A DNA stretch of 40,781 nt from Dehalococcoidales bacterium (GTDB lineage: Bacteria; Chloroflexota; Dehalococcoidia; Dehalococcoidales; GCA-2688105), in contig NZBQ01000002.1 of NCBI GenBank assembly GCA_002688105.1, positions 72,311 through 113,091 of the forward strand, given 5' to 3'. Position numbers and translations under genes: made by a program. Shown piece by piece: positions 1 through 40,781 of the stretch. The stretch's first letter is position 1, and every line of letters begins with the position of its first letter. The notes beneath the pieces are model-generated. The model searched no databases. It was given only the letters and a program-made list of their open reading frames with translations, and was not told where the DNA came from.

Positions 1-275
1 GGGACGGTAATCCCCGCCAGCTTTTCCACGGCTAAAACATAAGCCAGATTATTGCTCATCGAGGCTAGATAGTCCAGCCTGTCCGTTAGCGGAATAACCC
101 CGGTATAGGTCCGCTCTTCAGCCAGTTTCTCAATGCCGCGGTGTAGATAGCCAAAAACCGGCTCCATATCTACCACGACTTCCCCATCAAGGGTTGCTTT
201 CATACGAAACACCCCGTGAGTGCTGGGGTGTGCCGGACCCAAATTGACCACAAAAGGTTCGGTTTTAATTGCCAT
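1..275 (-). CDS. nuoD: NADH-quinone oxidoreductase subunit D, 5' part
   Basis: This is the N-terminal ~91 codons of the 49-kDa (NuoD) subunit of complex I; the rest lies beyond the left edge. The translation contains the family signature [14 protein letters not shown] near the N-terminus and then [16 protein letters not shown], both typical of NuoD. NuoD sits in the peripheral arm beside NuoB and helps form the quinone site. The ATG overlaps the nuoC stop codon (TGATG), so the two genes are probably translationally coupled. Gene order A-B-C-D on one strand is the standard complex I layout. Confidence 0.95.
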
Positions 276-715
276 CACCGATAATCCTTACGTAACGGAT
301 GTCCCTTAAATCCCTGCCAGAGGAAGAGACGCTTCAGATTGGGGTGCCCGTCAAAGCTAATCCCCATAAGGTCATAAATCTCCCGCTCCTGCAAATCGGC
401 CCCCCGCCACAAACTGACCATTGAAGGCAGGGTAGGATTGTCCCGTTCATAACACCGGGCCTTCACCACCAGGCTGTGGTTATGCTCCAATGAGGTCAGC
501 TGATACACCACCTCGAAGTAATCGTAATAATCAACCGCAGTAATCGCCGCCAGGTAATTAAAATCAAGACCAGGAGTATCTTTAAGAAAAGTGGCTACTG
601 ATAGCAAGAATTCACTCTTAATCACCAGGCTTTCTTGGCTCGACTCAACAATACTCCCCGGCAACTGTTTCTCCAGTTTATCGGCTATTTCTTTACCGGA
701 AAGAGCTGCAGTCAT
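275..715 (-). CDS. nuoC: NADH-quinone oxidoreductase subunit C
   Basis: This 146-residue protein is the 30-kDa (NuoC) subunit of the peripheral arm of complex I. The C-terminal half has the family signature [20 protein letters not shown], followed by the usual HPLRKDYR end. It is a standalone NuoC, not a NuoCD fusion. The start has a good Shine-Dalgarno (TAGGGG) that overlaps the nuoB stop region three bases upstream, and its stop overlaps the nuoD start, so it lies inside a tightly packed operon. Nothing looks unusual about length or motifs. Confidence 0.95.
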
Positions 716-718
716 CCC

Positions 719-1330
719 CTACCTACTTTCAGTAACAATACTTTCTTCAGATATTTTGCGTTGAAGCATCCTTATCCCGTAAAGCAAAGCCTCAGGGCGC
801 GGTGGACAACCAGGCACATAGACATCAACCGGAACGATACGGTTATATCCCGGGACCACGTTATAGGATGAACGGAAAATACCGCCGCCGATACCACAGG
901 CACCCATAGCTATCACCCACTTCGGCTCAGCCATCTGGTCATAGATCCGCCTCACCTGGGGAGCCATCTTCCAGGTCAGCGTCCCGGCGGTAATCATCAG
1001 GTCAGCCTGGCGGGGTGAAGCACGGATGACTTCCATACCAAAGCGGGAGATATCAAAACGAGAGGCGGCGGTAGCAATAAACTCAAAAGCACAGCAGGCG
1101 GGAAAGCAAACCACCGGCCACAGTGAAGAGCGCCGTGCCCAGTTAAGCATGGCATCTACCGAAGTCAACAAGATATTGCGGCTCAACTCCTCGTCCAGCC
1201 AACGGTCAGGGTCAGGGATAGGCTGCTGACTACGCTCCTTCAGCGCCTCAATCTGATTACTCTCAGTTTTATCAAGTTTATCAAGCTCAGTAGAAGGGAC
1301 ATATATTCCAGTCTGCTTATCTACTTCCAT
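719..1330 (-). CDS. nuoB: NADH-quinone oxidoreductase subunit B
   Basis: This 203-residue protein is NuoB (PSST), which carries the terminal [4Fe-4S] cluster N2 that passes electrons to quinone. The ligand cysteines are visible in [20 protein letters not shown] and [14 protein letters not shown], and GTLTWKMAP is also typical. An acidic N-terminal extension of about 50 residues precedes the conserved [10 protein letters not shown] segment. The CCAFEF form differs from the more common CCAIEM, which is a mild divergence. The gene overlaps the end of nuoA by ten bases, in keeping with a single nuo operon. Confidence 0.95.
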
Positions 1331-1806
1331 TCCAGAGCTCCCTTCCTCCAGGCATAGACATACCCGACCATAATAATGAGAACAAAAATAAGTATGGCAA
1401 TAAAGGCGAAAAGTCCTAATTGCCTAAGCTCCACTGCCCACGGATAGAGAAAAACAACCAGGACGTCGAGAGCAATAAATAACAAGGCATAAAAATAATA
1501 GCGGAAATTGAACTGAACCCACGCCTTACCTACAGTTTCCATACCACATTCGTAGGTAGATTCCTTAACGGGATTAGGATTCCAGGGAATCAAGCGGACA
1601 GACTTAGCCAGTCCAAAACTAATAAATTTAACAAAATCATACATTAAGAGAAGGACAATGTCACTAAGGAAAAGAGAGGTACGACCACTAAGGCGAGCAC
1701 GAACGCGAGAAGGAAAGCTCAAGAAAAAGGGGAGAAGCATTGTAGTAACAGCAAACAAAATGGCAACCGCTAGAAATAACCCGATATGTCCGTAGTTTGC
1801 CAGCAA
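1321..1806 (-). CDS. nuoA: NADH-quinone oxidoreductase subunit A
   Basis: This is the NuoA membrane subunit of complex I, with three hydrophobic segments. The family signature is seen as [24 protein letters not shown], including the conserved loop Cys-Gly-Met. The ORF track extends to a TTG at 1869. I prefer the TTG at 1806 ([11 protein letters not shown]), because GGGAG lies 6-7 bases upstream of it and a promoter-like pair sits between the two candidate starts. The 1806 start gives 161 residues. If the 1869 start is used, the protein gains 21 poorly conserved residues. It is the first gene of the nuo operon seen here. Confidence 0.88.
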
Positions 1807-1839
1807 TTGTACTCTCCCTATCTCACAATAGCATTTGTT

Positions 1840-1869
1840 AATATACCATACCTTACCGAGAAAAGACAA
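1840..1869 (-). promoter_or_regulatory. Candidate sigma70-type promoter of the nuo operon
   Basis: On the minus strand TTGTCT (1864-1869) and TATATT (1840-1845) are separated by 18 bp. They lie about 35 bp upstream of the preferred nuoA start. This is a by-eye match with no experimental support. Confidence 0.45.
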
Positions 1870-1975
1870 GGAGTATGGATCAAAAAAATAGTGAAACCCT
1901 ATCTACCAAGTATTTAAGAAAAAGTAAGACTGGTAAATAATCTCACAACTTCCAGCAGTTGACCATATCCAGCCG

Positions 1976-2689
1976 ATGCAGTATCATAATGCGAAGCACG
2001 TGGAAATTATCCCCAAAGTCTATCAGATAACTCACCGAGGCACCAATATAATATTGATTGTTGAAGAAGAGCTAACGCTTATCGATACCGGATTTCGCGG
2101 CAGTTCTCCCCGAATAACAAATTTTATCCACAGCCTTGGGCGTTCCGTTGCCGATATCAGCCTCATTATTATCACCCATAACCACCTTGACCACGCCGGT
2201 GGATTGGCTGAGCTTAAGAAGCTTACTACCGCCAAGGTCGCTGCTCATAAAGACGATATAACTGATAGCGAAAGCCAGTTGCCCTACCCCAGCATCGCTA
2301 GAAAGCTACTGCACCTCCCCCCTTTTTCCATATTACGGCCGCTCCTCTATGCCAGACCGGATGATATTGACATTAATCTAGAAGGTGGCGAGATGTTTAG
2401 CCCGCTAGGCGGACTCCAGGTTATCCATACCCCGGGACATACCACGGGCAGCGTTAGCCTCTTCTCCAGCCAAAAGAAGCTGGCTATTGTCGGTGATGCT
2501 CTGAATAATCGCCAAAATAACCTTCGTTTCCCCCCAAAATTTGTCAGCACTGACTTGGCCCGGGCCATAGAGTCAGTAAAACGGATTGCCCAACTAGATT
2601 TTGACATTCTATGCTTCGGTCATGGCAAGCCGCTAACCAAGGACGCCTTAATCAAGGTGCACGACTTGATAAAGAAGCACGAACTATGA
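1976..2689 (+). CDS. Metallo-beta-lactamase-fold hydrolase
   Basis: This 237-residue protein belongs to the MBL-fold (glyoxalase II-like) superfamily. The metal-binding motif HNHLDH is at residues 68-73. The later ligands are seen in TPGHTTGS, GDAL and the terminal FGHG. The length fits a single-domain MBL protein with no fused module. The substrate cannot be told from sequence; thioester, lactone or phosphodiester hydrolysis are all possible. No clear Shine-Dalgarno precedes the ATG. It is divergent from nuoA and lies 94 bp upstream of rsmD, with an AT-rich promoter-like stretch in between. Confidence 0.85.
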   Translation: MQYHNAKHVEIIPKVYQITHRGTNIILIVEEELTLIDTGFRGSSPRITNFIHSLGRSVADISLIIITHNHLDHAGGLAELKKLTTAKVAAHKDDITDSESQLPYPSIARKLLHLPPFSILRPLLYARPDDIDINLEGGEMFSPLGGLQVIHTPGHTTGSVSLFSSQKKLAIVGDALNNRQNNLRFPPKFVSTDLARAIESVKRIAQLDFDILCFGHGKPLTKDALIKVHDLIKKHEL

Positions 2690-2750
2690 TTAAATTCCCA
2701 TTGTTTATTCTGGTATATAATATAACCGGGCCAATGGTAGCAATAAAGGA

Positions 2751-2776
2751 ATGAAGGCAAATAAAAAAGCCTTCAT
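2751..2776. repeat. Perfect 8-bp inverted repeat just upstream of rsmD
   Basis: ATGAAGGC (2751-2758) and GCCTTCAT (2769-2776) are perfect complements around an A-rich 10-base loop. The hairpin would end seven bases before the preferred rsmD ATG. A TATAAT box at 2716-2721 lies just upstream, so the hairpin would fall in the rsmD leader RNA. Confidence 0.6.
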
Positions 2777-2783
2777 ATTAAGT

Positions 2784-3338
2784 ATGCGAGTTATTGCTGG
2801 CAAAGCCAAAGGGCATCAACTTAAAGTACCGAAGAGAACTAATACTCGTCCAGCTACAGATTTAGTGCGGGGAGCGATATTTTCCATTCTGGAAAATATT
2901 ACCAGCGATTGGGCACAGGTGCTTGATTTATTCTCTGGCAGCGGAGCCTTAGGCATTGAGGCGCTAAGCCGCGGTGCCGGTTGGGTTGACTTTGTTGAAC
3001 AAAACTCCAGATGTTGTGGTATAATTAGACAAAATTTAGAAAAGACAAAGCTGGCAGCTAAGGCTCACCTATATTGCTGCAGTGTAGCCAAAGCGCTTTC
3101 TTTCCTTGATAAGGAGTACAGCATAATACTGATGGACCCTCCCTACTCTGACCCATCTATAAGCAATATAGTGACCCGACTAGCCACCTCTAAGCTGGTG
3201 GGAACAAGTTCAATTTTAGTGGTAACGCACTCTTCCCGTCTTCCCCTAAATGCAACATATCCACCATTAAACCTCATTAAGGAGCACCGCCACGGTGACA
3301 GCTGCATTGCCGTATACCAGAAGGAGAACAAGTCTTGA
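2784..3338 (+). CDS. rsmD: 16S rRNA (guanine966-N2)-methyltransferase RsmD
   Basis: RsmD methylates G966 of 16S rRNA using S-adenosylmethionine. The start MRVIAGKAKGHQL is the family N-terminus, so I place the start at the ATG at 2784 rather than at 2751, which would add 11 unconserved residues. Motif I is VLDLFSGSGALGIEALSRG and the catalytic motif is MDPPY (family D/N-PPY). The length of 184 residues is normal. The gene overlaps coaD, a pairing that is common in bacteria. The 2751 ATG directly abuts AAAGGA with no spacing, which makes it a poor start. Confidence 0.93.
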   Translation: MRVIAGKAKGHQLKVPKRTNTRPATDLVRGAIFSILENITSDWAQVLDLFSGSGALGIEALSRGAGWVDFVEQNSRCCGIIRQNLEKTKLAAKAHLYCCSVAKALSFLDKEYSIILMDPPYSDPSISNIVTRLATSKLVGTSSILVVTHSSRLPLNATYPPLNLIKEHRHGDSCIAVYQKENKS

Positions 3339-3814
3339 CTATTGCTATCTACCCGGGTAGCTTTGACCCCATAACCAACGGGCACCTTGATATCGCTACC
3401 CGATCCGCTAAGCTTTTTGATAAGCTAATCATTGGTGTCTACGATGTCCCGGGCAAGCGTCTTCTATTCACTACCGCCGAGAGGATAGAAATGGCAAGGC
3501 AGGCAGTTATCGGCTTACCTAGCGTCGAGGTAGAACCCTTTGCCGGGCTTACCGTTAGCTTTGCCAAGAAGGTAAAGGCGCAGGTAATAGTGCGAGGACT
3601 GAGAATGAGCGCTGACTTCGAGAAGGAATTCGATATGGCAATGATGAATAAAAGACTATTCCCTGAGCTAGAGCTGGTTTGTCTAATGTCATCCCTGGAA
3701 TACCAGTTCCTTAGCTCCAGCCTGCTCAAGGAAGCTGCCAATCTGGGCGGTAACATTGACGACCTTGTCCCCAAACACGTGGCGGTAGCTCTAAAAAACA
3801 AAATCAGGAGGTAA
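3335..3814 (+). CDS. coaD: Phosphopantetheine adenylyltransferase
   Basis: CoaD transfers AMP from ATP to 4'-phosphopantetheine, the penultimate step of coenzyme A synthesis. The nucleotidyltransferase motif is GSFDPITNGHLD at the N-terminus, and RGLRMSADFEKE and the C-terminal FLSSSLLKEAANLGG are typical. The length of 159 residues is normal. The start is TTG, overlapping the rsmD stop (TTGA), with AGAAGGAG 8-9 bases upstream. It is followed after seven bases by a ferredoxin gene. Confidence 0.95.
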   Translation: MTIAIYPGSFDPITNGHLDIATRSAKLFDKLIIGVYDVPGKRLLFTTAERIEMARQAVIGLPSVEVEPFAGLTVSFAKKVKAQVIVRGLRMSADFEKEFDMAMMNKRLFPELELVCLMSSLEYQFLSSSLLKEAANLGGNIDDLVPKHVAVALKNKIRR

Positions 3815-3821
3815 AATATAT

Positions 3822-4088
3822 ATGGCCTACATAATCACCGACGAATGTATTAGTTGCGGAGCCTGCGAACCGGAATGTCCAAGCCAAGCCATCAGCGAAG
3901 GGGAAACAATCTATGGTATTGACCCCGATAAGTGTACTGAGTGCGTTGGTTCCCACGAAGCATCCCAGTGCGCCGAGGTGTGCCCCGTAGATTGCTGTAT
4001 CCTTGACCCAAAGCATGTAGAAAGTCGGGAGCAACTACTGGAAAAGTGGAAGCGATTACATCCAGGGGAAACTCCATCCACTACCTGA
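3822..4088 (+). CDS. 2[4Fe-4S] ferredoxin, YfhL-like spacing
   Basis: This 88-residue ferredoxin should carry two [4Fe-4S] clusters. The first motif is C9-x2-C12-x2-C15-x3-C19-P. The second is C38-x2-C41-x8-C50-x3-C54-P, and the eight-residue loop is the feature of YfhL/Allochromatium-type ferredoxins with very low potential. An AGGAGGT ribosome binding site lies close behind the coaD stop, so it is probably co-transcribed with rsmD-coaD. The C-terminal tail (residues 60-88) is charged and lacks extra cysteines. The redox partner is not identifiable. Confidence 0.92.
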   Translation: MAYIITDECISCGACEPECPSQAISEGETIYGIDPDKCTECVGSHEASQCAEVCPVDCCILDPKHVESREQLLEKWKRLHPGETPSTT

Positions 4089-4200
4089 CATTAACCCACC
4101 TACAGGGTAAACCATTAATCTATAAGCCAGTTAATAATTAACTTCCAGGTGCGGTAGCTACGGCATTAACCCCAGGGAAAGTTCCAGCACATTTAATCTG

Positions 4201-4251
4201 TCCACTCCTCTAGGTAAGCGAGTGATATGCTGTTTGTTGTTTAGGAGTGGA
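4201..4251. repeat. 9-bp inverted repeat between convergent genes
   Basis: TCCACTCCT (4201-4209) and AGGAGTGGA (4243-4251) are exact complements with a 33-base loop. The element lies between the converging ferredoxin and cvpA-like genes. There is no T tract, so a classic intrinsic terminator is not supported. Confidence 0.5.
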
Positions 4252-4254
4252 TAA

Positions 4255-4740
4255 TTATTGGAAGAAAGAACGGATGCCATCAAACTCAGCGGGGAGCAGA
4301 GCCAGCACCATCGGGAAGCGGTCTAATAGCAAAGTAGCTATCCCTGATTCGGCTATAGCCCCGGCGCCTAAAAGCTTGACCCAAATAGCTAAAATGGCAC
4401 CACAGAATATAGCACCCAGCACAAAACCAATGATAGCGCCAGCCAGATGATTAGCCCAACCCAGCATTATTGCCGAAGCTGCCCACTTTAACAACTGGGC
4501 AAGCAAAGCCGCTACTATCATCACCCCAATAAATATAATGGCAAAGGCAACAACCTTAGCCACACTAGCCTGGGAAATAAAAGTTAGTTGCTCGGAAAGG
4601 GGAACATAGTAGCGCCCCGCCAGAACTACCCCGACTATTAATCCAGCCAGGGTTAGCACCGCTTTTATAACTCCCTTCTTCAGCCCAACGAAGGTAGAAA
4701 TACCTATAACCACTATGATAACTATATCAAGCCAGTTCAT
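4255..4740 (-). CDS. CvpA-family membrane protein
   Basis: This 161-residue protein has four or so hydrophobic segments and the CvpA-family N-terminus MNWLDIVIIVVIGISTFVGLKKG. CvpA-type proteins are inner-membrane proteins linked to colicin V production and envelope stress in enterobacteria, and their biochemical role is unclear. The length is normal. The gene stands alone on the minus strand, converging with the ferredoxin and separated from the next minus-strand gene by a dispersed repeat. No soluble protease domain is fused to it. Confidence 0.85.
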   Translation of the reverse strand: MNWLDIVIIVVIGISTFVGLKKGVIKAVLTLAGLIVGVVLAGRYYVPLSEQLTFISQASVAKVVAFAIIFIGVMIVAALLAQLLKWAASAIMLGWANHLAGAIIGFVLGAIFCGAILAIWVKLLGAGAIAESGIATLLLDRFPMVLALLPAEFDGIRSFFQ

Positions 4741-4754
4741 AGAATTTGTTTATC

Positions 4755-4838
4755 AACCTCTCCCCCTTAGTCCCCCTCTCCTTCAAAGGAGAGGGGGAAA
4801 GACAGGTTGTGAAGGGGCTTCGCCCATTCACCCTACTT
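4755..4838 (-). repeat. Dispersed two-hairpin intergenic repeat, copy 1
   Basis: Hairpin B has 13-bp perfect arms, TCCCCCTCTCCTT (4771-4783) and its complement (4786-4798). Hairpin A is GTGAAGGGGC/GCCCATTCAC (4809-4831) with one mismatch around a TTC loop. The same B-then-A order with similar flanks occurs at 39.55 kb, and in reverse orientation at 32.9 kb. The strand sign marks orientation relative to copy 2, which is called plus. Confidence 0.85.
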
Positions 4839-4851
4839 TTAATATTTTCTG

Positions 4852-6102
4852 TCATCCATAGTGTAACGCATCAATGGGGTTCAGTCTAGCCGCCCTCATT
4901 GCCGGGTATATACCGGAGGCAAGACCAATAAACACTGACACTGAGATAGCCAGAATCACAATATCCGGCGACACTACGGCGTGAATCGTCATCCCCCCAA
5001 CATCTACTCGAGAAATCAACCTTGATAAAACCCAACCGCCGGTAACCCCGATGCCGCCCCCGACAAAGCTCAGCATGGCCGCCTCAAGCAGGAACTGAAG
5101 CAGGATATCCCTTCGCTTAGCCCCAACTGCCTTACGAACACCTATCTCCCGGGTGCGCTCAGTTACCGAGACCAGCATAATATTCATAATGCCAATGCTA
5201 GCCACCAGCAGTGAGATACTGGCAATAGCTCCCAGAAATATGGTAAATACCCCGGTCACCTGAGTCACAAAGCCCAATACCTGCTCCTGACTAACAATAG
5301 CAAAATCGTTCTTCTCATCATCAGCTATACGGTGGCGCTTCTTCAAAATCGCCTCCGCATCCTCCGTTACCCCATCTATGGCATCAGCACTGGCTACCTT
5401 AATACTGATTGAGGCTACTGCATCCTCACCGCTGGCCGTCCGCTGCGGAAACAGTCTGGTCTGAAAGGTGGTTATCGGTGTTACCACTATATTATCCAAG
5501 CTTACTCCCATCATTGCCCCACCCTTAGGCTCAAGAACACCAATGACGGTAAAGCGTTGTCCCTTCATTTTAACCCTTTGCTCGATAGGATTATCAAAAC
5601 CGAACAGGTCTTCAGCTACTTCGCTCCCCAATACTGCCACCCTGTCCCTTGAGGCTACATCCCTATCAACGATAAACTGACCCAAAGCCAGGGAATGATT
5701 GTATACCTCCAGGTATTCAGGGGTAGACCCGTGGATCATAGCCGTTTTGCTTTCACCGTCAGCGGTTACTTGAACAAAGTTTTCATTTACCGGGAGTACC
5801 GCCGCCGCTGAGCGAATATGCCCTAAAGCCTCAGCGTCATCCAGAGTGAGAGTAGGTGCAGCGAATCGCGGTGATAATCCAGCAAATCCCTCCACTTCAG
5901 GTGAGCGAGGGACGACATTAAGTACATTGGTGCCCATCTGTTCAAAGGTAGAGGTGACGCTAGCCTCAGCTCCTCTCCCAACCGACATCAGGGTGATTAC
6001 CGCCCCCACCCCGATGATGATGCCGAGCATGGTCAGTGAGGAGCGCAACTTATTAGCCGACAGCGCCCTTATGGCAATAACAAAAAAGTCGATAAGCTTC
6101 AC
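4852..6102 (-). CDS. MacB-type ABC transporter permease
   Basis: This 416-residue protein is a FtsX/MacB-fold permease. A first membrane segment near residues 20-45 (LTMLGIIIGVGAVITLMSVG) is followed by a ~220-residue extracytoplasmic domain. Three more membrane segments lie toward the C-terminus, with ERTREIGVRKAVGAKRRDIL between the second and third. It has no fused ATPase, unlike E. coli MacB; the ATPase is encoded separately upstream. With the HlyD-like adaptor it should form a tripartite-like export or mechanotransmission system. The substrate (lipid, peptide or drug) is not evident. It is the last gene of the operon. Confidence 0.93.
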   Translation of the reverse strand: MKLIDFFVIAIRALSANKLRSSLTMLGIIIGVGAVITLMSVGRGAEASVTSTFEQMGTNVLNVVPRSPEVEGFAGLSPRFAAPTLTLDDAEALGHIRSAAAVLPVNENFVQVTADGESKTAMIHGSTPEYLEVYNHSLALGQFIVDRDVASRDRVAVLGSEVAEDLFGFDNPIEQRVKMKGQRFTVIGVLEPKGGAMMGVSLDNIVVTPITTFQTRLFPQRTASGEDAVASISIKVASADAIDGVTEDAEAILKKRHRIADDEKNDFAIVSQEQVLGFVTQVTGVFTIFLGAIASISLLVASIGIMNIMLVSVTERTREIGVRKAVGAKRRDILLQFLLEAAMLSFVGGGIGVTGGWVLSRLISRVDVGGMTIHAVVSPDIVILAISVSVFIGLASGIYPAMRAARLNPIDALHYG

Positions 6103-6141
6103 TTATAATTTCCTTGACAGTGATAAGTAACGACGAGCTGA

Positions 6142-6813
6142 CTAAGTAGCCTTCTCATCACTGATAATCTCCCCATCCACAAGGCGAATGATGCGCTGGG
6201 CTTTAGTGGCAACATCCATTTCATGAGTAATCACGACCACAGTGATACCCTCCCGGTGAAGCTGCTGAAAGATAGAGACAATCTCGGCACCGGCAACACT
6301 GTCCAGATTACCGGTGGGCTCATCGGCTAGAATGAGGGCCGGATTATTGACCAGTGCCCGGGCTATAGCCACCCGCTGCCGCTCCCCACCCGATAGCTCG
6401 GTGGGCTTATGCTTAGCCCTCGCCGCCAATCCCACCCGTTCTAATGCCTCCATAGCCCGCTTGTGCTTCTGACGGCTGCCACTATAGATGAGAGGCAGCT
6501 CCACATTTGATAAAGCACTAGCCCGGGATAAGAGGTTATACTCCTGAAAGACGAAACCCAATTGTTTATTTCTCATCTCAGCTAGCTTATTATCATTAAG
6601 CCGGCTGACATCAGCCCCATCAAAGAGGTAACTACCTGAGGTAGGCCTGTCCAGACAACCGATTACATTGAGCAAAGTGGATTTACCCGAACCCGAGGCA
6701 CCGATAATGGAAACTATCTCCCCTCGTTTGATAGAGAGGGTTATACCCCGGAGGGCATAAATCTCCACCTTCCCCATTTTGTAAATCTTGGTGATGTTTC
6801 CCAGTTCAATCAT
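6142..6813 (-). CDS. ABC transporter ATP-binding protein, MacB/LolD type
   Basis: This 223-residue ATPase has Walker [11 protein letters not shown]-loop FQEYNLL, ABC signature [15 protein letters not shown] and Walker [14 protein letters not shown], all typical of the MacB/LolD family. It should dimerise and power the permease encoded 39 bp downstream. It lies 19 bp after the HlyD-like gene, so regulator, adaptor, ATPase and permease form one operon. There are no extra domains. Confidence 0.95.
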
Positions 6814-6832
6814 ATTTCTAATTCATTAAGAC

Positions 6833-8251
6833 TCAGTCGCCAAAAAAGAATCCACCCGATGGCTCTGGCTTGGCTGAAGTCTCTATTACCACTAACTCGC
6901 CTTCATGAAGCCCAGCTACAATTTCAGTCTGATAGCCATCGCTTATGCCCACCACCACCGATTGTTCCTGAATCTGCTCATCGACCATAACCTCAACCAC
7001 CGGATTACCCTCATCATCATTTTTGATAGTCCGATTCGGCACCAGCAAAATATTGCTCCGTTCATCAACTACAAGTTCAGCCGTAGCACTCATACCGCTC
7101 TTAAGACCAGAACCCTGCGGAACATCAAAATCAATAGTAACCTCATACAATACTACGTCAGATTCCTCGATAGACACCGGATTAATATAAGCAACCTCAC
7201 CCTCAAGCTGAAGTTCCGGCAGGGCGTCTACCTCAATAACGGCTCTCTGGTTTAGCTCTACGCTGGGTATATCTATCTCATCCAACTTCGCTTTCAGCCT
7301 TATAATGGTGGGGTCAATTATCTCAATGATAGTGGTAGTGGCGTAGTTCACCGATGATAGCTTATCCCCTTCCTTAACATTCACTGCAGAGATAACGCCG
7401 CCAAAGGGGGCAAGTATCACCGTCTTTTCCAAGTCAGTTTTAGCTTTATCCAAATCATTCTTAGCTTTATCCAGGTCATTCTTAGCTTCATCCAGGTCAT
7501 TCTTAGCTTCATCCAGGTCATTCTTAGCTTTATCTACAGCTATTTGGGCTTTGTCCACGACTATCTGGGCGGCTCTTATCGTCCAATAGGTCTCACTGGG
7601 GACAACCCCTTGGCCAAGCCCGGCAGCCAGCTTGGATTCAGCTTCAGCCAACCTTTCTTGAGCTAGTCTTAGACTCTCCTTCATTTTAGCCATATCGTAC
7701 GGTTCTCCCTCTAATCCCAACACCAGTTCCTCCCGAGCCTCCTTTATTTTATTCTCAGCAATACGAACCTCGCCTAAAGACTCAGGGAGAACGAAGGCAA
7801 AGGTGAGAAACGGATAGGGGGTAGTTAATTGGGCCAAGCTGTTTGCCGCCGATTCCAAGTCCATCTCGACCGTTTTGATGTCTAGCTCCTCTGTCTTCAC
7901 CCCGTGCTCTGCTGTCGTCACCCCGTGCTCTGCTGTCGTCACCTCTTGCTCTGCTGTCGTCACCTCTTGCTCCAAGGAGGTAGTATCAAGACTTGCCAGC
8001 ATCTGCCCCTTAACTACACTATCATCTTCATTAACATTTATCTCAATTATCGTGCCGCTAGTGCCAAAGGTGAGTTCCCGGTGCCAGGGCAAGGACAGGT
8101 TACCCTCCGCAGTAACACTCAGCACGATATCACCCCGGGTTACCTCAACTCGCTGCTGTTGAACCTCGGGACCTCCTCCTCCACCACAAGCAGTAAGACC
8201 AACCAAAACCAGACATAGCAGCAAAGCCACTACAATTCGCCAACTTTTCAC
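6833..8251 (-). CDS. HlyD/MacA-type membrane fusion lipoprotein
   Basis: This adaptor links an ABC permease to the outside. I place the start at the GTG at 8251 (MKSWRIVVALL), because AGGAGG lies seven bases upstream; the ORF track adds 14 residues. The protein is then 472 residues, beginning with a lipoprotein signal (lipobox LTAC). A biotinyl-lipoyl-like half motif follows, then a long coiled coil, the second half (VILAPFGGVISAVNVKEGD), a beta-barrel and a C-terminal MacA-like domain ending in GGFFFGD. The coiled coil contains two blocks of near-identical heptads encoded by 21-bp tandem repeats. The coil is longer than in a minimal MacA. Confidence 0.92.
   Translation of the reverse strand: MKSWRIVVALLLCLVLVGLTACGGGGGPEVQQQRVEVTRGDIVLSVTAEGNLSLPWHRELTFGTSGTIIEINVNEDDSVVKGQMLASLDTTSLEQEVTTAEQEVTTAEHGVTTAEHGVKTEELDIKTVEMDLESAANSLAQLTTPYPFLTFAFVLPESLGEVRIAENKIKEAREELVLGLEGEPYDMAKMKESLRLAQERLAEAESKLAAGLGQGVVPSETYWTIRAAQIVVDKAQIAVDKAKNDLDEAKNDLDEAKNDLDKAKNDLDKAKTDLEKTVILAPFGGVISAVNVKEGDKLSSVNYATTTIIEIIDPTIIRLKAKLDEIDIPSVELNQRAVIEVDALPELQLEGEVAYINPVSIEESDVVLYEVTIDFDVPQGSGLKSGMSATAELVVDERSNILLVPNRTIKNDDEGNPVVEVMVDEQIQEQSVVVGISDGYQTEIVAGLHEGELVVIETSAKPEPSGGFFFGD
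7426..7530 (-). repeat. 21-bp tandem repeat encoding coiled-coil heptads (block 2)
   Basis: About five 21-bp units of the type TTATCCAGGTCATTCTTAGCT (plus strand) encode successive DKAKNDL/DEAKNDL heptads. The outer unit is degenerate and the middle units are nearly identical, which suggests recent expansion by slippage. All units keep the reading frame. Confidence 0.85.
7900..7962 (-). repeat. 21-bp tandem repeat encoding coiled-coil heptads (block 1)
   Basis: Three 21-bp units containing TGCTCTGCTGTCGTCA encode TTAEQEV/TTAEHGV heptads, with degenerate flanking units. The repeat differs in sequence from block 2, so the two expansions arose independently within one gene. Confidence 0.85.
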
Positions 8252-8295
8252 CTTAAAACCTCCTATCCAAAAGAACGACGGCATATAGCTCATTC

Positions 8296-8793
8296 CTATC
8301 GGGTGATCTCGCTTGTTGCTTGCTTTTCCCTGCGTCTTTGTTCCCAGCGCTCCAGCAAGGCTGGGTATTCCCGCTCAAAAAAGACATACATGTCGCGCAT
8401 CTCCTCCAATCCCTGTCGGGTCAGAGGAGCTTTGCCCTCCAGCAGTTCCAGCCCGCGTTCGGCGAGCTTCCGAAGTATTGTAACCCGCTCTACGCCTTGC
8501 TTTAGCGAGTGCTGAAAAGCACCGGGCCTAATACGGAAGTAATCGCGCCGCACGCCGGGCAGGCTGATACGCTCAATCAAGCCAACCTGGATAAGAAGAC
8601 GAGTCGTGGTGCTGATTGAACCCTTGCTGGCCATCAGGGCTTCCGCCAGTTCATCTAAGGATTGATGCGGTGGGTCAGAGAGCAGAAGCCAGCCTAGAAT
8701 GCGTCCTGCCATTCGAGGCATGCCAGACTGCTCGAAAAAGAGACCGACCTCTTCCACAAAGTACTTCTCTTTAAGCCGTAGCTCATTGTTCAT
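8296..8793 (-). CDS. GbsR/MarR-like transcriptional regulator
   Basis: This 165-residue protein has a winged-helix DNA-binding domain (residues ~25-95, with MASKGSISTTTRLLIQVGLIERI) and a C-terminal helical part. This matches the GbsR subgroup of MarR-like regulators. It is the first gene of the operon with the HlyD-like adaptor and the ABC transporter, and most likely controls that operon. The ATG has an AGGGGG site six bases upstream. A perfect-consensus promoter and a near-palindromic AT-rich sequence overlapping it lie upstream, which suggests autoregulation. The ligand is unknown. Confidence 0.85.
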   Translation of the reverse strand: MNNELRLKEKYFVEEVGLFFEQSGMPRMAGRILGWLLLSDPPHQSLDELAEALMASKGSISTTTRLLIQVGLIERISLPGVRRDYFRIRPGAFQHSLKQGVERVTILRKLAERGLELLEGKAPLTRQGLEEMRDMYVFFEREYPALLERWEQRRREKQATSEITR

Positions 8794-8832
8794 CTCACGC
8801 CCCCTGGGGAATTAATTCTAACCTAGAAAATT

Positions 8833-8861
8833 ATTATAATATATATTGTATATTTTGTCAA
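8833..8861 (-). promoter_or_regulatory. Perfect-consensus promoter of the regulator/efflux operon
   Basis: On the minus strand TTGACA (8856-8861) and TATAAT (8833-8838) are separated by exactly 17 bp. The spacer and -10 contain TACAATATATATTATA, a 16-bp palindrome with one mismatched pair, which is a candidate operator. The predicted start is about 33 bases before the regulator ATG. Confidence 0.8.
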
Positions 8862-8922
8862 CACTGAATATACTGAATTTTATAAAGGCACGGCAAAATT
8901 TCCGGGGAACCACCAAGCTATT

Positions 8923-9164
8923 TCAAGGTAGTAAATTGGCAATCAGTTGAAGTATTATGATGACTACCAGAGGAGTAAAATCAAACATAACAGCCCTGGG
9001 GGTAATACGGCGCAATGGCCTAAGAAATGACTCGGTGATTTGGAACAGAACCATAAACAGGCGGTTGGTTGGACTCAGCGAAAACTAGGACAGAATAACC
9101 CTCAAGATAATAGCCAGAGTAAGCACCTCACACAGAAACCTGATAAAGGTTAAAAAATTGCCAC
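8923..9164 (-). pseudogene. yggT-like gene, disrupted
   Basis: Directly behind proC the minus strand encodes a YggT-family membrane protein: NFLTFIRFLCEVLTLAIILR, then VILS, a TAG, then FSLSPTNRLFMVLFQITESF, ending in VVIIILQLIANLLP and TGA. In the family the residue after VLLS is normally Trp, so TGG has become TAG (9085-9087). In addition, the open frame has no ATG, GTG or TTG at the expected start. A GTG at 9162-9164 would be in frame only if one base were inserted in the following A/T run. Gene order proC-yggT is common in bacteria. I read it as a pseudogene with two lesions, or as a sequence with consensus errors. Confidence 0.8.
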
Positions 9165-9171
9165 TGCTGCC

Positions 9172-9975
9172 CTACCCGCCTAATTTTTCAGCTTTGTTAT
9201 AGGCAGCCCTTACCGCCTGTCCGATCAGGTCAGAGAATCCCCCCTTCTCCAACCGGAGCAGAGCCTCAGCCGTAGTGCCGCCCGGCGAAGTAACCATCCT
9301 CCGCAATTCCGCCGGCGGCTTGCCTGACCTCTGGATAAAGTGCCCAGAACCCAGCAATGTCTGTAACACTAGCTCCTGTGCCATATCCGAAGGCAGACCA
9401 ATATCCACTGCCGCCTTAACCAGCGATTCCACCATAAGAAAAATATAAGCCGGACCGCTACCACTCACCGCGGTAACCATATCCATATACTTCTCATCGT
9501 CAACATAAATCTCTTTACCCATCGCCCCAAGTATTGAGCCTGCCCAGCCCCGCTGCGACTCGGTTACCTCCGGGGTAGCTGTCCACACACTTATGCCCTC
9601 TCCAATCTGGGCTGGTGTATTAGACATAGCCCGAACTACACGACTATGGTTTAGCCCCCGACATAAAGTATCAATCCTTGCCCCAGCAACGATAGATAAT
9701 ACCAGCTGAGCCGAGCTAAGCCGACCTTTAAGTTCAGCCATTACCCCACCCAGATGCTGGGGTTTAACGGCAAGAACTACCACCTCGCCCCTGGTTACAA
9801 CCTGACGATTATCGTTCATCACCGCCACGCCGTATTTCTGCTCAAGACATTGACAACAAGCCTCGTCCACATCACTGACTGAGACAGCCTGTGCCAGACT
9901 CAGTCCCTTATTCAGAACCGCCGATAACATTGCCTCCCCCATATTCCCACCACCAATAAAAGTTATTTTCATCAT
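9172..9975 (-). CDS. proC: Pyrroline-5-carboxylate reductase
   Basis: ProC reduces pyrroline-5-carboxylate to proline with NAD(P)H. The 267-residue protein starts with the Rossmann motif ITFIGGGNMGEAML. It contains VSGSGPAYIFLMVESL and the C-terminal signature VTSPGGTTAEALLRLE, which are typical of the family. The start has two consecutive ATGs; the second may be the real one. It lies 19 bp downstream of leuS and just upstream of the yggT remnant. No unusual residues were seen. Confidence 0.95.
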   Translation of the reverse strand: MMKITFIGGGNMGEAMLSAVLNKGLSLAQAVSVSDVDEACCQCLEQKYGVAVMNDNRQVVTRGEVVVLAVKPQHLGGVMAELKGRLSSAQLVLSIVAGARIDTLCRGLNHSRVVRAMSNTPAQIGEGISVWTATPEVTESQRGWAGSILGAMGKEIYVDDEKYMDMVTAVSGSGPAYIFLMVESLVKAAVDIGLPSDMAQELVLQTLLGSGHFIQRSGKPPAELRRMVTSPGGTTAEALLRLEKGGFSDLIGQAVRAAYNKAEKLGG

Positions 9976-9994
9976 ATCCGTAACCTATCTACCC

Positions 9995-12457
9995 TCACCT
10001 CACCACCATATTTAGCAGCCTCCCCGGAACATATATCATTTTAATAATCTCCTTACCCTCAAGGTGAGCTTTGACCCGCTGGCTTTCAAGCGCCAACTGC
10101 TTTGCTTCAGTCTCAGCAATAGACACCGGAACTGTAATGCGGTCACGCAACTTACCGTTGACCTGAACCACCAGGGTAATCTCTTCATCCTTAGCCAGCT
10201 CCTCATCCCACTGCGGCCAGCTTTGATTATGGATACTATACCCGTGTCCTCTTCTCTGCCACAACTCCTCAGCAAGATGAGGAGTAGTCGGTGCCTGAAG
10301 CCGGAGCAGGGTATCCACCGACTCCCTCCAGGCGGAATCGGCGACAGTCCCGATTTCCTTCGCCTTTATCAGATAGTTGGTGAACTCCATAAGTGCCGCT
10401 ATCATAGTATTAAATCTAAACCCTTCCAAGTCATCGGTAACCTTCTTGATAGTCTGGTGAGTAATCCGCTCCAGGTCTCTAAGGGCTTTGTCATCAGATG
10501 GTTTATTTTCAGCTATGACTCTCGCCGCATATGGTTCCAGCACCAGATTCCACACCCGTTTAAGCCAGCGGCTTATGCCGCTAATACCGCTGTCATCCCA
10601 CTCACCACCCTGCTCCCAGGGGGCAATAAACATAAGATAGGCACGAACGACATCAGCCCCCAGCTCGGAAACATACTCATCGGGGTTAATCACATTGCCC
10701 CGCGATTTACTCATCTTCTGCCGTTGCGTAATAATAATCCCCTGGTTAAACAGGCGGGCAAATGGTTCGCCAAAATCAACCAGACCCATATCCCGAAGCG
10801 CCTTAATAAAGAAGCGGGTATAGAATAGATGCATCACGGCATGCTCAGCACCACCGGTATATATGTCCACCGGCATCCAGTATTTCAACCTGTCCGCATC
10901 AAAGGGAGCAGTATCACAGTTAGGGCTGGTATAGCGCAAAAAATACCACGAGGAGCACATAAAGGTATCCATAGTATCCGTTTCCCGCTTAGCCGGGGCT
11001 GAACACCGCGGACAGGTAGTATTGACGAACGGCTCACAGTACTTCAGAGGGGATTCACCGGTAGGTCTGAACTCGGCATCCTCAGGTAGCAGCACCGGCA
11101 GGTACTCCTCAGGAACCGGGACAATACCACAGTCAGAGCAGTAAATCATAGGTATCGGTGCTCCCCAGTAGCGCTGGCGGGAGATAAGCCAGTCGCGAAG
11201 TCTATAAGTGATGGCTCGCCCTCCATAACCCTTCGCCTCCAGGAAATCAGACACCACCGCTATACCCTGCTGGCTGGGAAGCCCGTTAAACTGCCCTGAG
11301 TTAACCATCACGCCGGGATCAATATACGCCGCCTCCAACTCTCCTCCCTGCCATTCGGGTGGAGCTATCACCACCCTTATCGGCAGGTTATACTTTTGGG
11401 CAAAGGCAAAATCACGCTCATCGTGAGCCGGGACCCCCATTACTGCCCCGGTGCCGTAGCCCATCAACACATAATCAGCAATCCAGATAGGCACCGATTC
11501 ACCATTAAGTCGGTTTACCACATAAGCCCCGGTAAACACCCCGTCTTTTTCCTTCTCGGTTGACAGCCGCTCAACCTCACTCTCCCGCCGTGACAGAGCA
11601 ATGTAGTCTTCAACTTCAGTCTTCCTCTCCGGTGAGGTCAGCTTGGCTACCAGCGGGTGCTCTGGAGCCAGAACCATAAAGGTAACGCCAAAAGTGGTAT
11701 CAGGACGGGTGGTAAATACCCGAAGCTCTTTTTCCTCTACCCCGGGATAGTCAAGAGCAAAGGAAATATCAGCCCCCTGGCTCTTACCCACCCAGTTTCT
11801 CTGCATTATCTGTATCCGCTCCGACCAGTCAATACCATCATACTGCATAAGCTCATCAGCATATTTAGTGATGCGGAAGAACCACTGCTCCAAATCCCGC
11901 CGGCTAACTGTGGCTCCACAGCGCTCACAGAAGCCTCCGGTCACCACCTGCTCATTAGCCAGCACTGTCTGGCAGCGAGGACACCAGTTAACCGGGGCCT
12001 TGCCCCGATAAGCCAGACCTGCCTCATACAGCTTCAAAAAGAACCACTGCGTCCACTTATAATACTCAGGCAGACAGGTAATGACCTCCCGACTCCAGTC
12101 ATAGATGGCACCTAGGCTCTTAAGCTGACGGCGCATATTGTCTACGTTCTGCATCGTCCAGGTAAAGGGGTGAATACCCCGACTGATAGCGGCATTCTCC
12201 GCCGGCAGCCCAAAGGCATCAAACCCCATAGGATGCAGTACATTATAGCCCTGCATTCGCTTAAATCGAGCCCGAACATCAGACGGAGCCATGGCATACC
12301 AGTGCCCGATATGAAGATCGCCTGAGGTGTAGGGGAACATAGTCAGGGCATACCACTTGGGTCGAGAACTACCCTCACCAACCTCATACAGCCTGTCCTC
12401 AGCCCACTTCTGCTGCCACTTCTTCTCTACTTCACTAGGATTATATCTGGCTACCAT
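9995..12457 (-). CDS. leuS: Leucyl-tRNA synthetase
   Basis: LeuS charges tRNA-Leu. The 820-residue class I synthetase has the HIGH motif as LHIGHW near residue 50 and the KMSKS motif in RQKMSKSRGNV. A Zn-like CPRC...CERC segment and the CP1 editing domain (TTFGVTFMVLAPEHP, TGAVMGVPAHDERDF) lie between them. Length and domain order are normal for the bacterial type. The gene is preceded by a promoter, a short ORF and a strong terminator-like hairpin ending about 20 bases before the ATG, which suggests attenuation control. Confidence 0.97.
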   Translation of the reverse strand: MVARYNPSEVEKKWQQKWAEDRLYEVGEGSSRPKWYALTMFPYTSGDLHIGHWYAMAPSDVRARFKRMQGYNVLHPMGFDAFGLPAENAAISRGIHPFTWTMQNVDNMRRQLKSLGAIYDWSREVITCLPEYYKWTQWFFLKLYEAGLAYRGKAPVNWCPRCQTVLANEQVVTGGFCERCGATVSRRDLEQWFFRITKYADELMQYDGIDWSERIQIMQRNWVGKSQGADISFALDYPGVEEKELRVFTTRPDTTFGVTFMVLAPEHPLVAKLTSPERKTEVEDYIALSRRESEVERLSTEKEKDGVFTGAYVVNRLNGESVPIWIADYVLMGYGTGAVMGVPAHDERDFAFAQKYNLPIRVVIAPPEWQGGELEAAYIDPGVMVNSGQFNGLPSQQGIAVVSDFLEAKGYGGRAITYRLRDWLISRQRYWGAPIPMIYCSDCGIVPVPEEYLPVLLPEDAEFRPTGESPLKYCEPFVNTTCPRCSAPAKRETDTMDTFMCSSWYFLRYTSPNCDTAPFDADRLKYWMPVDIYTGGAEHAVMHLFYTRFFIKALRDMGLVDFGEPFARLFNQGIIITQRQKMSKSRGNVINPDEYVSELGADVVRAYLMFIAPWEQGGEWDDSGISGISRWLKRVWNLVLEPYAARVIAENKPSDDKALRDLERITHQTIKKVTDDLEGFRFNTMIAALMEFTNYLIKAKEIGTVADSAWRESVDTLLRLQAPTTPHLAEELWQRRGHGYSIHNQSWPQWDEELAKDEEITLVVQVNGKLRDRITVPVSIAETEAKQLALESQRVKAHLEGKEIIKMIYVPGRLLNMVVR

Positions 12458-12470
12458 TTAACCTTCCCAT

Positions 12471-12554
12471 CTAAATAAAAGCCCCTCGCCACAAAATGCC
12501 AACGGCGAAGAGCAGCATTACCTTAGTCTGACAGTTCAGCTCCATAGCTCTCAT
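12471..12554 (-). CDS. Candidate leuS leader peptide (27 aa)
   Basis: An ATG-to-TAG frame encodes MRAMELNCQTKVMLLFAVGI followed by LWRGAFI, with four Leu codons, two of them adjacent at the base of the terminator hairpin. The predicted transcription start falls only one to three bases before this ATG, so translation would be leaderless. There is no Shine-Dalgarno. Whether it is translated is inference; the position and Leu codons are seen. Confidence 0.45.
   Translation of the reverse strand: MRAMELNCQTKVMLLFAVGILWRGAFI
12473..12513 (-). terminator. Terminator-like hairpin (attenuator) upstream of leuS
   Basis: On the minus strand GCTCTTCGCC (12504-12513) pairs with GGCGAGGGGC (12481-12490), ten pairs including two G-U, with a 13-base loop and then TTTTATTT. 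It ends about 20 bases before the leuS ATG. A GAGAGC at the start of the leader could pair with GCTCTT and open the hairpin, giving a mutually exclusive antiterminator. Confidence 0.7.
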
Positions 12555-12562
12555 TGGAGATA

Positions 12563-12591
12563 ATTGTAGCAATAAAGCCTATGGTGTGCAA
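12563..12591 (-). promoter_or_regulatory. Candidate leuS promoter
   Basis: On the minus strand TTGCAC (12586-12591) and TACAAT (12563-12568) are separated by 17 bp. The predicted start is near 12556, which places the whole attenuator inside the leuS leader. Confidence 0.6.
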
Positions 12592-12619
12592 CTAAAGCAG
12601 CTCAGACTGATTGCCGATA

Positions 12620-12648
12620 TTGTGAACACGCCCTGAAGCTGATATGAT
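12620..12648 (+). promoter_or_regulatory. Candidate promoter of the ABC-2 exporter
   Basis: TTGTGA (12620-12625) and TATGAT (12643-12648) are separated by 17 bp and lie about 32 bases before the ATP-binding protein ATG. It is divergent from the leuS promoter. Confidence 0.5.
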
Positions 12649-12680
12649 TGATTTAGTATATTAACCAAGCTGGATTCTCA

Positions 12681-13592
12681 ATGGCAATTATTAAGACCAA
12701 AAACCTGACCAAGAAATTCAAAGACTTATTAGCCGTAGATAGCGTGAGTTTAGAAGTAGAGGACGGCGAATGCTTCGGACTCTTGGGGCCCAACGGCGCC
12801 GGCAAGACTTCCCTTATTAGAATGATAACGGCGGTCTCACCGCCTACTCAGGGTGAGATATGGGTGATGGGTAACAACCTGAAGACCCATTCTCAGCAAG
12901 TAAAGGCCTTTCTAGGAGTTGTCCCCCAGTTAGACAATCTTGACCAAGACCTGACCGTGCTTCAGAACCTGATGACCTTTGCCCGATACTTCGATATACC
13001 CAAGGACGAGGCACATCGGCGCAGCATGGAAGTCTTAAGCCTGTTTGAGCTAGAAAGCAAGCGCAACAGCCACCTTAAAGAGCTATCAGGAGGAATGAAA
13101 CGGCGCCTGCTCTTAGCCAGAGGCTTGATTAACCTGCCACAGATTATGATACTTGACGAGCCGACCATAGGCCTCGACCCCCAGGCCAAATATTTAGTCT
13201 GGCACAAGCTCACTGAGCTAAAGTCCCAGGGCGTCACCCAGCTTCTGTGCACCCAGAATATGGAAGAGGCAACCGTCCTCTGTGACCGGGTAGCCATAAT
13301 GCATCAAGGTAAAATCCTCAGTCTTGATACCCCCCGGAGGCTCATTGCCAAATATGTGGGCAATGAGGTATGGGAAATTGAGGTAAACTCAGACGAAAGG
13401 CTTAGGACGGTCAAGGAATTGGAAAATCGTGGACTTGACTTTGAGGAGGTAGGGGGTAAGTTTCAGGTCTTCCACATTGAGGATGAGAAGTCGGTGACAG
13501 GGTTAGTAAATTCACTGGGGAGACTGCAGCGAAGACAGGCTACGCTAGAGGACGTCTTCCTCCGGCTTACCGGGAGGTCTTTAGCCGAATGA
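12681..13592 (+). CDS. ABC-2 exporter ATP-binding protein, NodI/DrrA-like
   Basis: This 303-residue ATPase has Walker A GLLGPNGAGKTS, the ABC signature LSGGMKRRLLLARGL and Walker B QIMILDEPTIGLDPQ. The signature with MKRRL and the ~80-residue C-terminal extension fit the NodI/DrrA type of exporter ATPase. It overlaps the permease gene by four bases (ATGA), so the two are translationally coupled. The substrate is unknown; NodIJ-like systems are widespread and most do not export Nod factors. No clear Shine-Dalgarno precedes the ATG. Confidence 0.93.
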   Translation: MAIIKTKNLTKKFKDLLAVDSVSLEVEDGECFGLLGPNGAGKTSLIRMITAVSPPTQGEIWVMGNNLKTHSQQVKAFLGVVPQLDNLDQDLTVLQNLMTFARYFDIPKDEAHRRSMEVLSLFELESKRNSHLKELSGGMKRRLLLARGLINLPQIMILDEPTIGLDPQAKYLVWHKLTELKSQGVTQLLCTQNMEEATVLCDRVAIMHQGKILSLDTPRRLIAKYVGNEVWEIEVNSDERLRTVKELENRGLDFEEVGGKFQVFHIEDEKSVTGLVNSLGRLQRRQATLEDVFLRLTGRSLAE

Positions 13593-14353
13593 AACCATTC
13601 TCCTGGCGTTTTATCAGGGTGTGGCAGCGCAACCGGGACATCTTCTTCAGGCTGTGGCACTCGGAAGCACCTGGTGCAGTCGCCGAACCTATTATTATCC
13701 TACTAGCTATGGGCTTAGGCCTCGGGGCATACGTAGGCATGGTTGATGGCCAAAAATATATTGAATTTATTGCCCCCGGCATTATCGCCGCCTATGCTAT
13801 GTTCAGTGCCAGCTTTGAGTGCACTTATGGTAGTTTTATTCGAATGGAGTTCCAAAAAACCTATGACGCTATCATCGCTACTCCGCTCAGCGTGGAGGAT
13901 GTCATCGCTGGTGAAATCTTCTGGGGAGCGACACGCTCGCTTATGACGGGCACCGTTATCCTGACCATTGCGGCAGCCTTCCAACTGGTGTCCTCACCCT
14001 GGGCACTACTGATACCCGCCCTTTGCTTTTTAGAAGGCATTATGTTCGCTTCCCTGGCCATACTCTTTACTTCATTCGCCCCAGCCATTTATAGCTTTAA
14101 TTACTATTTTACCCTGTTTATTACACCAATGTTTTTCTTCAGCGGAGTGTTCTTTCCCCTCTCCTCTTTCACTCCGATAGTGCAGACGCTAAGCTGGATA
14201 GCCCCGTTGACACCCGTGGTGCGTCTAAGCCGGGCATTAGTTAATGGGGAAATTCAGCTCGACCTTCTCTGGGCACTCGCCCTCATCGTGGCTCTGGCGA
14301 TTCTGTTTTTCTCTATTTCGTTGGTCACCATGAGACGGAGGCTAACCGTATAA
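13589..14353 (+). CDS. ABC-2 type permease, NodJ-like
   Basis: This 254-residue integral membrane protein has about six hydrophobic segments. It resembles NodJ across its length, with EFIAPGIIAAYAMFSASFECTYG, EFQKTYDAIIATPLSVEDVI and ITPMFFFSGVFFPL. It partners with the upstream ATPase to form an exporter dimer. The gene ends 116 bp from the converging fumarase beta gene; no terminator is obvious between them. Confidence 0.92.
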   Translation: MKPFSWRFIRVWQRNRDIFFRLWHSEAPGAVAEPIIILLAMGLGLGAYVGMVDGQKYIEFIAPGIIAAYAMFSASFECTYGSFIRMEFQKTYDAIIATPLSVEDVIAGEIFWGATRSLMTGTVILTIAAAFQLVSSPWALLIPALCFLEGIMFASLAILFTSFAPAIYSFNYYFTLFITPMFFFSGVFFPLSSFTPIVQTLSWIAPLTPVVRLSRALVNGEIQLDLLWALALIVALAILFFSISLVTMRRRLTV

Positions 14354-14469
14354 AAGAGAGGTTACCCTCATCGCTAACGCTTAATTCATATGAAGATTAC
14401 AGATTTTGAGGATGGGTAAGCAGTGAGGAGCCACGACACCGATTGGAAAATGTTGTATCCTGTGCTAAC

Positions 14470-15021
14470 CTAGCCAACGGCATATTGGGCTTTTCCCTCC
14501 AGGTAAAGGTCTCCGCCGTAAATATCGTTTATCACCGTGACTGGAAAGCCTTCTACTTCCAGGCGGCGAACCGCCTCAGTTCCAAGCTCCTCATAGGCTA
14601 CCACCTCTGATTTCTTAATGCTCTTGGAGATGATAGCGCCGGCACCACCAATAGCCGCTAAATATACTGCTTGGTGTTTCTTCATCGCCTCTTTTACCGT
14701 CGGCGAGCGCATACCTTTGCCAATCATTCCTTTGAGTCCCTCAGCTATCAAACGGGGTGAATAAGCATCCATACGACCGCTGGTGGTAGGTCCGGCGGAA
14801 CCAATCGGTTGGCCTGGCCTGGCTGGAGAAGGCCCCATAAAGTATACTGTCTGCCCCTTAATATCAAATGGAAGGGGCTTTCCATGGTCCAAAGCCTCAA
14901 CCAGCCTCTTATGGGCAGCATCGCGACCGACATACATAACACCGGTGAGCAAAACATCGTCTCCAGCTTTAAGGTCTTTCAGGGTCTCATCGGTTAACGG
15001 GAGCACAACCTTTTTGGCCAT
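14470..15021 (-). CDS. Class I fumarate hydratase, beta (C-terminal) subunit
   Basis: This is the beta subunit of the two-subunit, iron-sulfur class I fumarase or a related tartrate dehydratase. Family motifs are MYVGRDAAHKR, GPTTSGRMD, GKGMRSPTVKEAM and AIGGAGAIISKSIK. I place the start at the ATG at 15021, which has AGGAGG six bases upstream; the ORF-track ATG at 15027 directly abuts that site. The protein is 183 residues. It is the last gene of the malate/fumarate operon, separated from its alpha partner (19108-19953) by four other genes, which is unusual since alpha and beta are normally adjacent. Confidence 0.92.
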   Translation of the reverse strand: MAKKVVLPLTDETLKDLKAGDDVLLTGVMYVGRDAAHKRLVEALDHGKPLPFDIKGQTVYFMGPSPARPGQPIGSAGPTTSGRMDAYSPRLIAEGLKGMIGKGMRSPTVKEAMKKHQAVYLAAIGGAGAIISKSIKKSEVVAYEELGTEAVRRLEVEGFPVTVINDIYGGDLYLEGKAQYAVG

Positions 15022-15031
15022 TGCCATCCTC

Positions 15032-16204
15032 CTATATTTTCAATCCTTTTAAGATGTCTTTGGCAATAACGCTTCTCTGTAGTTCCAGAGCAAGCTCGGT
15101 AGCACTGGTAGCCAGGGCGTGGCGACACAGCCTTTCCATAGGTAACCCAGCTATATAGGGCGGTCCGCTGTAGATATGAGCCACCTTATCAGCCACATTA
15201 TGAAGCATCTGGGTAGCAAATAGCTTAACCATAGCCGCTTCGCGCTGGATTGACCCTCCACTATCTGCTTTCCAGACAGCTTCATAGACCACAAGTCGGC
15301 AAGCATGAATGGATACAGCTATATCGGCGAGGGCAGCTTCAATACTGGTTCGCCTGGAAATGAGCTGTCCAAACGACTGCCATGATTGAGCCTGCAGGGT
15401 TGCTTCCTCAAGTAATCTCTGCGCCACTCCGATACACCTGGCCCCTCTTATTACCCGCCTGGACGGAAGCCACTTCTTACCTAAATGGAAAGCCTTGCCT
15501 TCTTCGCCCAGTATGTTTTCCGCAGGCACCTGGCATTTATTAAAAAACAGACATAAAGGTTCTCTCACCTGAGTTTGCCATCCTGCCTTTTCCTCGCCAC
15601 CGGTTACCTTAAATCCAGGGGCATCCTTATCCACCAGAAAGCAAGTTATACCCTCCCCAGCTCCTTTACCAGCAATGGCGGCGAAAACAACGGCAAAATA
15701 GTCCTCACCAGTTGTGGAGAGCGACACCTTTTTACCGTTGAGAACATAATTACCGTTTACCTTTTCCGCTTTCATCTCCATATTGGAGACCTCGGCTCCC
15801 TTACCCGGCTCCATTAGTGCCAGGTAAGCACACTTTTGCCGATTAAGAACAGGCAGGAAGTATTTTTCCTTCTGTTCGGCATTGCAATCAAAGAGAATAG
15901 GGGTAACATCACCGAAGTTGAAAGGGATGACCGTTTGCGCCAGCTCTTCTTCAACCAGACAATTGCCTAAAGTGTCCAGACCGGCGCCGCCGAGTTCCTC
16001 AGGCACCCCTGCCCCCCATATCCCTATCTCTTTAGCCATCTTAATCAGTTTTTCCTCGGTCTCTGCCGGCAGAGACACCTGGGCATCACTCAGGTCAGCG
16101 GCTCGTCCCAGTAAGTCTCTCTCCAGAGGCTTGAGTTGGTCATTAACAAAGTCCCTTACCAGACTCTGCACCATTTTTAATTCTTGCGGTATTTCAAAAT
16201 CCAT
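15032..16204 (-). CDS. Acyl-CoA dehydrogenase-like flavoprotein
   Basis: This 390-residue protein has the acyl-CoA dehydrogenase fold: N-terminal helices with GAGVPEELGGAGLD, a middle domain with NGKKVSLSTTGEDYF, and a C-terminal helical domain with ISRRTSIEAALADI. The usual active-site stretch IYEGTSEIQR appears as ATELALELQR. The aligned Glu that acts as catalytic base is kept, but the GTS residues are lost. No etfAB genes are nearby. Its place in a fumarate/malate operon, four bases before fumarase beta, is unusual. Substrate unknown; a succinate- or dicarboxyl-CoA substrate would be speculation from context. Confidence 0.85.
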   Translation of the reverse strand: MDFEIPQELKMVQSLVRDFVNDQLKPLERDLLGRAADLSDAQVSLPAETEEKLIKMAKEIGIWGAGVPEELGGAGLDTLGNCLVEEELAQTVIPFNFGDVTPILFDCNAEQKEKYFLPVLNRQKCAYLALMEPGKGAEVSNMEMKAEKVNGNYVLNGKKVSLSTTGEDYFAVVFAAIAGKGAGEGITCFLVDKDAPGFKVTGGEEKAGWQTQVREPLCLFFNKCQVPAENILGEEGKAFHLGKKWLPSRRVIRGARCIGVAQRLLEEATLQAQSWQSFGQLISRRTSIEAALADIAVSIHACRLVVYEAVWKADSGGSIQREAAMVKLFATQMLHNVADKVAHIYSGPPYIAGLPMERLCRHALATSATELALELQRSVIAKDILKGLKI

Positions 16205-16221
16205 TTAATATCTCTCCGAGC

Positions 16222-16674
16222 TTAAGCCTGGCTTAAGGCTTCCTCCAAGAACAGATCTAAATCAGGCTCATCTTCATCACCTATTCGCTTCTCCAGACGA
16301 GACATAACCTCTATCATGCGGTGGTTGACCACATAGTTTTTAATAGTAGTATCCACCTGAGGACACGCCAAAATGCACGCATCACACAGGTCACAGTCCT
16401 CGCCGACGATACTTTCCAGTGCCATTGAGGTTCGTTGCTCCGTCTTTTCACGGCGGGAAGGTTCACGAACCAGAATAGGACAGATATCCACGCAATTGCC
16501 ACAGGCTAAACATTCCTTGTGTCCACTGATGTCCTCGGTGATGTTCAGCGCATGCCCCGGGTTAAACCCACTGGAAAGGAGACGACACCGACCTACCGGT
16601 GGTCTAAGCGTATTTAAGATTTCGTTTAAAACGCCTTCAATTTCCTTGACATCCTGCTGAATACGCAGTGGCAT
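16222..16674 (-). CDS. HdrC-like iron-sulfur protein
   Basis: This 150-residue protein has two CxxCxxCxxxCP motifs (C55/58/61/65 and C94/97/100/104) that should bind two [4Fe-4S] clusters. The arrangement and the helical flanks resemble HdrC or GlpC-type electron-transfer subunits. It has no membrane segment and no CCG domain. It lies 16 bp after the flavoprotein gene and 17 bp before the acyl-CoA dehydrogenase gene, so it could carry electrons between those two or to the SdhB-like subunit. Its partner is inferred only from position. Confidence 0.85.
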   Translation of the reverse strand: MPLRIQQDVKEIEGVLNEILNTLRPPVGRCRLLSSGFNPGHALNITEDISGHKECLACGNCVDICPILVREPSRREKTEQRTSMALESIVGEDCDLCDACILACPQVDTTIKNYVVNHRMIEVMSRLEKRIGDEDEPDLDLFLEEALSQA

Positions 16675-16690
16675 ATTACACTCCTCAGGT

Positions 16691-18352
16691 TTAAGCTATT
16701 TTTACCTGACCCACCGTTAATGTCGGTTTGGTGTAATCAGGCAGGTAATCATGTGGCTGTCTGGCATAATTGGGTAGCAGCAACGGCGAGATTGGCCGCG
16801 AATCCGCCAGACCGGCTTTTTTAAGCTCTGCCTGCCATTGGCGTACATGGTCCAGCGTTAGCGAGCCCGGTTTAACCTTCTTAGCATACTCAGCGGCGGC
16901 TTTACCTGCCCTCCTCCCGAAGACAAACAAATCCAAGGTTGAGTTGCCAATAAGCCTATTTCTACCGTGTACTCCCCCTCCAACTTCACCCGCCGCCAAT
17001 AACCCCGGTACCGTAGTGGCTCCATTGGTGTCTATCTTAATGCCTCCATTTTGATAATGAAGGGTGGGATAGACCAGCATTGGCTCTTTTACTATATCAA
17101 TATTGAAACGAGCAAACTGTCGAACCATAGCCGGTAATTCACCGGCAATAGTTCCTTCGCCACGGATAATGTCAATCATTGGTGAATCCAGCCACACCCC
17201 TACCTCCCCGGTAGGTGTCTCTATACCCTTTTTACTCTCCTGGCATTCACGAATAATGGCTGAAGCTACCACATCCCGCGGCTCTAAAGGCATAATGAAC
17301 TGCTCCCCGTCAACATTGGCCAGCTGTGCCCCCAGAGTTCTCACCTTCTCGGTAACCAATTGCCCCAGAATCTGCGTGGGATAAGCGACACCGGTAGGAT
17401 GGTATTGCATGGTATCAATGAAAATCATCTCAGCGCCGGCCCGATAAGCCAATACCAGTCCGTCAGCAGTAGCCCCATAGTGATTAGTAGTGGGGAAGCC
17501 CTGAATGTGCAAGCGCCCCATACCCCCGGTCGCCATAACCACCGCCTTGGCTCGCACCAGGCTTAATTCATTGGCCTCCATATCGACCAATATGGCTCCA
17601 GCTACCCGTCCTTGGTCATCCAGTATTAGCTCCACGGCGGGAGCAAATTCAATATAATCTATCTGCCGGCATTTAATCTCATCACGCAGGACACGCATCT
17701 CCTCCAGCCCGGTGTAGTCCCGTGCTGAATGCAGCCTCCGCCTTGAGGCACCACCCCCGGAAAGCTCGTGTAACGAACCGTCTGGTTCCTTATCCCAGTT
17801 GACACCCAGTGTTTCCAGCCACTTGATAGCTGAGGGAGCGTCTTTTACCAATGCCTCTACTAACTCAGGTATATTAGTGAAGCGGCCGCCCCCCATAGTA
17901 TCCAGATAATGAATAATCGGGGAGTCATTGGGCCTATCGGCTGCCTGTATTCCAGCCTGAGCGCCCACGGTATTAGCATCGCCCAGACGCAGCTTGGTTA
18001 CTAACAGGACCTTAGCCCCATTCTCCTGAGCCAGGAGTGCCGCTGAAGCCCCCGCCCCTCCACAACCAATTACCAGAACATCCACATCATAATCAACCTT
18101 GCCTAGGTCAATCTTATCCGGGTTAATCCGACTGTTACCCTCCAGCAAATCGGCCATCTCTTTGGGGGTGCGGTCACCCTTGTTCGACCCTACCAGCAAT
18201 TCCCGCATACTTTCTCCAATAAAGTCGGGGTGATGTTTCTTTAGCAAAGGTGTTTTCTCCTCGCCGGTGAGGCGGGACAGGGTTTCTTTTAGCCGCTTCC
18301 CCCGGCTAGCCTCTACTTTACGGATACTTTCTTCCATATAGAGTGGATACAT
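16691..18352 (-). CDS. Fumarate reductase/succinate dehydrogenase-type flavoprotein
   Basis: This 553-residue protein is a FrdA/SdhA-fold flavoprotein. It has an ~88-residue N-terminal extension, then the FAD motif DVLVIGCGGAGAS (residues 91-103), MQYHPTG (315-321) and HGRNRLIGNSTLD (462-474), as in fumarate reductases. The His that is covalently flavinylated in SdhA/FrdA (HTxAAQGG) is Asn127 here (ANTVGAQAG), so FAD is probably bound non-covalently. The catalytic segment, usually EGxRGEG, reads EKVRTLG with the Arg kept. It should interconvert fumarate and succinate with the SdhB-like protein encoded upstream. No membrane anchor gene is present. Confidence 0.88.
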   Translation of the reverse strand: MYPLYMEESIRKVEASRGKRLKETLSRLTGEEKTPLLKKHHPDFIGESMRELLVGSNKGDRTPKEMADLLEGNSRINPDKIDLGKVDYDVDVLVIGCGGAGASAALLAQENGAKVLLVTKLRLGDANTVGAQAGIQAADRPNDSPIIHYLDTMGGGRFTNIPELVEALVKDAPSAIKWLETLGVNWDKEPDGSLHELSGGGASRRRLHSARDYTGLEEMRVLRDEIKCRQIDYIEFAPAVELILDDQGRVAGAILVDMEANELSLVRAKAVVMATGGMGRLHIQGFPTTNHYGATADGLVLAYRAGAEMIFIDTMQYHPTGVAYPTQILGQLVTEKVRTLGAQLANVDGEQFIMPLEPRDVVASAIIRECQESKKGIETPTGEVGVWLDSPMIDIIRGEGTIAGELPAMVRQFARFNIDIVKEPMLVYPTLHYQNGGIKIDTNGATTVPGLLAAGEVGGGVHGRNRLIGNSTLDLFVFGRRAGKAAAEYAKKVKPGSLTLDHVRQWQAELKKAGLADSRPISPLLLPNYARQPHDYLPDYTKPTLTVGQVKIA

Positions 18353-18377
18353 TTTACTGACCTCTATTCCGCTAACT

Positions 18378-19094
18378 TCAGTAAGCCGGTTCTATGTCAC
18401 GCTCATCATATAGCTTTTGTAGCTTGCTTTTTTCCATCTTTTCCAACTTTTCCAGTTCGGCGTCAAACTTGCCGGCTTCTATCTCAGCTATCCTGTCCTC
18501 GAGGTGCTTGGAAACGGGTGCCAGATAGCGACCATACAAGCGCCGACATAGCAAAGCTACATTATAAGGCACCAACCCCTGCGGACACCTAGCCGCACAC
18601 AGGCCGCACATCACACAGTCAAAGGACTTTGTCGCCACTTCACCAATATCGCCCCTCAGAGCATCGGACATAAACCACATCACTTCAAGCTCCTGAGGAC
18701 AGGTTTTGGTGCAATTATTACAACCAAAGCAGGTAACCAGGTCAGGATAAAGCGCCAGTATCTGTTCAACGTCTGGTTCTATTTCTTCCAGGTTATAAAG
18801 GGCCTTGGCAGCCGGGAAGAATGGTATCTGCACCAGATACATATCCGGTTCCACTGTTTTCTGGCAGGCAAGGTCGTACCTTAGCTGTGGGTCATCCTTA
18901 AAGTTGAAAACAGTGGCACAAGCACCACAAAATCCGGCACGGCACCCACAGCCACGAATCAGCCGGTAGCCACAATACTCCATTGCGGTGAGGATGGTAA
19001 GCCCTTCAGGAACCTGATAATGCTTACCCATAATGTAAATGTTAATCATTTTAACCTGTTCTTCAACCTGTTTTGCTTTAATCTTTTCAACCAT
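18378..19094 (-). CDS. SdhB/TfrB-like iron-sulfur subunit
   Basis: This 238-residue protein has an N-terminal plant-type [2Fe-2S] domain (C51, C56, C59, C77) and two downstream CxxCxxCxxxCP motifs (C122/125/128/132 and C160/163/166/170). In ordinary SdhB/FrdB the second of these is CxxxxxCxxxCP and binds [3Fe-4S]. Here a fourth Cys (C163) is present, so [4Fe-4S] is expected, as in TfrB-like subunits. The TfrB CCG domain is absent. A lysine/glutamate-rich helix closes the protein. The ATG has GAGGT six bases upstream. It partners with the flavoprotein encoded 25 bp downstream. Confidence 0.9.
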   Translation of the reverse strand: MVEKIKAKQVEEQVKMINIYIMGKHYQVPEGLTILTAMEYCGYRLIRGCGCRAGFCGACATVFNFKDDPQLRYDLACQKTVEPDMYLVQIPFFPAAKALYNLEEIEPDVEQILALYPDLVTCFGCNNCTKTCPQELEVMWFMSDALRGDIGEVATKSFDCVMCGLCAARCPQGLVPYNVALLCRRLYGRYLAPVSKHLEDRIAEIEAGKFDAELEKLEKMEKSKLQKLYDERDIEPAY

Positions 19095-19107
19095 TTTTGA
19101 CCTCGAT

Positions 19108-19953
19108 TTAAAGGATTACTTCTTTGTGTCGAGCACTATGACACTGCAGGTTAACTGCCACTGGCATGCTGCCGATATGAGCCGGGAAAACCTCAACATG
19201 AACGGCCAGGGCAGTCACCCTACCACCGTACCCCATTGGCCCAATGCCCAGATTATTGACTCGCTGCAGAATTTCCCTCTCCAGTCCGGCAACCTCAGCC
19301 TCAGGGTTGGGCTCACCTACTTTGCGCAGCAACGCTCGCTTTGCCAGCATAAAGGCCTTTTCTACCGTGCCGCCGATGCCCACCCCGACAATAACCGGGG
19401 GGCAAGGATTGCTACCCGCCTCATCAACCGCCTTGACCACGACATCGATAACCCCCTGACGACCCTTGGATGGGGACAGCATCGCCAGGCGAGACATATT
19501 ATCGGCACCACCCCCTTTAGGCAATACACTAATCTTGAGCTTATCACCCGGGACTATATCGGCGTGGATAATAGCTGGCGTGTTATCTTTGGTATTTACC
19601 CTGGCAGAGAAAGGCTGCCGCACCATAGACTTGCGCAAATAGCCCTTATCATATCCCTGGCGCACTCCCTCGTTTATGGCTTGATAAAGATCACCACCGG
19701 TGATATGAACCTCCTGCCCCAGCTCCAGCAAGACTACCGCCGTGCCGGTATCCTGGCACAGAGGTATTTTCTCCTTGACCGAGACTTCGGCATTCTCCAG
19801 TATTCTACCCAGCACCTCACGTGCCACCGGAGCTTCCTCTTTTTGCCGGGCTTGCTTGAGGGAAGTTAGCACATCCTCAGGAAGATAATAACATGCCTCT
19901 TGAAAAAGCCGGGACACGGTTTCGGTTATCTGCTTACAATCAATGACTCTCAT
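19108..19953 (-). CDS. Class I fumarate hydratase, alpha (N-terminal) subunit
   Basis: This 281-residue protein is the alpha subunit of the two-subunit, [4Fe-4S] fumarase family. The cluster ligands are the Cys in PLCQDTGTAVV (residue 66), in SNPCPPVIVGVGIGG, and in NLQCHSARH near the C-terminus. It interconverts malate and fumarate together with the beta subunit encoded at the end of the operon. A weak AAAGGA site lies about ten bases upstream of the ATG. It sits 47 bp after malic enzyme and 13 bp before the SdhB-like gene. Confidence 0.94.
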   Translation of the reverse strand: MRVIDCKQITETVSRLFQEACYYLPEDVLTSLKQARQKEEAPVAREVLGRILENAEVSVKEKIPLCQDTGTAVVLLELGQEVHITGGDLYQAINEGVRQGYDKGYLRKSMVRQPFSARVNTKDNTPAIIHADIVPGDKLKISVLPKGGGADNMSRLAMLSPSKGRQGVIDVVVKAVDEAGSNPCPPVIVGVGIGGTVEKAFMLAKRALLRKVGEPNPEAEVAGLEREILQRVNNLGIGPMGYGGRVTALAVHVEVFPAHIGSMPVAVNLQCHSARHKEVIL

Positions 19954-20000
19954 TTAGCCACATTCCTTTCCGCAAAGATAGCTATCAATATGCTACATGG

Positions 20001-21356
20001 CTAATCTTCAGGTGCCGGAGGGATGAAGCCCTCTTTCATAAGAAGAGCGGTTGCTCCCCTGGCGCTCTTAATTATTGTCTCGGCTCGCCTGGTCAACTCT
20101 TCTCGGCTGGCTTTTTCCCGGGCTACCCCCTGCTCAATAGCCTTGAGTCCTACCGCCACCGCTTCCCTGATAAACACCTCCCATTCCCCCATAGTTGGTA
20201 CGATATTATCTTCGTCTATGCCCCGGTCTTCAGCACACTTGGCTAACTCGTAGGCAGCGGCGATACACATCTCATCAGTTATAGTTCTAGCTTTGACATC
20301 CAGGGTGCCACGGAAGATAGCCGGAAAGCCGATAGAATTATTTACCTGGTTGGGGAAATCAGACCTGCCCGTAGCTACAATTCTAGCCCCGGCCTCTTTG
20401 GCTTCCCAGGGCCAGATTTCGGGGATAGGATTGGCACAAACAAAAACTATAGCCTCTTTAGCCATACTCCTGACCCATTCCGGTAAAATTACCCCGGGTC
20501 CTGACTTTGATAGCGAGATACAGACATCAGCCCCTTTTAAAGCTTCAGCTATTCCACCGCTTATTTTATCAGGATTGGTTCGCTGGCATAAGTCCCACTT
20601 GTACGGGTTTTCCTCTTGCTTCTCCTCGAGGTCAGTTCGGCCAGTATGGAGGATAGCTTTACTATCGACAACTATGGTGTTCGCCGGCTTAAAACCGTCA
20701 GAGAACATTACCCTGAGGATAGCCACATTAGCGGCACCGATACCAATAACGGCAACCCTAACCTCCTCTTTTTTCTTACCCACAATCCTTAAGGCATTGA
20801 TTAGCCCGGCCATAGTAACCGCTGCCGTTCCCTGCTGGTCATCATGCCATACCGGAATCTGTGCCTCGGCTCTTAGCCTATCAAGGATGTAAAAACATTT
20901 AGGGTTGGAGATATCCTCAAGATTGATGCCACCGAAGGAAGGCTGAAGCCATTTCACCACCTGAATAATCTCATCAGGGTCTTTGGTGTCAAGACAAATA
21001 GGCACGGCATCCACCCCACCCAGGTATTTAAAGAGCAGGGCTTTACCTTCCATTACTGGCATACCAGCTTCAGGCCCGATGTCACCTAACCCCAGAACCC
21101 TGGTGCCATCGGAAACCACCGCCACGGTATTCCACTTATTGGTGAACTCATAGACCTTTTCCCGGTCCGCCTTTATTGCCCTACAGGGCTCGGCTACCCC
21201 GGGAGAATACCAGATAGCGAAATCGTTGAAGTCACGGATACAGCACTTGGGGATTGTCTGCAGCTTCCCCCGATAAAAAGGATGTAATTTCATAGCATCC
21301 TCCGCCGGTTGGCGCGCTTTAGCCAGAAGCTCTTCCTTAGTTGCTTTTTGTGGCAT
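20001..21356 (-). CDS. NAD(P)-dependent malic enzyme
   Basis: This 451-residue malic enzyme interconverts malate and pyruvate plus CO2. Family motifs are [15 protein letters not shown], the catalytic-domain [18 protein letters not shown], the nucleotide-binding [13 protein letters not shown], and [16 protein letters not shown]. The length fits the short bacterial/archaeal form without the phosphotransacetylase-like domain. The ATG has GAGGTGAGG just upstream. It is the first gene of a seven-gene operon that continues to the fumarase beta gene. Confidence 0.95.
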
Positions 21357-23731
<2,375 letters not shown>

Positions 23732-23770
23732 ATACATCCCCTCTTGTCCCAACCTAACCTGACAAAACTC

Positions 23771-23799
23771 TTGACTTTGTATGTCTCAAACATTACTAT
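23771..23799 (+). promoter_or_regulatory. Candidate promoter of the small ORF before pth
   Basis: TTGACT (23771-23776) and TACTAT (23794-23799) are separated by 17 bp, with TATAAA overlapping three bases later. It is located between ligA and the small ORF. Confidence 0.45.
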
Positions 23800-23832
23800 A
23801 AACTTCCTATATAAAGTAAGGAGATGAAACAG

Positions 23833-23958
23833 ATGACTTCACTTGACTTCACTGCAAGCTGTACAGTCGTCATCGATGGTTACATCTGGTTCTGGGATTC
23901 AGAAACTGATGAGGTGCTTAATTTTTCTGATGCCAGCGGTTTGTTGAAACTGGACTGA
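23833..23958 (+). CDS. Small protein, 41 aa, unrecognised
   Basis: This short frame, absent from the ORF track, encodes MTSLDFTASCTVVIDGYIWF and ends in NFSDASGLLKLD. AAGGAG lies nine bases upstream of the ATG at 23833; an earlier in-frame ATG at 23824 directly abuts that site. A promoter-like pair lies upstream. The product is acidic and aromatic-rich (WFWD) with a single Cys and no membrane segment. I do not recognise a family. Ribosome binding site and composition favour a real gene. Confidence 0.55.
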   Translation: MTSLDFTASCTVVIDGYIWFWDSETDEVLNFSDASGLLKLD

Positions 23959-24016
23959 TCATCCAAGAGAATGCCAGTAAAGAAATCTTGCATCCTCGAA
24001 CACAGACAACTTGATT

Positions 24017-24598
24017 ATGAAGCTAATTGTAGGATTGGGTAACCTAGGGCGTGAGTATGCCAACAACCGCCATAACATAGGCTTTACGTGCCTTAAGCAT
24101 TTTGCTAAGACGCAGGGTATACGCTTTGGTAAGAAGCAGGGGCAAGCCCGAATCGGCACCGGTGAGGTTGCAGGCGGTAAAGTAGTAGTAGCCAGACCGC
24201 AAACCTATATGAACCAGAGTGGTGAATCTGTCAGCCGACTGATAAAGAGGTTTAATATCAACCCCGATGACCTCCTAGTCATCCACGATGACCTTGACCT
24301 GCCTTCGGGTACAATCCGCATCCGCCGGGGCGGTAGTTCTGGTGGACACAAGGGGATTAATTCCATCATCGCTGATTTAGACAGGCAGGACTTCATTCGT
24401 ATTCGGGTAGGTATTGGACGACCGACTACATTTGAAGACGACACCCAGAACAAGGAAGATGAGATTATCGCCTATGTGCTCAGTGATTTTACCCCTGAAG
24501 AAAAACCGGTTATTCACAAGGTCATACCCAGAGTCAGTGAAGCTATCTACTGCCTTCTCACCGATGGTCTGACAGCAGCTATGAATAAGTATAATTAA
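24017..24598 (+). CDS. pth: Peptidyl-tRNA hydrolase
   Basis: Pth recycles peptidyl-tRNA released from stalled ribosomes. The start is placed at the ATG at 24017 (MKLIVGLGNLG), because the family begins there; the ORF track begins at a TTG two codons earlier. The active-site residues appear in NNRHNIGF (His), YMNQSGE (Asn) and VIHDDLDLPSG (Asp), and GGSSGGHKGI is typical. The length of 193 residues is normal. No strong ribosome binding site is visible. It converges with the iron-sulfur flavoprotein. Confidence 0.95.
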   Translation: MKLIVGLGNLGREYANNRHNIGFTCLKHFAKTQGIRFGKKQGQARIGTGEVAGGKVVVARPQTYMNQSGESVSRLIKRFNINPDDLLVIHDDLDLPSGTIRIRRGGSSGGHKGINSIIADLDRQDFIRIRVGIGRPTTFEDDTQNKEDEIIAYVLSDFTPEEKPVIHKVIPRVSEAIYCLLTDGLTAAMNKYN

Positions 24599-24630
24599 GC
24601 ACTATATCTATCCCCCATACTCTTGATTAC

Positions 24631-25266
24631 CTAAAATCTATTTTGAGGATAGCTATCAATCCCGTATTCCTCTGCACAAACACGATAGAGAGGCCGCCTG
24701 TATTCCTCCGGGCAGTGGAATTGCTGTTTAATTAAAGATACTACCTGCTTTCCCAATTCTTCGGAGCTTTTCATAGCGAATCTGTCTTTTCTTACCTCTC
24801 CTTTATTTCTAGCAAAACCAGAAGCATAATCAGCCGGAAGCATATGGCAGTAGTTGATGAAGGTGCTGAATTGAGTCCAAATTCCTTCATGTCCTATAGA
24901 ACTCCCTACACTTATCACACCGGCAACCTTATTCGGCAGCACGTACATGTTATACAGGCTATACAAGCGGTCGATGACCATCTTAGCCTGAGCGGTCACC
25001 GACCCGAAATAAGAAGGCGAGCCAAAAATAAGACCGTCAGCGGCCAGAACCATGGGAAACAACTCCTGCATGTCGTCTTCTATATGGCATTTGCCACCTT
25101 TCTGGCGACAGGTATCACAGCCGTCGCAGGGTTTAAGCTCTTTGCCAGCCGTTGTCCACAGCTCAGTTTCGGCGCCATAGCTTCTAGCGCCAGCCATGGC
25201 TTCGCTCATCATTATTTCGGTATTGCCACCCTTACGCGGACTGCACACCACACCTAAAACTTTCAT
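24631..25266 (-). CDS. Iron-sulfur flavoprotein / NADPH-dependent FMN reductase family
   Basis: This 211-residue protein has a flavodoxin-like fold with the FMN-binding start VCSPRKGGNTE and GSPSYFGSVTAQAK. A compact cluster motif C47-x2-C50-x2-C53-x6-C60 matches iron-sulfur flavoproteins (Isf) of anaerobes, which carry FMN and one [4Fe-4S]. Such proteins are linked to O2 or H2O2 reduction in methanogens, and the role here is not evident. It stands alone on the minus strand between pth and the LOG-like gene. Confidence 0.9.
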   Translation of the reverse strand: MKVLGVVCSPRKGGNTEIMMSEAMAGARSYGAETELWTTAGKELKPCDGCDTCRQKGGKCHIEDDMQELFPMVLAADGLIFGSPSYFGSVTAQAKMVIDRLYSLYNMYVLPNKVAGVISVGSSIGHEGIWTQFSTFINYCHMLPADYASGFARNKGEVRKDRFAMKSSEELGKQVVSLIKQQFHCPEEYRRPLYRVCAEEYGIDSYPQNRF

Positions 25267-25411
25267 ATCTAAACCTCCTTCTTTCCCTTCTTAAACCCGG
25301 GCACACCTATTGACTATCCTATGCCAAAGCAACTTAATCAATGATAAAATAAAAGTAAAAGCAGGTCAATGCCAATTTTTAGACAAATTTCCCGAAGCGC
25401 TCTATAGATGG

Positions 25412-25417
25412 TATAAT
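25412..25417 (+). promoter_or_regulatory. -10 element upstream of the LOG-like/eno genes
   Basis: A perfect TATAAT lies 30 bases before the ATG of the LOG-like gene. The best -35, TTTCCC at 18 bp spacing, is weak. Confidence 0.45.
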
Positions 25418-25446
25418 CTACATATTCATACTAAGCTTAATAATCT

Positions 25447-27253
<1,807 letters not shown>

Positions 27254-27306
27254 ACAGGCTTAGATGAACAAAACAGGCATTACATTATCAAGATAAAAAT
27301 CGCTGA

Positions 27307-28332
<1,026 letters not shown>

Positions 28333-28363
28333 CCGGCCGGAGGTGCTGCCTTTTTAATAACAA

Positions 28364-28393
28364 TTGACATCTTCATAAAGGTGTGTTTAAAAT
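28364..28393 (+). promoter_or_regulatory. Candidate promoter of the tubulin-like gene
   Basis: A perfect TTGACA (28364-28369) and TAAAAT (28388-28393) are separated by 18 bp, about 30 bases before the ATG. This indicates transcription independent of gap. Confidence 0.6.
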
Positions 28394-28424
28394 AGCAAAG
28401 CGCTAATCAATAGCGAGGTATGAA

Positions 28425-29600
28425 ATGAAATTAGTAGTTATGGGTTTGGGACAATGCGGTAGCCAAATTGCTGATGATTTCGCCCGAATGGGGGGCAGGG
28501 CACGGACTCAGCGTGGTATTGAGATAATTACCGGTGCCTTCGCCGTCAACACCGACGCTGCTGACCTAAGCGCACTATCCACCATAAGAGCTGACTACCA
28601 GCATAGAATCCTCATCGGAGGTCGCAAGACCAGTGGCCATGGGGTAGGTAAGATAAATGAACTGGGTGCCGAGGTAGCTAAAGAAGATGGTGACAAGGTC
28701 ATCGACTCTATAAGAACCACCCGGCACTTCTTTGAGACCGATGCCTTTTTAATAGCTGCCAGTGCTGCCGGCGGCACCGGCTCAGGCTCACTGCCAATAA
28801 TAACCCAGATGGTAAAAGAGCGTTATATGGATAAACCGGTATACGCCCTTGTTGTCCTCCCCTTTGAGCATGAAGAGCAAACCGAGGCAAGAACCATCTA
28901 CAACTCAGCCATCTGCCTTAAATCCATCAGCTCAGTGGCCGATGCCGTATTTCTCGTTGATAACCAGAGGTACGTCAGAAAGGACGCCTCGCTTAGAAAT
29001 AATCTGGCTCGAATTAATGCCCTAATAGTCGCTCCGTTCTACAACCTGCTCTGTGCCGGCGAAGAGAAGAAAGCCAAACACATCGGGGCCAAGATGCTTG
29101 ATGCTGGAGACATAATACAGACACTGGCAGGGTGGACAGCCATAGGCTATGGCAAAACACCATTACCACTAATCAGGCTTCCCTTTATACGGACAAGTGA
29201 TTTCAGGAAAAAGAACACCGAAACCCACAAGGGAATTGAGGCAATGGATGCGGCTATAAGTGAACTGTCCATCAGGTGCAAGCCGATGGATGCCGGCAGA
29301 GCCCTATATCTCATCTCAGCTCCACCCAAAGAAGTGAATATGGACCTGGTCAAAGAACTTGGCGACTACCTGAAAGATATCGCCTCTGAGGCTATAATTA
29401 GAAATGGCGATTACCCCAGAGAAAGGGGCGCACTGGATGTCACGGTAGTCCTGTCTGAACTTAGCGATGTGGACAAGATAAAGGCATACTACAATAAAGC
29501 CGTCACTTTTATTCAGGATATTAAACAGAGACAGAGGGAGACGCAGAGCAAACTCACAGGGATAGACGACGCCTCAAAGAACGTACCGACATTATTATAA
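28425..29600 (+). CDS. Tubulin/FtsZ-superfamily GTPase, non-canonical
   Basis: This 391-residue protein starts with a tubulin-type nucleotide fold (VVMGLGQCGSQIADDF) and has the tubulin signature as AAGGTGSGS (residues 114-122). The T7 synergy loop, NxDxxD in FtsZ, reads MLDAGD (224-229): both acidic residues are kept but the Asn is lost. The C-terminal half is consistent with the second tubulin domain, but the conserved FtsZ C-terminal peptide is absent. It is therefore not the main FtsZ and may be a CetZ-like or lineage-specific cytoskeletal protein. It has its own promoter and a GAGGT ribosome binding site. Function unknown. Confidence 0.8.
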   Translation: MKLVVMGLGQCGSQIADDFARMGGRARTQRGIEIITGAFAVNTDAADLSALSTIRADYQHRILIGGRKTSGHGVGKINELGAEVAKEDGDKVIDSIRTTRHFFETDAFLIAASAAGGTGSGSLPIITQMVKERYMDKPVYALVVLPFEHEEQTEARTIYNSAICLKSISSVADAVFLVDNQRYVRKDASLRNNLARINALIVAPFYNLLCAGEEKKAKHIGAKMLDAGDIIQTLAGWTAIGYGKTPLPLIRLPFIRTSDFRKKNTETHKGIEAMDAAISELSIRCKPMDAGRALYLISAPPKEVNMDLVKELGDYLKDIASEAIIRNGDYPRERGALDVTVVLSELSDVDKIKAYYNKAVTFIQDIKQRQRETQSKLTGIDDASKNVPTLL

Positions 29601-29643
29601 GCTAGCCAATCCAAGCCTATCGTTTAAAAAGTAGTAGCCAATC

Positions 29644-29808
29644 TTAAGCTTTCATATCATGCCATATGCCAGCTTTAGGTAAATACATAACACTTAGCCA
29701 CCTGAAACTGGCACTTATTTTATAGGAGAAATCACGCTTAAGCTTACCTCCTGCACTTGTAATTATATCCTTAAAGAGGCAATTCGGTTTTACCTTCCAC
29801 TCTGCCAT
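29644..29808 (-). CDS. Small protein, 54 aa, unrecognised
   Basis: This frame, too short for the ORF track, begins MAEWKVKPNCLFKDIITSAG and ends in PKAGIWHDMKA. A very strong ribosome binding site, AAGGAGGT, lies seven bases upstream of the ATG. The product is basic with one Cys and no clear membrane segment. It converges with the tubulin-like gene. I do not recognise a family. The ribosome binding site is the main reason to believe it. Confidence 0.55.
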   Translation of the reverse strand: MAEWKVKPNCLFKDIITSAGGKLKRDFSYKISASFRWLSVMYLPKAGIWHDMKA

Positions 29809-29826
29809 AGATTACCTCCTTCCACC

Positions 29827-29852
29827 TGTCACTTAAGATTTCTTTAGTGACA
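29827..29852. repeat. 26-bp near-perfect palindrome
   Basis: TGTCACTTAAGA and TCTTTAGTGACA form 12-bp arms with one mismatch around a two-base centre. It lies just upstream of the ribosome binding site of the 54-aa ORF and overlaps the end of the 30-aa ORF. It could be an operator or an RNA hairpin. Confidence 0.6.
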
Positions 29853-29925
29853 CCCCAAAAACACCCACTTTTAACATAGGGGATTGCCACCTATCTTTTA
29901 TGACATCATCTGGCGTAACACTCAT
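29833..29925 (-). CDS. Possible small peptide, 30 aa
   Basis: An ATG frame with GAGGGAG just upstream encodes MSVTPDDVIKDRWQSPMLKV followed by ten residues and TAA. It precedes the 54-aa ORF by 24 bases, suggesting a small dicistron. No family is recognised, and it may be chance. Confidence 0.3.
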   Translation of the reverse strand: MSVTPDDVIKDRWQSPMLKVGVFGVSLKKS

Positions 29926-30228
29926 TCTCCCTCGCTATAAAGGTTCCTTTTCTATCTCAGAGTTTCACGGCTAGCCTTCAGGCGTGAAATTTAGCGCACC
30001 TTTTTATCTTCATTAATTGACGATGTATGAACCTTTTCCATGCTACACCTTCTGGCTGAATGTTCAATAAACTTGGACTCCTTGCCAAAGGCAGCCCAAC
30101 TACTTATACTGCCGATTGCTGGGTTGTGCCAATATTGCTGACGATGCACACTATGGTGTAGTATGGTGATTTCTATACTAATAACAATATTACCTTCTAA
30201 AAATTAACGCTGTCTAGCCGAAAACGCC

Positions 30229-30257
30229 TTTGGAAACCAGATGATATAGGGTATAAT
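30229..30257 (+). promoter_or_regulatory. Candidate dnaX promoter
   Basis: TATAAT (30252-30257) is preceded by TTTGGA at 17 bp or TTGGAA at 16 bp. The predicted start is only about eight bases before the dnaX ATG. Confidence 0.5.
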
Positions 30258-30271
30258 AAAGACGAAAGAAG

Positions 30272-31924
30272 ATGGTTTCTCAAGTCTTTTATCGTAAGTG
30301 GCGCCCCCAAACCTTAGCTGAGGTAGTGGGACAGGAACCGGTAACCCAGACACTACTTAATGCCCTCAGTAGCAGCCGGGTATCTCACGCTTATCTCTTC
30401 TGCGGCCCCCGAGGTACCGGTAAAACCAGCACCGGTCGTATTCTGGCTAAGGCAGTAAACTGTGTTACCGATGGCAAGGGCGAACCGTGCAATACCTGCC
30501 CAATGTGCCAGGCAATAACCGAGGGCAGAGCTCTGGATGTGATTGAGATTGATGCCGCCAGTAACACTGGCGTTGAAAATATCCGAGACCTCCGAGAGAG
30601 GGCTAACTATGCTCCTAACCAAGCCCGTTACAAAGTATATATACTAGATGAAGTCCATATGCTCAGTACCAGTGCCTCCAATGCCCTCTTGAAGACACTG
30701 GAAGAGCCACCACCACACGTTATCTTTATCCTAGCTACCACCGAAGCTCATAAAGTCCTGCCCACCATCATGTCACGATGCCAGCGCTTCGATTTCCGAC
30801 GCCTCTCACAATCAGATGTAGTTTCCAAACTAACCCGGATTTGTCAGCGAGAAGGCACCAACACAGAGCCGGAAGCACTGCGACTCATTGCCAGGAGTGC
30901 CACCGGTAGCCTCCGCGACGCTGAAAACCTGCTGGAACAGTTAACAACCTACTACGGTTCTGAGATTGAAACCCACCAGGTTCAGGCTATCTTGGGCATC
31001 ACCGGAGACCGACGAGCCAAAGAACTGGTCAAGCACATTATAAATAATGATGTCTCTGCCGGGATGAAAGCGATAAACAATGTCAATAGCGATGGTCTGG
31101 ACCTGAAGCAATTCAATCGGGAACTGGTGGAATACCTCCGAGGACTTTTGCTAATAAAGACTGGCTCCGAAGAAGCGGTAGACTTAACTGCCGAGGATAT
31201 TGCTGAACTCAAGGACTTAACCGCTAAAGCCCCCCTGCCCCAGATATTGAAGGCAGTCAAGCTCTTCGGACAACTCAAAATTGGTTTTGATAACTACTCT
31301 ACCTTACCCCTGGAGCTGGCGCTGGTCGACTGTGTCCTACCCTCAGAGGAAGAGGTAGCCAGCCATGCCCCTCAATATGAATCTCGCCAGCCCACAGAAA
31401 CGGTTACGCCACCAGCTACCCCACCCTCACCTAAAAAGACCACCGCCAAAACTAAGCCGGCAAGCACGCCAGCCATAGCCGAAGCGGCGGCACTACCTGC
31501 CACTCCACCTCCGTCTGAACAGCCCACCGCCGAAACTAAGCCGGCAAGCACGCCAGCCACAGCCGAAGCGGCGGCTACTCCACCAGAGCCAGGCAGTGAA
31601 ATTGAACGCTTAGCACAAAACTGGAAACAGGTTATCGAACAAGCCCCGGAAAACGCCAGACGAACCCCAGCTATAGCTATCCTTAGAAGTGCCGGCGTCA
31701 AACCGGTGGCACTTGAAGACAACGCCGTAGTCCTGGCCTTTAGATATCCTCTTCACAAGGAGAACATGGAGAAACTGGAAAATCAGAAGACGGCTGAGGA
31801 AATCATAAGCAATTTCCTGGGTCGTCCCTGCCGTGTTCGCTGTATCCACCAGCCAGAAAGTAACCACCTGCTCAAGGCAGCCATGAAGATGGGTGCCCAA
31901 ATTATCAATACGGAGGAAAAATGA
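30272..31924 (+). CDS. dnaX: DNA polymerase III subunit gamma/tau
   Basis: DnaX is the clamp-loader ATPase of the replicase. The 550-residue protein has Walker A GPRGTGKT (45-52), a zinc motif (C64, C73, C76, C79), the DEVHML Walker B and SRC sensor region (TIMSRCQRFDF). A low-complexity Pro/Ala/Thr linker (~370-450) contains an 84-bp duplication, and a tau-like C-terminal domain follows. No A-rich frameshift site able to make a separate gamma form was found. It overlaps ybaB by four bases and forms the common dnaX-ybaB-recR cluster. Confidence 0.95.
   Translation: MVSQVFYRKWRPQTLAEVVGQEPVTQTLLNALSSSRVSHAYLFCGPRGTGKTSTGRILAKAVNCVTDGKGEPCNTCPMCQAITEGRALDVIEIDAASNTGVENIRDLRERANYAPNQARYKVYILDEVHMLSTSASNALLKTLEEPPPHVIFILATTEAHKVLPTIMSRCQRFDFRRLSQSDVVSKLTRICQREGTNTEPEALRLIARSATGSLRDAENLLEQLTTYYGSEIETHQVQAILGITGDRRAKELVKHIINNDVSAGMKAINNVNSDGLDLKQFNRELVEYLRGLLLIKTGSEEAVDLTAEDIAELKDLTAKAPLPQILKAVKLFGQLKIGFDNYSTLPLELALVDCVLPSEEEVASHAPQYESRQPTETVTPPATPPSPKKTTAKTKPASTPAIAEAAALPATPPPSEQPTAETKPASTPATAEAAATPPEPGSEIERLAQNWKQVIEQAPENARRTPAIAILRSAGVKPVALEDNAVVLAFRYPLHKENMEKLENQKTAEEIISNFLGRPCRVRCIHQPESNHLLKAAMKMGAQIINTEEK
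31441..31584 (+). repeat. 84-bp tandem duplication in the dnaX linker
   Basis: The segment starting CACCGCCAAAACTAAGCCGG recurs 84 bp later with few changes, encoding KTKPASTPAIAEAAA and ETKPASTPATAEAAA. It keeps frame and lengthens the disordered linker by 28 residues. Confidence 0.85.
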
Positions 31925-32226
31925 ATCTATCCATGTTGAACCAAGCCCGAGAGCTTAAAGCAAATCTGGACAAGGCTCAAAAAGAGTTAAGCAAAACTAC
32001 TGTGGAAGCGGACTCAGGCAAAGGCGCCGTTAAGGTTACTGTTAACGGTCAACAGAAAATACTTTCAATAAAAATATCACCCGAGGCGATAGACCCCGAT
32101 AATACCAAACGCCTGGAAGATTTGGTGCTAAAGGCAGTAACTGAAGCCATTGCCAAATCTCAGAAACTTGCCGCCCAGCAGCTAAAGGGGCTTACCGGCG
32201 GTTTTAAAATCCCGGGGCTGACCTAA
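31921..32226 (+). CDS. ybaB: YbaB/EbfC nucleoid-associated protein
   Basis: This 101-residue protein belongs to the YbaB/EbfC family of small DNA-binding proteins that dimerise through long helices. The N-terminal helix (LNQARELKANLDKAQKELSK) and VKVTVNGQQKILSIKISPEAID are typical. The start overlaps the dnaX stop (ATGA), and recR follows. The gene order supports a role with recombination or replication genes. Confidence 0.93.
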   Translation: MNLSMLNQARELKANLDKAQKELSKTTVEADSGKGAVKVTVNGQQKILSIKISPEAIDPDNTKRLEDLVLKAVTEAIAKSQKLAAQQLKGLTGGFKIPGLT

Positions 32227-32247
32227 TTATGGTCAGGGAGGCTAACA

Positions 32248-32859
32248 TTGAACCAGAATTATATACCTACTTCTAACGCCGTATCCAGACTCGTTCAGGA
32301 ACTCAACAAACTACCCGGCATTGGTCCCAAGAGCGCTCAGCGACTTGCCTACTACCTGCTGCGTGCCCCGGAGGAGCAAGCCAGGTTCCTGGCTGATGCC
32401 ATACTGTCCGTAACGCAGGAGACCAAGCTATGCTCCATCTGTTTTAATGCTACTGACACTGACCCCTGCCCCATTTGCCGCGGTGACCAGCGCGACCGGA
32501 CCAAGGTCTGCATCGTGGAACAGCCCCAGGACATCTTAGCCCTGGAGCATACCGGCATTTATAAGGGGCTGTACCATGTGCTCCACGGCGCCATTTCGCC
32601 TACCGAGGGAATGGGAGCCGATAGTATAAGAGCCCGGGAGCTTCTGGAGCGGTTACAGAGTAGCTCAGTTAGCGAAGCCATCCTGGCCACCAACCCCACC
32701 CTGGAGGGGGAACAGACCGCGATGTATCTCAGCAAACTCATTTCACCCCTGGGCATCAGAATTACCCGCCTCGCCCGGGGACTGCCCTTCGGCACCGAGC
32801 TGGAATACGCTGATGACGTTACCATCACCCAAGCTATTGAGGGCAGACAGGAGTTTTAG
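32248..32859 (+). CDS. recR: Recombination protein RecR
   Basis: RecR works with RecO to load RecA at gaps. The 203-residue protein has the helix-hairpin-helix [20 protein letters not shown], a four-Cys zinc finger ([16 protein letters not shown]) and a Toprim domain ([26 protein letters not shown]). The start is a TTG with AGGGAGG six bases upstream. It is the third gene of the dnaX-ybaB-recR cluster. RecO is encoded 0.7 kb downstream, beyond a repeat and a nuclease-like gene. Confidence 0.96.
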
Positions 32860-32884
32860 CCCACAAGTCGTTTATCAAGGGTAA

Positions 32885-32963
32885 TTTGAAGGGGCTTCGC
32901 CCCTTCAAACGTAACCCCTCCCCCTCTCCTTTCAAGGAGAGGGGGATACAGGGAGTGAGGTTC
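32885..32963 (+). repeat. Dispersed two-hairpin intergenic repeat, copy 2
   Basis: Hairpin A is a perfect TTTGAAGGGGC/GCCCCTTCAAA (32885-32909) around TTC. Hairpin B is CCCCCTCTCCTT/AAGGAGAGGGGG (32920-32945). The tail GGATACAGGGAGTGAGGTTC matches the flank of copies 1 and 3 in reverse complement, so this copy is inverted relative to them. Confidence 0.85.
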
Positions 32964-32998
32964 AACCTGAATAAGATAAGCTCGGATTAGGCAGAATC

Positions 32999-33535
32999 AT
33001 GAGCGATAAAGCTGATTTTGATTACTTCATGAGTTGTTTAATAAAAGCTGGAACTAAAATAGATAGCCACTATTTTAAACTACCTGTAGCTGGTGCCGAA
33101 AAACCAATATTTCGGGAACAAGTCTATTGTTACGAACTCTATCACCAACTCCGTTGTATTCTGGGAGACGACTTCCCCTACAAGCTAGATGGAGAAGTCG
33201 ACAAAGCTGCTCATCCCATTTTGAAGGGTGCGAAGAAGCCCGATTTTATCGTTCACGTTCCCGGCACGATGGATAGAAATCTAGTAGTTATCGAGGTAAA
33301 ATCAGCAAACGAAAAGACGCGGATTAATGGAATAAGAGCTGATTTACAAAAACTCCGAAGTTTTCTTGATACAGCCAAATATTATCGGGCTATCATGCTT
33401 GTTTACGGAGACAGTGAAAGTAGTTTACCCAAACGTGTCCGCTGTGAAATAGATAGTTTGCCAAGAGAACATGCGGAACACATACTGCTGATATGGCATA
33501 AAAAACCTAACGCAAAACCAGAAGTAATTAAATGA
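32999..33535 (+). CDS. PD-(D/E)XK nuclease-like protein
   Basis: This 178-residue protein fits the PD-(D/E)XK nuclease pattern: Glu40 in an N-terminal helix (FREQVYCYELYHQLR), Asp82 in KKPDFIVHV, and Glu99/Lys101 in LVVIEVKSAN. No DNA-binding or other domain is fused to it. It is more AT-rich than its neighbours, has no clear ribosome binding site, and follows a repeat element. It overlaps recO by four bases, lying in the recR-recO interval. This suggests insertion of an accessory gene into a housekeeping cluster. Function is inferred from motif only. Confidence 0.65.
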   Translation: MSDKADFDYFMSCLIKAGTKIDSHYFKLPVAGAEKPIFREQVYCYELYHQLRCILGDDFPYKLDGEVDKAAHPILKGAKKPDFIVHVPGTMDRNLVVIEVKSANEKTRINGIRADLQKLRSFLDTAKYYRAIMLVYGDSESSLPKRVRCEIDSLPREHAEHILLIWHKKPNAKPEVIK

Positions 33536-34302
33536 CTAAACCACGAACTTATCAGACGGAAGCCATCATCATCAGGAAGATTAAGCTGGGTGAGGCGGAT
33601 AGAATCCTTACCCTCTACACTCCCCACCCAGGCAAGATTAGAGCCGTCGCCAAGGGAGTCAGGCGCCCCAGAAGCAAGCTGTCCGGACACCTTGAGCTTC
33701 TCACCCACAGTATGGTATCACTGGCTCGGTGTCGCAATCTGGATACTATCATCGGCAGCCAGACCATCAATAGCTTCCTCCCCATCAAAAGCAACCTTGA
33801 GCTTACCTCCTATGCCCTTTACGCCACCGAGCTGGTCGACCAGTTTACCGCCGATAATGTTGAAAATCCCCCGTTATTCCAACTACTGCTGGAGACAATG
33901 AAGCGCCTGTGCCAGGGCGGCGATAACGAACTCGTCTTGCGCTACTTTGAACTGCACCTCCTCAATCTGGTCGGCTACCGTCCCCAGCTCCAGCAGTGCG
34001 TCTCCTGTAAGTCAGCGCTTGAGTCTACCATTAACTCATTCTGTCCCGGTGCCGGCGGTATGCTGTGCCCCAATTGCCGCCAGAATAAACTAACCTATTC
34101 CATATCAGTCAACGGACAGAAAATGCTACGCATACTACAAAGCAACGAATATAATACCGTCAGCCAGCTGGAGATGAACCGGGAACTATCCGGCGAAATA
34201 GAAGGAGTAATGAGAAACTACCTTAAATACCTTCTGGAAGGGGAGGTCAAGTCAACCGCCTGGCTGGATACTTTAAGAGAGCAGAAGATAGCCTCTGGCT
34301 AA
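33532..34302 (+). CDS. recO: DNA repair protein RecO
   Basis: RecO binds single-stranded DNA and helps load RecA with RecR. The 256-residue protein starts with the OB-fold signature QTEAIIIRKIKLGEADRILTLYTP. It has a C-terminal helical domain with a four-Cys motif (CVSCKSALE...CPGAGGMLCPNC). Its ATG overlaps the stop of the nuclease-like gene. Length and motifs are normal. Confidence 0.94.
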   Translation: MTKPRTYQTEAIIIRKIKLGEADRILTLYTPHPGKIRAVAKGVRRPRSKLSGHLELLTHSMVSLARCRNLDTIIGSQTINSFLPIKSNLELTSYALYATELVDQFTADNVENPPLFQLLLETMKRLCQGGDNELVLRYFELHLLNLVGYRPQLQQCVSCKSALESTINSFCPGAGGMLCPNCRQNKLTYSISVNGQKMLRILQSNEYNTVSQLEMNRELSGEIEGVMRNYLKYLLEGEVKSTAWLDTLREQKIASG

Positions 34303-34307
34303 GGCGC

Positions 34308-34336
34308 TTTACTACTGAACAGGGATAACCTATAAT
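34308..34336 (+). promoter_or_regulatory. Candidate lysS promoter
   Basis: TTTACT (34308-34313) and TATAAT (34331-34336) are separated by 17 bp, giving a leader of about 70 bases before lysS. Confidence 0.5.
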
Positions 34337-34355
34337 AACCCAAAATAGATAAGGC

Positions 34356-34415
34356 ATGGCTGCGAGTCTAGTTCTCAGTCTTTTTGCTAATACCATAAGG
34401 AATGAGCCAAGATGA
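34356..34415 (+). CDS. Possible short upstream ORF overlapping lysS (19 aa)
   Basis: An ATG frame encodes MAASLVLSLFANTIRNEPR and stops inside the lysS start (ATGA), which would couple its translation to lysS. AAGG is only one base before the ATG, so initiation is uncertain. It contains no Lys codons, which argues against lysine attenuation. Confidence 0.25.
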   Translation: MAASLVLSLFANTIRNEPR

Positions 34416-35887
34416 CACCCAGACTGGACAGTGTAACTCAACAGCGACGGGAAAAGCTCAAGCGGATTCGTAGCCGTGGTATTAACCCCTACCCTCACCG
34501 CTACCACCGCACTCATTCCACCCAGAAGGCCGTAGCCCAGCTTGAGCAGCAAGAGAAAGGCGCTATCAAGGAGAAGGAAGTCAATGTTGCCGGGCGGATT
34601 ATGGCCATCCGCTCCATGGGCAAAATTTCCTTCCTTGATTTACGCGATGGCTCAGGAAAAATCCAGCTACACTTCCACAAAGACCACCTTGATGAAGACA
34701 GCCTGAAGCTGCTCAAGGATATAGATATTGGTGATATTATCGGGGTCAGCGGCAAGTTTTTCCGGACCAAGAGTGGCGAACCGACTATCGAGGTAGAAAA
34801 TCTCACCCTGCTAACCAAGTCACTTCAGCCCTTACCGGAGAAGTGGCACGGGCTGGGTGATATTGACAAGCGATACCGTCAGCGCTACCTCGACCTCATT
34901 GCCAACACCGAGACTAAAGGGATTTTCCAGATACGCAGCCAGGTTATCACCGCCATACGGCAATTCCTCAACCAGCGAGGCTTCATCGAGGTAGAAACAC
35001 CCATTCTGCAACCGTCAGCCGGGGGCGCGCTGGCTCAACCCTTTACTACCCACCATCACGCCCTTAGCCAGGACTTCTACCTGCGCATCGCCCTTGAGCT
35101 TCACCTCAAGCGACTGATAGTGGGTGGCTTTGATAAGGTCTACGAGCTGGGGCGCACTTTCCGTAATGAAGGCATCTCCACCAAACACAACCCCGAGTTC
35201 ACCATGCTGGAAAGCTACGAAGCCTATGCCGACTATAATGATGTGATGAAGATGGTCGAGACGATGGTATCTAAAATCAGCCAGAAGGTTCTGGGCACCG
35301 ACCAGATTAAGTTTGGCGATAGCACCATCAACTTCAAGCCACCGTGGCGGCGACTGGAACTGCGCCAAGCAGTAACCGAATACAGTGGCATAGATTTCGT
35401 GCAATACCCGGAAGTCGATTCACTAAGGGCTAAAATGGAGACAATAGGACTGGAGGTTAACCCCCAGAAGAACTGGGCACGACTGGTGGATGAACTTATT
35501 TCCACCTTTGTTGAACCCAAACTGATACAGCCCACCTTCGTTATGGACTACCCGGTCTCAATGTCACCTCTGGCCAAGACCAAGCCGAGTAACGACCGCG
35601 TGGTAGAACGTTTCGAGGCCTTCGCCGGGGGTATGGAAATCGCCAACGCCTTTACCGAACTCAACGACCCTCTAGAGCAGAGAAAACGCTTCCGAGAGCA
35701 ACGAGAGGCACACCAGACAGCAGGTGATACCGAGACCATCGATGAGGACTTCCTGCTGGCACTGGAGTATGGTATGCCTCCCACCGGGGGGCTGGGAGTT
35801 GGCATTGACCGTCTGGTGATGCTACTATCAAATCAACAATCAATCCGTGAGGTCATCCTGTTCCCCCAACTCAGGGACAAACCGTAG
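34412..35887 (+). CDS. lysS: Lysyl-tRNA synthetase, class II
   Basis: LysS charges tRNA-Lys. The 491-residue class II enzyme has an N-terminal OB-fold anticodon domain (NVAGRIMAIRSMGKISFLDL). The catalytic motifs follow: RSQVITAIRQFLNQRGFIEVETP (motif 1), FRNEGISTKHNPEFTMLE (motif 2) and GLGVGIDRLVML (motif 3). AAGGAATGAG precedes the ATG. serS follows after ten bases, giving a synthetase pair. Confidence 0.97.
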   Translation: MTPRLDSVTQQRREKLKRIRSRGINPYPHRYHRTHSTQKAVAQLEQQEKGAIKEKEVNVAGRIMAIRSMGKISFLDLRDGSGKIQLHFHKDHLDEDSLKLLKDIDIGDIIGVSGKFFRTKSGEPTIEVENLTLLTKSLQPLPEKWHGLGDIDKRYRQRYLDLIANTETKGIFQIRSQVITAIRQFLNQRGFIEVETPILQPSAGGALAQPFTTHHHALSQDFYLRIALELHLKRLIVGGFDKVYELGRTFRNEGISTKHNPEFTMLESYEAYADYNDVMKMVETMVSKISQKVLGTDQIKFGDSTINFKPPWRRLELRQAVTEYSGIDFVQYPEVDSLRAKMETIGLEVNPQKNWARLVDELISTFVEPKLIQPTFVMDYPVSMSPLAKTKPSNDRVVERFEAFAGGMEIANAFTELNDPLEQRKRFREQREAHQTAGDTETIDEDFLLALEYGMPPTGGLGVGIDRLVMLLSNQQSIREVILFPQLRDKP

Positions 35888-35897
35888 GGCAGAAATT

Positions 35898-37139
35898 ATG
35901 CTTGACCTGAAATTCTTCCGGGAAAATATAGACCAGGTGCGACAGGGGATAGCCAACCGTCAGAGCACTGCCCCTCTGGATGAGATTCTACAACTCGATG
36001 CTGAGCGTCGGCAGAAGATTGCCGGGCTAGAAGACTTAAGGCATACCCGCAAAGAGGCGGCACGGGAAACGGCAAGGGTCTCCTCAGATAAGGGGCGCGA
36101 CCTGCGTGTCAAAATCAAGGCGCTGGAGGAAGAGGTCAGGAATCTGGATGAACAACTGAAAGACCTGCTGTTACAGGTGCCCAACCTCCCCCAACCCACT
36201 GCGCCGGTAGGGACCGGGGAAAATGATAATGTTGAAGTGTGCTCCTGGGGAGAGCCTAAAAGCTTTGACTTCGAGCCAGCCCCCCACTGGAAACTGGGCG
36301 AATCCCTGGGCATTATTGACTTTGAGAGGGGGGTAAAGCTATCCGGTACCCGCTTCTATGTGCTCATGGGATTGGGCGCCCGACTGCAGAGAGCCCTCAT
36401 CTCTTTTATGCTTGACCTCCACACCGCCGAGCACGGCTATAACGAGGTATATCCACCATTTATGGTTAAACGGGAGTGTATGGTAGCCTCCGGCAACCTG
36501 CCCAAATTCGCTGACAACCTGTACCACGATGAAGAGGATGACTTCTGGTTCGTGCCTACGGCTGAGGCGCCGGTCACCAATCTGCACCGTGAGGAAATCA
36601 TACCGCCGGGAACGTTGCCGCTATACTATGTCGCCTATACCGCCTGCTTTCGCCGGGAAAAAATGTCGGCCGGGAAGGACACCAAGGGTCTGAAACGGGG
36701 TCACCAGTTTGACAAGATAGAGCTTTACAAGTTCACCGAGCCGGCCACCTCCAATGATGAGCTGGAAAAAACGGTGAGTGACGCCGAGCAGGTCTGCCGC
36801 AAGCTGGAAATACCCTATCGTGTGCTGGAGTTGTGCACTGCCGAGCTAGGCTTTGCCTCCGCCAGGTCCTATGATATTGAAATGTGGGCGCCCGGCTGTG
36901 GCGAGTGGCTGGAGGTATCTTCCTGCTCCAACTGCGGTGATTTTCAAGCCCGGCGGGGTAATATCCGCTACCGCCCCACCCCCGAATCCAAACCCCAGTT
37001 CGTCCACACCCTGAACGGCTCCGGGCTAGCCCTGCCACGAGTGGTCATCGCCATTATGGAAAACTACCAGCAAGCCGACGGCAGTATCCTCATCCCCGAA
37101 GTGCTTCAGAAGTATGTGGGGGAGAAGGTGATAAGGTAA
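35898..37139 (+). CDS. serS: Seryl-tRNA synthetase
   Basis: SerS charges tRNA-Ser and tRNA-Sec. I start at the ATG at 35898 (MLDLKFFRENIDQVRQG), the family N-terminus; the ORF track adds 17 residues that overlap lysS. The protein is then 413 residues. It has the N-terminal coiled coil (~30-105), FVPTAEAPVTNLHREEI, FRREKMSAGKDTKGLKRGHQFDKIE (motif 2) and NGSGLALPRVVIAIMEN (motif 3). Motif 2 has KMSAGKD where AGSAGRD is common, a mild change. A tRNA-Ser gene lies 0.6 kb downstream. Confidence 0.96.
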   Translation: MLDLKFFRENIDQVRQGIANRQSTAPLDEILQLDAERRQKIAGLEDLRHTRKEAARETARVSSDKGRDLRVKIKALEEEVRNLDEQLKDLLLQVPNLPQPTAPVGTGENDNVEVCSWGEPKSFDFEPAPHWKLGESLGIIDFERGVKLSGTRFYVLMGLGARLQRALISFMLDLHTAEHGYNEVYPPFMVKRECMVASGNLPKFADNLYHDEEDDFWFVPTAEAPVTNLHREEIIPPGTLPLYYVAYTACFRREKMSAGKDTKGLKRGHQFDKIELYKFTEPATSNDELEKTVSDAEQVCRKLEIPYRVLELCTAELGFASARSYDIEMWAPGCGEWLEVSSCSNCGDFQARRGNIRYRPTPESKPQFVHTLNGSGLALPRVVIAIMENYQQADGSILIPEVLQKYVGEKVIR

Positions 37140-37277
37140 TTAGCTCTCATAGCCCTGCATACGGGCAGTAATTCCCTGCCTTATCTGATCTCCCTGTTGC
37201 TGCAACATCTCAACAAGAACCAAACTTGTAAAACCACGTACCTGCTGACGTCTTACCTTAAGCACACTTATAGGCAA
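37140..37277 (-). CDS. Small ORF, 45 aa, possible element remnant
   Basis: A TTG-started frame with GGGGGGAG eight bases upstream encodes MPISVLKVRRQQVRGFTSLV and ends in GITARMQGYES. It abuts the serS stop in convergent orientation. I do not recognise a family. It lies two genes away from an integrase remnant, so a phage or mobile-element origin is possible. Confidence 0.4.
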   Translation of the reverse strand: MPISVLKVRRQQVRGFTSLVLVEMLQQQGDQIRQGITARMQGYES

Positions 37278-37292
37278 CCCTGGATCTCCCCC

Positions 37293-37457
37293 CTAGTGGA
37301 ACGTAGAACATCTTACAGCATACCAATCATCTATAACCGCATCCAAGAAATCCCAAGAGATGCCAGCGTACCCTTTGTCACTCATAAACTGTTTAACTCT
37401 CTCCTTTTTATTTGTTATATCTAGTCCTTGCTGATCAACATTAACCTGCCCCCACAA
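37293..37457 (-). CDS. Small ORF, 54 aa, weakly phage-holin-like
   Basis: A TTG-started frame contains DITNKKERVKQFMSDKGYAG followed by ISWDFLDAVIDDW. The pattern of a charged helix, a K-G turn and a final acidic helix loosely resembles the C-terminal part of LL-H-type phage holins, but no membrane segment is present. The ribosome binding site is weak. It precedes the 45-aa ORF by 15 bases. It may be a fragment of a former prophage. Confidence 0.35.
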   Translation of the reverse strand: MWGQVNVDQQGLDITNKKERVKQFMSDKGYAGISWDFLDAVIDDWYAVRCSTFH

Positions 37458-37479
37458 AGGGTACCACTTATAGAGTTAG

Positions 37480-37716
37480 AGTTACCGGTATAAAAGGAGA
37501 CATACCTTTGCCAGCCTGATGCTACTACGTGGGGCTAAGCCTAAGGTTATCAGTGAAGCTCTAGGTCATGCCTCAGTAGCATTTACAATGGACGTCTATA
37601 GCCATATAATGGAGGGAATGCAGGAGGATGCCATGGCGTTGTTAGACGAAGTGCTACCGTCAGGGGTATCTCAAAAAAATAACGCCAATTTAACGCCAAT
37701 TCTGTCTGTTATGTAA
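37480..37716 (+). pseudogene. Tyrosine recombinase (integrase), C-terminal remnant
   Basis: The open frame reads RRHTFASLMLLRGAKPKVIS, then EALGHASVAFTMDVYSHIM, the C-terminal catalytic part of a phage-type tyrosine recombinase. It keeps the box II Arg, the LGH His and the nucleophile Tyr. The HDLR sequence before HTFA is replaced by YKRR, a TAG lies just upstream, and the rest of the enzyme is missing. It ends 24 bp before a tRNA-Ser gene, a typical integration site. The stub is not expected to be active. Confidence 0.85.
37680..37701 (+). repeat. Tandem 11-bp direct repeat
   Basis: TAACGCCAATT occurs twice in tandem at the end of the integrase remnant, about 40 bp before the tRNA-Ser. It could be an arm-type recombinase site or coincidence. 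Confidence 0.6.
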
Positions 37717-37740
37717 ACTTTATCCCGAAGTTTAGCTTCA

Positions 37741-37830
37741 GGAGGGGTGTCCGAGTGGCCTAAGGTGACGGTCCTGAAAACCGTTGTTCCCGCAAGGGGA
37801 CCGTGGGTTCGAATCCCACCCCCTCCGCCA
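37741..37830 (+). tRNA. tRNA-Ser (UGA), with C33
   Basis: A 90-base class II tRNA folds fully. The acceptor is GGAGGGG/CCCCTCC, the anticodon arm ACGGT-CCTGAAA-ACCGT, the long variable arm GTTCCC/GGGGAC, and the T arm GTGGG-TTCGAAT-CCCAC. The discriminator is G with an encoded CCA. The anticodon is TGA. The base before it, position 33, is C where U is nearly universal. The next gene starts immediately after CCA on the opposite strand. Confidence 0.93.
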
Positions 37831-39453
37831 CTAATCAATTTCAATAGACACGCTATTTAACATAGCAAAGCCCTGAGGACTCAGGTTATAGCCCTTAACA
37901 TATGGCTTAACCAGAATGTAACTCTGCCCAAACCATAAAGGCAAACAGGCCGCATCATCAACCAGCAGCTGCTCAGCCTGTTGATATAAACTCAGGCTCC
38001 GGTCATAATCCGGCTCCACACCTGCCATTTCCAGCAGGGCGTCTACCTCAGGGTTGCTATACTCCCCATAGTTATTATCAACATCACTATGAAACAAGAT
38101 ATCCAGAAAATTCTGGGGATGGGGGTAGTCAGCAATCCAACCCATATAATACATCTCATCCTTCTCCTGCTTGAGATGATAGAGGAATCTCTGCGGTTCC
38201 AACTGCCTTACCTTCACCTCCACCCCGAGGTTATGCTGCCACTCATAAACCAGAGCTTCCAACTCCGGTGAGATTAGTCCTCCCCAACCTGAAGTAGTAA
38301 TAGTAATTGGCGGCAGATTAGACACATCACCATAGCTGGAGCTTTTAATCAATCCCTTAGCTTCATTTACATCATAATCCCACCCGGACAAATTCTCATT
38401 GAAACCAGGCATACCCGGGGGTAAGATGCCGTCCGCCCGCTGCACCATGTCCCTGAATGCCAGAGAAACCATCTTATCCTTATCGATAGCCTGAGAGAAA
38501 GCACGACGAACATTGGCATCGTCAAACGGCGGTTTGGTTAAATTAAAGCCTATATAGCGAAAACTCAGCTCGGGAACTATAACCAAGTCACGGTAAAAAG
38601 GACCGGTTTTATCGGTAACCTTGTCAATATAATGCCGGGAGATACTGGCGACATCAATTTCGCCGGTCTCATACATATTCATCGACACACCGCCCCACAG
38701 TTTAAAAGTAACCGAATTGACCTTAGCCATTTCACCATAGTAAAGCTCGTTTCTCTCCAGAACCAGCCGGTCATTCTCCTCCCACTCGCTGAGCTTAAAC
38801 GGACCGGTGCCATTAAGACGATACCACCAGCCCTCCCCCGACTGCACATTGGCTCTATCCACGACAAAGGCAGTGGAATAGGTCAGTTTTGACAAAAAGT
38901 AGGATTTAGGCGCATCTATGGTTACCTCCAGGGTATAGTCATCAATAACCCTGACACCACTAATCTCCTTGGTTTTACCGGCTAACACCTCCTCCACCCC
39001 GACAATATCACCCAGATAGGTGGCTGCCGTATGAGACCCGGTAGCCGGGTCACTAGCCCGCTCCCAGGAATACTTAACCTCCCCTGCCTTGACCTCTGCG
39101 CCACTATGAAACCTGACATCATCTCGCAGGTAAAAGGTATAGGTTCTACCATCATCGCTAAGCTCCCATGACCGGGCTATATCCGGCACTGGCTTCAGGT
39201 CATCATCAAGGCGAACCAAACCGCTAAATAGCTGGGCTATATACTCGTGGGAGGTCATCTCACCGGAAACCGCCGGGTCAAGGGTTAGCGGGTCAATATT
39301 ATAAAGATTAAGGTTTCCTTTGGCATCAGGAACAGTTGAACCAGGAACTGGAGTTGGCTCTGTTTCCTGACCTGGCTGACAGCCAAAGCCACCAACCAGA
39401 AGCAGGCCGGCCAGCAATACTGCTGAAAGAAGTATATATAGGGCTCTTCTCAT
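37831..39453 (-). CDS. Oligopeptide-type ABC substrate-binding lipoprotein
   Basis: This 540-residue protein is a family 5 (DppA/OppA-type) extracellular solute-binding protein. It has a lipoprotein signal with Cys25 (GGFGC), a Pro/Thr-rich linker, then the family pattern PLTLDPAVSGEMTSHEYIAQLFSGLV and GRTYTFYLRDDVRFHSG. Later come NVRRAFSQAIDKDKM and a C-terminal YQQAEQLLVDDAACLPLWFG. It should capture peptides or related solutes outside the membrane. No permease or ATPase partner gene is present in the window. Its stop codon abuts the tRNA-Ser. Confidence 0.93.
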   Translation of the reverse strand: MRRALYILLSAVLLAGLLLVGGFGCQPGQETEPTPVPGSTVPDAKGNLNLYNIDPLTLDPAVSGEMTSHEYIAQLFSGLVRLDDDLKPVPDIARSWELSDDGRTYTFYLRDDVRFHSGAEVKAGEVKYSWERASDPATGSHTAATYLGDIVGVEEVLAGKTKEISGVRVIDDYTLEVTIDAPKSYFLSKLTYSTAFVVDRANVQSGEGWWYRLNGTGPFKLSEWEENDRLVLERNELYYGEMAKVNSVTFKLWGGVSMNMYETGEIDVASISRHYIDKVTDKTGPFYRDLVIVPELSFRYIGFNLTKPPFDDANVRRAFSQAIDKDKMVSLAFRDMVQRADGILPPGMPGFNENLSGWDYDVNEAKGLIKSSSYGDVSNLPPITITTSGWGGLISPELEALVYEWQHNLGVEVKVRQLEPQRFLYHLKQEKDEMYYMGWIADYPHPQNFLDILFHSDVDNNYGEYSNPEVDALLEMAGVEPDYDRSLSLYQQAEQLLVDDAACLPLWFGQSYILVKPYVKGYNLSPQGFAMLNSVSIEID

Positions 39454-39472
39454 TTTTTCTGCTCAAAAATAT

Positions 39473-39502
39473 ACTATAATCCTAATCCCGCCTCAGCCTC
39501 AA
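39473..39502 (-). promoter_or_regulatory. Candidate promoter of the solute-binding protein gene
   Basis: On the minus strand TTGAGG (39497-39502) and TATAGT (39473-39478) are separated by 18 bp, about 20 bases before the ATG. Confidence 0.45.
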
Positions 39503-39553
39503 AACAAAGCTTGTTCATTAAGGGAAGCTTGAAGCCTATTTATTTTATTAAAA

Positions 39554-39635
39554 CCTTACCCCCTGTATCCCCCTCTCCTTAACAAGGAGAGGGGGAGGTG
39601 GTCTGTGAAGGGGGAAAGCCCCTTCAAACTTCCCC
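39554..39635 (-). repeat. Dispersed two-hairpin intergenic repeat, copy 3
   Basis: Hairpin B has perfect 13-bp arms TCCCCCTCTCCTT (39568-39580) and its complement (39584-39596). Hairpin A is TGAAGGGG/CCCCTTCA (39606-39626) with a GAAAG loop. Flank CCTTACCCCCTGTATCC matches copy 2 in reverse complement. Confidence 0.85.
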
Positions 39636-39681
39636 TTATCTCAGGGTTTTTAAGAGAAGCAACAGCCCCTCTTGAGTAAAT

Positions 39682-39722
39682 CCCTATCCCCTTCAAAGGG
39701 GAAGGGGATAAAGGGGATAGGG
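39682..39722. repeat. Degenerate repeat-like palindrome (copy 4?)
   Basis: CCCTATCCCCTT (39682-39693) and AAGGGGATAGGG (39711-39722) are exact complements, with a nested CCCCTTCAAAGGGG. It resembles hairpin B in composition but lacks hairpin A, and lies 50 bp from copy 3. Confidence 0.6.
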
Positions 39723-39734
39723 TAGACAAACATC

Positions 39735-39812
39735 TCAAAACAAGTCTTTCCGTTTCAGACTTAAGTATTCTTTATCGCCAATAATGACGGGGTCTAGGAC
39801 GTCTATGCCCAT
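39735..39812 (-). CDS. Possible 25-aa ORF downstream of the VWA gene
   Basis: The ATG frame encodes MGIDVLDPVIIGDKEYLSLK and ends RKDLF. AGGGTG lies about six bases upstream. An upstream in-frame MVETKPF is split from it by a TGA, so the two could be parts of one decayed short gene. The rest of 39454-39863 holds only the repeats and the solute-binding protein promoter. Confidence 0.25.
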   Translation of the reverse strand: MGIDVLDPVIIGDKEYLSLKRKDLF

Positions 39813-39863
39813 AATTTCACCCTGGCCTCAAAACGGCTTTGTCTCCACCATCTCTTCCCGACC

Positions 39864-40781
39864 CTACATGGCAAGGTACTTCATCTTCTCCCCCAGAGTA
39901 ACCAAGCTCTCCAGATTATGCGCCGGTAGGAAGTAATCGATGAAAGGCAGGGCAGCCTGCATCCCTTTAGTCAAGGGTTCATAGGTAGGGCTACCCAAGA
40001 GGGGGTTCAACCATATTATCTTACGGCATGTCATTCGCAGCCTCTGCATCTCCTTTGCCACCAGTGCGGTATCGCCGGTATCCCAACCATCGCTCATGAT
40101 TATCACGACTGTCCTCCGGTTCATATTCCGACCATACCCGTCGTTGAAGATCTGCAGGCAGTCCCCAATACGTGTTCCCCCCGACCAATCCCGGACACTC
40201 CCCGCAAGAGCCGTCAAGGCACCATAGGGCTTCTTGCCCTTCAGGAAAGGGGTAGTCCTCGTCAGGCGTGTACTGAAGACGAAGGTCTCCACCCCGCTCA
40301 ACTGGTTCTGCAGACTGTAGATAAATTGGATCAAGAATTTACTGTAGCAATCCATGGAGCCGCTGACATCACACAGCAACACAAGTTTAATCTTCCTTGT
40401 TTTTCGTCTCCTCCTTACCAGTTCAACAATATCGCCCCCACATTTCACCATGTTCCTGCGCAAAGTACGCCGCGGGTCAGTATCATGACCCCGGGGATAA
40501 ATCTCCCACCTCCGGCTCTTAACCGTCGCCAGTTTGAGAACAATTTTAGAGAGCAGTCGTTGCGCTATTTTGACCTCATCCTCGGTGATGTCACAGAAAT
40601 CTTTGGTAGCCAGTACCTCATCGGGACTATAGGTAGCCACCGTCTTCTCCTCCAGTTCAACTCCCGGCTCAATATCAGTGTCCCATTCCTCAGTACGGAA
40701 TTTTCCGTCTTTTTCCTCGTCCTCCAGCTCCACCCCAGACCCGTCACCAGCCCCCTCCCTCTTTATCTTTTCGAAGATTCC
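39864..40781 (-). CDS. CoxE-like VWA-domain protein, 3' part
   Basis: The frame is open to the right edge, 16 codons beyond the ORF-track GTG, so this is the C-terminal ~305 residues of a longer protein. The von Willebrand A domain has the MIDAS motif DVSGSM, the later Thr in SGGTRIGD, and MSDGWDTGD. RRTLRRNMVKCGGDIVEL before the domain is typical of CoxE-family proteins, which pair with MoxR-type AAA+ ATPases to mature molybdenum hydroxylases such as CO dehydrogenase. The N-terminus is acidic. No MoxR or molybdoenzyme gene lies inside the window, so the role is inferred from family only. Confidence 0.9.
   Translation of the reverse strand, partial: GIFEKIKREGAGDGSGVELEDEEKDGKFRTEEWDTDIEPGVELEEKTVATYSPDEVLATKDFCDITEDEVKIAQRLLSKIVLKLATVKSRRWEIYPRGHDTDPRRTLRRNMVKCGGDIVELVRRRRKTRKIKLVLLCDVSGSMDCYSKFLIQFIYSLQNQLSGVETFVFSTRLTRTTPFLKGKKPYGALTALAGSVRDWSGGTRIGDCLQIFNDGYGRNMNRRTVVIIMSDGWDTGDTALVAKEMQRLRMTCRKIIWLNPLLGSPTYEPLTKGMQAALPFIDYFLPAHNLESLVTLGEKMKYLAM

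Follow-up and report, generated by a model that had tools for sequence, protein, structure and literature searches.

A conserved hairpin before leuS in Dehalococcoidales, a candidate terminator probably derived from a T-box

Between its promoter and its start codon, the leucyl-tRNA synthetase gene (leuS) of the window (the whole stretch of 40,781 nucleotides of DNA from an uncultured Dehalococcoidales bacterium analysed here) carries a short ORF overlapping a hairpin with a U-tract, and the question is whether this leader attenuates leuS through a peptide or has another origin and function. The entire arrangement lies, like leuS itself (ATG at 12457), on the minus strand, and its elements are collected in Table 1. 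The TTGCAC-17-TACAAT promoter of the original prediction is present as described, and the form TTGC...TTG(C/T)TACAAT also appears before leuS in many relatives and before two tRNA genes of the window's genome. Since the upstream gene, encoding an ABC transporter, is divergent (plus strand, from 12681), the hairpin falls within the transcript of leuS itself, and a role as terminator of the upstream gene was ruled out for the window. Rfam gave no match at the locus, its sole match in the window being a tRNA gene at 37741-37827 on the plus strand.

Table 1. Features of the leuS leader in the window
Feature	Position	Strand	Details and basis
leuS, leucyl-tRNA synthetase (820 aa)	9995..12457	-	Pfam: leucyl editing domain, class I catalytic and anticodon domains
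Presumed ribosome-binding site of leuS	12462..12470	-	purine-rich, contains GGGAAGG; sequence
27-aa ORF spanning leader and hairpin, unlikely to act as a leader peptide	12471..12554	-	MRAMELNCQTKVMLLFAVGILWRGAFI; ATG 12554-12552, 27 codons, TAG 12473-12471; present, start and frame not conserved
U-tract	12473..12480	-	TTTTATTT; kept as TTTT(A/G)TTTA(G/A) in most relatives
Conserved leuS hairpin; candidate T-box-derived intrinsic terminator	12481..12513	-	arms 12513-12503 and 12491-12481; folding, covariance model, alignment
GAGAGC, could pair with GCTCTT (12513-12508) of the hairpin 5' arm	12547..12552	-	not conserved
Promoter TTGCAC-N17-TACAAT, TTGC before the -10	12563..12591	-	-35 TTGCAC 12591-12586, 17-nt spacer, -10 TACAAT 12568-12563; start site predicted

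The stem and tail that had been described ahead of leuS were found, with 10-11 bp that include G-U pairs, a loop of 11 nt and a tail lying 15 nt ahead of the leuS ATG. Folded in isolation, the hairpin reached -17.3 kcal/mol (z -3.0), a stability attained by none of 200 shuffled sequences; folding of the entire leader against shuffles revealed nothing unusual (z -0.13). Because of its 11-nt loop, the hairpin was missed by a simple terminator scan of the window, and a quick d'Aubenton-Carafa calculation returned terminator scores that were mostly slightly negative, a borderline result that leaves the strength of the putative terminator uncertain. A DNA palindrome for a repressor was disfavoured, as mismatches between the arms occur almost only where RNA allows G-U pairing, which points to RNA folding instead. 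A widespread genomic repeat was also ruled out, the window's own genome yielding a single match to the hairpin.

Upstream regions of leuS were gathered from 41 genomes within the order and from another 80 contigs, and a near-identical element (GCTCTTCGCT..loop..GGCGGAGGGC TTTTATTTAG) was observed to recur before leuS; the remaining leader does not align. A covariance model of this hairpin (R2), run on 156 genomes of the order with a cut-off of E<=1e-4, produced 19 matches, all of them immediately upstream of leuS and seven absent from the set used to build the model. When 393 genomes sampled from the class were searched, every match at that cut-off was one of these same leuS leaders, and the weaker ones were not near leuS. 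Spacing from hairpin to leuS start is short in 18 of the 19 relatives. The alignment of related upstream regions that had been suggested as a check confirmed that the stem is conserved, with 98.4% of its cells in standard pairs versus 51-66% when the arms were slid, and with changes on both sides of two pairs; the observed number of pair types was reached by 1 of 500 shuffles. Mean pairwise identity was 77% in the hairpins compared to 50% at the fourfold sites of their leuS genes, and the arms are kept in sequence across families, G-U pairs included, with variable loops; this sequence is held more tightly than a bare terminator needs. The hairpin is real and under selection. A LeuRS tree places the leaders with the hairpin together in a single group of weak support, within which L021 has lost the hairpin and L034 and L035 have exchanged the stem, keeping layout and tail. 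In the window's genome the same hairpin was not seen at valS, metS, proS, glyS or hisS, and serS sits there behind another synthetase-like gene. Pairing of the leuS loop with a tRNA 3' end through UGGU was considered and dropped, since TGGT, TGTT, TGTC and TGCT all occur at this place and the motif is not conserved.

A G+C-rich hairpin followed by a U-tract is thus found between promoter and gene, in the same orientation and conserved, at about ten loci where leuS has its own promoter, as expected of an intrinsic premature terminator. Eight of them, the window included, show the hairpin behind a TTGC..TACAAT-type promoter (L148, L119, L120, L121, L126, L129 and L131; the promoter of L121 is cut off at the contig end), and in L034 and L035 the leuS promoter is followed by the hairpin with the exchanged stem. 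In the window the predicted transcription start precedes the hairpin by about 40 nt; in most leaders with their own promoter the distance is 6-20 nt, the overall range up to the hairpin being 6-63 nt. In five relatives (L117, L116, L118, L127, L128) a tRNA-Ala(GGC) gene directly precedes the hairpin and leuS, and L123 and L124 carry at this position a degenerate copy, which has its 5' half replaced in L123 and is eroded in L124. The window's genome has its tRNA-Ala(GGC) on another contig (C45). A similar promoter without the hairpin precedes leuS in L012, L037, L018 and L022; that of L012 and L037 (TTGCAC..TTGCTACAAT) leaves only about 15 nt to the ATG, so judging from this spacing their leuS mRNA is probably nearly leaderless. 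One metagenome bin holds two leuS genes, G043:C37 (L148) and G043:C56 (L116), 81-83% identical to that of the window and with different leader layouts, the bin being either mixed or a carrier of paralogs.

Of the attenuation put forward in the original prediction, a conserved and leuS-specific candidate premature terminator between promoter and gene was upheld by the 19 matches, all at leuS, but a leader-peptide mechanism was not, as no ORF is conserved. According to such a mechanism, ribosome stalling at Leu codons would free GAGAGC to pair with GCTCTT, block the terminator and raise leuS expression. The pieces do exist in the window: the 27-aa ORF overlapping the stem is there with its four Leu codons, the nascent RNA up to the 3' arm has a fold of -12.5 kcal/mol in which GAGAGC is paired to GCUCUU, and in the near relatives L117, L116 and L118 a short ORF opens with ATG in this frame, so that four leaders share it. 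Across the relatives, however, neither the start nor the frame of a Leu-codon ORF is conserved. An ORF beginning ahead of the hairpin and continuing into it is missing from L148, L119, L120, L121, L129, L034 and L035, where only 6-17 nt separate the predicted start from the hairpin; hairpin length varies by non-multiples of three, and stops close the frame in L119, L120 and L124. Moreover, Leu codons (4 of 27) are only mildly enriched and form no run. The GAGAGC antiterminator, which can pair with GCTCTT in the window, is not conserved and cannot form in L148, L121, L129, L131, L034 or L035, whose leaders of 6-11 nt give it no room. With relatives whose leaders lack the ORF or are too short, the peptide model fails as a general mechanism, and we regard it as highly improbable.

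The claim that the leader has no T-box sequences proved correct at this locus: RF00230 gave no match at window positions 12440-12700 even at E<=5, nor at the related leuS leaders; a regular expression allowing up to two mismatches detected no AGGGUGGNACCGCG before leuS in the window's clade; and Stem I and specifier codon are absent. Position and sequence of the hairpin nevertheless suggest a T-box ancestor. With the same expression, 12 other Chloroflexota leuS loci showed the T-box core AGGGTGGTACCRCG, perfectly matched or with a single change, before leuS and followed by a terminator; the eight of these run through Rfam at a permissive threshold all matched the T-box family, at 48-79 bits against a gathering score of 93. 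GAACTCGCC with a CTC (Leu) specifier is visible only in these T-box-bearing leuS loci. In Anaerolineae and other Chloroflexota, the gene arrangement reads tRNA-Ala(CGC), tRNA-Ala(GGC), T-box with Leu (CTC) specifier and leuS, with both tRNA genes upstream in 11 of the 12 T-box-bearing loci. The tRNA-Ala(CGC)-tRNA-Ala(GGC) pair before leuS is conserved in L082, L095, L096, L099-L101, L104-L108 and L110 (Anaerolineae and relatives). Of the parts of a T-box, the window has the terminator stem with its U-tract, ahead of the gene that would be regulated. Compared with 11 leuS T-box terminators, its hairpin scored better than stem-preserving shuffles (18 of 2000 were as good) and was closer to them than were all of about 30 other terminator-like hairpins. 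The likeness can be followed by eye in L107, where the T-box terminator CTTCGCC..TGGCGAGG..TTTATTTA resembles that of the window (aligned, L107 CTTCGCCCCTGATGGCGAGGACTTTTTTATTTA and window CTTCGCCGTTGGCATTTTGTGGCGAGGGGCTTTTATTTA), and R2 picks up the terminators of three of these T-boxes (L101, L110 and L100), with E values of 0.005-0.025. The resemblance in sequence is modest, and R2 gives trp and thrS terminators similar scores. A faint resemblance of the window leader to Stem I, equalled by 12 of 500 shuffles, is a lead only. T-box leaders occur elsewhere in the window's genome, at ileS (L150 445-709, G000:C16:69444-69708) and at a trpE-like gene (L234 1579-1848, G000:C43). A 2008 study (PMC2494555) reported T-boxes in Dehalococcoides at ileS, at trpE and at a trpB-like gene, in agreement with those seen here at ileS, trpE-like and trpB-like genes.

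For such a bare terminator we propose a T-box origin as the most likely explanation, on the grounds of its syntenic position and its resemblance to leuS T-box terminators. The leuS hairpin would probably be a T-box terminator that survived the loss of Stem I and antiterminator and now acts as a fixed or leaky brake on leuS. A leucine-specific T-box would have lost Stem I with its CTC specifier and the antiterminator AGGGUGGUACCGCG, retaining the terminator stem and U-tract. RNA polymerase would then halt at the U-tract or continue into leuS, and the hairpin, apparently with no dedicated sensor, would set a constant, leaky proportion between short transcript and leuS mRNA, most transcripts ending after the U-tract and a fraction reading through. 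Where tRNA-Ala(GGC) lies directly upstream, the hairpin may also terminate the tRNA transcript, which could explain its retention. A T-box at leuS is absent from all 41 close relatives, the search turned up no intermediate in which part of a leuS T-box survives, and the motif is absent from the other Dehalococcoidia between the window's clade and Anaerolineae; descent from a T-box would thus require several losses or an exchanged leader.

The tight conservation of the arms leaves room for a sensor or trans-acting factor, and the hairpin could accordingly be an attenuator whose arms or U-tract are recognised in trans, for example by LeuRS, another RNA-binding protein or an RNA. Arms that are conserved across families down to their G-U pairs, next to variable loops, would fit such recognition, as would short leaders with no space for a sensor in cis. 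We nonetheless consider it unlikely, as no candidate factor was identified and the replacement of the whole stem in L034 and L035, together with the loss of the hairpin in L021, argues against a fixed binding site. Rather unlikely, too, is a beginning unrelated to T-boxes, in which the hairpin served as terminator of the upstream tRNA-Ala(GGC) and stayed at leuS after the tRNA gene was lost or moved. The tRNA gene or its degenerate copy adjoins the hairpin in seven relatives and has its place elsewhere in the window's genome, as this history would predict, but L034 has a separate terminator-like hairpin after its tRNA-Ala, L034 and L035 keep a hairpin after the leuS promoter, and the hairpin is retained where leuS has its own promoter. 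Its likeness to leuS T-box terminators, moreover, exceeds that of other terminator-like hairpins.

Weak R2 matches led us to examine the thrS leaders. Most thrS leaders of the order, including that of the window's genome, contain a short hairpin, 97.7% paired, whose tail is of the leuS style. A model of the thrS hairpin (R3) scored highest on thrS leaders, followed by genuine T-box terminators of ileS, trpE-like and trpB-like genes, so that the thrS hairpin is not separable from T-box terminators by covariance model. In many of these leaders GGGTGGTT stands just 5' of the hairpin, although the promoter is no more than some tens of bases away, and there is no room for a full Stem I; it is possible that they are T-boxes without Stem I. 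Terminator-only hairpins were seen at G000:C33:19279-19319 (L183, L221, L245) and in L134, L137, L139, L169-L186 and L193-L198. The finding of truncated T-box-like leaders at two synthetase genes strengthens the reading of the leuS hairpin as a decayed T-box. It is doubtful, in our judgement quite improbable, that leuS and thrS of the order share a minimal attenuator, namely a T-box that has been cut down to its terminator, keeps an acceptor-end-like motif GGGUGGU in many thrS leaders and would, with no specifier stem, continue to respond to tRNA charging or the synthetase.

If descent from a T-box is right, these leaders would document an end stage of riboswitch evolution, in which the sensor was lost and selection preserved the off-switch in many genomes; other classes show the intact, ancestor-type arrangement at the same syntenic place. 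They would also advise caution against calling every promoter-ORF-terminator array a leader-peptide attenuator, and would make it testable whether a bare terminator ahead of an essential synthetase gene serves as a fixed brake or is still a sensor.

A search of the literature for a leuS leader of this kind retrieved no paper. Leader-peptide attenuators of the his, leu and trp type resemble the window in having a promoter, a short ORF with cognate codons and a terminator; the leuS leader differs from them in that it has no run of Leu codons, no conserved ORF and no conserved antiterminator. Closer in kind are the 5' attenuators catalogued by Naville and Gautheret in 2010 (PMC2965389), likewise intrinsic terminators in a leader, conserved before the same gene and with no annotated sensor; that text makes no mention of Chloroflexi, Dehalococcoides or leuS. 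The thrS leaders of the order have in common with leuS the promoter, the short leader, the terminator-only hairpin and the T-tract ending in ATTTA, but many of them keep GGGTGGTT, reminiscent of the T-box motif, and they are far more widely distributed in the order. Unlike the leuS-type T-box riboswitch (RF00230), the window has no Stem I, specifier or AGGGUGGNACCGCG antiterminator, yet it shares with this riboswitch the place between tRNA-Ala(GGC) and leuS, similar terminator arms and the TTTTATTTA tail.
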